Shown here: in pieces, positions 1 through 45,853 of the stretch
Layout: each line of letters starts with the position of its first letter
Position numbering within the stretch: position 1 is the stretch's first letter
Assembly (NCBI GenBank): GCA_002839605.1
Contig: PGYK01000013.1
Span: 1 to 45,853 of the forward strand
Direction: 5' to 3'
DNA length: 45,853 nt
Source of the DNA: Methanomicrobiales archaeon HGW-Methanomicrobiales-3
GTDB taxonomy: Archaea > Halobacteriota > Methanomicrobia > Methanomicrobiales > Methanospirillaceae
The notes under the pieces: model-generated
Told to the model about the DNA's origin: nothing
Databases searched by the model: none
What the model saw: the letters and a program-made list of their open reading frames with translations, nothing else
Position numbers and translations under genes: made by a program

Positions 1-168
1 GGCGATGTCGGTTTCATTGATGGTGTGATGATCAATGGCTCCGTCAAACTCGTTGGTTGGATCTCTGCCATAACTCGGTTGTTCCAGACTGGTTATGTCT
101 ATCACTACGCATTCACCATGATCATAGGTGTCTTTGTGCTAATGACCCTGTGGATCAACCGCGCCTAA
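1..168 (+). CDS. nuoL: NADH-quinone oxidoreductase subunit L, C-terminal end (partial)
   Basis: The open frame from base 1 encodes the last 55 residues of NuoL and ends at TAA (166-168). The peptide has the pattern of a NuoL tail: a DG-x-N-G-S stretch, a short helix, QTGYVYHYAFTMIIGVF, and a final membrane helix. NuoL is a proton-pumping antiporter-like membrane subunit of respiratory complex I. The 5' part lies outside the window. It is followed after 32 bases by nuoM and then nuoN, the usual order at the end of a bacterial nuo operon. Confidence 0.88.
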   Translation, partial: GDVGFIDGVMINGSVKLVGWISAITRLFQTGYVYHYAFTMIIGVFVLMTLWINRA

Positions 169-200
169 CGTGAATAGTTTGCAGAAAAGCAAGGAATAAT

Positions 201-1685
201 ATGTCGACTTACCCGCTGCTATCTCTCGCCATTTGGCTCCCGATATTTTCAGGTTTGGTGGTGCTCGCCACCGGATCTGATCGGAATGCCCCGTTGGCCC
301 GGATGCTTGCCCTTTTTGGTGCGATCGCCAGTTTTCTCGTCACCATTCCTTTATGGACTGGTTTTGATATAGCCAATGGCGGGATGCAGTTCGTAGAATT
401 GCGCACCTGGATACCGCGCTTTAATATTAACTATCATCTTGGTGTTGATGGCATTTCGATGCTGTTTGTGCTGCTCAATGCTTTTGTGACGATTATTGTC
501 GTCACAGCAGGTTGGGAGGTCATTCAGGAAAAGGTGGCGCAATACAACGCGGCGTTTCTGATCATGTCCGGTTTGATGAATGGTATTTTTACGTCGCTTG
601 ATGGGATGCTTTTTTACGTATTTTTTGAAGCTTCGTTGATTCCGCTTTACCTGATCATCGGCGTGTGGGGCGGTGCCAATCGTGTTTATGCAGCATTCAA
701 GTTTTTCCTATACACCTTGTTTGGATCCTTGCTCTTCCTGCTTGCGTTAATGTATTTGTTTGTTCAATCTGGTGGTAGTTTCTCAATTCTTGAATGGCAT
801 AAGTTGCCGATTGCACTGGGTTCTCAGACTTGGTTGTTCATTGCCTTCCTTGTGGCTTTTGCAGTCAAAGTGCCGATGTGGCCGGTTCATACCTGGTTGC
901 CGGATGCTCACGTTGAGGCGCCAACCGGGGGTTCCATTGTTCTGGCAGCAATTGCCCTCAAGCTCGGTGCTTATGGGTTTTTGAGATTCTCCCTGCCCAT
1001 TTTGCCGGACGCTTCGCGCGAATTGTCAGGGCTGGTTATTGCGCTATCGCTGATTGCAGTTGTTTATATTGGTTTCGTCGCCCTGGTTCAATCGGACATG
1101 AAAAAACTGGTTGCCTACTCATCAATTGCACACATGGGTTTCGTTACGTTGGGCTTCTTTATGTTCAGCCCGATGGGGATTGAAGGTGCGCTGGTTCAGA
1201 TGGTCTCCCACGGTTTTGTTTCCGGTGCGATGTTCTTCTGTATTGGGGTGATGTACGACAGAGTGCATAGTCGGCAGATTGCTGATTACGGCGGTGTGGT
1301 TAATACCATGCCAAAGTTTGCAGCCCTATTTATGCTCTTTTCCATGGCTAACGCCGGTTTGCCTGCAACTTCCGGTTTTGTTGGAGAGTTCATGGTGATT
1401 CTGGCGGCAGTAAAGTTTAATTTCTGGGTGGCTTTCGCCGCCGCCAGTTCAATGGTGATTGGCGCTGCCTATACGTTGTGGATGTATAAGCGAGTGATAT
1501 TTGGCGATGTTTCCAATCATCATGTTGCGGAGCTTTCCGACATTAACAAGCGTGAGTTTGCCATTCTTGGCGTCCTCGCTCTCTGTACCCTTTGGATGGG
1601 GTTGTATCCACAACCTTTCACCGAAGTCATGCACGCCTCGGTCAACGACCTGCTGCGCCACGTTGCTCTAAGCAAGATTCAATAA
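201..1685 (+). CDS. nuoM: NADH-quinone oxidoreductase subunit M
   Basis: A 494-residue polytopic membrane protein of normal NuoM (ND4) length. It shows the proton-translocation family features: repeated hydrophobic helices, a conserved Glu in the FFEASLIPLYLIIG helix near residue 145, and the VKVPMWPVHTWLPDAHVEAP segment with its key Lys near residues 225-245. It is a proton-pumping subunit in the membrane arm of complex I. The ATG at 201 is preceded by AAGGAA (191-196), a good Shine-Dalgarno site. It lies between nuoL and nuoN. The sequence looks betaproteobacterial (inference from overall style). Confidence 0.95.
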   Translation: MSTYPLLSLAIWLPIFSGLVVLATGSDRNAPLARMLALFGAIASFLVTIPLWTGFDIANGGMQFVELRTWIPRFNINYHLGVDGISMLFVLLNAFVTIIVVTAGWEVIQEKVAQYNAAFLIMSGLMNGIFTSLDGMLFYVFFEASLIPLYLIIGVWGGANRVYAAFKFFLYTLFGSLLFLLALMYLFVQSGGSFSILEWHKLPIALGSQTWLFIAFLVAFAVKVPMWPVHTWLPDAHVEAPTGGSIVLAAIALKLGAYGFLRFSLPILPDASRELSGLVIALSLIAVVYIGFVALVQSDMKKLVAYSSIAHMGFVTLGFFMFSPMGIEGALVQMVSHGFVSGAMFFCIGVMYDRVHSRQIADYGGVVNTMPKFAALFMLFSMANAGLPATSGFVGEFMVILAAVKFNFWVAFAAASSMVIGAAYTLWMYKRVIFGDVSNHHVAELSDINKREFAILGVLALCTLWMGLYPQPFTEVMHASVNDLLRHVALSKIQ

Positions 1686-1697
1686 ACGGTAGCCGAC

Positions 1698-3176
1698 ATG
1701 TTTGACAATTTCGTTGTCCCCGATCTCCTGCCCGCCGCACCAGAACTATTTTTGGCTGCGATGGCGCTGGCCATTCTTCTAGTTGATCTCTTCGTCAAAG
1801 ATAACCGGCGCACGGTAACCTACGTCCTGAGTCAACTTGCATTGATAGGATGCGCCGCAATCCAGTTCTCGACCAGTACCGGTGAAATCGTCTACACCTT
1901 CAGCAATATGTTTGTTGACGATCTCATGTCCGATTTGTTGAAACTGTTCCTTTACCTGACGGTAGTGATTGTGTTGTTTTATTCACGTGGCTATATCATT
2001 GACCGTGAAGCAATGAACAAGGGTGAGTATTACGTACTCACGCTTTTTGCGACGCTGGGTATGATGGTGATGATTTCGGCCAATCATTTCCTGACCTTGT
2101 ACATGGGCTTGGAGCTGCTCTCTCTATCGCTCTATGCAATGGTCGCGATGAACCGAGACTCATTGCTTTCTACCGAAGCGGCCATGAAGTATTTTGTTCT
2201 TGGTGCGCTGGCTTCTGGTCTCTTGCTCTACGGCATGTCCATGATCTATGGTGCAACAGGCACGTTGGAAATTACCGGGGTCGCTGAGCGCCTTTATGGT
2301 GGTGGTGCGAACAAGAACTTAATGGTCTTTGGACTCGTTTTCCTGGTCGCAGGCCTGGCCTTCAAGTTGGGCGTTGTTCCTTTCCATATGTGGATACCAG
2401 ACGTCTATCATGGCGCACCGACCTCAGTCACTCTTCTTATCAGCACTGCGCCCAAACTTGCAGCCTTCGCTATTGTTATGCGCCTACTCGTTAACGGACT
2501 GATTACGATGGCTGCCGACTGGCAGGTAATGCTGATCATTCTCTCGGTCTTGTCGATGGCAATTGGCAATCTGGCGGCTATTGCCCAGACCAACCTTAAA
2601 CGCATGCTGGCTTACTCGGCGATTTCCCATATGGGCTTCATGCTCTTGGGTATTACGACGGGAGTGGTCAGTGGCGATGCCCGTTATGCCCTAAACGCAT
2701 ATAGTTCGGCGATGTTTTATGTCATTGCGTATGTGCTGATGAGTCTCGGTTCGTTCGGTATGATTTTGCTGATGGCGCGTTCCGGTTTTGAAGCAGACAA
2801 GATTGACGATTTCAAAGGCTTGAATAAACGTAGCCCCTGGTTTGCCGCCATCATGATGATGTTTATGTTTTCAATGGCCGGCATCCCGTTCTTCATAGGT
2901 TTCTTTGCCAAGTTCTCCGTTCTCCAGGCCGTTGTTGCAGCTGGGTATATGTGGTTGGCAGTAGTGGCGGTGTTGTTCTCGCTGATTGGCGCGTTTTACT
3001 ATCTGCGTGTCGTGAAGCTGATGTATTTTGACGCGCCGACTGATGATTCGCCGATTACCGCTGGTGCTGATATGCGTATTTTGATTTCTGCGAATGGTTT
3101 AGCGGTAGCGTTACTTGGTATCTTTCCGCAATTCATAATGTCGCTCTGCGCTTACGCATTACTGCGCTCGCTCTGA
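1698..3176 (+). CDS. nuoN: NADH-quinone oxidoreductase subunit N
   Basis: A 492-residue polytopic membrane protein matching NuoN (ND2). It contains the [19 protein letters not shown] helix with the conserved Glu, the [20 protein letters not shown] segment, and the [14 protein letters not shown] motif shared by antiporter-like complex I subunits. It starts 12 bases after nuoM stops. It is the last nuo gene here and is followed by a strong intrinsic terminator, which fits the 3' end of the operon. Confidence 0.95.
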
Positions 3177-3195
3177 CTTATTCCATTTGACGGTT

Positions 3196-3225
3196 AAAAC
3201 GCCCTGCTAGTCGGGGCGTTTTTTT
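3196..3225 (+). terminator. Rho-independent terminator after nuoN
   Basis: A perfect 9-bp stem (AAAACGCCC at 3196-3204 with GGGCGTTTT at 3214-3222), a 9-base loop and a T run to 3225. It lies 20 bases after the nuoN stop codon. The Shine-Dalgarno GGAGG (3226-3230) of the next gene begins directly after the T run, so terminator and ribosome site are packed end to end. Confidence 0.88.
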
Positions 3226-3235
3226 GGAGGCAAAA

Positions 3236-3778
3236 ATGTTTCAGGATGAGCATTTGATCGAGACAGAAGTTTCGACACAAACTGTATTTAAGGGTCTCCT
3301 GCTTGAGGTACGAAAAGATGTTGTTCGGTTGCCGAATAACAAGGAGTCGATTCGAGAATATATTGTCCATCCTGGGGCCGCGGTTATTCTCGCCATCCTT
3401 GATAATGGTAATTTGTTGTTTGAGCGCCAGTTTCGCTATCCGCTACGTGATGTTTTTCTTGAGTTGCCGGCAGGAAAAATTGATTCAGGTGAATCAATAA
3501 TCGACGCAGCACGTCGTGAGTTGCTTGAGGAAACCGGCTATACGGCGAGGGAGTGGGTATGTCTTGGGCAAATGCATCCTTGCATTGGTTATTCGGATGA
3601 ATCGATCAAAATATTTTTAGCCCGAGGTCTGTGTTTGTCCCATGAAAAAAAACTCGACCATAATGAGTTTCTGGATGTGATAGAACTTTCGCCAAAGGCG
3701 GCAAAAGAGGCTGTCTGGAATGGTTCGATTACTGATGCCAAAACCATCACCTCTTTATTTTGGCTTGATCGACTGTAA
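3236..3778 (+). CDS. nudF: ADP-ribose pyrophosphatase, Nudix family (NudF-like)
   Basis: A 180-residue Nudix hydrolase. The full Nudix box (G-x5-E-x7-RE-x2-EE-x-G) spans about residues 80-102, with the metal-binding REL-LEETGY part intact. The preceding FERQFRYPLRDVFLELPAGK region and the length fit ADP-ribose pyrophosphatases, which split ADP-ribose to AMP and ribose-5-phosphate. The ATG at 3236 is chosen over the in-frame TTG at 3224 because GGAGG (3226-3230) sits 5 bases before it. Carriage directly behind the nuo operon is, from general knowledge, common in betaproteobacteria. Substrate preference is inferred from the family. Confidence 0.88.
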   Translation: MFQDEHLIETEVSTQTVFKGLLLEVRKDVVRLPNNKESIREYIVHPGAAVILAILDNGNLLFERQFRYPLRDVFLELPAGKIDSGESIIDAARRELLEETGYTAREWVCLGQMHPCIGYSDESIKIFLARGLCLSHEKKLDHNEFLDVIELSPKAAKEAVWNGSITDAKTITSLFWLDRL

Positions 3779-3916
3779 GTCGTCTTTGGCCTCCGTGGTA
3801 ATTGCATAATAAGTCAGGGGCTGCTGGGCAGCACCCGATAAAAGCCCGCAATATCAGCTAGACAGCCTGCCGGCCCGGGTGGAAACTAGCCGCTGTGGTG
3901 AGACAGGGAGAGTCGC

Positions 3917-5230
3917 TTGAGCGATAACGCGAACAATAATTTGCCCGGCAGTGGCAATAAGCAGCGACCGCTGATTCTGGTGGTCGATGATCGGCCAGAA
4001 AATCTTGCTCTTTTGTCAGCCATGCTCAGTAAAGATGGGGCGGATGTACGTGTGGCGAATGCCGGGCCGGTGGCCTTGCGCTATGCCCGCCTGGCGCCGC
4101 AGCCGGATCTCATCTTGCTCGATATCATGATGCCAGAGATGGATGGTCACGCCGTGTTGGCCGAGTTGCTTAAGGATGAGCAAACCCGTGATATCCCGGT
4201 TATTTTTGTCACAGCACTGGGTGAGGCTGAAGATGAAGAGCGCGGCTTTAATGAGGGGGCAGTGGATTACATCACCAAGCCGATCAAGCATGCTGTGCTT
4301 CGGGCGCGCGTTTGGGCGCAACTCGAAATCAAGCATTCGCGTGACCTGCAGGTCAATCAGCAGCATTGGCTGGAGAGTGAGGTGCAGCGGCGGGTGAACG
4401 AAAATAGCCTGCTTGAGTCCCGCCTTCAGCTCGCCCTCGCCGCCACCGGGTTGGGCGTTTGGGAGGTTGATCATGAGGCGGGGAAAATGGCGTGGAGCGC
4501 TGCGCTTTGTCAGATTTTTGGTTGCCAAGCCGGGCCGGAAACGGTGACTGATTTTCTTGCGATGATTCATCCTGACGATCTCCATCGGGTTGATGCCTGC
4601 CTGAGTCACCTGCAGGCGGACGCGGGCATCGTTCAAATCGAATATCGCGCCCGGGCCGGTGATGACCAATGGCGCTGGATCGAGTGCCGCGGCAAGGTGA
4701 TTCGTAGCGATGCTGCCGGACAGGCAATCTCTTCGCTCGGTACAATGGCTGACATCACCCGGCATAAATCGGCCGAAGCTGATCGTTTGCTGGCTAGCGC
4801 CGTTTTTCAAGGAATTAGCGATGGCGTCTGTATTACCGATGCGAATGGCCTGATTCTGCTGGTCAATCAGGCCTTTTGCCAGGTAACTGGCTATGCCCGG
4901 GAGGATGTTTTGGGGCACAAGCCCAGCTTGCTCAAGTCGGGCATCCACGGGGTGGCTTTTTATCATGAAATGTGGGAGAAAATAAACCGTCACGGCAACT
5001 GGCAAGGGGAGATCACCAATCGCCGGAAGGATGGTTCGCTGCTCACTGAGTGGTTGAATATTTCCAGCGTCAGAAATGCCGATGCCGCTGAAGTCTATTA
5101 TGTCGGTATTTTCAGCGATCTTTCGGAGCGCCACGAGGCCGCCGAGCGTATTCAGTTTCTCGCTACTTTCGATGCCCTGACCGGCTTGCCTAACCGCAAT
5201 CTTTTCGCTGACCGCCTCGATCAGGCGCTG
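3917..5230 (+). CDS. Response regulator / PAS / GGDEF signalling protein, 3' end lost at a chimeric junction
   Basis: Starts at TTG 3917 behind an AGGGAG site (3905-3910). Residues about 18-135 form a receiver domain: acidic pair DD at 24-25, phospho-acceptor Asp at 69 in LLLDIMMPEMDG, VTA and the conserved Lys in ITKPIK. A linker with coiled-coil character leads to two PAS domains (about 165-285 and 290-410; the second has the DGVCITDANG and NQAFCQVTGY motifs). A GGDEF domain then begins with FDALTGLPNRNLFADRLDQAL. After about residue 438 the reading frame runs into foreign DNA, so the GGEEF signature is missing. The intact gene was probably a c-di-GMP synthase (inference). The frame stays open to 5341, but that tail is antisense to archaeal genes. 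Confidence 0.82.
5207..5230. other. Junction between bacterial and archaeal DNA (probable assembly chimera)
   Basis: On the plus strand these bases read as the normal DRLDQAL of a GGDEF domain. On the minus strand they read as QRLIEAV, a plausible continuation of the N-terminus of an archaeal CCA-adding enzyme. Left of here only the plus-strand bacterial gene makes sense; right of here only the minus-strand archaeal genes do. A dual-readable stretch of about 24 bases is what a short shared word in an assembly graph would produce. A real recombination cannot be ruled out from the sequence alone. Confidence 0.8.
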
Positions 5231-5314
5231 CCCCATCGTCCGGACGTAGGTCCGCTCCTCTGGCGTGGGACGGATCTTCCTGAGCACCTCCTCCTCACAG
5301 GGGCACCGGGTCAA
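5212..5314 (-). CDS. cca: Archaeal CCA tRNA nucleotidyltransferase, N-terminal fragment only
   Basis: The minus-strand frame starting with TTG at 5314 gives EEEVLRKIRPTPEERTYV followed by RTMGQRLIEAV, the N-terminal pattern of archaeal (class I) CCA-adding enzymes, which complete the 3' CCA of tRNAs. The TTGA start overlaps the stop of thpR, implying translational coupling; a thpR-cca pair is known in methanogens. Beyond about 5210 the frame is only the antisense of the bacterial GGDEF gene, so about 93% of the enzyme is absent. Identification rests on about 34 residues and the neighbour. Confidence 0.6.
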
Positions 5315-5850
5315 AGCGGGACCTCCCGGAGATCCTCGTAGATTGGCCCGCCGGGCGTCAGCGTGCTCTTCTTGAGTTTGAGACCAGAAACCATGCAGTC
5401 ACCGTAGATCTTCCCTTCCAGCATCTTTACCACAGAAAAGAGGGAGGGATCAGGATCCTTAATGCGGGCGAGGGTTGCATGCGGGGTGAACTGCCGGGTC
5501 TCCCGAAGAAAACCAAGCGGTGCAAGGACATCCTCGATTTTTCGGAAAAGTTCGTTGGCTTTCCCGGCATCACCGATGGTGCACCAGACGGTGAACGGCC
5601 GTTTCGGGTTGTTCACGGTTACGCTCCCAACAGTTACGACAAATGGCGTGAATGAAACCGTTCGAACCGCATCCATCACGCGGGGAAGGACACGGTCGTC
5701 TACATCCCCAAGGAACTTCAACGTGATATGGATGTTTTGGGGTTGTACAAAGGTCATGCGGGCAGAAGAGGTGCGAAGCGCTGCGAGCGGAGCCTCAAGC
5801 CGCGTGCGGATCTCTGTGCTGAGTTCAAGTGCAAGAAACGCCCTGACCAT
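5311..5850 (-). CDS. thpR: RNA 2',3'-cyclic phosphodiesterase (2H family, 2'-5' RNA ligase type)
   Basis: A 179-residue 2H phosphoesterase. The two HxTx motifs are present: HITLKFLG near residue 41 and HATLARI near residue 125. They form the catalytic pair acting on cyclic phosphate ends of RNA. The start MVRAFLALEL at 5850 is chosen because it begins exactly at the first beta strand of the family and has GGAG 13 bases upstream; the upstream in-frame extension looks non-coding. It overlaps the start of cca, so the two were probably co-transcribed. This is the first complete archaeal gene in the window. Confidence 0.88.
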   Translation of the reverse strand: MVRAFLALELSTEIRTRLEAPLAALRTSSARMTFVQPQNIHITLKFLGDVDDRVLPRVMDAVRTVSFTPFVVTVGSVTVNNPKRPFTVWCTIGDAGKANELFRKIEDVLAPLGFLRETRQFTPHATLARIKDPDPSLFSVVKMLEGKIYGDCMVSGLKLKKSTLTPGGPIYEDLREVPL

Positions 5851-5980
5851 TACGGTACTATTGCTCCATTCACCTACTAATGATAATCGCTCCATGGGGC
5901 AGAAAAGCAGTGTGAACAAACCAAGATTTTTTTATTCACATACTGCCTATTGGATAGATACAGAGTAGGGGTTGTTTTTT

Positions 5981-6250
5981 GTGCCGGAAAATTCACAACT
6001 GGTTGTGTATACACTTGAGTTATGCCCGAATTGCGATTTGTTAAAGGGTTTTTTGAAAAAGAGCAAAATTGCCTATTCCGAGCGGGATCTCTCAAGTGCC
6101 GAATCGCTCACCGAACTTCGGGTGAACGGTGTATTTGTCAACGAAGCACCGGTGCTCCAGAAGGGGGAAGATTTTTTCACATCCGCAGACCTTTTCCCCA
6201 CGGGTAAACTGGACGAGACGCACATCGCACAGCTCATATCAGGTGACTGA
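5981..6250 (+). CDS. nrdH: Glutaredoxin/NrdH-like redoxin, likely electron donor to NrdD
   Basis: An 89-residue thioredoxin-fold protein with redox motif CPNC at about residues 15-18 in YTLELCPNCDLLKGFL and a cis-Pro loop (VNEAPVLQ). GTG 5981 is preferred over TTG 5972 because AGGGG (5967-5971) sits 9 bases upstream of it. Its TGA shares a base with the nrdD ATG (TGATG, 6248-6252), so translation is coupled. In Methanosarcina a NrdH-type redoxin fed by a ferredoxin-dependent reductase reduces class III ribonucleotide reductase (established knowledge). The adjacency suggests the same role here. The gene symbol is by context. Confidence 0.82.
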   Translation: MPENSQLVVYTLELCPNCDLLKGFLKKSKIAYSERDLSSAESLTELRVNGVFVNEAPVLQKGEDFFTSADLFPTGKLDETHIAQLISGD

Positions 6251-8430
6251 TGGCCCGACCGGAAACCAGACAGCTGACCTTCGAGGGAATCGAAGTTCCG
6301 GCCCTCCCGGTCGTTCGCACGACTGATGGCCATATCATCGACTGGGATCGGGGCCGTATCGTCCGGCAGATTGTCGAAGAGACAAAACTTGTCGAGACCT
6401 TTTACGGGTACAAGGGCGCGAGCGAGGAGACTGCGCAGGAGATTGCCCTTGACGTGGAGAACAGGATAAAGGACATGGGACTCAAGTCCCTCTCAGGACC
6501 CCTGATCCGGGAAATTGTCAATATCACTCTTCTTGAAAAAGGGATGGTCCAGTACCGCAACGTCTCCACAAGGGTAGGTACACCGGTCTTCGATGCGCAC
6601 CTCATCGATGTGGGCAGAGGCTTCGAAGCCCATGACAATGCCAACCTCCAGGAGAATGCCGAGACCTCGCACAAGAAGAAAGCAGACAAGATCTCAAAGG
6701 AACAGTACCTGCTCCAGCTCCCGCCGGACCTTGCCGACCACCACCTCTGTGGCGAGATGCATATCCATGACCTCGAATACTTCGGTACCCGGCCGTTCTG
6801 CCAGGACTGGGATCTCCGGTACTTCTTCTACTATGGCCTGATGCCGGACGGAAACGGGACAAAAGCTTCCGTTGCCGGCCCGGCAAAACGTGCCGAGGTC
6901 GCAATCCTGCACGCGGTCAAAGCGCTCGGATCCGCCCAGACAAACTTTGCCGGAGGGCAGGGGTATTACAACTTCCTTACCTTCCTTGCTCCGTTCATGG
7001 AAGGGATGCCGTACGAAGAGATCAAGCAGATGATCCAGATGTTCGTGTACGAGATGACCCAGATGATGGTTGCCCGCGGCGGCCAGCTGGTCTTCTCGTC
7101 TATCCAGCTCTGTCCCGGTGTGCCTACGCTCTGGCAGGACAAGCCCTGCGTGTACAAGGGGAAGATCTGGGACGGTAAATCCGCACCCCTCCGCACGTAC
7201 GGGGAGTTCGAACGCGAAGTCCGTCTGCTTTTCAAGGCGATCATGGAAGTCATGCTTGAGGGGGACTACTGGGGCAAGCCCTTCAACTTCCCCAAGCCGG
7301 AGATCTCCATCGAACCCGACTTCATGCAGGAGCGCGAGGAGTACAATTCGCAACACCCGGACCTTCCCACATATAACGAACTCTACCTGATGACCTTTGA
7401 GCTGGCATCCAAGTTCGGGACGCCGTATTACGACAACCAGCTCCCGGCCTACCGTGGTTCGGGAAAAGGCATCTCCTGTTACCAGTGCTGCGCATACCAG
7501 TTCTCGGCTGTGGCAGACGAGGACTCCGAGTTCGACCAGAAACTCCTGTTTGAAGAGGGCAGGCACTTCTCGATGGGCTCATGGCAGGTTGTTTCCGTGA
7601 ACTGCCCGCGGGCTGCGTACAATGCTGAAGGAGACGATGCACGGCTCTTTGCCGAACTCAAGAAACTCATGGATGTCGCCGTTGAGATCTTCAAGATCAA
7701 GCGCCGGTGGATGGACCTGATCCGGGCCAACAACCGGATGCCGTTTGCCATGCAGCGCCCCAAGGACCCCAACACCGGGGAGCGCGGCGCCCTTGCCGTT
7801 GATCTCGAAGGACTGGTTTACACGATTGGCGTTGTTGGCGTAAACGAGATGGTCCAGCACCACACCGGCCAGCAGATGCACGAATCAAAAGCTGCGTTCA
7901 GGCTCGCGGTCCGGGCAATGATCGAGATGGAGCAGTACGGCAAGAAACTGAGCGCGAAGAACAATATGACCATCGCACTTGCCCGCACACCGGCCGAAAC
8001 CACCGGGCAGCGGTTTGCTGTCGCCGATCTTCTTGACCGCCGCTACCATGAATCTGCAAAGAAAGTGATCAAGGGCGACCTTGAGGAGAGCCTGATGCGG
8101 CTTGGCAAGAGCCGGGATCTCCCAATCTATTACACCAACGGCACCCATGTTGCACCGGGAGCAGATGTAACGCTGACCAAACGCATGGAGATCGAGCATA
8201 CATTCTTCCCCATTGTCGACGGGGGCAACATCTTCCATATCTGGCTTGGCGAGGCACGGCCGGATCCACGCGGGCTCATGGACATGGCCATGAAACTCTG
8301 CCGGACAACCCAGATCGGGTATTTTGCGTTCACCCGGGACATTACCGTCTCGCTCCGGCAGTTCCACGACATGCGGGACAAGAAGGATATCGCAAACTGG
8401 ACCCCCGCGGATCTTCCGGTCAGGGCATAA
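6250..8430 (+). CDS. nrdD: Anaerobic ribonucleoside-triphosphate reductase, glycyl-radical tail apparently missing
   Basis: A 726-residue class III ribonucleotide reductase that makes dNTPs under anaerobic conditions. The N-terminus carries an ATP-cone-like region (about 15-110: DGHIIDWDRGRIVRQIVEET). The catalytic barrel follows, with the methanogen-type Cys loop ISCYQCCAYQFS and the segments GSWQVVSVNCPRAAY and HVAPGADV. The alignment holds to GYFAFTRDITVS near residue 700. The usual CxxC...CxxC zinc site and R-V-x-G-Y glycyl-radical motif do not follow; about 25 unrelated residues end the protein. No other frame downstream restores them. The start overlaps the upstream redoxin. No nrdG activase gene is nearby. 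Family assignment is firm; activity is open. Confidence 0.9.
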   Translation: MARPETRQLTFEGIEVPALPVVRTTDGHIIDWDRGRIVRQIVEETKLVETFYGYKGASEETAQEIALDVENRIKDMGLKSLSGPLIREIVNITLLEKGMVQYRNVSTRVGTPVFDAHLIDVGRGFEAHDNANLQENAETSHKKKADKISKEQYLLQLPPDLADHHLCGEMHIHDLEYFGTRPFCQDWDLRYFFYYGLMPDGNGTKASVAGPAKRAEVAILHAVKALGSAQTNFAGGQGYYNFLTFLAPFMEGMPYEEIKQMIQMFVYEMTQMMVARGGQLVFSSIQLCPGVPTLWQDKPCVYKGKIWDGKSAPLRTYGEFEREVRLLFKAIMEVMLEGDYWGKPFNFPKPEISIEPDFMQEREEYNSQHPDLPTYNELYLMTFELASKFGTPYYDNQLPAYRGSGKGISCYQCCAYQFSAVADEDSEFDQKLLFEEGRHFSMGSWQVVSVNCPRAAYNAEGDDARLFAELKKLMDVAVEIFKIKRRWMDLIRANNRMPFAMQRPKDPNTGERGALAVDLEGLVYTIGVVGVNEMVQHHTGQQMHESKAAFRLAVRAMIEMEQYGKKLSAKNNMTIALARTPAETTGQRFAVADLLDRRYHESAKKVIKGDLEESLMRLGKSRDLPIYYTNGTHVAPGADVTLTKRMEIEHTFFPIVDGGNIFHIWLGEARPDPRGLMDMAMKLCRTTQIGYFAFTRDITVSLRQFHDMRDKKDIANWTPADLPVRA

Positions 8431-8475
8431 TTTTTTCACCAGTTTTTTATTCTTTTACGCTACCGGTATGAGTAT

Positions 8476-9408
8476 ATGGGCAAACAGTTCTGTACCGCGT
8501 GCGGAGCAAAGATTAACGAGGGCATGCGGTTCTGCGAGAATTGCGGTGCAGCCGTTGAACCGTCAATACCCGCTGAAGTACCAGCAGGTGCAGTACCGGT
8601 TTCCGGTGCCGTTACCAGTACCTTCACGGCACCCTCAGGTCAGGGTGCGGGAAGACGTACCATACTGATCATCGCCGGCATCATCGTTCTCCTCCTCATC
8701 GCAGCAGTCGCGGTAGTCGTTGTGTTGCCAGGGTTTCAAAACAGTTCCCTGCCGGGAATGTCCAGCCCGTTAACACCGGCTCCTACTCCCTATCCCACAC
8801 CGGCTCCGACGCCGGTCTCGGTTGAGACACTGGCAGAACCGGTACCCCCGCCTGAACTCTTCCCGGACGCGCTTGCACTCCGGGAATTGTTCTATTTCAA
8901 CAACGAGAGCAAATATGCCAGCCGGGCAACGGTGTATCGTGTCTGGATGAATGAGACCTATCATTGGCACAATGATATGGATAATAAATATTACACTGAA
9001 CCAGACCGCCCGAATCCTGACTTCAAGTATCTGCTGGTCTTTGTCAACATCGAAAACATTGGATCGGATGGGTACCCCTATCCCAAATCCAATATGATCA
9101 TTGTTCACAATGGCGGCAACCTGTACCGGGTTGATACCTCCCATTTCCTTCCCAACAAGGCAGGAGACAGGGATGCTACTGCGATCGAGATCTTCGAGAT
9201 CGGGACGTTCTCCGATTATTTCCGGCAGGAGTACGTCGAGGATTACGGGTACTCCCACGGAACTACCCAGGATTTTGTCTTTCCCGGCATGGGTAACGCC
9301 ATTGACGGGTACCTGATTTACAAGGTACCTGCATCCCTCAAACCAGAGGAGACCTATGTTGAGATCGTGTTCGATGGAGAGGAACGGGCAGTCTGGAAAC
9401 TCTCGTAA
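8476..9408 (+). CDS. Zinc-ribbon, single-pass membrane protein with extracytoplasmic domain
   Basis: A 310-residue protein. An N-terminal zinc ribbon has two CxxC pairs (Cys 6/9 and 20/23). A Pro/Ala/Thr linker leads to a strong transmembrane helix at about 62-84, then a Pro-Thr repeat stalk (TPAPTPYPTPAPTP) and a C-terminal domain of about 190 residues rich in Tyr, Asp and Asn (YLLVFVNIENIG). The latter resembles the beta-sandwich of DUF4352-like secreted domains. The layout suggests a cytosolic zinc ribbon linked through the membrane to an outside sensor or binding domain. No enzyme motif is seen. It follows nrdD after a T-rich gap and has no operon partner. A second protein of similar layout lies at 17622-19190. 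Confidence 0.75.
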   Translation: MGKQFCTACGAKINEGMRFCENCGAAVEPSIPAEVPAGAVPVSGAVTSTFTAPSGQGAGRRTILIIAGIIVLLLIAAVAVVVVLPGFQNSSLPGMSSPLTPAPTPYPTPAPTPVSVETLAEPVPPPELFPDALALRELFYFNNESKYASRATVYRVWMNETYHWHNDMDNKYYTEPDRPNPDFKYLLVFVNIENIGSDGYPYPKSNMIIVHNGGNLYRVDTSHFLPNKAGDRDATAIEIFEIGTFSDYFRQEYVEDYGYSHGTTQDFVFPGMGNAIDGYLIYKVPASLKPEETYVEIVFDGEERAVWKLS

Positions 9409-9460
9409 CAAAAACCACAGCACAAAACAAGCGTTAAGGAAATAAGAAGCAGATCATTTG

Positions 9461-9478
9461 GCCCCAAAAAACCGGGGC
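9461..9478. terminator. Hairpin between convergent genes
   Basis: GCCCC (9461-9465) and GGGGC (9474-9478) form a short stem between the 3' ends of two convergent genes. There is no long T run on either side, so terminator function is only likely by position. Confidence 0.3.
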
Positions 9479-9479
9479 A

Positions 9480-9899
9480 TTACCGGATCTGCACCTTTTT
9501 TAACGAGATATCCATCACCCCGCGGTGGACGCGATAGGTGCTGTGGATCCGGTCAACCGGGTGGGGGAGCATGACCGTTGTTACCTGCTCGTCAACACAG
9601 ATCCGTACCCGGTCAGGTTCAATATCCGCAACCGGGGCATTTTTGGGATCTCGCGGAAGCGATGCCGTGATGAAGAGATCCTCCTCAGTCTCGACAACCT
9701 CGTATGGGATCTCTGCGTCATCTTCCGGCTGCCCGAGGGAGAAGATTTCGGGATCGCTACCGGAAGTATGCCGGGTGATGATCGTATAACCAATAACCCG
9801 GGCCTGCTGGTTCTCCGGCAGGTTCTTTACGAGCTCCTCGACAATCTTTGCAAGATTGCCAAACACATCATCGTAGGGACCATTGGGATTATTCTGCAT
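9480..9899 (-). CDS. Hsp20/alpha-crystallin-like protein
   Basis: A 139-residue acidic protein. The N-terminal part (DVFGNLAKIVEELVKNLPE) is helical. The C-terminal part (about 65-139) has the strand pattern of small heat-shock/GvpH-like proteins: YEVVETEEDLFITASLPR, then VRICVDE and a final amphipathic strand. The ATG at 9899 follows GAGG with 5-base spacing, inside the 3' end of the upstream regulator gene, so the two are coupled. Most likely a small chaperone-like protein; a gas-vesicle GvpH-type role is possible but no gvp gene is present here. Confidence 0.65.
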   Translation of the reverse strand: MQNNPNGPYDDVFGNLAKIVEELVKNLPENQQARVIGYTIITRHTSGSDPEIFSLGQPEDDAEIPYEVVETEEDLFITASLPRDPKNAPVADIEPDRVRICVDEQVTTVMLPHPVDRIHSTYRVHRGVMDISLKKVQIR

Positions 9900-10515
9900 G
9901 GACACCTCTGAGCATGTAGCGGTCTTTTACACGTTTTGTGATCCCCCGCCGTTCGAACTTCCGGAGGATATCGGCAAGGGCATCCTTTGGAACCTCCGTA
10001 GCCTCGATAAGTTCCGGAAGGGTCAGGGAATCATGCGAGAGTGCGATAACTACAGTAACCTCTCGTTCGCTCCTGAATAAATCCTTATGGTTCTGGGCAA
10101 GATCGTGGATCTTGATCTCGATGTCGTGGTTGATCTGCTCAAGATTCGATAAGATTCGGTCATGGGCTTTAATCATACGGCCGAGCATGGCAACCGACTG
10201 TTTCAGCCGTTCGTTCTCTTCATCGTCCTCCGGGGTTACCGCGCTGATGGTCCGGATCTCCCTGAGACTGACATCGACGAGGATATCGTGGGCAAGATAA
10301 TAGTATTTCCGGCGCCTCTCGTCTATCTGGCAGGCGAGGATCGTCTCGCGCTCCAGCATCTGGAGGTGGTCGATAACTGCCTTTGGCGAGAGCATCAGGG
10401 TGTCAGAGATCTCGGTAACAAAACAGGGTTTCTGCCGCAGGAGTTCGATGATCCGCCGCCGGTTCCGGTTTCCGAGAATATCGAGAAGGCGGGCAGCCTC
10501 GATCACATCTGGCAT
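9889..10515 (-). CDS. ArsR-like winged-helix regulator with a second C-terminal HTH
   Basis: A 208-residue protein. Residues about 5-75 form a winged helix (LLDILGNRNRRRIIELL, then TEISDTLMLSPKAVIDHLQMLE) typical of ArsR-like archaeal regulators. The middle (about 95-150) is a long, charged, coiled-coil-like stretch likely used for dimerization. Residues about 155-208 form a second HTH (LTLPELIEATEVPKDALADILRKFERRG). Its end overlaps the start of the Hsp20-like gene by 11 bases. A HTH plus hsp20 pair recalls archaeal heat-shock repressors such as Phr and HSR1, which repress their own operons; that function here is inferred. Confidence 0.82.
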   Translation of the reverse strand: MPDVIEAARLLDILGNRNRRRIIELLRQKPCFVTEISDTLMLSPKAVIDHLQMLERETILACQIDERRRKYYYLAHDILVDVSLREIRTISAVTPEDDEENERLKQSVAMLGRMIKAHDRILSNLEQINHDIEIKIHDLAQNHKDLFRSEREVTVVIALSHDSLTLPELIEATEVPKDALADILRKFERRGITKRVKDRYMLRGVHAE

Positions 10516-10705
10516 ATTAACGTAATGTTAGTCTTGAAAATTATTAGGACTTTTTCCTGTTTTTTTTGCAAAAGTCCAAAGGACAGACCGGCAGGGCAGT
10601 CATATCGTGAAAATGCAGGAATGAAAAAATGCAGAGAAGATCCGGACAATAACTTCGGGGAACCTGAAAACCTGCGTACAGTCGCGGTACTATTCCCGTG
10701 CCGGG

Positions 10706-12853
10706 TCACAGTACCCTGAACCTGCCTGCGGGAACCTCGATATCAAAGATGGTTCCCTTGCCATAAACCCCCATCTCCCGGAGAGTTATCCCGGTATAGC
10801 CCAGCAACTCCCGGATCAAAAAGAGCCCGCGCAGGGTCGTGGCATTGTACGCAACATCAAAGATTGCCTCCTTGTCGGCTTCGGGCACACCCATGCTGTC
10901 ATCCTGGTAGATGATATGGAGGGTGTCGCCGCTCACGTGTGCAGAGACACATATGAACGAAAGGGATGGTCCCCCGCTCTTGAAAGAGTTTTCCAAAAGC
11001 ATGGAGAAGACCCGGGGCAGGAGCGGATCGGCAAATATCTCGATTCCCTCAAGATCCTGTTCGATCGTGACATGGTGCCGGGGCAGCAGTGCCAGCGCAC
11101 CATCAAGCACGTCCTGTACCGGTTGCCAGGCAGGAGAGACCAGTCCCGTATCCTGGAGTGCCCGCATGGCAGAGATCTGGTTCCGTATTGAGGAGATCGA
11201 CCCCAGAGTCTTAGCAAAGAACGTCTGCATCTCATCGTGCGTATTGATCAGCTGCGCACGTTCCAGGTGGTTCATAATGACCGAGAGGTTATCGAGGATA
11301 TCGTGGCGCGTGAGACTGAAGAGCAGATCCATTTTTAAGTTGATATTCTCGTGACTGACATCTTCGCAGATCCCTAAGATGAACTGGAGTTTTTCATTCG
11401 AGTCCAGGATTGGTACCAGGATCATGTGGAGAACCCCCCCTCCATGAAGATGCGAGTCCTCAATCTTACTTTTCACTTCGTGAGGATTTCTGATAATCTG
11501 GAGATCTTCACCTTCAATCTCCGATGCAACTGCCGCGGAAAAAACATCCCGGTCTGTTTTTCCGATAATTGCTGCGGCAGGGATCGCAAACATCTTCTCG
11601 CTGGTCCGGTTCCAGAAGATGTATTCACCGGTATCGGCCCGTTTGATGAAGACACCGACCGGTAACTGGTCGATCATCTCCTTTTTGAAGATCTCGTCAT
11701 CCTGCATCTTCCGGAGGGCATGCCGGAGGGAGTCAACCATCGTATTGATGCTCGTTTCAAGAAGAGTAAACTCAACGTTCTCGGTGGGACGGATCCGGTG
11801 GTCAAGGTTCCCCTGGGAAATGATCTCGATATCCGACACAATCTCCTGAACCGGGCGCGTAATCCAGCGGGTGAGGAAGAACGCGATGATGCACCCCATG
11901 AGGATTGCGGCAGCCCCGGTCAAGAGGTGGAAGAGCAGAAGCTGGTTGAGAGATTCCTGAATCAATTTTTCGCTGTATGTCAGCTCAACGATCCGGCTCG
12001 GATTCGATCCATACGTCTCATCCTCAAGATCAATATACAGGTACCGGCGTTTGATGGCATTGGCCGGATCGGCAATTACGACCGTAGACCGGGTCGTAAT
12101 TACTTCTTTTATTACTTCCTGGACCGACGGATCCGGCAGGGCATTATCCTCGCTCTGTCGTCCCAGCGTATTGAAGATCCGGTACTCTTCAAGATAGGGA
12201 TTGAGTGCAACGATCGAATCGATATTATCATTGACCAGAACCTTCTCGTTCACGCCATCAAAGGTCTGGCCGGTGAGCCCGAGTTCAAGGATATATCGAT
12301 GATCCGGTGTCGGCTGGTACGCATATTTCCGGAACTTGCCTTCCCCCATCAGCTCATTGACGACACGGTCCGGGAAGAACCCTTCGGAATTGCGGATTTT
12401 TGTCAGGTACTGGTAAAACGACGGAAGGGTCCTGAAGTCCATGCCAAGTTCCGGAGTATAGGTGGTATAGACAATGACTCCCTCCTCACTGATGATGTAT
12501 ATATCAAAGTCTTCCCCAATTCTCTGTTTCACCGATCCGAGATCCATCCGGGACGGATCGCTGCCTGCGCGCTCGTATTCCGTCAGGACGAGGCTGAGTC
12601 CCTGGCGCATCTGCTGGTTCAGGCTGGCATCGTACGTGTTCCATAAGGCGTCCTTGAGCCGTATTGCCTGCTCAGCGTTCTGCTCGGTCTGGACCTGGAG
12701 CAGGTGCTGCTCCCGGTCGAAATTGTTCTTGGTATAGATGTAATCACTGGCGGTCAGGAACCCGACGACGCACAGGACCAGGACAACCATGCAGATCAGG
12801 ATGTACTGCGAGAACGTGCGCCGCTGCAAATCCTGTTTACCGGAATTTCCCAT
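10706..12853 (-). CDS. Membrane sensor histidine kinase (Cache-HAMP-PAS-HK)
   Basis: A 715-residue kinase. TM1 is at about 15-37. An extracytoplasmic Cache-like domain of about 270 residues follows (with DIYIISEEGVIVYTT). TM2 is near 310-330, then HAMP with RWITRPVQEI, and a PAS domain (PVGVFIKRADTGEYIFWNRTSEKMF). The histidine region SLTRHDILDNLSVI has the phospho-accepting His near residue 515. The ATPase domain is divergent (LLENSFKSGG as N box, DDSMGVP as G1). The ATG at 12853 has AGAGG 7 bases upstream and is preferred over upstream in-frame starts. No response regulator lies next to it, so it is an orphan sensor; its ligand is unknown. Confidence 0.88.
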   Translation of the reverse strand: MGNSGKQDLQRRTFSQYILICMVVLVLCVVGFLTASDYIYTKNNFDREQHLLQVQTEQNAEQAIRLKDALWNTYDASLNQQMRQGLSLVLTEYERAGSDPSRMDLGSVKQRIGEDFDIYIISEEGVIVYTTYTPELGMDFRTLPSFYQYLTKIRNSEGFFPDRVVNELMGEGKFRKYAYQPTPDHRYILELGLTGQTFDGVNEKVLVNDNIDSIVALNPYLEEYRIFNTLGRQSEDNALPDPSVQEVIKEVITTRSTVVIADPANAIKRRYLYIDLEDETYGSNPSRIVELTYSEKLIQESLNQLLLFHLLTGAAAILMGCIIAFFLTRWITRPVQEIVSDIEIISQGNLDHRIRPTENVEFTLLETSINTMVDSLRHALRKMQDDEIFKKEMIDQLPVGVFIKRADTGEYIFWNRTSEKMFAIPAAAIIGKTDRDVFSAAVASEIEGEDLQIIRNPHEVKSKIEDSHLHGGGVLHMILVPILDSNEKLQFILGICEDVSHENINLKMDLLFSLTRHDILDNLSVIMNHLERAQLINTHDEMQTFFAKTLGSISSIRNQISAMRALQDTGLVSPAWQPVQDVLDGALALLPRHHVTIEQDLEGIEIFADPLLPRVFSMLLENSFKSGGPSLSFICVSAHVSGDTLHIIYQDDSMGVPEADKEAIFDVAYNATTLRGLFLIRELLGYTGITLREMGVYGKGTIFDIEVPAGRFRVL

Positions 12854-12906
12854 CGTCATACCTCTGAAATACACCCACACGGTACCGACAGGTGAGGATG
12901 CCGGAA

Positions 12907-14136
12907 TTACTCTGCACCGGCATCCGCCAGCAGCTGGAAGATGATATCGTAATTCTCGCTCTTCTCGTTGCGGTGACGGTGGACTGCCCAGACAAGGCTT
13001 GACTCTCCCGAGGATTTGTAGGGGGTCACTTTCTTGGCATGCACGTTTGCCCCGCGTTTTAAGAGGAGATCTACCATATCCACCTGCCCGTTCCAGACAG
13101 CGGCCATGAGCGGAGTTTCACCATCGTTGAGCCGGACATCGACATCTGCTCCTTCATCAAGGAGGAACGCGGCGATATCCGTGTGCCCGTTGATTGCCGC
13201 TGCATAGAGCGCGGTGATCCCCCGGGGGGATTTGTCATGAATATTTGCACTGTGCCCCACAAGATTTTTCACGACGTTGAGGTTTCCGGTCCGTGCGGCA
13301 TGAGTGAGGATCGTGATCCCTTTCTTGTCCCGGCTCCGGATATCTGCGCCGTTCTCAAGGAGGTGATTCACGCACAGCTCCTTCTGCGGCTCAAACTGCG
13401 GCCTGAGCTGGACGAGCATTGCCGGGGTTAAAAAATCGGTAAGCTTGATAGTTGAGCTGACCAGCCGGAGGTGGATGAGACTGTCAATGAGTTCCTCGAT
13501 CGTGGCGATCACGGCATAGGTGAGGGCGGTTTTTCCCTCCGTGTCGCGGAGGTCAACTGCTGCTTTATTTTCAAGCAGCTCTTTTGTGATCTCGAAATTT
13601 GCCATGCTGGCTGCTGCCATCAGCGGGGTTGTACCGAACATATTTGACACGTTTGGATCTGCACCGGACTTCGCGAGCAGGGAAACAATCCGGACGGGAT
13701 TGTAATCCGGGTGGTATTTAGAATACTTGTGCACGATCTCGATGAGAGTCTTGAAAAATTCGTGATCCATGTTGTCATAAAAGATGGACGAGTTTGTTGA
13801 CGCCACGAGCAGGGGCGTCCAGCCTTCTTCGGTCTTTCTGGAAAGATCTACCGGGTAGGCAAGAATACTCCGGACATACTCGAAATTATTCTGGAGGCAG
13901 GCAAACGTGAGCGGGCTGTACCCGTTCATGGTCGCAAGGTTCACATCAGCCCCCCGTTCGAGCAGGAACCGGAAAATCCGGGGATCGTCGCAGAGGATCG
14001 CTTTGATTAACGGGGTTTCACCGTGAGCCCCCCGCACATTGATGTCCGCTCCACTAACTACCGCTGCCCGCACCGCTTCAAACGAATTGGAATCTACGGC
14101 TTCCATCAGCCGGGTATCCGGGGACTCTGAGGTCAT
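12907..14136 (-). CDS. Ankyrin-repeat protein
   Basis: A 409-residue protein made almost entirely of about ten ankyrin units (for example GETPLIKAIL, GYSPLTFACLQ, GTTPLMAAASMAN, GETPLMAAVWNGQVD). No signal peptide, membrane segment or catalytic domain is visible, so it is likely a cytosolic protein-binding scaffold. The ATG at 14136 has AGGTGG 8 bases upstream and is chosen over GTG 14148. It lies on the same strand as, and between, the HEAT-repeat gene and the sensor kinase. The partner is unknown. Confidence 0.88.
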   Translation of the reverse strand: MTSESPDTRLMEAVDSNSFEAVRAAVVSGADINVRGAHGETPLIKAILCDDPRIFRFLLERGADVNLATMNGYSPLTFACLQNNFEYVRSILAYPVDLSRKTEEGWTPLLVASTNSSIFYDNMDHEFFKTLIEIVHKYSKYHPDYNPVRIVSLLAKSGADPNVSNMFGTTPLMAAASMANFEITKELLENKAAVDLRDTEGKTALTYAVIATIEELIDSLIHLRLVSSTIKLTDFLTPAMLVQLRPQFEPQKELCVNHLLENGADIRSRDKKGITILTHAARTGNLNVVKNLVGHSANIHDKSPRGITALYAAAINGHTDIAAFLLDEGADVDVRLNDGETPLMAAVWNGQVDMVDLLLKRGANVHAKKVTPYKSSGESSLVWAVHRHRNEKSENYDIIFQLLADAGAE

Positions 14137-14269
14137 GTTATCCACCACCTGCCAAACGAACAGCTTTTATGAGTTCTGATTTATTTTCGGTTATTAAAAA
14201 GGAGATCTATTCGATCCGGCTCCCGGTTCTTGTACAGGAACGCCAAAGATGCCGCAATCCAGGAAAGAG

Positions 14270-14872
14270 TTATTTCAGGGACTCAGCAATTGCTTCCCTG
14301 ACCTTCTCGTCCGTTTCCGTCTCGAGGGCCGCAGTCAGCGCATCGGTTGCATTCTTCCCGCCGATCGCCCCGAGGGCCCGAATCGCCATCATGCGCACGT
14401 AATAGTTCTCGTCTTTTAAGAGAATGATCATCGGCTCGATTGCATCGGAATCACCAAGACCGCGCAGGCCTTTGGCTGCCATGTAGCGGACATGATCCCG
14501 GTTGTCTTTTAAGCCCTGGATGAGCGGCTTCACGGCTTTCTCGTCAGCAATCTTCCCGAGAGCCTCGGCAGCCCGGTACCGGGTCTCCCACTTGGGCTCT
14601 TTCATTGCATCTGCGAGCGGTTCGATTGCCGCCTTACCGATTGCCGAAAGTGCAAGGGTTGCCTGTTCCCGTACCGACTTGTCGAAATCGGCAAGGGATT
14701 CCACAAGGGGTTGGATGGCCCGGGGATTTTTGGCTTTTCCGAGGAGGTAGGCCGCGTACTGCCGGACCTGCGGGTCGGTATTGTAGATAAGAGCCTTGAT
14801 GAGGCCTTCCACGTCCTGCTTCTCGAGTTCTTCGGAGCATTCCGGTTTTTGTGGAATATTGGTATCAGTCAT
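14270..14872 (-). CDS. HEAT-repeat protein (PBS lyase-type repeats)
   Basis: A 200-residue protein with about five to six HEAT repeats of 31 residues (DPQVRQYAAYLLGKAKN, DKSVREQATLALSAIGK, KWETRYRAAEALGKIAD, RDHVRYMAAKGLRGLGD, NYYVRMMAIRALGAIGG). It is a protein-interaction solenoid of the kind common in methanogens. The name PBS lyase reflects shared repeats, not phycobilin chemistry. The ATG at 14872 has GGAG 5 bases upstream. It is followed on the same strand, after a 133-base gap, by the ankyrin gene. Confidence 0.88.
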   Translation of the reverse strand: MTDTNIPQKPECSEELEKQDVEGLIKALIYNTDPQVRQYAAYLLGKAKNPRAIQPLVESLADFDKSVREQATLALSAIGKAAIEPLADAMKEPKWETRYRAAEALGKIADEKAVKPLIQGLKDNRDHVRYMAAKGLRGLGDSDAIEPMIILLKDENYYVRMMAIRALGAIGGKNATDALTAALETETDEKVREAIAESLK

Positions 14873-15148
14873 TGTCACTCCATGAATTATCGCCCGTATT
14901 CTTATATAAGGAAGATCACGAAAGGGGGATACTGAGATTCAGTAAAAAAAGATCGGGGATACCGGGAGGTGCTGGAGAACCCCGTTATATGAAGATATTT
15001 TCCTGTTGTTGTGCACAGGTGGACTGATGTGCGTGTGGATGAGGATTGCGATAGTGCCGGTCCGACACACTATATTCCTGTCCCTCGCTCACGGGCTCGC
15101 GATAACCTCCCAATGTTTTTTACTCCCCGCTCATCCTCTGAATTCCTG

Positions 15149-15622
15149 TTATGCAATAGCAGCCTTTACTGCGGTCACGTCAAGCGATTGCGCAACCGAG
15201 AGGACTCCCTGGGCCGTTTCACCGGGCAGGTCTTCGCGGACCAGGATATCACGGTATGCATCGCGCATGGTGATGACCGTCATCCGGAACCGGGTGAGGG
15301 ACGTGCGGAGCCCGGAATGGTTTTTTACGTGTGCCATCTCCTGGACCGAAGCGAGCTGGACGCTGCCTGCACCGGCAAGGGTGTCCAGTTCCGAACAGTT
15401 GATCCCAAGAAGCCGAAGACTGGCATTGATCATCCGGACCCGGGTCATCACGCCTTCGCTGCGCAACAGGACATCCCGGAGCGTATCGTCATTTGTACAG
15501 GGATTCATGATCATGGGAAATGTGCGGTAGGATTTTGAAGATCCCTGATAAATCGTCGTGCGTGCTTGTGGGATACCGGTGTTGTTCCGGTTCCGCAGGG
15601 CTGATTGGAGGTTTGCGGGCAT
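15149..15622 (-). CDS. Hypothetical helical protein
   Basis: A 157-residue protein I do not recognise. The N-terminal 35 residues are polar and Arg/Asn-rich. The rest is predicted helical with regular spacing (DTLRDVLLRSEGVMTRVRMI, LTRFRMTVITMRDAYRDILV). No Cys motif, signal or membrane segment is seen. GGAGAG stands 7 bases before the ATG at 15622, a good ribosome site, which supports this strand over the longer plus-strand frames overlapping it. A shorter start at 15514 is possible. It stands alone between unrelated genes. Confidence 0.55.
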   Translation of the reverse strand: MPANLQSALRNRNNTGIPQARTTIYQGSSKSYRTFPMIMNPCTNDDTLRDVLLRSEGVMTRVRMINASLRLLGINCSELDTLAGAGSVQLASVQEMAHVKNHSGLRTSLTRFRMTVITMRDAYRDILVREDLPGETAQGVLSVAQSLDVTAVKAAIA

Positions 15623-15981
15623 GGTAGTTCTCTCCTGCCGGTCTTCCTGTGGCGGGGTAATTTCATGCTATCAGTTCCTTGACCGGGTACGGTTTTTTCG
15701 CCCCCGTATCGGCGCAGAGTACCGCCCGGAACACCCGGGCAGAAATCTGCTTACATGACCTTTTTCTCGCGGAATGTTTTCGCGAAAACGGCAGGTTCGG
15801 AAGCCGGTTCCCGTTTTTTAGGTTTTTCATCCAATGAAACGGAACGCTGCATCTGACGTCAACGGGGAGTCTGATAAATGTGTAAAACTGCACCAGTTCG
15901 ATGATAGAACCTGCAGGTTCAGCCTCACTGTGCACCGGACTGCGAGACATTACTCCCAATCCATTCGCAGTTAACGGTTGA
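15623..15981. other. Intergenic region without a convincing gene
   Basis: About 360 bases. The minus-strand open frame here has basic, low-complexity content and no ribosome site, so I do not call it. One small hairpin is visible (TCGCG/CGCGA near 15768-15785). The right end holds the promoter of the DUF4349 gene. Confidence 0.5.
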
Positions 15982-15992
15982 TTTTTATATAT
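15982..15992 (+). promoter_or_regulatory. TATA box of the DUF4349 lipoprotein gene
   Basis: TTTTTATATAT, centred about 27 bases before 16014, the predicted start codon, as expected for an archaeal promoter with a very short leader. Confidence 0.55.
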
Positions 15993-16013
15993 CCCGCAAT
16001 GAAGGAATTGTGT

Positions 16014-16928
16014 ATGAAAGAACATAGCATCGCACTGCTTATCCTGTGCATCGCGGTGGTCGCTGCTGCCGGGTGCACGGGCCTTTCGTCATCGTCTTTT
16101 GACAATGCCGGCTCCATGCAGGAAGGTATGTACACCGGCGACAGCAGCGGATACCGGGCTGATATGAAAGTAGCCTATGCGCCGGATTCAGCCCCCGTAC
16201 CTGCCGCAGTCCGCCCCCTCACCCAGGGATCCGGCACGGGCGAGATCGAGACCAAAATTATCAAGACTGCTCATCTCACCATCGAAGTGAAAGATGTTAC
16301 CGGATCGGTTGAACTGCTCAAGGCAATGGCGGCGGAAAAAGGCGGGTACCTGTCCACTACCAATGTCCAGAAGAGTTACAATGACCGGCTTTCAGGCACA
16401 GTTGTCATGCGCATCCCGCAGGCAGAGTTCGAGAACACGCTTGTCGGAGTCAAGGCAATCGGCACCGTCAAGTCCGCGTCCACGCAGGGAGAGGATGTGA
16501 CCGAGGAGTACGTTGACCTCCTTGCCCAGAAGACCTCCTACCAGAACCAGCTCGCCCAGTACAATGCCATCATGAAGCAGAGTACCAAAGTCGAGGATAT
16601 CATCAAAGTCCAGGAGCAGATTGACCGTGTCCAGACGGAACTGAACCGGCTCGAAGGACGCCTGAAATATCTCAACAGCCGGGTTGATCTCTCGACCATT
16701 ACCGTCAACCTTCAGGAACCCGAACCCGTTGGAGGCCAGACAGGCCATAACTTTGTCTCGACCATCAACGAAGGCATCAGCGGATTCCTTGGCATGATCG
16801 ACGCGATCATCATCCTCTTCTTCACGCTCCTGCCACTCTTCATCCTCGGCGTAATCGGGTATTACACCCACCGCTGGTACAAAGGCAGGAAACCGGCTGA
16901 ATTGCCAAAAACAGAGAAGAAGGAATAA
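16014..16928 (+). CDS. DUF4349 lipoprotein with C-terminal membrane anchor
   Basis: A 304-residue protein. The signal peptide ends in a lipobox (AAAGC, Cys at about 20). A 60-residue low-complexity region leads to the DUF4349 core from about residue 78 (IKTAHLTIEVKDV). That core includes a long coiled coil (about 160-225: YQNQLAQYNAIMKQ, QEQIDRVQTELNRLEGRL). A strong transmembrane helix follows at about 255-285, then a basic cytoplasmic tail. The family sits at the cell surface and is unassigned biochemically. GAAGGA (16001-16006) precedes the ATG. It converges with the PH-domain gene, leaving only 5 bases between stop codons. Confidence 0.85.
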   Translation: MKEHSIALLILCIAVVAAAGCTGLSSSSFDNAGSMQEGMYTGDSSGYRADMKVAYAPDSAPVPAAVRPLTQGSGTGEIETKIIKTAHLTIEVKDVTGSVELLKAMAAEKGGYLSTTNVQKSYNDRLSGTVVMRIPQAEFENTLVGVKAIGTVKSASTQGEDVTEEYVDLLAQKTSYQNQLAQYNAIMKQSTKVEDIIKVQEQIDRVQTELNRLEGRLKYLNSRVDLSTITVNLQEPEPVGGQTGHNFVSTINEGISGFLGMIDAIIILFFTLLPLFILGVIGYYTHRWYKGRKPAELPKTEKKE

Positions 16929-16933
16929 AAAAA

Positions 16934-17560
16934 TTATTTTTTCTGTTGCTGCTCGAGCAGTATGCGGATCTTTTTGAGTTCATTCAGGATGAGCATACTG
17001 GTTCCGGTTGACGCAACTGGTTCTTCCTGAGCCCGTGCCGGGACACCAGTACCGGTGCCATCGCCACCACCACTGCAGGAGCGCACAGCGTTACGGAGCA
17101 GTTCCCGGAGTTCGTCGGCATGCTCAATCGCCTCTATCCGGATCTCGGGTACCGCCTGCCCTGAGTATCCTGCGGTCTGGATGGCAATTGTCGAGATTCG
17201 CAGCCAGCGCATGACCGGGCCCTGTTTAAGATCCAGATTGGTGATCCGGTTATACGGCACGATGCCGGTTGTCCTGAACCAGACGCCACGGCGCCAGCGG
17301 AGCTCGTCATCATGGAGCTCGTAGGACATGGTGTCGTAATACAGCCGGACCCAGATTACAAACAGGATGGTGATGAGAACAAGTCCCCCAAGAATGATAA
17401 GGGAAATGAACAGGTCGGGTTCCGTTGCAAGTATCAGGGGAAGTACTGCAAAGGCAGCAATGAGAAGGGCAAAGAACAGGAAATTGATGATAAACCACGG
17501 GATGAACGCCGGGGATGGCCTGAACGGTACATTACGGGGAAAATTCACAGGATCGGTCAT
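16934..17560 (-). CDS. PH-domain membrane protein (YdbS/YdbT-like, bPH2)
   Basis: A 208-residue protein with two hydrophobic helices (about 20-45 and 50-72). A bacterial-type PH domain follows (about 75-155), with the signature YELHDDELRWRRGVWFRTT and VPYNRITNLDLKQGP. A Gly/Thr linker leads to a helical C-terminal tail (LNELKKIRILLEQQQKK). Such proteins are membrane-associated and of unknown biochemical role; some are linked to envelope stress and bacteriocin resistance in bacteria. It is downstream on the same strand of another PH-containing protein, suggesting related functions. Confidence 0.82.
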   Translation of the reverse strand: MTDPVNFPRNVPFRPSPAFIPWFIINFLFFALLIAAFAVLPLILATEPDLFISLIILGGLVLITILFVIWVRLYYDTMSYELHDDELRWRRGVWFRTTGIVPYNRITNLDLKQGPVMRWLRISTIAIQTAGYSGQAVPEIRIEAIEHADELRELLRNAVRSCSGGGDGTGTGVPARAQEEPVASTGTSMLILNELKKIRILLEQQQKK

Positions 17561-17621
17561 GATATATCCAGAGAATTATCGATCGTTATCATCGAAAAAA
17601 GGATCGGGTGAATAACCCGGG

Positions 17622-19190
17622 TTATGCTGTGGTGGGGAGGGGGACGGTTGTTGCCTCGGTTGCAGCACCGTTGCTGCTTACCGGGGTTGCTGCTACACCC
17701 GAAGACACGTCTGCTGACAACTTTACCGAGCCGTGCCCGATGGTCGTGGTATCCCGGGTCAGGACAGAACCGTCCTTAAAGATCTCAACAAGCAGCTCGT
17801 GGTTGGATCCATCGAGCTTCTCGAATTCTGCGATAACCGTACCATTGGCATTCTCAACTTCCCAGACCCGGTCACCGGAATTTCCGGGAACGGTGGTGAG
17901 GGCGTCCGGCATACCATAGCTCCCTTTGAACCCGCCCAGGTATTGCACGTGAACCTGGACCCCGGTAACCGGTATGACCGGCGCCGGTGTCTCACGAATC
18001 TGGATGGTCCCCATCGTCAGGGTTGTTGATGATGAAGAGGTCGGGGTCGGTCCTGCATCGCCCGGGACCGAGGGAAGGCTGAGCCCACCTGACGAGAGCA
18101 TGGGAAGGACTACCAGGGCACCAACCGCCACGATGACGAGGAGGAGAACCACAGCACCGACCCCAAGAAGCATATTCCGGCTGGGTGTGAACCCAAAACT
18201 TCGCTTTGGCTTTTTTGGAACCGGAGGTGCAGCGGCAGGACCGGGTGCGGCCGGGGCGGGGGTAGTGTCACGTTCCGCGGGAATCCGTGCCGGGGCTGCA
18301 ACGGGTTCGGGTGCGGGTGAAGAGGATTCATCATCATCCCATGCAAGCGATTCGTTGACGGAAACATCCGGGATCGGTTTGCGCAGCGGATCTGCGGGAA
18401 TTCGTACCGTAGATCGTTCGATGAGTGGTTCGATCGTTGTGATGTCCTGGTCAATGGGGCGCTGGGACTGCGGAGCCGACGCTGCTGCCGGTTGCGGGGG
18501 TGGAGAGCCTGGCGCTGAAGGGGCAACGATAGCCGAACCGCAGCGGTTGCAGAACGCGGAGTCATGAGGTACCTTGTTGCCACAGCGCGTGCAGAAGACA
18601 TACTGGGCCGGTGCGGGTGCTTCAGAGCGAGTGGGAGCGGGGGATGCCGGTGACGAAGCAATCGTCCCTGCCTCGATGATCTTCCTGAGGGGGTGGACCG
18701 TTGCCGGTTCACTCCGTACGGGAGCAGATGGGACCGGCTCAGCAGCCGGCTGGATGGGCGTTATCACACGAATCCGCGAAGGAGCTGGCGGAGCCGCTGG
18801 TGCCTGCGGTTCGTTACCGGGGATGACCCTCCGGATAACGTTGTCGAACGATGACCCGATATTCTCCCTGATGATCCGGGCCCATTCATCGCGCTCCTTG
18901 ATGCGTTTACCCCCTTCCTGCCGCGAGAAGGTAAGGATCATCTGGCGGGTACCACCCGTCTTGGCCATGACGGAAAGGGTGAGAATCTGGTCCCGTATCG
19001 CGTTTTCCCCGCTCTCGACATTCTTGATCGTTGCAAAGGGGATCTCTTTTGGGGGCAGGAGGTTTTTTGCCCTGTCCACCAGGATCACCCGTTTGTTGGT
19101 AAGGATACCCTCGAATGGGATCGACTTGACGTAAACGCCCGGCGTCCTCAGGAGCACTTTTTCATCATTGTGAATTTCTGGATCTCCCAT
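17622..19190 (-). CDS. PH-like / zinc-ribbon / single-pass membrane protein
   Basis: A 522-residue mosaic protein. Residues about 8-120 resemble a PH-type domain (VLLRTPGVYVKSIPFEGILTNKRVIL). A Pro/Ala-rich linker leads to a zinc ribbon (CTRCG...CNRCG, about 198-218) and a second long acidic, Pro-rich linker. A transmembrane helix lies at about 340-365. The C-terminal outside domain of about 110 residues is a beta-sandwich (VQVHVQYLGGFKGSYG). The combination of zinc ribbon, membrane helix and secreted beta domain repeats that of the protein at 8476-9408, with a PH-like domain added. The two neighbouring minus-strand genes may form one unit. The function is unknown. Confidence 0.75.
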   Translation of the reverse strand: MGDPEIHNDEKVLLRTPGVYVKSIPFEGILTNKRVILVDRAKNLLPPKEIPFATIKNVESGENAIRDQILTLSVMAKTGGTRQMILTFSRQEGGKRIKERDEWARIIRENIGSSFDNVIRRVIPGNEPQAPAAPPAPSRIRVITPIQPAAEPVPSAPVRSEPATVHPLRKIIEAGTIASSPASPAPTRSEAPAPAQYVFCTRCGNKVPHDSAFCNRCGSAIVAPSAPGSPPPQPAAASAPQSQRPIDQDITTIEPLIERSTVRIPADPLRKPIPDVSVNESLAWDDDESSSPAPEPVAAPARIPAERDTTPAPAAPGPAAAPPVPKKPKRSFGFTPSRNMLLGVGAVVLLLVIVAVGALVVLPMLSSGGLSLPSVPGDAGPTPTSSSSTTLTMGTIQIRETPAPVIPVTGVQVHVQYLGGFKGSYGMPDALTTVPGNSGDRVWEVENANGTVIAEFEKLDGSNHELLVEIFKDGSVLTRDTTTIGHGSVKLSADVSSGVAATPVSSNGAATEATTVPLPTTA

Positions 19191-19514
19191 GCTACCACGT
19201 CATATTTTGTATTCGGTAGTGGTTGTATCTTTCAATGGAAAAAGATATTTATCAATGATTTCCGTTATTCCCCTTGTTGAACCAACGAATAATTGGGATA
19301 CGTTCGGCAACAGGTGACGGAGATACATTCGGATTTTGCATGTTCGTGTTGTTCACAACAAACCGTGGAAATGGGAAAAACCGGGTTGCCGGAACAGGGA
19401 CTGCATCTGGCAGGATGCCGGATCTCCTGCATATTCTGTTTGCGGTCACATATTCCTGTTGTCTTTTTATTCCTGCTCTTGGGAGAACCACCAACAATTT
19501 ATCCCGGGTTTGCC

Positions 19515-20159
19515 ATGGTGTACGATATGCAGTACGTTCCTGGTGCTCTCTTCCTGCTTCTCCTCATCCTTGCCGCCGCAGCAGGGTGTACGACAAGCCC
19601 TGCTGCCGAACCCCCCGTCACACCTGCGGCACCCTCCCCGGAACCCACGACCAGTCCGACACCGGAGAGTACGCAGGCAACCGTGGAGGTTGCAGATATG
19701 GCACTCCAGCTTAGCGATCTTCCCCCCGATTATATCCTGCGGGACCGTTCGGTCATGACCTCGCCCGAAGTCAGCCAGCTCACCCGCGATCTTGGCTGGA
19801 GACAGGGCTATTTTGTCACGTTCGACCGCACAGGCCGGACCAGAAACGACCAGACCAGGATCCGGCAGTCCATCAATATCTTCCCGGCCGAGAACATGAA
19901 CAAGGTCTTCCTGCTCGAAAAAGTTGCATTGTCTGAGGGAACGACACCGTTCTCCTCCCCGTACGAGATCCCCTTCCCCCCCATCGGCGACCGGAGCATC
20001 GCCTACCGCATGACCAACACACCGGAAGAAGGGCAGGTCACCTATACGGTCATCTTCACAAAGAAGAACGCATTCGAGCGGATAACGATGGCCGGGACGA
20101 GCACAGATTACGAGACCTTAAAGGATATTGCTGAGAAGGCTGCGGCCAGGATCCGCTGA
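19515..20159 (+). CDS. Lipoprotein of unknown function
   Basis: A 214-residue secreted lipoprotein: hydrophobic signal (LFLLLLILAAAAGC, lipobox Cys near 24), a Pro/Thr-rich tether, then a domain of about 150 residues with YILRDRSVM and RQGYFVTFDRTGR. The domain resembles small archaeal surface proteins but I cannot place it in a family. A frame open further upstream (to 19293) lacks a signal at its N-terminus, so ATG 19515 (or 19527) is preferred. A TATA-like AATTTAT lies near 19495. Confidence 0.7.
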   Translation: MVYDMQYVPGALFLLLLILAAAAGCTTSPAAEPPVTPAAPSPEPTTSPTPESTQATVEVADMALQLSDLPPDYILRDRSVMTSPEVSQLTRDLGWRQGYFVTFDRTGRTRNDQTRIRQSINIFPAENMNKVFLLEKVALSEGTTPFSSPYEIPFPPIGDRSIAYRMTNTPEEGQVTYTVIFTKKNAFERITMAGTSTDYETLKDIAEKAAARIR

Positions 20160-20223
20160 TACGGGCCTCTGAGCGCGCACGAACCCGTTTTTTCATGATA
20201 ATAAAACATTGAGGGTGAATCCG

Positions 20224-20697
20224 ATGGTCTTCAACTGCCGGGAATGCGGAACCTGCTGCATGCATCTTGGCGACTATATCGAGATTGAACGCCAGACCGG
20301 GGAATTTACCTTTGAGTGCGAATCGGTCTCAACCGGGACCGCGTTCACGGCCGAAGTTGACGATGACAAGCGCCGGATCTTCGCAGATCATTCATTTTCC
20401 GATGCCCACCCGTCCGCATGTCGCTTCCTGCGCCCGGATGGCGAACACCTCCGCTGCACCATTCACCGGGACAGCCCGGCGCAGTGCAAGTTCTACCGGT
20501 GCGTTGTGATGCAGATCGCGGATCCGGCTGGCCGGTCGCTGGGAACAGTACGGGGGACTCTTGACCTCCATTCCGATGATCCGGATTTACGGGCAATCTG
20601 GGACACTGAGATCACAAAGAAACGGCCAAAATCCGATGAAGAGGCCGAACCGTGGATTGCAGAATATCTCGCAAAAAAAGGGTACCGGGTTTTGTGA
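20224..20697 (+). CDS. YkgJ-family cysteine cluster protein
   Basis: A 157-residue protein with the YkgJ cysteine pattern: CRECGTCC at the N-terminus, then a later Cys in HPSACRFL, CTIHRDSPAQC and CKFYRC. The Cys residues probably bind zinc or an Fe-S cluster (family knowledge). GAGGGTGA (20211-20218) lies just before the ATG at 20224, so the upstream TTG at 20209 is rejected. It stands alone; its 3' side is a repeat-rich stretch. Confidence 0.82.
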   Translation: MVFNCRECGTCCMHLGDYIEIERQTGEFTFECESVSTGTAFTAEVDDDKRRIFADHSFSDAHPSACRFLRPDGEHLRCTIHRDSPAQCKFYRCVVMQIADPAGRSLGTVRGTLDLHSDDPDLRAIWDTEITKKRPKSDEEAEPWIAEYLAKKGYRVL

Positions 20698-20715
20698 TTT
20701 TTTTTAAAGAATTTG

Positions 20716-20880
20716 CTCTGTAGAAATAATCCCCCCACGGTCCTTTTGTGGAATTGTGAGGGTGACCCCCTCTCTACCTAAAGAGGAGGGAGGCTCCCCA
20801 AGGGGGCAAGCCCCCTTGACCCCCGATTCTAGCATTCAGATTCAGGTGCCCATTTTCGGCCTGCTCCACAAAGGCGAGGG
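20716..20880 (+). repeat. Dispersed repeat R1, copy A
   Basis: About 165 bases highly similar to 35054-35214 in the same orientation. Shared blocks include GTCCTTTTGTGGAATTG, GAGGGTGACCCCCTCTCT, AAGGGGGCAAGCCCCCTTGA and CAGGTGCCCAT. The central GGGGGCAAGCCCCC is a hairpin-forming palindrome. Confidence 0.85.
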
Positions 20881-20932
20881 TCGATAAGACCCCGAGCGCC
20901 CGTGGCTCCATCGCAGATCAATTGATGATTTC

Positions 20933-21051
20933 CGGCAGTTTTTCCATTGAAAAATACCTGAATGGGGTTAACAATCTCTTTCAAACGAATGACGTTCCAT
21001 TTTTTTCATGCTTCGGGTGCGAACTCCCGTTCATGGGCGTTTCACCAGAGC
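20933..21051 (+). repeat. Dispersed repeat R2, copy A
   Basis: About 119 bases similar to the reverse complement of 45651-45770. Shared blocks include TGAAAAATA, ACAATCTCTTT, CGAATGA and GAACTCCCGTTCATG. Confidence 0.8.
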
Positions 21052-21069
21052 ACACAAAACAGAAATTGA

Positions 21070-21140
21070 GGCCGCCGCGGGGCGCCCTCCGGGGCAGCGG
21101 CAAGCATCTTTATGGGGGTATGGGGGCATCAGCCCCCATA
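21070..21140 (+). repeat. GC-rich dispersed repeat R3, copy A
   Basis: Matches 36080-36138 (GCGGCA..., then a GGGGG-ATGGGGGCATC core). It ends in a hairpin with stem TGGGGGC/GCCCCCA and loop ATCA at 21121-21138. Confidence 0.75.
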
Positions 21141-21208
21141 ATCACTTCAAAGGTTTTCAACAAGGCAAAAGATTTTAAAAAAAAAAGATTGGGGGGGCCA
21201 GGGCCCGG

Positions 21209-21793
21209 TTATTCGTCCGGTGTCGCATCGGGATCCGGTACTGACTGATCAACCGGCCTATAGTAAATTCCGGACCCGAGCCACCAGTCCTCATCAACCT
21301 GCTCCACGTATCCGAGTTTCTTCTCGACCCGGTTGTTCTGCGTGGGGTTGATATAGGTGTATTCGACAAAACCGGTGCCGTCAGTGCTTGCGTCCATCAG
21401 CTCCCTGATGAAGAGTTTGCCGTCAGCATCCCGTTCTTCAAGACGGTTGACCCCGATCTTCTCCGGGTTCACCGGATGAGCAATGGTCAGGCCACTGTAA
21501 TCATACGCGTAGATGTAGAGATCGCCCCGGAAGAACGATCCCTTGGGATCGGAGAACTCTGCAAGGGCTTTTTCCCTGCCGTTTGCTTTTGCATATGCCG
21601 AGGCTTCTTTCACAAAGGCAACCATCGCTTCCTTTGAGGAACCCTGCGGAAACGGTTCTGCCGTGAGCGAGGGGGCAACCGATGGAGTGACGGGAATTTG
21701 TGTGGGGCCGGATGGCTGGGTACAGCCGGCAGCGAGCAGGAGAATGACGAGAAGGCTGCAGACAAGCGTCCCCCGAAACAGATTACTATGCAT
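21209..21793 (-). CDS. Cache-domain lipoprotein
   Basis: A 194-residue secreted lipoprotein: signal peptide with lipobox LLAAGC (Cys at about 24), a Pro/Thr tether, then a single Cache domain (about 52-180). Typical Cache motifs are present: AVAFV-like helix (KEAMVAFVKEASAYAKANG), DLYIYAYDYSGLTIAHP, and GTGFVEYTYINP followed by KLGYVEQVDEDWWLGSGIYY. Cache domains bind small ligands outside the cell, usually as parts of sensors. Here no kinase or chemotaxis module is attached, so it may act as a binding protein for a separate sensor (inference). Confidence 0.85.
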   Translation of the reverse strand: MHSNLFRGTLVCSLLVILLLAAGCTQPSGPTQIPVTPSVAPSLTAEPFPQGSSKEAMVAFVKEASAYAKANGREKALAEFSDPKGSFFRGDLYIYAYDYSGLTIAHPVNPEKIGVNRLEERDADGKLFIRELMDASTDGTGFVEYTYINPTQNNRVEKKLGYVEQVDEDWWLGSGIYYRPVDQSVPDPDATPDE

Positions 21794-21975
21794 GGGATAA
21801 CGTTGCCGTGAAAAAAGATAAAACCTGCACCCGGAATCTCAATGGTGGGAATGGTAACGCAGGGATTTGCGGGGAGTGTCTCACCTTTCCAACCGCTTTC
21901 CTGGCAGGAGAAACCGTATTTTCAGGACTGGCTAACGGACAGGAGAATTAGAGAAAAAACAAAAAACAAGGCAAC

Positions 21976-22047
21976 GCCCAGGTCGGAATTCGAATCCGAG
22001 TCGATTGCGTGACAGGCAATCATGATAGGCCACTACACTACCTGGGC
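21976..22047 (-). tRNA. tRNA-Asp (GTC)
   Basis: A 72-base minus-strand cloverleaf. The acceptor stem GCCCAGG pairs with its 3' partner CCTGGGC. The anticodon stem ATTGC/GCAAT encloses loop CTGTCAC (anticodon GTC). The T-loop is TTCGAAT. CCA is not encoded, as is common in archaea. The tRNA-Tyr gene on the same strand lies 19 bases upstream, so they are probably one transcript. Confidence 0.95.
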
Positions 22048-22066
22048 ACTTTGTTGGTACAGTTAA

Positions 22067-22172
22067 TCCCGCCTCCCAGATTCGAACCGGGGACATCGCG
22101 GTAGCCGCGCAGTTACCTTTGACGGTAAACCAATCTACAGCCGCGCACTCTACCAGGCTGAGTTAAGGCGGG
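22067..22172 (-). tRNA. tRNA-Tyr (GTA) with intron
   Basis: Minus-strand tRNA. Acceptor 5' CCCGCCT pairs with AGGCGGG, with discriminator A and the C1-G72 pair typical of archaeal tRNA-Tyr. The anticodon stem CGCGG/CCGCG encloses CTGTAG plus A once a 32-base intron (22103-22134) is removed at the canonical 37/38 site. Splicing would use the bulge-helix-bulge endonuclease. Anticodon GTA identifies tyrosine. Confidence 0.93.
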
Positions 22173-22200
22173 GCACTGCCTAATAATGTAGGGATAATTC

Positions 22201-22210
22201 TGTATTAAAC
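22201..22210 (-). promoter_or_regulatory. Probable promoter of the tRNA-Tyr/tRNA-Asp pair
   Basis: On the minus strand GTTTAATACA forms a TATA-like box about 30-38 bases upstream of the 5' end of tRNA-Tyr, the expected spacing for a short pre-tRNA leader. Confidence 0.45.
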
Positions 22211-22418
22211 GTATCGTAACACGACCCGGTTTTTGGGGAAAAAAACCCATAATGAGACCGTGTTTTGGGTTTTTTTAAAAAATGCGCAGATTCGCATTAA
22301 GGAAAAACCGAACCGGGTGCTTCCTGGCTCAAGGTTCCCGCCCATGCGAGGAAATGACTGCTTCCTTTGAAGGCTGATTCTGAATTCGTTTGTATTTTCC
22401 GGTGTGGTGCAGCGATTG

Positions 22419-22427
22419 TTTAAATAA
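22419..22427 (+). promoter_or_regulatory. TATA box upstream of the LeuA/CimA-family gene
   Basis: TTTAAATAA, centred about 19 bases before ATG 22442. A transcript starting 25-27 bases downstream would begin a few bases inside that codon, so the true start may be further downstream. Confidence 0.45.
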
Positions 22428-22441
22428 TCCGCCTTCGCATT

Positions 22442-23986
22442 ATGATAGTATGGTTACTCGCAAGGATATTGCGGGGGATCGCTTTCTTCACCGATAGCGA
22501 CGCCCGTGAAAATGTGACTGTTTTTGATACCACGCTCCGGGACGGAGAACAGACCCCGGGGGTAGCATTCACCTTTGAACAGAAAATTGAGATTGCCCGT
22601 CAGCTCTCAGCCATCGGTGTCCACGCCATTGAGGCAGGGTTCCCTGCATCTTCAAAAGCCGAGAAAGAGACGGTAACAGCCATCAAAAATCTCGGCCTGG
22701 AATCGAAGATCTGCGGGCTCGCCCGCTCCACGAAAGGAGATGTTGACACCTGCCTTGACTGTAATGTCGATATGGTCCACGTCTTCATCCCGACTTCGGA
22801 CGTCCAGCGGGAAAACACCATCAACAAGAGCCGCAAGGAGGTTCTTGAGATCACGGCCGATATCATCGGCTACATCCGGAAACGCTCCGACCGGTGCATG
22901 TTCTCGGCAATGGACGCAACACGGACGGACTGGGACTACCTCCTCGAGGTGTTCCGGACAGCAGCCGATGCCGGGGCCACGATCATCAACGTGCCGGACA
23001 CCGTGGGGGTCATCTCGCCCTCGGCGATGAAGACCCTGATCGCCCGGATCAACCGCGAGGTGAAATGCCCCATCGATGTCCACTGCCACAACGACTTCGG
23101 GCTCGCAGTCGCCAACACGATTGCTGCCGTGGAAGCAGGCGCATCACAGGTGCAGGTGACGGTCAATGGTCTTGGGGAACGGGCCGGCAATGCCGACCTT
23201 GCCCAGACCGTGATGATCATGGAGTCGATGTACCAGATCAAAACCGGGATCGTGAAGGCGCGGCTCGTCGAGACATCGCGCCTCATCTCCCGGTTCTCCG
23301 GCCTCGGGATCCCCCCAATCCAGCCGGTCGTGGGCGAGAACGTCTTCTCCCACGAGAGCGGGATCCACTCGCACGGGGTCATGAAAAATGCGGCCACGTT
23401 CGAGCCGGGCATCATGACACCCGAGATGGTGGGGCATCGCCGCCGGCTGACCCTCGGGAAGCACGTGGGACGTCACGCCGTCCGCCAGATGCTTTCTGAT
23501 GTCCACATCAACCCAGCGGATCCGCAGCTCGATGCAATCATTGAGAAGGTCAAAGCGATCGCCAACCGCGGCAAGCGGGTAACGGACGCTGATCTCTACG
23601 AGATTGCCGAGAGCGTGATGGGCATTGAGCTGAACAACAAGATCTTCCACCTGGAAGATATCGCCATCATGACCGGCAACCATGTAATCCCGACAGCAAG
23701 CGTCAAGGCGATGGTGAACGGAAAAGAGCACGTCTTCTCGGCCGTGGGCAACGGCCCGGTCGACGCAGCCCTGAACGCAATCCTCGGGATCACGCCCAAA
23801 AAACTCCTGCTCAAGGAGTTCAACATCGAGGCCATCTCAGGTGGCTCGGACGCGATGTGCCACGTGACCATTGCTGTCGAGGATGAGCACGGCAAGATCT
23901 TCGATGCCAGCGCAAGCGGGGACGACATCGTCCTCTCCTCTGTTGAGGCAATGATCAATGCCGTGAACACCATCAACCGGGTGTAA
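22442..23986 (+). CDS. 2-isopropylmalate synthase / (R)-citramalate synthase family protein
   Basis: A DRE-TIM metallolyase of up to 514 residues. FDTTLRDGEQTPG opens the barrel (about 29-41), followed by the DVHCHNDFGLAVANT metal-binding region, GLGERAGNADLA, and HESGIHSHGV in the accessory domain. A C-terminal LeuA-type regulatory domain (about 380-510) is present, which argues against homocitrate synthase AksA. It condenses acetyl-CoA with 2-oxoisovalerate (leucine) or pyruvate (isoleucine); I cannot decide which. The first 24 residues are atypical and the TATA position suggests that a later start, such as GTG 22514, is possible. Confidence 0.85.
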   Translation: MIVWLLARILRGIAFFTDSDARENVTVFDTTLRDGEQTPGVAFTFEQKIEIARQLSAIGVHAIEAGFPASSKAEKETVTAIKNLGLESKICGLARSTKGDVDTCLDCNVDMVHVFIPTSDVQRENTINKSRKEVLEITADIIGYIRKRSDRCMFSAMDATRTDWDYLLEVFRTAADAGATIINVPDTVGVISPSAMKTLIARINREVKCPIDVHCHNDFGLAVANTIAAVEAGASQVQVTVNGLGERAGNADLAQTVMIMESMYQIKTGIVKARLVETSRLISRFSGLGIPPIQPVVGENVFSHESGIHSHGVMKNAATFEPGIMTPEMVGHRRRLTLGKHVGRHAVRQMLSDVHINPADPQLDAIIEKVKAIANRGKRVTDADLYEIAESVMGIELNNKIFHLEDIAIMTGNHVIPTASVKAMVNGKEHVFSAVGNGPVDAALNAILGITPKKLLLKEFNIEAISGGSDAMCHVTIAVEDEHGKIFDASASGDDIVLSSVEAMINAVNTINRV

Positions 23987-23992
23987 AGAAAA

Positions 23993-24588
23993 TCACCAAT
24001 TTTTCAGGTTCGAATTCCGGATCTGCACAAGAATCCCGAGCGCGGTATCGTAGCCGTACAGCGATGCCCGGACCGAGAGCTTGTCGATGATCTCATCCGT
24101 TGAGGCAAGGTAGCGTTTGGTAAAACCCCCGTTCCGGTCTGCCGAGTCAAGCAGGTTGTCGATCCGGTCACAGATTTTTACCAGCGTGGCTTCGGGCGGG
24201 GCATCCAGAATACGATCGATGCTGTCAGTGAGCCGTGCAGATTTCCGGGCTATCGTATTCTTCTTGGTCAGGGCATCGACAATCGCCGCAATATCCGAGC
24301 GGTCATCAGGCGGGAGCGGGAGTCCTTCGATGATCTTGTCTGTCCTGACAAGCCACTCCGGGGAACAGTCCTCGTACACATCGTGGAGCCATGCGGCGAT
24401 GATGGCAACATGCGAGCCGTTGAAGGTACCGACAAGCCCCGCAACCCGGGCCGGGTGGGTGATGTAGGGAGTCTCCGGTCTTTCCGGAACTGCCCTTTAT
24501 GGGCGCGGGAAGCATGGTCTGCGGCAGTCTTGATGACGAGGAGCCGGTGGGCAGGATCGATGGTTAAGAAATCTGCCAGCCGGTTCAT
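23993..24588 (-). pseudogene. HD-domain phosphohydrolase (SpoT-like), frameshifted
   Basis: Two minus-strand frames together make one HD protein. The first runs from ATG 24588 (MNRLADFL...HASRAHKGQFRKD). The second continues with TPYITHPARVAGLVGTFNGS, then AAWLHDVYEDCSPEW and ICDRIDNLLDSA. The first frame gains a wrong tail after about 24480. A single missing base near 24473-24485 restores one product of about 197 residues with the H...HD...D metal site of RelA/SpoT-like hydrolases. A sequencing error is as likely as a real mutation. The stop lies 6 bases from the convergent LeuA/CimA gene. Confidence 0.7.
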
Positions 24589-24602
24589 ACCAGATCTGGT
24601 AT
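24587..24602. promoter_or_regulatory. 16-bp palindrome over the HD gene start codon
   Basis: ATACCAGATCTGGTAT is a perfect palindrome that includes two bases of the ATG of the HD gene. It could be an operator, but one isolated palindrome of this size may be chance. Confidence 0.25.
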
Positions 24603-24651
24603 CCGGGAAACGAAGAGCGTTTGGATTTTTTTATTTGGGAAAAAATGGAGA

Positions 24652-25014
24652 TTATGCAGCGGAAGGGCCGCCCTTGCCCTCGATTGCCGCCTTGATCTGG
24701 CCCTGGAGCTGCTCGAACTTGCCCTGGAGCATCTTCTCCTGTTTTTCTAAGGACTTGACGCGGAGTTCAAGAGTCTCGACCTTCTCGTTGAGTTTTGCAT
24801 CGATGACTTCTTTTTTCTTCTGCATCATGACCGTGCCGACACTTAAGTACATGACGGCATCTTCGGGAGAATCGCTGATCTCTTCCTTTGCACGGTTCGC
24901 CTCGCGGATGGCCATCTCGTACTGGGCTTTCTGCTGGAGAATGGTCTGGAGCTGCTGCTGGATCTGCTGGAGCATTCCAATCTGGTTCTGGACTTTGGGT
25001 GAGATATTGTTCAT
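24652..25014 (-). CDS. pfdB: Prefoldin beta subunit
   Basis: A 120-residue protein of two long coiled-coil helices joined by a short beta turn (DAVMYLSVGTVMMQ, about 55-68), the archaeal prefoldin beta layout. Prefoldin (alpha2-beta4) holds unfolded proteins and passes them to the thermosome. The ATG at 25014 has AGGAG 6 bases upstream; the longer frame to 25047 is rejected. It lies 90 bases behind pcc1 at the end of the superoperon, its usual place in euryarchaea. Confidence 0.93.
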   Translation of the reverse strand: MNNISPKVQNQIGMLQQIQQQLQTILQQKAQYEMAIREANRAKEEISDSPEDAVMYLSVGTVMMQKKKEVIDAKLNEKVETLELRVKSLEKQEKMLQGKFEQLQGQIKAAIEGKGGPSAA

Positions 25015-25104
25015 GCTAAACTCCTGTAGAGAATATCGGTGCCGCAAATAAAAAGGGTTATTGCCGGTACCCGTGCAGGGAAACGTCCTGGAAAAGGTAC
25101 GGGA

Positions 25105-25353
25105 TCAGGTTGTATCAACGAGACTGGCAACCTCATCAGCCACATTCACCAGCCGGAGGTACATGTTGAGCGCTGCGCGCAGCGATGCGGTATCCTGTGC
25201 TTCAATTGCGAGAACAAGGGTATCCTCCCCCTCAAGAGAGCACCGGGTTGTTGAGCGGGGGTTCACCTCGTCGGGCATCTCCGGCTGGAGCGCATCAAAG
25301 ATCTTTTTTGCATGATCGGATTTGAACCGGAAAACGGCTTCGTGGAGTGCCAA
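25105..25353 (-). CDS. pcc1: KEOPS complex subunit Pcc1
   Basis: An 82-residue Pcc1 protein (EAVFRFKSDHAKKIFDAL, then VLAIEAQDTASLRAALNMYLRLV, the KEOPS dimerization fold). KEOPS makes the t6A modification of ANN-decoding tRNAs. TTG 25353 is chosen as start since GGAGGG lies 6 bases upstream; ATG 25368 has no ribosome site. It sits between rpoP and pfdB, as in other euryarchaea. Confidence 0.85.
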   Translation of the reverse strand: MALHEAVFRFKSDHAKKIFDALQPEMPDEVNPRSTTRCSLEGEDTLVLAIEAQDTASLRAALNMYLRLVNVADEVASLVDTT

Positions 25354-25431
25354 CGGATACCCTCCCATGCACGTATACGAAAAAGAGATAATAAAGGTAT
25401 TTTGCCCGGGTTCGCGCCCCGGAACAGGGGG

Positions 25432-25566
25432 TTACCGGGCCTTGAGTTCCTTGATCGCCGCGCCGCGTTCCTTGAAGAGGATGCGGTGACCGCAGTAGGG
25501 ACACCGGACGTTGACGTCGATCTCGACTTTCTGCTTGCACCGGGCACACTTGTAGGTACTTGCCAT
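25432..25566 (-). CDS. rpoP: DNA-directed RNA polymerase subunit P (Rpb12 homologue)
   Basis: A 44-residue zinc-ribbon protein, [17 protein letters not shown] followed by [13 protein letters not shown], the typical Rpo12/RpoP sequence with CxxC...CxxC. It is a small structural subunit of archaeal RNA polymerase. It starts 9 bases after rpl37ae ends and is of normal family length. Confidence 0.95.
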
Positions 25567-25575
25567 ATTGATCGA

Positions 25576-25869
25576 TTATTTCCTGATCTCATCAACTGTG
25601 CGGTCGATCGCACGCTGGGCGATCTTCATTGTCGGGGTAACCGGCTGGTACGTGCCGCCGGCGAACTTATACCCGCACTTGCGGCATTCCCAGATACCGG
25701 TGCCTTTGCGTGCCACGGACTCCATGTCACACTTGGGGCAGCGGTGAAGCGCCCGGGAGATCTTCTCGATTTCGTTGACGCGCTTACGAACAAATCTTCC
25801 GTACCGGCAGCCGAAACGTCCGGAACTTCCGGTGACTTTCCCTTTTGCTTTGTGCGTTGATTTTGCCAT
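25576..25869 (-). CDS. rpl37ae: 50S ribosomal protein L37Ae
   Basis: A 97-residue protein with a basic N-terminus (RFGCRYGRFVRKRV) and a zinc ribbon CPKC...CRKC at about 44-65, as in archaeal and eukaryotic L37Ae (eL43). It begins 44 bases after the SBDS gene. That gap contains its own promoter-like TATA element. Confidence 0.95.
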   Translation of the reverse strand: MAKSTHKAKGKVTGSSGRFGCRYGRFVRKRVNEIEKISRALHRCPKCDMESVARKGTGIWECRKCGYKFAGGTYQPVTPTMKIAQRAIDRTVDEIRK

Positions 25870-25894
25870 GATGGATACCCTACTGATCTGTCTT

Positions 25895-25904
25895 CTTTTA
25901 TTTG
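25895..25904 (-). promoter_or_regulatory. Internal promoter before rpl37ae
   Basis: On the minus strand CAAATAAAAG, centred about 30 bases before the rpl37ae ATG, is a good TATA candidate. It sits exactly where exosome genes lie in many relatives. Confidence 0.4.
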
Positions 25905-25913
25905 TCCTCTGAA

Positions 25914-26618
25914 CTAATATACTTGATTGAGGATCTTTACCTGTCCTTCGCCCTTGGAGAGCTTGTTGATGAGATCATAGAACTCGCCCTGGATGCCGGC
26001 CGGAATACGGACCACGCAGACCCACGACCCATCCTTTAACCATTCATCCTTCTCCATCGTCGAAGCAGCGGCAATATCCCCAAATGCGCGGGCAGCAAAG
26101 TCCGGCGGGATCTTGATTGCCAGCCGGAGTTCCTCGAACCGGATGGGGAGGAGCGGGCGCAGGGCCTTGACAACTTCTTTGACCTGCTCCTCGACATGTT
26201 TGAACGGGTCGATGTTCACCCGCGCTTCCTCCATCGCCATCTCAATCCGCGTTGGCGGGTGCGGGTGACCGGTCTGGGGGTTCACCGCGTTGCGCGCGAT
26301 GAACGTGATGACCTGCCGGCGTTTCTCCTCGACCATATGCTTGCGCTGGTCGGAGGTTAAGTGGATCTCGCCCTTCTCGATGATCCGGCGCGCAACAGCC
26401 TCGAAATCCGTGGTCCCGAAGACTTTGGTGAGGGCTTCGTCGGATGCGCGGGTTGCCTTCGAGGCATTCCCAAAAACATTGAGCGCCGCTACCACGTCCT
26501 CAATCTCAACCTTCTGGCCCTGCCGGACGAGGGCTGCCATATCCGGGTCTACGAGGATCTCAAAGCGTTCCCCGTGACTCTCGAGACGCGCTACCGTTGC
26601 CTGGTCAAGCGGGATCAT
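25914..26618 (-). CDS. Ribosome assembly factor SBDS
   Basis: A 234-residue SBDS/Sdo1 protein. N-terminal FYSH domain (about 8-95: FEILVDPDMAALVRQG, HLTSDQRKHM), a helical middle domain (NPQTGHPHPPTRIEMAMEEA), and a C-terminal ferredoxin-like domain. It helps release eIF6 to mature the large ribosomal subunit. It starts 6 bases after psmA ends, in the superoperon. Confidence 0.95.
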   Translation of the reverse strand: MIPLDQATVARLESHGERFEILVDPDMAALVRQGQKVEIEDVVAALNVFGNASKATRASDEALTKVFGTTDFEAVARRIIEKGEIHLTSDQRKHMVEEKRRQVITFIARNAVNPQTGHPHPPTRIEMAMEEARVNIDPFKHVEEQVKEVVKALRPLLPIRFEELRLAIKIPPDFAARAFGDIAAASTMEKDEWLKDGSWVCVVRIPAGIQGEFYDLINKLSKGEGQVKILNQVY

Positions 26619-26624
26619 GGGCCA

Positions 26625-27347
26625 TCACGGCTTGAACTGCCCGACGAACGATGCCACTTCTTCGCGGCTCATCTTGACAAAGACCGGGTTCGCGTTGCCG
26701 ATAACGCCAATCTCAACCTGGTCGACATCGAACTTGCCCTCGGTTGCGGAATGGAGCGCCTTGAGACCGAGCATGATGACATCCTTGATCTCAGCATCAG
26801 GATTATACTCCTCTTCGAACACCTTCATCACAGCGGGGCGCCCGATACCGATACCGGTAGCCTTGTACTCGAGGAGCGTTCCGGAGGGATCGGTCTCAAA
26901 AAGCCGATATTCCCCGTCACTGACCCCTGCGATGAGGAGCGCGGTACCGTACGGGCGGATACCGCCGTACTGGGTGAGGGTCTGCATGTGGTCACAGAGT
27001 TTCTTTGAGAGGGCTTCGACCTCGATTGGTTCGTCGTAGGATACGCGGTTGATCTGGCACTCGACCCGTGCCCGGTCCACCAGTGCGCGGGCATCCCCGA
27101 CAAGGCCGGACGATGCAACGCCGATGTGCTCATCGATCTTGAAGATCTTCTCGATGGATGAGGCCTCGAGAAGCTTTGAGCTCACGCGTTTGTCAACGAT
27201 CAGGACAACGCCGTCCTTTGCCTTGATACCGACTGCGGTCGTTCCCCGTTTGACGGCTTCGCGGGCGTACTCGACCTGGTAAAGCCTTCCGTCGGGTGAA
27301 AAGACGGTGATGGCTCGGTCATATCCCATCTGGTATTGTGGTTGCAT
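26625..27347 (-). CDS. psmA: Proteasome subunit alpha
   Basis: A 240-residue alpha-type proteasome subunit. It begins [22 protein letters not shown], the alpha signature that caps the 20S core and gates entry. It lacks the beta catalytic Thr, as expected. The ATG shares one base with the rnp2 stop (TAATG), so translation is coupled. Confidence 0.97.
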
Positions 27348-27841
27348 TATTTTGTCTCCAAATCTTCAGTTGTTAAAAAGAATCGGTGTGTATTTTTAAA
27401 TCCCTTTTCAATCACATCAACCTTCTGACCAGTACAATATACGGGCGTGAAGGTTTTAGAATCAAAGGTACAGGCATCCGCGCTCTCTGCTCCCGGTTCC
27501 GTTGCTGTTTTCGTGCGGATGCGCTTGCGCAGGCCTTCCATTGTTCCGGACGCGGCAATGATCCGCAGGGCAATCCGGGTGTCGCGGCAGGCTGTGATTG
27601 TTGAGAGGGCGGTTGCCAGCTCGCGCTCGACTCCCCGGCGGCAGCGGATAAAGACATAGTCTCCTTCAGCGGCAACAACGGCCTGGATCATGATTGCGGC
27701 AGCCGCATCGCCGTAGAGCGAGGTGATGGCATCAGCGATCGCGTAGTAGAGATCCTTCTGTTCGAGCGGTGTTCCGGCAGGTTCAACCCTGACCAGCACG
27801 TACCGGCGCTTGTCGCGGAGGGTTGGCGGGCGGACGGTCAT
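27347..27841 (-). CDS. rnp2: Ribonuclease P protein component 2 (Pop5/Rpp14)
   Basis: A 164-residue Pop5 homologue. The RRM-like core is at about 8-118 ([52 protein letters not shown]). A C-terminal extension of about 40 residues is not part of the core. It is a subunit of RNase P, which trims tRNA 5' ends. Its ATG overlaps the rnp3 stop (ATGA) and its stop overlaps psmA. Confidence 0.93.
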
Positions 27842-28482
27842 GCAACCACCCGGACTGCCGGTGTCGGGGGCGTGGTTACGGTCCCGACACCCCCAAGCGC
27901 TTTTTCCACCAGGGATATGTCCATATCGAGCAGCGAACAGAGGCCGGTGAACTCCCGGACTGCGCGCAGGTCGAGGACCGACCGGGCATAGGTCGAGAGC
28001 GTCAGCGGGAACTCAAACCGCTGTTCCAGGACAAGGATGTCGCGGTACCGGGCAATCGCCCGCTGCCGGGCAATCCCCCGGGTCTTTGTTATGACCGAGA
28101 GATCGATATCGACTGCCACATTGTTGTCCGCTGCCATCCGGGCTGATACGTGATCGAACCCTTTCTTGTCGGCATCATGGAGAGCGCGAAGAACATGGAT
28201 GCCTTTCATGCCGATGACCGCACGGTTGAACCCTGCATCCCCTGCTTTTACCGAGATTACGGCATCGGTCTCCCGGTACCGTTTCACCCGGTTGACGATA
28301 TCCCGGACCGGGAGATCGAAAAAGAGAACACCGGATCGGACCTCGACATCCCCATAGGTTGCGGAAGGAGTGTCGATCGCAACAAGGCTGTCAAAACCAA
28401 GGGCTGCGGCTTCCAGCGCAAACCTCCGCACCGACGTGTCCCCGTTCGGGTACGGAAAGACAGCGGCATCGGTGATCTTCAT
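27838..28482 (-). CDS. rnp3: Ribonuclease P protein component 3 (Rpp30)
   Basis: A 214-residue protein of the Rpp30/PHP-like TIM-barrel family (DTSVRRFALEAAALGFDSLVAIDTP; later KAGDAGFNRAVIGMKGIHVL). It pairs with the Pop5 subunit in archaeal RNase P. It overlaps rnp2 by 4 bases and follows rpl15e after 30 bases. Confidence 0.93.
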   Translation of the reverse strand: MKITDAAVFPYPNGDTSVRRFALEAAALGFDSLVAIDTPSATYGDVEVRSGVLFFDLPVRDIVNRVKRYRETDAVISVKAGDAGFNRAVIGMKGIHVLRALHDADKKGFDHVSARMAADNNVAVDIDLSVITKTRGIARQRAIARYRDILVLEQRFEFPLTLSTYARSVLDLRAVREFTGLCSLLDMDISLVEKALGGVGTVTTPPTPAVRVVA

Positions 28483-28512
28483 GAGAGTAACTGGTGTTAA
28501 AAAAGAATAAGG

Positions 28513-29103
28513 TTATTTGCCCTGGTTGGCATTGGAGCGGATGCTCGGGCGGGTCTTCTCGGTACCCTTGCCCCGGGTCATCATACCCCGGCCCTTGCGG
28601 CCGGCAGAGGTCTTGCCACGCTCGGCACGTCCGCGGTGGGTTGCGTTTGCAAGCCACTTCAGGTTCTTGTCTGCCCGGATGGAGGGGTGGTGACCGTCAA
28701 CGAGAATGACCTCGTAGTATTTGAGTTTCCCATCCTGTCCTACCCAATAGGAGTTGAGGACTTCCATGTTGGGGAACTTTTTGGATGCGCGTTCCTCGGC
28801 AATGCGCTGGATGCTCTTGCCTGCGGTGAGGTGCCGCTTGCCCATCCGTGCGGACCGGCGTGCGCGGACGTACCGGGATGCCCGGCGGCCACCGCGACGA
28901 ACCTGGACCCGTGCAACGGCAATGCCCTGTTTTGCCTTGTAACCGAGCGTGCGTGCCCGGTCGATACGGGTCGGGTGCTCGACGCGGACAACGCTGCCTT
29001 CGCGGCGCCATACCTGCATGCGGTTCCAGAGGAGTTCCTTGACTCCGCTGTTTGCTGGTACTTTCCATGCATCCCTGACGAATGCGTACATTGATTTTAC
29101 CAT
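28513..29103 (-). CDS. rpl15e: 50S ribosomal protein L15e
   Basis: A 196-residue, strongly basic protein starting [14 protein letters not shown], the standard L15e start; later [20 protein letters not shown] and [26 protein letters not shown] lies 5 bases before the ATG at 29103, so the upstream GTG is rejected. It is the first gene of the superoperon. Confidence 0.96.
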
Positions 29104-29175
29104 GGTAATCACCTAAGGTTCGGCCCAAAGTCGGGCTACATTCCTTTCTTCCAGACGGGACGCATCCCGTGTGCC

Positions 29176-29185
29176 TTTATACATA
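29176..29185 (-). promoter_or_regulatory. Promoter of the rpl15e superoperon
   Basis: On the minus strand TATGTATAAA lies about 75 bases before the rpl15e start codon, giving a leader of about 50 bases. The element is also TATA-like on the plus strand. Confidence 0.5.
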
Positions 29186-29443
29186 GGACGGAGGGGGTAA
29201 TAAAGGAGTGGGGGGATGAAACAGAACGCCATCAGCCCAATGCACCTGTTATGTGAACAGCCCCCGTCGACCTGCCTGGAAAAAATGGCGGGTGATCATG
29301 CGTTAGGAAACGTCCGTGCAGGGCTGGGAAATACAGTGTGGAATATTCTTTTTGATCCATCGTCCAGTGTTACAAATTTAAGAATTTGCGATGCCTGCCG
29401 CCACCCCCGCGGGGCGCCCCACAGCGACTACAATCCGGTTTCA
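29186..29443. other. Intergenic region upstream of the superoperon
   Basis: The segment holds an 81-codon plus-strand frame that I do not accept, and a GC-rich palindromic patch (CGCGGGGCGCCCC region, about 29405-29420) resembling part of R3. Nothing else is clear. Confidence 0.4.
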
Positions 29444-29485
29444 CGTTTTATTACCCATTAATGAATAGCGCAAAACACGACAAGG
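29444..29485 (+). repeat. Left direct repeat flanking the toxin-antitoxin pair
   Basis: Bases 29461-29485 (ATGAATAGCGCAAAACACGACAAGG) match 30137-30160 at most positions, and the 17 bases before them (CGTTTTATTACCCATTA) align loosely with 30120-30136. The two copies are about 676 bases apart and bracket the module. Confidence 0.7.
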
Positions 29486-29491
29486 AGTTGG

Positions 29492-29758
29492 TTACTTCCC
29501 GAACCGCTTGTACCGCTTGTGCGCTTCCTCGATAGTCATCACATCCAGAATATTAACGACAGCCCCTGGCAGGACATCAAAGAATGCTGTATAGGAGTGC
29601 GCGATATGCATCCGGCAGTGACCGTTCTGCAACAACTCCACATCAGGAGCAGTGTAGGGATCTTCCAGTGTCAGAAGGTGCTGCTTTACGATCCTGCGAT
29701 CCTTCTCCGGAAGACCGTTAACGTACTGTAGCGCCCGCTTGTCGATGTTCACTCTCAC
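29492..29758 (-). CDS. RelE/ParE-family toxin
   Basis: An 88-residue RelE-superfamily protein: VNIDKRALQYVNGLPEKDRRIV, central CRMHIAHSYTAFFDVLPG, and a C-terminal HKRYKRFGK. It has the length and strand order of ribosome-dependent mRNA interferases. It starts at GTG 29758, inside the 3' end of the antitoxin gene (41-base overlap). The catalytic residues of RelE vary greatly, so target and activity are inferred. Confidence 0.82.
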   Translation of the reverse strand: MRVNIDKRALQYVNGLPEKDRRIVKQHLLTLEDPYTAPDVELLQNGHCRMHIAHSYTAFFDVLPGAVVNILDVMTIEEAHKRYKRFGK

Positions 29759-29993
29759 GGTGCATCTCTTTTTTCAGGCATGTGTATTCGGGATCGCTGT
29801 CGAGAGGGATGAATTCCCCTTCCTTAGCGATCTTGTCAAGATGCGCGATGAAATCATGACGCTTCCGTTCCTGCAGCACCCGGCCGATAACGTCCCCATA
29901 GCGTTCCCCGGGTTCCCTGATGGACATCAGGATATGCTTGGTATCCTCCGAAACCAGTACTTTCTCGGTAAGGGGAGTGGAGTTCTTTGCCAT
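29718..29993 (-). CDS. Antitoxin of the RelE-type pair
   Basis: A 91-residue charged protein. The N-terminal part (KVLVSEDTKHILMSIREPGERYGDVIGRVL) is a ribbon-helix-helix-like segment seen in archaeal VapB/RelB-like antitoxins. The C-terminal half is acidic then basic, suited to wrap the toxin. It lies first in the pair, as antitoxins usually do, and would autoregulate (inference). Confidence 0.72.
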   Translation of the reverse strand: MAKNSTPLTEKVLVSEDTKHILMSIREPGERYGDVIGRVLQERKRHDFIAHLDKIAKEGEFIPLDSDPEYTCLKKEMHRESEHRQAGATVR

Positions 29994-30119
29994 GCGATAG
30001 TCTCCTTTTGGTCTTTTTGTACCATTTGTCCTTTTCAGGAAATTAATCTGTGCCTGGATCGAATAGCAATTCCGGCAGCCGACTTGATAAACTCCCGTGA
30101 GGATCCCAATCGTTCATCA

Positions 30120-30160
30120 TGTTTTTTATACATGGGATGAGTAGCGCAAAACCCGACAGG
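30120..30160 (+). repeat. Right direct repeat flanking the toxin-antitoxin pair
   Basis: Second copy of the 29444-29485 repeat. Here the end can also fold: GCGCAAAA pairs with TTTTGCGC about 11 bases downstream. Beyond it, 30194-30213 forms an ATGGGG/CCCCAT hairpin like that of R3. Confidence 0.7.
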
Positions 30161-30240
30161 CGTTTTGCGCGTAAGGGAATCGCAACCGGGGGCATGGGGG
30201 GATCAAACCCCATCATTGAAAATTGAAAGAGCGAATCCGG

Positions 30241-30708
30241 TTACTTCCCCTTCTTCTTCTCCACAACCCGTATATCCGTAATCGCAGTAACAGGATATTG
30301 ACCGGAAGAATCTTTCTCGGCCGACTTGACCATATCCCAGATCGTCAGCAGGGCAAGCGAAATGCCGGTCAGTGCCTCCATCTCGACTCCGGTCTTGCCG
30401 GTCATCTTGACGGTCACCCTTGCTTCAATGAAACCGTCGCCTTCCGCAAAATCCACGGCAACCGAACTGATTGGGATCGGGTGACACATCGGGATCAGGT
30501 TCGATGTGTTCTTGACTGCCATCGTAGCCGCAACCCGGGCCGTTGCAAGGACATTGCCCTTGACAACCGTCCCACCCCATATGGCAGCAAGCGTCTCGGG
30601 CCGGAGATAGATCTTCCCAGCCGCAATTGCCTCGCGGGTCACGTCGCTCTTTGCGCTGATGTCCACCATCTGTGCCTTATCGTCCTGAATATGGGAAAAT
30701 TCTGCCAT
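30241..30708 (-). CDS. moaC: Cyclic pyranopterin monophosphate synthase MoaC
   Basis: A 155-residue MoaC: MVDISAKSDVTREAIAAG, the active-site segment LIPMCHPIPI, and VEMEALTGISLALLTIWDMVK. It makes cyclic pyranopterin monophosphate in molybdopterin synthesis, which methanogens need for formylmethanofuran dehydrogenase and formate dehydrogenase. It starts directly after the nnr stop (TGAATG). Confidence 0.96.
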   Translation of the reverse strand: MAEFSHIQDDKAQMVDISAKSDVTREAIAAGKIYLRPETLAAIWGGTVVKGNVLATARVAATMAVKNTSNLIPMCHPIPISSVAVDFAEGDGFIEARVTVKMTGKTGVEMEALTGISLALLTIWDMVKSAEKDSSGQYPVTAITDIRVVEKKKGK

Positions 30709-32109
30709 TCATCCACCTCTCTCAAACACTATTCCGGGAATCCGGTCCACGAGATCGGATGCCAGCATCCCCTCGCCCCGCTCTGCTGCCACCTGCTGCC
30801 CGGCCTTCCCGTTCACGTATGCCGCGATACAGGCAGCCTCGAACGCCGGCATGCGGTGAAGGAGCGCGCCGGCAACTCCGGCCAGAACGTCCCCGGTTCC
30901 CCCGACCGTCATGGCCGGATGACCCGTACGGTTGAACCGCACCCGTTCGCCATCGGTTATGATATCGGTCCTCCCTTTGAGGAGAACGGTTCCTTTAATC
31001 CCGGCATCTCGTGCTGCCCGTGCCCGGCCGAGCGTATCCTCCGGCACCGGGATACCGGTGATCCGGGCAAACTCCCCGGCATGGGGCGTATAGATCGACT
31101 CTCCCTGCGCACACGGCAGGGGGAGCCGGAGGGCGTCGGCGTCGAAGACCGCCTTTTTGCAGTACGGGGCAACCGCTTCAATAACCGCATGACTCTCTGT
31201 CCCCAGCCCGTTCCCGCAGACCCCCACATCGGCCGCTTCAGCGAGCGCGATGAGCCGTTCGGTGTGTTCCTCGCCGATACGCTCCCCACGGAGCCGTTCG
31301 TAGATGAGATCGGGGATCGGCTCGAATGCCGGGGATGCTATCCGGACAATGTCCGCGCCGGCCCGGAGCGCCCCGAGCCCGGCCAGGTAGGGTGCGCCCT
31401 GGTAGGGTCCCCCGCCAATGACGAGCACGGTGCCACCCGCTCCCTTGTGTGCCTTCGGGTTCCTTGCAGGAATAAGGGTGAGATCCCCCGGACCGACACC
31501 CCATTCCGCTTCGGCCGGTATCCCGATGTCAATGACCGTCGACCCTGCCATCTTGGCGCGGTGGAATGCACAGATCCGGTCCGCCCGAAGGCCCGGTGTC
31601 GGGACATCCGCAGCAATGATCTTCGCAGGGGACACGTTCGCCATCGCAATGCAGGTGGCCAGAGGTTCACGGATCGCTCCTGTCGTGCCCGTGCCAAGAA
31701 GCGCATCCACAATAACCTCCGCACGATCAAAGAGCGACGCAAGCAGGACGAGATCATCGCGACAGGAGAACGAGCGGAGCGTGACCGCCACGTGCCGGAG
31801 GGCTGCCAGCTGGTGCTCGCAGGATCTGCTCCGCTTCCCGCTCTCAAGGCAGATAACCGAAGTCTCGACCCCCCGCTGGAGGTGGCGGGCAGCAACCATG
31901 CCATCGCCCCCGTTGTTACCCTTCCCGCAGAGGATAAGCACTCGTGCCGGGTCAAAGGAGAGGACCTGGTCGGCAAGTGCCCGGCCGGCGCTCTCCATCA
32001 GCTGCAACTCGGTAACGCCCAGCGCTATCGCGTTAGCATCGACAGCACGCATCCGGGCGGGAGTGATAAGCCCGGTCTCCACGAACTCCCCATACAGTTC
32101 GGGCTGCAT
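30709..32109 (-). CDS. nnr: Bifunctional NAD(P)H-hydrate epimerase / ADP-dependent dehydratase
   Basis: A 466-residue fusion. The N-terminal YjeF_N domain (about 1-210) has the GKGNNGGDGMVAARHL epimerase motif. The C-terminal ribokinase-like dehydratase (about 220-466) has VIGGGPYQGAP and the catalytic GTGDVLAGVAGALL. It repairs hydrated NAD(P)H. Stop and moaC start abut, so these two form an operon. Its start is only 42 bases from the divergent RecJ-like gene, so the promoters share that gap. Confidence 0.95.
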   Translation of the reverse strand: MQPELYGEFVETGLITPARMRAVDANAIALGVTELQLMESAGRALADQVLSFDPARVLILCGKGNNGGDGMVAARHLQRGVETSVICLESGKRSRSCEHQLAALRHVAVTLRSFSCRDDLVLLASLFDRAEVIVDALLGTGTTGAIREPLATCIAMANVSPAKIIAADVPTPGLRADRICAFHRAKMAGSTVIDIGIPAEAEWGVGPGDLTLIPARNPKAHKGAGGTVLVIGGGPYQGAPYLAGLGALRAGADIVRIASPAFEPIPDLIYERLRGERIGEEHTERLIALAEAADVGVCGNGLGTESHAVIEAVAPYCKKAVFDADALRLPLPCAQGESIYTPHAGEFARITGIPVPEDTLGRARAARDAGIKGTVLLKGRTDIITDGERVRFNRTGHPAMTVGGTGDVLAGVAGALLHRMPAFEAACIAAYVNGKAGQQVAAERGEGMLASDLVDRIPGIVFERGG

Positions 32110-32151
32110 TATTCGTACAATTCATCTGTTGGAACTCCCTAATAATATGCA

Positions 32152-33552
32152 ATGGGTTTTTGTGATGATGTGAAAGCAGCTGCAGAACAGATTGCAGCAG
32201 CCAAAAAAATTACCATCATCTCCCACATCGATGCGGACGGGATCGCCTGCGAAGCCATCCTGTCGCAGGCCATCTCCAGACAGGAGATATCGGTCAAATC
32301 GGTGTTTGTCCGGCAGCTTGAACCACTCACCATGCCGCAGGTACCGCAGGATGATTCCTTCAAGATCTTTGCCGATCTCGGGGCCGGCCAGCAGAACCTG
32401 ATGATGGACCGGGGGCTCTCTGAAAAGGAGGTCCTGATCGTCGACCACCACATCAGCCAGCCCTGCGAACGGGAGTATCCCCAGGTTAACTGTCTCCCGT
32501 ACGGCCACACGCGAATGAGCGCTGCCGGGGTCTCGTACCTGATCGCAAAGCAGCTGGACAGTTCCAATATCGACCTTGCGAAACTCGCGATTGTCGGCAA
32601 TGTCGGGGATATGATGGCACGGGAGAAGTGCGGGCTTGTCGGCCCGGCACGGGATATCATTGTCGAGGACGGGGTGCGGCACCAGTCCGTGGAGGTCCGA
32701 AAAAAGGATCTCAACTGCTATGGCACGGCAACCCGCCCGATCCACCTCTCGCTTGCGTACAATGATGACCCGTTCGTGCGAGGGATCAGCAACAATCCCG
32801 AGGGAGCCCGCCAGTTCCTCAGGAAGCTGGGAATAAAGGAGAAAACCCCGGATGGCCGGTATCGCGTGTGGGAAGAACTCGATGCTCCCGAGAAGCGGAC
32901 GATCATCTCCGCCCTTGCCGAGCAGCTCATCGCCCACGGGGAGAAGGTTGACCGGCTCTTTGCCGAGACCTACGGTTTTCCGGACGAGCTCCCCCGTACC
33001 CCCCTGCGGAACGCACAGGAGTATGCCACCCTGCTCAATGCCTGCGGGCGGTGGGCGAAACCTGCCATTGGCGGGGCAATCCTCCGGGGCGATCGCGGGC
33101 AGGCGTACCGTGACGCCGAGCACATGCTCACCAACCACCGGGCCATCATCCGGAGCCTTCTCCAGTTCATCATCGACACAGGAGTTAAGGAACTGGAGCA
33201 TCTCCAGTGGCTCCATGTCGGGGGAAGGTACCCCGACACCATTGTCGGGATCGGGGCGGGCATGGCCCTCTCGAAACTGAACCCGGACAAACCGATCCTC
33301 ATCATGTGCGAGGTGCCGGAGGACACAAACCTGACCAAGTGCTCCATGCGGACGAACGAGCGTGTCGTGGGGCGGGGTATCGATCTCCAGCAGGCGCTGA
33401 ACGAGGCTTCTACCGAATACGGCGGGGGCGGCGGGGGCCACAAGATCGCGGCGGGCGCGTACATCCCGAAAACAGCAGAACAGGAGTTTGTTATACGTGT
33501 CAACAGGATACTCGGAGAACAGTTCACTGCGGCGGGTTCAGACAATCGCTGA
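32152..33552 (+). CDS. DHH-family RecJ-like nuclease (archaeal GAN type)
   Basis: A 466-residue DHH phosphoesterase. ISHIDADGIACEAI (about 23-36) and VDHHIS (about 99) supply the metal site. The DHHA1 domain ends in the glycine-rich YGGGGGGHKIAAGAY loop (about 425-440). Archaeal RecJ homologues bind the GINS/CMG replication complex or act in RNA/DNA end processing. The ATG lies at the 5' end of a 42-base divergent gap with no ribosome site, fitting a leaderless transcript. The downstream PUA gene overlaps its end by 56 bases. Confidence 0.9.
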   Translation: MGFCDDVKAAAEQIAAAKKITIISHIDADGIACEAILSQAISRQEISVKSVFVRQLEPLTMPQVPQDDSFKIFADLGAGQQNLMMDRGLSEKEVLIVDHHISQPCEREYPQVNCLPYGHTRMSAAGVSYLIAKQLDSSNIDLAKLAIVGNVGDMMAREKCGLVGPARDIIVEDGVRHQSVEVRKKDLNCYGTATRPIHLSLAYNDDPFVRGISNNPEGARQFLRKLGIKEKTPDGRYRVWEELDAPEKRTIISALAEQLIAHGEKVDRLFAETYGFPDELPRTPLRNAQEYATLLNACGRWAKPAIGGAILRGDRGQAYRDAEHMLTNHRAIIRSLLQFIIDTGVKELEHLQWLHVGGRYPDTIVGIGAGMALSKLNPDKPILIMCEVPEDTNLTKCSMRTNERVVGRGIDLQQALNEASTEYGGGGGGHKIAAGAYIPKTAEQEFVIRVNRILGEQFTAAGSDNR

Positions 33553-34051
33553 TTTCCAGTTCGGCAGCGGCGTGGGAACCGGGCTCTTCCCCGAAGGATG
33601 CGAGTTCATCCTCTCGACTACCGGGCGGATCCGCCAGATCGGGTTTGCCGGAACCCGGCTTGCCACGATCCGTGCATCGGACGGGCGGCTGACCCTCGGG
33701 ATTGAAGGGGCGAAGCGGGTGCAGGCAGCCCTTCCAGCCCCGGCATACCGGGTCGTTATCCGGGAAGATGTGGCGGAGTTCGTTGCAAAAGGGAAGAACG
33801 CGTTTGCCAAACATGTTGTTGCTGCGGATCCCAAAATCCGCGCGGGTGACGACGTGCTGGTGGTAGCCGCGGACGACAGGCTGATTGCCTGCGGCGCTGC
33901 GGTTGTTTCGGGCCCGGAAATGCTTGCATTTAATTACGGAGTAGCGGTAAGAGTACGGCAGGGGAGTGAGAAAGATGCTTCCGGGAAATATCAACCCGCG
34001 CCAGATGAAGGCGATGATGAAGAAGCTCGGCATGAATGTCGAGCAGATTGA
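33497..34051 (+). CDS. PUA-domain RNA-binding protein
   Basis: A 184-residue protein with an N-terminal family-specific domain (SLRRVQTIADFQFGSG, STTGRIRQIGFAGTRLATI) and a PUA domain (about 90-165: RVVIREDVAEFVAKGKNAFAKHVVAADPKIRAGDDVLVV). PUA domains bind structured RNA, often tRNA. GTG 33497 has AGGAG 10 bases upstream. The last 25 codons overlap the NAC gene in another frame. Likely part of a translation-related operon with NAC and the methyltransferase. Confidence 0.82.
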   Translation: MSTGYSENSSLRRVQTIADFQFGSGVGTGLFPEGCEFILSTTGRIRQIGFAGTRLATIRASDGRLTLGIEGAKRVQAALPAPAYRVVIREDVAEFVAKGKNAFAKHVVAADPKIRAGDDVLVVAADDRLIACGAAVVSGPEMLAFNYGVAVRVRQGSEKDASGKYQPAPDEGDDEEARHECRAD

Positions 34052-34313
34052 AGACGTACAGAGTATCGTGATCAAGACGCCGAAGGGCAACTGGATCTTC
34101 GACTCCGCGGAAGTTTCCGCAATGACCATGCAGGGCCAGACCACGTACCAGGTCACCGGCAACCCGCGGTTCGAGGAAGCGGCACCGGAGATCCCGGCAG
34201 AGGATGTCACCATGGTTGCTGCACAGGCAAACGTGCCGGAAGAGAAGGCACGGGAAGCCCTGGTTGCATGCAGGGGCGACATTGCCGAAGCCATCATGAA
34301 GCTGGCCCAGTGA
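33975..34313 (+). CDS. nac: Nascent polypeptide-associated complex protein (alpha-type NAC)
   Basis: A 112-residue NAC: MLPGNINPRQMKAMMKKLGM, the NAC beta-barrel (about 30-75), and a C-terminal UBA domain (about 78-112: VTMVAAQANVPEEKAREALVACRGDIAEAIMKL). It binds emerging peptides at the ribosome. GGGGAG (33961-33966) precedes the ATG at 33975. It overlaps the PUA gene by 77 bases and its TGA shares a base with the next ATG. Confidence 0.93.
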   Translation: MLPGNINPRQMKAMMKKLGMNVEQIEDVQSIVIKTPKGNWIFDSAEVSAMTMQGQTTYQVTGNPRFEEAAPEIPAEDVTMVAAQANVPEEKAREALVACRGDIAEAIMKLAQ

Positions 34314-35038
34314 TGATCGACGCAGGCGACCGGGTCCTTCTCGCAGGAGAAGGCAGGGAATTCTGGGTCAAAGCGGGTCCGGGAAAACTCGGCACCGACA
34401 AGGGCCAGCTTGACCTGGAGTCCATTGTCGGGAAATGTGGGGGGGACATCATCACCAGCCACAGCGGTGCGGAGTTCACGATCCGGATCCCGCGGCCAAC
34501 CGACTTTTTTGCGTTTGGCAAGCGATCGGGTGCGCCGATGCTGCCCAAGGATATCGGGCTTGTCATTGCCTATACCGGCATGAACCACAACGATGATGTC
34601 CTCGACGCTGGCACCGGCAGCGGGATTGCCGCCATCTACTTTGGCGGCGTGGCAAAGACCGTCAAGACCTACGAGATACGCCCGGAGTTCTCCGCGCTCG
34701 CGGTAAAGAACATCACCGAGGCAAAACTGCCAAACGTGGAAGCGGTTGCAAAGGACTTCCTTGATGCAGAGGGATCCTACGATGTGGTCCACCTCGATCT
34801 CCAGATCCAGCCGGAGCATGTGACCCATGCGTTTTCCCTGCTCCGGTCCGGCGGGTATCTTGCCGTGTACACCCCGTTCCTCGAACAGATGGCAATCGTG
34901 GTCGATGCCGCCACCCCGCTCTTCCGCGAGGTGCACACCCACGAGCTCATCGAGCGGGAGATGACCAGGTCCAAGCGGGGGACCCGGCCTTCAACCAGCG
35001 TGAGTCACTCGGGGTATGTGACGATCGCAAGGAAATAG
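34313..35038 (+). CDS. TrmI-like tRNA (adenine-N1) methyltransferase
   Basis: A 241-residue Rossmann methyltransferase with an N-terminal beta domain of the TrmI/Gcd14 family (about 1-75) and SAM motif LDAGTGSGIAAIYF (about 97-110). It ends in SVSHSGYVTIARK. In archaea TrmI makes m1A at tRNA positions 57/58. The motif IV position reads DLQIQPEHV rather than the common DLPxP. The start overlaps the NAC stop (TGATG). Confidence 0.85.
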   Translation: MIDAGDRVLLAGEGREFWVKAGPGKLGTDKGQLDLESIVGKCGGDIITSHSGAEFTIRIPRPTDFFAFGKRSGAPMLPKDIGLVIAYTGMNHNDDVLDAGTGSGIAAIYFGGVAKTVKTYEIRPEFSALAVKNITEAKLPNVEAVAKDFLDAEGSYDVVHLDLQIQPEHVTHAFSLLRSGGYLAVYTPFLEQMAIVVDAATPLFREVHTHELIEREMTRSKRGTRPSTSVSHSGYVTIARK

Positions 35039-35053
35039 AGAGAATATTTTTTG

Positions 35054-35214
35054 GTCTGAAAAAATCATTCCCAAAGTGTCCTTTTGTGGAATTGCGAGGG
35101 TGACCCCCTCTCTCCCCCAGAGGGGGAGGCACCCCAAGGGGGCAAGCCCCCTTGACCCCAAGTTCTATCATTCAGTTTCAGGTGCCCATATTTGGCCAGC
35201 TCCACGGGGCGAGG
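35054..35214 (+). repeat. Dispersed repeat R1, copy B
   Basis: Same orientation and high similarity to 20716-20880, including the GGGGGCAAGCCCCC palindrome. It lies directly downstream of the methyltransferase and upstream of an AT-rich gene. Confidence 0.85.
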
Positions 35215-35250
35215 ATATCAGCAGAAAAAATTTGATCGCGGTGTCGCACT

Positions 35251-36030
35251 TCATTTTTGATCTAACGGAATGCATCGTAATAGAATGATTTCACCGATAA
35301 TCGTAACGATAAACAGGGTGCCAAGATATCCAATAATATACCATGAAAATTCCATGGGCGTTATCGAAGGGATGTACCTGGAAAAAAATGTGAGATAAGA
35401 TTGACTCGAAAAGTAATCTGAACAATACAGCAGGAGTAAAAAGAGAACTGTCCCAATAATCAATGTGGAGAAAAAGGATGATACATCATCTTTGATTTTT
35501 TGAATTTCCTGGGGTTTACCATAAAATGGTTTCATAACCACGAAATATCCTTTTAAATAAGATATGCCGTAGCGTGTTGGATTCCCAATCAATCTTAATG
35601 TAATGAAAAGACCCGGAATTATTGATAATGCAATAATGAATCCGATATCAATATCTGCAAATTGTCCATTGATTTTCAATGTTGAGGGATTTAGTAAGTA
35701 AAGTATTGTCAATAACATCGGTAATGTCAAGAGAAAATTGTATATGAAAACCAGAATGATTTTTTTCCAAAATGTTTCGCCTTCATCTTTAGAATCCGTT
35801 TTCAATTTATGATAAGTGCATAATATCGAAACTGCTTTGGAAATTCCCGGGATCAATCCATAGAATATCAAAAAAATCGCAACTGATACAATGAGGAATG
35901 CGGCAATGATAATGAAAATAAATCCACTAATTATTGACGACGCGATAAGGACAAGTGGATTAATGATTGCCAATATCCCTAAAAAAATCAAGAGAAATCC
36001 ACCAATCAAAATTATCCCTTTATTCACCAT
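35251..36030 (-). CDS. AT-rich multi-pass membrane protein of unknown function
   Basis: A 259-residue protein with about six hydrophobic helices (two at about 5-60, then near 85-110, 125-150, 185-205 and 230-250). The helices are Ile/Leu/Phe-rich; the only soluble part is short and charged (KTDSKDEGETFWKK). It might be a small DUF-type permease-like protein; no family is recognised. Codon choice and base content are clearly more AT-rich than those of all neighbours, suggesting recent acquisition. It lies between R1 and R3 repeats, which at the other locus sit side by side. Confidence 0.75.
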   Translation of the reverse strand: MVNKGIILIGGFLLIFLGILAIINPLVLIASSIISGFIFIIIAAFLIVSVAIFLIFYGLIPGISKAVSILCTYHKLKTDSKDEGETFWKKIILVFIYNFLLTLPMLLTILYLLNPSTLKINGQFADIDIGFIIALSIIPGLFITLRLIGNPTRYGISYLKGYFVVMKPFYGKPQEIQKIKDDVSSFFSTLIIGTVLFLLLLYCSDYFSSQSYLTFFSRYIPSITPMEFSWYIIGYLGTLFIVTIIGEIILLRCIPLDQK

Positions 36031-36079
36031 GTTAATTTTCTTATGGAATAAATGAGAAGATTAGGTTTTCTTTCCATAG

Positions 36080-36138
36080 GCCCCCGCGAGGGCGGCGGCA
36101 GCTTTCTTTTCGGGGGCATGGGGGCATCCGCCCCCATC
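36080..36138 (+). repeat. GC-rich dispersed repeat R3, copy B
   Basis: Matches 21070-21140, with the hairpin TGGGGGC/GCCCCCA at 36119-36136 (loop ATCC). Confidence 0.75.
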
Positions 36139-36203
36139 TTGACGGTTGAGGATTTGTGAGGGCTTTTTCACTAAAGCATAGCGCTTAGCCAAATTCTCTT
36201 TTC

Positions 36204-36320
36204 TGTACCCACGCGACCCCCCAACACCATACATCTACAAATTTTCACAAACAAACGACGTAAAATCCCATCTTTTTCGCACATTTTTCATAAGCGACAT
36301 GGGGGGGTCGCGTGGGTACA
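36204..36320. repeat. Perfect 19-base inverted repeat
   Basis: TGTACCCACGCGACCCCCC (36204-36222) and its exact reverse complement (36302-36320) enclose 79 AT-rich bases. A third copy in direct orientation lies at 36456-36474 with one mismatch. No gene is visible between the arms. Confidence 0.85.
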
Positions 36321-36455
36321 AAAAAAAATTTGGGCCAGGAACCGCAGGGTCTGGGGACTCGCAGGTACTCACTATTTGTGGTAAAATTACGACAGAAACA
36401 ACGAACACCACAGCCCAAACCTGCCAGTCTTCGGATCATGAGCCACACACCGGTT

Positions 36456-36474
36456 TGTACCCATGCGACCCCCC
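36456..36474 (+). repeat. Third copy of the 19-base motif
   Basis: Matches the left arm at 36204-36222 in 18 of 19 bases; similarity continues loosely for another 12 bases (ACCATACA/ACCCATACA). Position is about 100 bases before the next gene. Confidence 0.75.
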
Positions 36475-36570
36475 TCATCACCCATACACAAGACCACCAA
36501 AGATTTATCGATCCCTCTCATTCCCGTACAGGAAAACACCCTGCAGACAACGTAATTCATTACAGAACAT

Positions 36571-37092
36571 ATGAAGGCAGATCAAAGCATGACCCATTTC
36601 CGCTTACAACCCGGATCAAAGAGTATAACGCGAAAACTCAAACACCCGTTTACGGACAGCGCGACATTCTCCCGAGTGATCCGGGCGCTTGTTGCAAAAA
36701 ACCCGCTCGGCTGCACGTCATACTATGCCATACGGAAGAACTTCCCGCCGATCATGCCGGTACGCGAACGGTACACGGCAAAATTTGTCTACCTTGACGG
36801 AACCGGAAAGCAGGTGGGAACCAGCTCGGAGGTGTACGATTCCATCGACGGTTACGAGACCGGCATCGCCTCCATGATCACCAACATGGCAAACATTGCC
36901 GCCCACCGCGGGAAAGCAAAACACAAAAAAGAGGCCGATCTCTTTTCTGTCACGCTGAAATGCCACGATCCTTCCGGGGAACTCTATTTCCTGAGTCTTG
37001 CCCGTGACAGGATCACGGTCTCATCGTACACGGACGATGCAATCCGCAGACGCGTGGAGGTCTGGGCTGAGAGCGTGCCGGAATTACAATAA
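36571..37092 (+). CDS. Hypothetical protein
   Basis: A 173-residue soluble protein I do not recognise. It has a basic N-terminus (HFRLQPGSKSITRKLKHPF), a central mixed region (YTAKFVYLDGTGKQVGTSSEVYDSIDGYETGIASM), and a C-terminal strand-rich part (LFSVTLKCHDPSGELYFLSLARDRITVSSY). No signal, membrane segment or metal motif. No Shine-Dalgarno site precedes either ATG (36571 or 36589). It stands downstream of the inverted-repeat region. Confidence 0.6.
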   Translation: MKADQSMTHFRLQPGSKSITRKLKHPFTDSATFSRVIRALVAKNPLGCTSYYAIRKNFPPIMPVRERYTAKFVYLDGTGKQVGTSSEVYDSIDGYETGIASMITNMANIAAHRGKAKHKKEADLFSVTLKCHDPSGELYFLSLARDRITVSSYTDDAIRRRVEVWAESVPELQ

Positions 37093-37154
37093 GGATTTTT
37101 ATAAAAACGCGGAGCGGAGGTTGAGCCCTTTTTACCATTCCCCAACCGGGTTTC

Positions 37155-37928
37155 TCAATCCTTCCGGTATAACGCCCCGCTCCGCACAATCTTCTTTTTC
37201 ACTGTCTCCCATGTCGGCGTAATGAGGAAACTCTCCTCCATATACCTGACCATCTTCACAAACCGCTTCATCGGAAACGCAATCGTCATCACGTCCAGCG
37301 GCACGCACTTACGGGCAGAAGGGTCGAACATCCCCATGACCACTTTCGGGTCATCCTTCTGCTGCTCAAGCCACGGGTAATAGACAATCGAGCTGCACCC
37401 GGAACCCATCGGGCAGATGACCGCGCCCGGGTCGGCCCGGTCAAAATTCGCCAGCGTGAAGAGACCGCTCATGACCTCGGGCCGGGCAAAGAAGATCACA
37501 ACCTCCGGGCAGTCTTCCTCCGTGAGCTGGTCCCAGCGGGTGAAGACGAGTCGTTTTCCGGCTGCATCGAACGGGAGAATCTGCTTCTCCCATGCAGCCA
37601 CGATCTCCGGGGTCTGCTTGTACCGTTCCCCCTCAACAACGCCCTCCTTGCCGGAAGAGAGAAAATGGTAAAAGTTGGGCGGGCGCTCCTGCGCGTAGCC
37701 GGTATACATCCTCCCCCCGCCGCAGGTCACCGAACCCGAATCGAACGCAAGCGGGGTGCCGTTCCTGGCCCGGCCGAGCTGGCAGACGATGCAGCGCCAG
37801 CCCCCGGGCGGGGGAACGGGCAGAGCGGCGCCGGGGCTGTTCCGGTATTCAAGGGCAAGCGGGAGGTCTGCGCCCGGGAAGTACTGCTGCCACAGGGCCG
37901 TGAACCTGTCGCGGAGTGAGATGTCCAT
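37155..37928 (-). CDS. DUF169-family protein
   Basis: A 257-residue DUF169 protein. Features: LPLALEYRNSPGAALPV, a cysteine in CIVCQLGRARNG, FDSGSVTCGGGRMYTGY, and the second cysteine pair CPMGSGCSS. The conserved Cys residues may bind a cofactor or metal; the family has no established function. A TATA box (37953-37960) about 29 bases before the ATG implies a leaderless transcript. Confidence 0.85.
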   Translation of the reverse strand: MDISLRDRFTALWQQYFPGADLPLALEYRNSPGAALPVPPPGGWRCIVCQLGRARNGTPLAFDSGSVTCGGGRMYTGYAQERPPNFYHFLSSGKEGVVEGERYKQTPEIVAAWEKQILPFDAAGKRLVFTRWDQLTEEDCPEVVIFFARPEVMSGLFTLANFDRADPGAVICPMGSGCSSIVYYPWLEQQKDDPKVVMGMFDPSARKCVPLDVMTIAFPMKRFVKMVRYMEESFLITPTWETVKKKIVRSGALYRKD

Positions 37929-37952
37929 GTATGGCAGTGATTATTTCTTTAG

Positions 37953-37960
37953 ATTTATAG
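37953..37960 (-). promoter_or_regulatory. TATA box of the DUF169 gene
   Basis: CTATAAAT on the minus strand; transcription would start about 3 bases before the ATG at 37928. Confidence 0.5.
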
Positions 37961-38205
37961 GTAGTGGAGAGACACAACCTGCCGGTCACCGGGACCGGCC
38001 AACTGATAAGATATAATTCTGGCACTTCCGACTCTATTGATACCTGCAGGTTAACTCACCCACATTATCAGCGCTAATAAGAATATCCACATCGCATACC
38101 CTGCCGCGATCTCCCCATCCAGCCGACAATCACGAGAAAATTCGTAATTACAGGTAGTAAAAATCACAGGATCATGTAAAACCCGGAGATTGATTGCAAA
38201 AGAAA

Positions 38206-39321
38206 TCAGGAGTTCTCTTTTTTCGAAGTACTGTCCCAGATTCGGGTATCTTTTCCCATGTTCAGCAGGCCCACGAAAAGGTAGAATTGGTTCACGACAA
38301 AAGCGTTCAAGAGGTTCTCCCGCCAGATAATCCCCACGATGACCACTAAACACGCCAGTACCAGTGGGACAAGGGGATATGCGGAATACAATCCTGCTGC
38401 AATAAACAGCAACGATGTAAAGAACAGGGTTGGCGTACAGATACACATGAACAGACGCAGGGGATAGAACAAGCGCGTGAACGGCCGGTTCATACCAAGA
38501 AGGTCAAGATTTGCAAGGGTTGCCTCGATCAGCCGCTTGGCTCGCCGGATCTTCTGGCGGTACTGGACAGAGAAACTTGAGGGAATATCCTCAAATACCA
38601 TGGCCCGCCGTTCGTATACTGCCCGATACCCTTTCCGGATCGCTTCGAATGCAGTATTAGCATCATCCGAACCCCGCTTATCATCGATCCGCCGGATCAG
38701 ATCCGTGCGGAACGCAACAAGGGCCCCATTAAAATTATAGGTAGAATCAACCGCGCTTTCCCAGTCGCACATGCGCCCGTAATAAGACCGATAGGCACCT
38801 TCGAGTTTCGTGGTATTATTCTCATTTTTACGAGGGCTGAGTTCCCCGGTAACCGCGGCAATTGCCGGATCGCTCATGAGTCTCCCGGTAAGGTAGTTCA
38901 GGGAATCGGGTTCGAAGAAAACATCAGCATCGGTGGTCACGATGATCGGGTATCGGGCCCGTTTCATGGCATGATTGTATGAACGGTTTGTCCCCAGTCT
39001 CTCCGGATTTGCGATCAAGGTAAATTCAAATCCAGATTTCTCAAGGCAAGCCTTTGCCCGGGGAAGTGTTTGATCGGAGGAAAAATCATCGATGAAGATG
39101 ATCTCGCAGGCATCCTTTGGGTAATGGCATTGCATCAGGTTTGCAACCCGTGCCTCAACTACCGACTCCTCGTTAAAAGCTGACATGATCATCGTGATTT
39201 GAGGGTATATATCAGGAAAACTGGTTTCAGTTGACTTTTTCCCAAATGAGATGCCAAGCAGGTAGACCCCATAAGGACTGAGTGCGATGATGAGAAGGGC
39301 AATGCCAATTACCAAAAACAT
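38206..39321 (-). CDS. Family 2 glycosyltransferase, membrane-anchored
   Basis: A 371-residue GT2 enzyme. An N-terminal membrane helix (about 3-22) is followed by the GT-A domain: MIMSAFNEESVVEARVANL, IIFIDDFSSDQT, ERLGTNRSYNHAMKRA, TTDADVFFEPDSL (the DxD site), and a Q-x3-RAKR motif (YRQKIRRAKRL). Two or three membrane helices end the protein (about 285-350). Such enzymes transfer sugars from nucleotide donors in surface polysaccharide synthesis. It is the first of a group of sugar genes. Confidence 0.88.
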   Translation of the reverse strand: MFLVIGIALLIIALSPYGVYLLGISFGKKSTETSFPDIYPQITMIMSAFNEESVVEARVANLMQCHYPKDACEIIFIDDFSSDQTLPRAKACLEKSGFEFTLIANPERLGTNRSYNHAMKRARYPIIVTTDADVFFEPDSLNYLTGRLMSDPAIAAVTGELSPRKNENNTTKLEGAYRSYYGRMCDWESAVDSTYNFNGALVAFRTDLIRRIDDKRGSDDANTAFEAIRKGYRAVYERRAMVFEDIPSSFSVQYRQKIRRAKRLIEATLANLDLLGMNRPFTRLFYPLRLFMCICTPTLFFTSLLFIAAGLYSAYPLVPLVLACLVVIVGIIWRENLLNAFVVNQFYLFVGLLNMGKDTRIWDSTSKKENS

Positions 39322-39455
39322 TCTCTTAAGTGTATTTCGGGGACGAATTTATACATTAGCAAAAAAACCAAAAGGGCTCGCTTTTTACTATCCGCCAGTG
39401 AATTCTGATATTCAATCACGATTCATCGATGAAATATGGATGTTCCCTAAAGCCA

Positions 39456-39465
39456 ATATTTATTG
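39456..39465 (+). promoter_or_regulatory. TATA box of the carbamoyltransferase gene
   Basis: AATATTTATT, centred about 32 bases before ATG 39493. Confidence 0.45.
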
Positions 39466-39492
39466 ATCTTTAACCGCAACATGTGGAACAAC

Positions 39493-41193
39493 ATGAGTGA
39501 TCCTATCCGCGTGCTGGGAATCCACGATAATCACAATGCATCGGTCTGCTTACTTGAAGATGGGAAGATCCTCTTCAGTCTTCAGGAAGAGCGCCTGAAT
39601 GGCATAAAAAATTTTAACGGGTTCCCGAAGAATGCCCTGCTGCGGGCACTGGAACTGCACAGGATCGGTCTTGAGGATATCGATTTTTTCGCATTCGGGA
39701 CGCGCCATAACCCGGCATGGAAAGACAGCAGAGCAACAAAGGATCAGTATGCCTCACCGGTCTGGAAGAAGTATTGTGCAGATTTTTTCAAGGCATCCCC
39801 GTTCTTTGGCATTTACAAATCATATAAAGCAAAGAGCAGGGAGAAATATCTCGCGGGGCAGGGGATCCGTAAAGATACGATCCGTTCATACGATCACCAT
39901 ACAGCACATGCTGCAGCTGCGCTCCATTGCAGCGGGTTTTCCGGAAGGACGCTTATCCTTACGCTAGATGGGGGGGGCGATGATGCCTGTTCCGGGGTAT
40001 TTATCAGCGAGAATGGGAACATTACACAGGTTGCACGAACGCCTGAAGGGAATTCCATCGGGAATATCTATGCAGTTTCTACCTTTTACATGGGTATGAC
40101 ACCCCTTGAGCATGAATACAAACTCATGGGGATGGCCCCATACTCCCAGGAAAAGTATTTTTCCGGCATTACCCGGTCCCTCCAGGGGCTTCTTACTGTT
40201 GATGGGACACGATTCAAGCGCTCAACACTTGCTACCACAGTAAATTCTCTCAGCAGTCTTGAGAAGATTTATCGCAACCAGCGGTTCGATGCTGTTTGCG
40301 GGGGCCTGCAGGACTTCACGGAACGCCTTGTTGTGCAGTGGGTGAAAAATGCCATTCACGAAACCGGCATTCACCGGGTCTGCCTTGCCGGGGGGGTTTT
40401 CATGAATGTAAAGCTGAATAAACTCATTGCTGAACTTCCCGAAATAGAGAACCTATTCGTAATGCCATCCTGCGGTGACGAGAGCAACGCAATCGGGGCT
40501 TCTTTCCTTGCCTATAACGATTATTGCTCATCACATGGGCAGGAAATGAAAACAACACCACTGTCTGATCTCTATCTTGGCGAGTCCTTCGATACATCGG
40601 TGATCAGAAACGAAATCCAGAAAGCGGGCTTCCAGTACCAGACTGAAGCCAATATCAATCAGTATGTTGCCGAGATGCTTGCCGAAAACCGGATCATAGC
40701 ACGCTGCTCGGGCCGCTCGGAATGGGGTGCACGGGCGCTCGGGAACCGGTCGATTCTCGCAAATCCAGAATCATTTGAGACGGTGTCGAAGATCAACGAT
40801 GCTATCAAGATGCGGGACTTCTGGATGCCATTTGCCGGGACGGTCCCCGAACATGCAATGGACACCTATCTGAAAAATCCAAAGAAGATTCCTTCACCCT
40901 ACATGATGCTTGCATTCGATACAACGGATAAACGCAGGTCGATACGGGCGGCAACCCATCCTAAGGATAAGACAATCAGGCCTCAGATCCTCATACGTGA
41001 ACAGAACCGGGACTATTATTCACTCATCGAGAACTTCTCAAAACTCACCGGCACCTGCTGTGTACTGAATACCTCGTTCAACCTTCACGGGTCCCCCATG
41101 GTCTATCACCCGAAAGAGGCACTTGATACCCTCAAAAACAGTGATCTGGACGTTCTGGTAATGGATAATCTCGTTGTAACAAAAAAACCCTGA
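39493..41193 (+). CDS. NodU/CmcH-family carbamoyltransferase
   Basis: A 566-residue carbamoyltransferase. N-terminal Kae1-like (ASKHA) domain with RVLGIHDNHNASVCLLEDG, SYDHHTAHAAAAL, LTLDGGGDDACSG; C-terminal domain with CSGRSEWGARALGNRSILA and NTSFNLHGSP. Family members use carbamoyl phosphate and ATP to carbamoylate hydroxyls of sugars or antibiotics. Next to sugar genes it most likely decorates a surface glycan. ATG 39493 follows the TATA element; ATG 39481 in the same frame is an alternative. Confidence 0.9.
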   Translation: MSDPIRVLGIHDNHNASVCLLEDGKILFSLQEERLNGIKNFNGFPKNALLRALELHRIGLEDIDFFAFGTRHNPAWKDSRATKDQYASPVWKKYCADFFKASPFFGIYKSYKAKSREKYLAGQGIRKDTIRSYDHHTAHAAAALHCSGFSGRTLILTLDGGGDDACSGVFISENGNITQVARTPEGNSIGNIYAVSTFYMGMTPLEHEYKLMGMAPYSQEKYFSGITRSLQGLLTVDGTRFKRSTLATTVNSLSSLEKIYRNQRFDAVCGGLQDFTERLVVQWVKNAIHETGIHRVCLAGGVFMNVKLNKLIAELPEIENLFVMPSCGDESNAIGASFLAYNDYCSSHGQEMKTTPLSDLYLGESFDTSVIRNEIQKAGFQYQTEANINQYVAEMLAENRIIARCSGRSEWGARALGNRSILANPESFETVSKINDAIKMRDFWMPFAGTVPEHAMDTYLKNPKKIPSPYMMLAFDTTDKRRSIRAATHPKDKTIRPQILIREQNRDYYSLIENFSKLTGTCCVLNTSFNLHGSPMVYHPKEALDTLKNSDLDVLVMDNLVVTKKP

Positions 41194-41221
41194 AAAAAAG
41201 GTAAAAACGGTACCTTTTTTT
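41193..41221. terminator. Bidirectional terminator between convergent genes
   Basis: A perfect 11-bp stem, AAAAAAAGGTA (41193-41203) with TACCTTTTTTT (41211-41221) and a 7-base loop, overlaps the stop regions of two convergent genes. T runs form on both transcripts. Confidence 0.75.
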
Positions 41222-42467
41222 ACAATGTTCTATAATTGAAGAGATTCCTGAATTCGGAATCTTTGTAAAATACCCCTTTTATGTCGATGAAGAGTGTGTC
41301 CGGGCTTGCAAGGTGCCGTAACTCCCCGTTTAACCCATCAAGGAACTGTTTATGGGGAACGGCAAGGACCAGGCAATCAACGTGTTTTTCCAGTTCACTC
41401 AAGGGAATAACCCCAAGATCGCTGATTTCATCTGGAGTCAGCAGGGGATCATACCCGTATACGGTTATGGCATGCCCTTTCAGTGTTTTGATAAGCACAG
41501 ACACCGGATTATCACGGGTATCTGCAACATTCTCTTTATAGGTCAATCCAAGTATCGTGACTTCGGCCACAGACGGTTTTTTCTTACGGACGGTAAGATC
41601 ATCGAGGATCATTCCCGAAATAAACGGGATCATGTGATCATTGGTTGACCTGCCGGTGAGGATTATCTGAGGATTATACCCATTTTTTTTAGCTGTATAT
41701 GCAAGGAAATAGGGCACGGTCGGTATGCAGTGCCCGCCCACAATGCCGGGAGTATAATGGTGGAAATTCCACTTTGTTTCAGCTGCTTCAAGAACATCTT
41801 TTGTATTTATTCCGATTTTACTGAAGATATAGGACAACTCGTTTATCAGAGCAATATTAACATCCCGCTGGATATTCTCTACAACTTTTGCCGCCTCAGC
41901 CGTGCGGATGTCCTTGGCAGGATAAACCGTTGTGATCAGGCTGTACAACGCTGCCATATCCTCAGTGGTCTCCTTGTCCATGCCTGCAATTATCTTGGTT
42001 GTTTTTGAAAGGACGTGGACATCGTCACCGGGATTGATGCGTTCGGGAGAGTATCCGATCTTAAAACCAATCCCGCACGTGGAGCCGGATTCTTTCTCCA
42101 GAATCGGTTGCAGGACATCTTCCGTGACACCAGGATAGACGGTAGATTCCAGGATTACAACGGCACCTTTTTTTAATTGTTTTCCAACTGTGGCTGCAGC
42201 TGATTTTACATACGACAGATCCGGTTCATTGTTGTTTGTAAGGAGAGTCGGAACACAGATCATGACAAAATCTGCATCGTGAATCCGCGTAGGATCTGAG
42301 GTAACGTGAATTTTTGTCGGTGTTTTTCTGATATTGTCGATCTTATTTGTATCGATGTCAAAACCGATGGTTTTTACGTGATGAGAGAAGGCTTCAGCCA
42401 AGGGAAGCCCGACATATCCCAACCCGACAACACATACGGTTTTACTGGTAACTGGCAACGGTTCCAT
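41220..42467 (-). CDS. UDP-sugar 6-dehydrogenase (WecC/TviB type)
   Basis: A 415-residue nucleotide-sugar dehydrogenase. NAD site VVGLGYVGLPLAEAF (about 13-27), STVYPGVTED, the catalytic Cys in GIVGGHCIPTVPYFLAY (about 250-266), and a C-terminal UDP-binding domain (LTYKENVADTRDNP). It oxidises a UDP-N-acetylhexosamine or glucose to the uronate. The common VDP after GGHCI is TVP here, so substrate assignment is open. Its start faces the MBOAT remnant. Confidence 0.9.
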   Translation of the reverse strand: MEPLPVTSKTVCVVGLGYVGLPLAEAFSHHVKTIGFDIDTNKIDNIRKTPTKIHVTSDPTRIHDADFVMICVPTLLTNNNEPDLSYVKSAAATVGKQLKKGAVVILESTVYPGVTEDVLQPILEKESGSTCGIGFKIGYSPERINPGDDVHVLSKTTKIIAGMDKETTEDMAALYSLITTVYPAKDIRTAEAAKVVENIQRDVNIALINELSYIFSKIGINTKDVLEAAETKWNFHHYTPGIVGGHCIPTVPYFLAYTAKKNGYNPQIILTGRSTNDHMIPFISGMILDDLTVRKKKPSVAEVTILGLTYKENVADTRDNPVSVLIKTLKGHAITVYGYDPLLTPDEISDLGVIPLSELEKHVDCLVLAVPHKQFLDGLNGELRHLASPDTLFIDIKGVFYKDSEFRNLFNYRTL

Positions 42468-42632
42468 GGAAATGTCTCCTCATTGATATGAAAAATTCAA
42501 GAAGACGATTATGTTTTGTGTATTGGAGTATATGCTCTCTTCATTTAAGTACGTTTTAACTGCCATTCTGAAAAGGACAACGCCTCTGGTCCCAAATATT
42601 CAAAATCTATCTTTACCCATAATTAAAAAAAA

Positions 42633-42806
42633 TCAGAACTGGAAGTAGATGAATTCCGAACTCCGGCTTGGTGCAAGGCAGAAGATGAGAAGCACAACGA
42701 TGATGAGATACATCCCCCAGTATCCGATCTGTAAATGGGAGAGATAATCAACAAGATCAAACCAGCCAACCGACCTGAATGAGTCAATGATGAGGTGCTT
42801 TCGTGT
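42633..42806 (-). pseudogene. MBOAT-family O-acyltransferase, C-terminal remnant
   Basis: An open stretch of 57 codons without a start, ending at TGA 42633-42635. It gives HLIIDSFRSVGWFDLVDYLS, a membrane helix (YLIIVVLLIFCLAP), and the ending SSEFIYFQF, which is the typical C-terminus of AlgI-like MBOAT acyltransferases. A TGA lies just upstream (42807-42809) and no further MBOAT motifs are seen up to the DegT gene. It seems to be the tail of a deleted gene for glycan acylation. Identification rests on the end motif and context. Confidence 0.5.
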
Positions 42807-42938
42807 TCACTACTGAGATAACCATCAATCATTTTTGTAGGGTCGGTAAACCCAGATTGCGGTACTATTTCGAATGAGTGATCTACTTTCGAAAAAATGC
42901 AAAACACGTCATATTTAGTCAACAACGCCATTCGGGAT

Positions 42939-44033
42939 TTAGCTCACCGTATTGATCGTATCGCAGATATAGGCGACTTCCTTCTGGTCGAGCAGGGGGT
43001 GTACCGGGAGGCTGAGCACCGATGAGGCAAGCCGTGTTGAGACCGGGCAGGGATCCGGGTCATACTCCTGGAAATACAGGGGCTGGCGATGGATGGGCGT
43101 GGGGTAGTGCACGGCAGACCCGATTCCCTTTGACGAAAGGTACTTCATGAGCCCCATACGGTTTAAGGGGAACTCGTCAGTGAGGCGGATGACATACTGG
43201 TGGTACACGTGCTGCATACCGGGTGCAACAAAGGGGGTAATGAGACCTTTGACCGAGAGATGGGTGTCATAATACCCGGCATTTTTCCGGCGGCGCATGT
43301 TGAACTTATCCAGTTTTTTGAGTTGCACGAGACCCAGTGCTGCTGCCATATCGGTCATGCGGTAGTTGTACCCCAGCCTTGTGTGATGGTACTTCTCGCT
43401 CTGGCCATGGCTGATGATCAGCCGCAGGCGTTCGGCTGATTGGCGGTCACGGGTCGTAACCATACCCCCTTCGCCGGTTGTCATGTTCTTGGTTGCATAA
43501 AACGAGAAGCATCCCATCCTCCCAAAACTCCCCGTCTTTTCCCCATTGCAGGCTGCCCCGTGTGCCTGTGCCGCATCCTCGATGAGAACCAGGTTTTTAC
43601 TTTCACAGATCTCCTGGACTGCACGGACATCGAACGGCTGGCCGAAGAGGTGGACACCAAGAACTGCTTTGGTTTTTGACGTGATCCGCTCAGCAACCTG
43701 TCCCGGGCTGATCGTGAACGTGTTCTCATCCACATCGGCAAAGACGGGTTTTGCCCCGCACATGGAGACTGCCGAGGCAGTGGCAATAAATGAGAAAGAC
43801 GGGACAATGACCTCGTCCCCCGGCCCTACCTCCGCTGCAAGGAGAGCTGCGTGAAGAGCTGCCGTCCCGTTGTTGATCGCAACCGCATAGGAACTGCCGC
43901 AATAATCGGCAAATGCCTGTTCAAATTCAGCAACCCGTTCACCGGCCGCAAGCATGCCGGATTCAAGGACTGCTGTCACGGCCGATATCTCGTCCTGGCC
44001 GATTGCCGGCCGCGCGATTGGTATGTGTTCCAC
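42939..44033 (-). CDS. DegT/DnrJ/EryC1/StrS aminotransferase
   Basis: A 364-residue PLP-dependent sugar aminotransferase: IPIARPAIGQDEISAVTAVL, NNGTAALHAALLA, EDAAQAHGA, and the PLP-binding Lys in FSFYATKNMTTGEGGMV (about 184). The enzymes transaminate nucleotide-linked keto sugars; with the dehydrogenase and glycosyltransferase it fits synthesis of an amino-sugar glycan (inference). It stands alone on this strand, upstream of the MBOAT remnant. Confidence 0.93.
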   Translation of the reverse strand: MEHIPIARPAIGQDEISAVTAVLESGMLAAGERVAEFEQAFADYCGSSYAVAINNGTAALHAALLAAEVGPGDEVIVPSFSFIATASAVSMCGAKPVFADVDENTFTISPGQVAERITSKTKAVLGVHLFGQPFDVRAVQEICESKNLVLIEDAAQAHGAACNGEKTGSFGRMGCFSFYATKNMTTGEGGMVTTRDRQSAERLRLIISHGQSEKYHHTRLGYNYRMTDMAAALGLVQLKKLDKFNMRRRKNAGYYDTHLSVKGLITPFVAPGMQHVYHQYVIRLTDEFPLNRMGLMKYLSSKGIGSAVHYPTPIHRQPLYFQEYDPDPCPVSTRLASSVLSLPVHPLLDQKEVAYICDTINTVS

Positions 44034-44189
44034 GGAGTGTTCCCCTTTTTTTTAGCCAGACAGTGCTCTTAAAAAATGCGTAATCATCCAATAATATCAT
44101 TCCTGTCAGAAAAGGAACGTAACCGGAACATTCCAGCCACCGGATTCAGGCACGGGGGCGGGGAAAAGATAGGTAATTACGGCAGGAAA

Positions 44190-44198
44190 GAAATATAC
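44190..44198 (+). promoter_or_regulatory. TATA box of pyrBI
   Basis: GAAATATAC, centred about 26 bases before the pyrB ATG, implying a leaderless transcript. Confidence 0.5.
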
Positions 44199-44220
44199 TC
44201 GTACAACGAAGCGGGGAGGG

Positions 44221-45123
44221 ATGAGGACGCAACACATCATTTCCATTAAGGATTTTGACCGGGAGGGGATCGACAGTCTTCTTGACAAGGCAGCATTGAT
44301 TGACAGGCAAAAGGGCAGGTCGGATGCCCTGAACGGAAAGATCCTTGCCACCCTCTTTTTTGAACCCAGCACGCGGACACGGATGTCCTTTGAATCGGCA
44401 ATTGCCCGTCTTGGCGGCACAACGCTCTCGGTCGGGAGCGTGGATGCCTGCTCCATGGCAAAAGGCGAGACCCTTGCCGATACGATCCGGGTCGTGAGCG
44501 GGTATGCCGATGCCATCGTTATCCGGCACCCCCGGGAAGGCGCCGCCCGCCTTGCCGCTGAGTTCTCATCCGTTCCGGTCATCAATGCCGGTGATGGCGC
44601 CGGTCAGCACCCTTCCCAGACCCTGCTCGACCTTTACACCATCCGCCAGTCGATGCCCATCGAAGGTATCGATGTTGCCCTGGTCGGCGATTTGCGGTAC
44701 GGCAGGACCGCGCATTCCCTTGCCTTCGCCCTCTCGCTCTACGGGGTCCGGCTGCATACCCTCTCCCCCAACGGGCTTGAACTCCCCGAAACCCTCTCTG
44801 CCGATCTTCGTGAATCGGGAATGGAGATCATTGCGCACGATGCGATCGATGACCTCATTGGTGAGGTTGATGTCCTGTATGTCACCCGCGTCCAGCGGGA
44901 ACGGTTCCCGGACTCTGCATCGTACTTCAATGTCTCCTCCAGTTACCGGGTCACCCCGGAGATCCTCACCGGCGCAAAAGAGCATCTCATCATCCTTCAC
45001 CCCCTGCCACGGGTTGACGAGATCGATCCCCGGGTGGACGACTCCCCCCATGCCCGGTACTTTGAGCAGTCCCGGAACGGTGTACCGGTACGGATGGCGA
45101 TGCTCAGGGAGGTTATGCAATGA
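44221..45123 (+). CDS. pyrB: Aspartate carbamoyltransferase catalytic subunit
   Basis: A 300-residue ATCase: carbamoyl-phosphate motif FFEPSTRTRMSFESA (about 45-59), HPREGAARLA, GDGAGQHPSQTLLDLYTI, and LHPLPRVDEI. It makes carbamoyl aspartate in pyrimidine synthesis. The final codons overlap pyrI (ATGA), the classic pyrBI arrangement. Confidence 0.97.
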   Translation: MRTQHIISIKDFDREGIDSLLDKAALIDRQKGRSDALNGKILATLFFEPSTRTRMSFESAIARLGGTTLSVGSVDACSMAKGETLADTIRVVSGYADAIVIRHPREGAARLAAEFSSVPVINAGDGAGQHPSQTLLDLYTIRQSMPIEGIDVALVGDLRYGRTAHSLAFALSLYGVRLHTLSPNGLELPETLSADLRESGMEIIAHDAIDDLIGEVDVLYVTRVQRERFPDSASYFNVSSSYRVTPEILTGAKEHLIILHPLPRVDEIDPRVDDSPHARYFEQSRNGVPVRMAMLREVMQ

Positions 45124-45593
45124 AAAATGCAGAGGCTGGCGACAATGAAGGACTCCTGGTCCGCAGGATTAAAAACGGGACCGTCATCGACCATATTGAC
45201 GGGGGCGAAGCGCTCAATGTCGTCAAGATCCTTGGCATCACCGGCACAACCCAGGAGGCCCTCTCCATAGCAACCAATGTCCAGAGCAAAAACATGGATA
45301 AAAAGGACATCGTCAAACTCACCAACCGCGAGCTCTCAAAAGAGGAGGTGAACCGGATCGCCCTCATCTCCCCAAAGGCAACCATCAACATTATCCGGAA
45401 TTTCAAGGTTGTCGAAAAGAAAGGAGTGGAGATCCCTCACCTCATCGAAGGGATTGTGCGCTGCCCGAATCCCGGCTGCATCTCGAACACCAACGAACCG
45501 ATCCGGAGCCGGTTTGAAGTGCACCTGAAAGGATTGCACTGCTGCTACTGCGACTGGATGATCACAAAAGATCTCACGAGCCACATCATCTGA
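45120..45593 (+). CDS. pyrI: Aspartate carbamoyltransferase regulatory subunit
   Basis: A 157-residue PyrI: nucleotide-binding domain (IKNGTVIDHIDGGEALNVVKIL) and a zinc domain with C-x4-C (CPNPGC) and CCYC near the C-terminus. It binds CTP/ATP to control PyrB. It starts within the pyrB stop codon. Confidence 0.97.
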   Translation: MKNAEAGDNEGLLVRRIKNGTVIDHIDGGEALNVVKILGITGTTQEALSIATNVQSKNMDKKDIVKLTNRELSKEEVNRIALISPKATINIIRNFKVVEKKGVEIPHLIEGIVRCPNPGCISNTNEPIRSRFEVHLKGLHCCYCDWMITKDLTSHII

Positions 45594-45650
45594 TAGTTTC
45601 TTTTTTATCAGCTGTATTTCTGGTTTTACTCCAATTTTTTTTAATTATTT

Positions 45651-45770
45651 ACTCTGTAGAAACGCACATGAACGGGAGTTCACTCCCGAATCATGAAAAA
45701 TAACCCGAACCTCATTCGCTTAAAAGAGATTGTAAACCCATCCAGTTATTTTTCATCCGACAGTCGGCAG
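45651..45770 (-). repeat. Dispersed repeat R2, copy C (inverted)
   Basis: The reverse complement matches 20933-21051 over its length, including GAACTCCCGTTCATG and ACAATCTCTTT. Here R2 stands without R1 or R3. Confidence 0.8.
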
Positions 45771-45804
45771 TAAAAATCAAACCTCTCTGATATTATCCGG
45801 TACA

Positions 45805-45816
45805 TAATTATATATC
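45805..45816 (+). promoter_or_regulatory. TATA box of the gene at the window edge
   Basis: TAATTATATATC, centred about 33 bases before ATG 45844. Confidence 0.5.
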
Positions 45817-45843
45817 TTAGTACGTACAATCGGTAAATAATCC

Positions 45844-45853
45844 ATGCCGTTCG
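45844..45853 (+). CDS. Start of an unidentified gene (partial)
   Basis: ATG at 45844 behind a good TATA element gives Met-Pro-Phe before the window ends. Too short to identify. Confidence 0.3.

What the first reader, a model, noticed from the sequence alone, without database searches (positions are those of the whole stretch)
8280..8460. NrdD without the C-terminal zinc site and glycyl-radical motif
The alignable part ends at GYFAFTRDITVS, where family members normally continue with CxxC...CxxC and RVxGY. Here about 25 unrelated residues follow, then a T-rich end. No other frame downstream restores the motif, and no small separate glycyl-radical protein was found nearby. Either this lineage has a different radical site, the radical domain is supplied in trans, or the gene is not a working reductase.
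Basis: partly seen in the sequence, partly recalled or inferred. Interest (0 to 1): 0.6.

Follow-up and report, generated by a model that had tools for sequence, protein, structure and literature searches.

The report
Split anaerobic ribonucleotide reductase in methanogens
In a whole order of methane-producing archaea the oxygen-sensitive enzyme that makes DNA building blocks has been cut in two, with the part that should carry its essential radical encoded as a separate small protein elsewhere in the genome, and several viruses carry their own copy of that small part.

Summary
The 726-aa NrdD at 6250-8430 stops just before the zinc/glycyl-radical domain. The missing domain is encoded in trans: a separate 125-aa protein on another contig of the same genome (C16:8782-9159) matches exactly the missing end of the family (PF13597 507-562) and has CPLCG-CPECG plus RVTGYLQDVSGWN, with an extra N-terminal cysteine-rich domain. 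This is not an error: the split holds across Methanomicrobiales, while relatives outside the order keep one fused chain. The split chains form one clade (99/100), so one ancient fission is most likely. Both chains are under purifying selection, co-vary (Mantel r 0.87), occur together, and are both absent in one genus (25 of 25 genomes). Nine genomes at least 94% complete, including this one and a closed chromosome, have no class I/II RNR, so the split enzyme must work there. Most likely NrdG makes the radical on the small subunit, which docks into the barrel of the large one. Eight viral contigs (four over 40 kb) carry a solo small subunit, recalling the phage T4 'spare part' Y06I. I found no description of a split class III RNR of this kind in the open-access library; one key paper (Wei 2015) could not be read.

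The parts
5972..6250 (+). nrdH-like glutaredoxin/thioredoxin ORF (CPNC motif); its stop overlaps the nrdD start (TGATG). Probable electron donor.
   Evidence: Pfam Glutaredoxin 23.1 bits (cut-off 22.9), weak NrdH TIGR02194; found upstream of nrdD in all 30 order loci checked and upstream of most fused outgroup nrdDs of the same subtype.
6250..8430 (+). Large (catalytic barrel) chain of a split class III ribonucleotide reductase: weak ATP-cone (aa 21-102) plus NrdD barrel, no glycyl-radical domain
   Evidence: TIGR02487 and PF13597; predicted fold matches class III RNR structures (Foldseek E 6e-21 to 9d3x).
6799..6801 (+). Cys184, the universal reductive cysteine (aligned with T. maritima Cys125)
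   Evidence: Invariant in 28 split and fused sequences; alignment to 4coi; role from PMC4493059.
7486..7491 (+). Cys413-Cys414, finger-loop cysteine pair (thiyl-radical site and extra redox Cys, by analogy)
   Evidence: Invariant in 28 sequences; role inferred from the SCCR motif of other NrdDs.
8317..8352 (+). Last conserved block GYFAFTRDITVS; the fission point lies just after it. Its last residue, Ser, replaces the Cys that is invariant in fused NrdDs (in CxxC-type members the first Cys of the zinc site)
   Evidence: Residue is Cys in 18 of 18 fused NrdDs; in the split large chains Ser 24, Cys 3, Ala 2, Pro 1.
8353..8430 (+). Lineage-specific 25-aa C-terminal tail (LRQFHDM...) and stop; possible docking tail (inferred)
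   Evidence: Tail of 25-31 aa in 30 order members, starting with Leu-Arg/Lys; no similarity to the radical domain.

Best explanation
This is the catalytic large chain of a two-chain (split) class III ribonucleotide reductase. An ancient fission in the ancestor of Methanomicrobiales moved the zinc/glycyl-radical domain out of nrdD into a separate gene of about 120 aa, now in the conserved block dhs-pyrF-small-cbiZ. Shown by sequence: two complementary genes, order-wide conservation, a single split clade, co-variation, co-occurrence and co-loss. Inferred: the radical-SAM activase NrdG (encoded elsewhere in the genome) makes the radical on the RVTGY glycine (Gly100 of the 125-aa form) of the small subunit; the small subunit inserts its radical loop into the barrel of the large chain; the radical passes to a finger-loop cysteine (Cys413/414) and then to the ribonucleotide; NrdH re-reduces the active-site cysteines. 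The extra N-terminal cysteine-rich domain of the small subunit, perhaps with the LRQF tail of the large chain, probably replaces the lost covalent link. An oxygen-damaged radical subunit could then be exchanged without rebuilding the 726-aa barrel.
For: The own genome has exactly two PF13597 matches, 1-513 and 507-562, in separate ORFs on separate contigs. Of 60 genomes (own included) 53 carry both chains; the three large-only and three small-only genomes are fragmented or incomplete assemblies, and one has neither. In 147 genomes of the phylum, intact matches outside the order run to position 560-562 in one frame. The split clade is one side of a branch, 99/100 support. The small protein is 64-90% identical across 21 genomes with invariant RxTGY (A1); its profile matches the C-terminus of P. 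copri NrdD (8p23 residues 696-737, E 1e-7), and it is closest to the radical domains of fused NrdDs of the same subtype in the phylum (up to 74%). dN/dS is roughly 0.04-0.17 for both chains; Mantel r 0.87, 0 of 5000 permutations as high. Neither chain is found in 25 of 25 genomes of one genus, a member of which was shown to keep a class I/II-type RNR. NrdG2 above cut-off. The Cys at the junction, invariant in fused chains, is lost in 27 of 30 split ones.
Against: No biochemical proof of complex formation, radical or activity. Structure prediction of the small chain alone is weak (pLDDT 65, radical loop below 50) and gave no significant fold match. The three genes (large, small, nrdG) are unlinked. 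Co-variation partly reflects shared species history.
Confidence: 0.92

Rival explanations
1. The small protein is only a YfiD/GrcA-like spare part that repairs damaged enzyme, and the large chain has another radical site of its own.
For: Size (about 14 kDa), a radical domain in trans and viral copies all resemble YfiD and T4 Y06I (PMC8683613).
Against: YfiD repairs an enzyme that has its own radical domain; here none of the split large chains carries one. No other conserved radical motif was seen to replace it, and both genes are missing together in one genus. The Pfam hit is NRDD, with no PFL-type radical-domain family.
Confidence: 0.04
2. The large gene is a degenerate or non-working reductase, and dNTPs come from a class II enzyme.
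For: 41 of 60 genomes of the group also have a PF02867 (class I/II) RNR.
Against: None in this genome or in eight other genomes at least 94% complete. Catalytic cysteines are invariant and dN/dS is far below 1.
Confidence: 0.02
3. Assembly error or frameshift hides a normal C-terminus.
For: None found.
Against: The same end in 30 separately assembled genomes, several of them single contigs, with the small gene in a different conserved neighbourhood.
Confidence: 0.005
4. The two chains are joined after translation by split-intein trans-splicing.
For: Probable inteins occur inside nrdD of several order members.
Against: The large-chain tail is only 25-31 aa and starts Leu-Arg/Lys without an N-intein block; no HN-Cys/Ser/Thr C-intein junction in any of 21 small proteins. 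The small chain keeps its own start at the same place across the order.
Confidence: 0.01

Closest known systems
Class III RNR NrdD with NrdH as reductant (subtype NrdD3; characterised enzyme from Methanosarcina barkeri)
   Same: Barrel, cysteines, upstream nrdH, radical domain sequence RVTGYLQxVSGWN; fused homologues of the same phylum are 61-70% identical to the window protein.
   Different: Zinc/glycyl-radical domain is on a separate polypeptide with an added N-terminal Cys-rich domain; nrdG is not next to nrdD as it is in several fused outgroup loci.
YfiD/GrcA and phage T4 Y06I, spare-part glycyl radical proteins of pyruvate formate-lyase
   Same: About 14-kDa protein carrying a glycyl-radical domain that works in trans; found in both hosts and viruses.
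   Different: Repair part for an enzyme that has its own radical domain; PFL family rather than NrdD family; here the trans domain appears to be the only one.
Split class II RNR NrdJa/NrdJb (e.g. Pseudomonas aeruginosa)
   Same: An RNR broken into two chains, with a zinc-finger-bearing C-terminal part on the second (PMC9669993).
   Different: Adenosylcobalamin enzyme without a glycyl radical; different class and function of the second chain.

Membership tests
Class III ribonucleotide reductase (NrdD) | NrdD catalytic domain above curated cut-off | tested here: met
   TIGR02487 468.8 vs 326.35; PF13597 444 vs 26.2
Class III ribonucleotide reductase (NrdD) | RNR barrel fold | tested here: met
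   Model pLDDT 69.7; top 35 Foldseek hits are all class III RNRs, E down to 5.9e-21
Class III ribonucleotide reductase (NrdD) | Active-site cysteines (barrel Cys and finger-loop Cys) | tested here: met
   C184, C413, C414 invariant in 28 sequences
Class III ribonucleotide reductase (NrdD) | C-terminal zinc/glycyl-radical domain in the same chain | tested here: not met
   Large chain ends before it; it is on a separate 125-aa protein
Class III ribonucleotide reductase (NrdD) | Glycyl-radical motif present in the genome | tested here: met
   CPLCGQAVCPECG...SRVTGYLQDVSGWN in L002, PF13597 507-562
Class III ribonucleotide reductase (NrdD) | NrdG activase in the genome | tested here: met
   TIGR02495 154 bits vs cut-off 131.15 at C12:6772-7281
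Class III ribonucleotide reductase (NrdD) | Glycyl radical and NTP reduction | not testable with these tools
   needs EPR and an activity assay
NrdD3 subtype | Third active-site Cys, no active-site Glu, NrdH in the operon | tested here: inconclusive
   CC pair invariant and nrdH adjacent; the Glu position was not mapped
GrcA/YfiD autonomous glycyl radical cofactor | Homology to the PFL C-terminus | tested here: not met
   Only NRDD and a weak double-zinc-ribbon hit in Pfam
GrcA/YfiD autonomous glycyl radical cofactor | Target enzyme has its own radical domain | tested here: not met
   None of the split large chains has one

The most novel reading that the evidence does not exclude
An obligate two-chain glycyl radical enzyme with an exchangeable radical subunit, which viruses of Methanomicrobiales supply themselves to take over or keep active the host's DNA-precursor synthesis.
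Probability: 0.5. Interest if true: 0.82.

Novelty: new variant of a known kind. Interest (0 to 1): 0.7.

Why it matters
Glycyl radical enzymes normally carry the radical on the catalytic chain. Andorfer et al. 2021 (PMC8683613) state that only YfiD and Y06I have been validated as trans radical parts and ask whether others exist. Here a whole archaeal order, in some species with no other RNR, appears to depend on a radical supplied in trans. It offers a natural system for separating radical installation, docking and catalysis, and for testing whether anaerobes and their viruses exchange radical modules. It also means that genome annotation will see a 'truncated' NrdD and an unexplained small zinc protein across Methanomicrobiales.

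Tried and rejected
Frameshift or misassembly: rejected, order-wide. Pseudogene backed up by a class II RNR: rejected, none in this genome. Split-intein trans-splicing: rejected by tail length and absent junction motifs. Extra zinc domain already fused in outgroups: an apparent 31-32% alignment to another NrdD type turned out to be an alignment over barrel sequence, not a zinc domain. Fold search of the small chain alone: no significant match, low-confidence model. Literature: ten searches found no split archaeal NrdD; Wei et al. 2015 on the M. barkeri enzyme (cited in PMC8365446) is not held, so a mention there cannot be excluded.

Full report
OBSERVATION. The ORF at 6250-8430 encodes a 726-aa NrdD that ends before the zinc/glycyl-radical domain: TIGR02487 is matched to position 529 of 581 and PF13597 to 511 of 562. 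Conserved sequence ends at GYFAFTRDITVS (nt 8317-8352), followed by 25 residues and a T-rich stretch.

THE MISSING PART. A search of the whole genome with PF13597 gave two matches only: the window gene (1-513) and a separate ORF on contig 16 (507-562, E 5.8e-14). That ORF (L002 1288-1665, C16:8782-9159) encodes a 125-aa protein with CPLCGQAVCPECG and SRVTGYLQDVSGWNAGKQQELKDR, the NrdD zinc quartet and radical loop, preceded by an extra Cys-rich region (CHTC...CPNC...CPLDHCHCTH). A profile of it matches the C-terminus of the solved P. copri NrdD (E 1e-7).

DISTRIBUTION. Of 60 genomes (own included), 53 have both pieces, three only the large and three only the small (all fragmented or incomplete assemblies), one neither. 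The large chain ends at the same place in 30 extracted genomes and the small chain aligns without gaps over 120 residues in 21. Named hits of the small gene include Methanoregula, Methanoculleus, Methanolinea, Methanospirillum and Methanofollis (80 of 255 shown). In 147 genomes of the phylum, intact NrdD matches outside the order run to position 560-562 in one frame (some with probable inteins), while order members have separate pieces (the list of weak matches was cut). A tree of the barrel puts the split chains on one side of a branch with 99/100 support. One fission in the order's ancestor is the simplest reading.

GENE CONTEXT. Large chain: nrdH-nrdD in all 30 order loci; in several fused outgroup loci nrdG follows nrdD directly. 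Small chain: block dhs-pyrF-small-cbiZ (names from sequence, not tested by family search), complete in 74 of 80 named loci and present in the 21 others, with small and cbiZ overlapping by a few bases in nearly all. NrdG2 is on a third contig.

DOES IT WORK? Catalytic cysteines C184, C413 and C414 are invariant in split and fused chains (roles by analogy, PMC4493059). dN is 0.007-0.12 against dS 0.12-1.5 for both chains, and their distances correlate (Mantel r 0.87, 0 of 5000 permutations; shared species history contributes). The own genome has no class I or II RNR, nor have G006, G015, G016, G019, G022, G030, G035 and G050 (94-99% complete); G016 is a single contig of 1,949,073 bases, the length of CP121470.1 Methanoregula sp. 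SKADARSKE-2, complete genome. In those organisms the split enzyme is the only RNR detected. Conversely one genus lacks both chains in all 25 genomes searched, two of them single contigs, while a member keeps a class I/II-type RNR (G055). Absence of both chains together, from different loci, is strong evidence that they are one functional unit.

ANATOMY OF THE BREAK. In 18 of 18 fused NrdDs the conserved block ends in Cys, in CxxC-type members the first Cys of the zinc site; in the split large chains it is Ser 24, Ala 2, Pro 1, Cys 3. The small chain carries a complete CxxC-x4-CxxC of its own, so that Cys of the large chain is presumably no longer needed. Across host and viral small proteins ten cysteines and R-x-T-G-Y are invariant. 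The N-terminal cysteines suggest one or two further metal sites (inference).

MECHANISM. Shown: complementary genes, conservation, co-absence. Inferred: NrdG installs the radical on the small-chain glycine; the loop enters the barrel and passes the radical to Cys413/414; NrdH reduces the enzyme. The predicted large chain matches class III RNR structures; the small chain alone is predicted poorly, as might be expected of a loop that folds in its partner.

VIRUSES. IMG/VR holds eight contigs with a solo small-type protein of 105-136 aa and no large NrdD in the record; two of the eight look like the same virus, and records may be incomplete. Four are over 40 kb, and neighbours in several include terminase, portal, baseplate and tape-measure genes. 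Their closest relatives in the host set compared (Methanomicrobiales only) are 52-79% identical. This parallels Y06I of phage T4 (PMC8683613). Host and function are inferred. Three other viral contigs carry fused NrdD.

KNOWN OR NEW. It works as a class III RNR of the NrdH type but fails one defining feature of NrdD, the radical domain in cis. It is not a GrcA/YfiD member. I found no report of such a split class III RNR in ten literature searches or in the papers read; phage nrdD genes split by introns, inteins or unexplained breaks are known (PMC3653736). Wei et al. 2015 could not be read.

Noticed in passing
L168, L169, L170, L171, L172, L173, L174, L175 (IMG/VR): Viral contigs with a solo glycyl-radical small subunit (cysteines and RxTGY kept) and no large NrdD in the record, several next to terminase, portal or tail genes.
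   Followed up: partly
L198 (G033:C65) 992-1354 -: A Methanomicrobiales MAG holds a second, divergent small radical subunit beside a DNA-methyltransferase-like gene, possibly from a virus or provirus.
   Followed up: partly
Genus of G055 (25 genomes): Both NrdD chains absent; a member keeps a class I/II-type RNR. A clean natural loss.
   Followed up: yes
G036:C1:590703-592373: One order member has an additional full-length 569-aa NrdD of another type beside the split enzyme.
   Followed up: no
nrdD of G036, G038, G039, G040, G044, G045, G053, G054, G058, G059: Probable inteins near PF13597 positions 57 and 260 in the split large chain (open frames of 1170-1727 aa).
   Followed up: no
L002 1662-2552: The small radical subunit gene overlaps a cbiZ-like gene (cobinamide salvage) across the order, an unexplained pairing of a B12-independent RNR part with a B12 salvage gene.
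   Followed up: no
window 8476-9408 +: Zinc-ribbon membrane protein downstream of nrdD, conserved only patchily in the genus.
   Followed up: no
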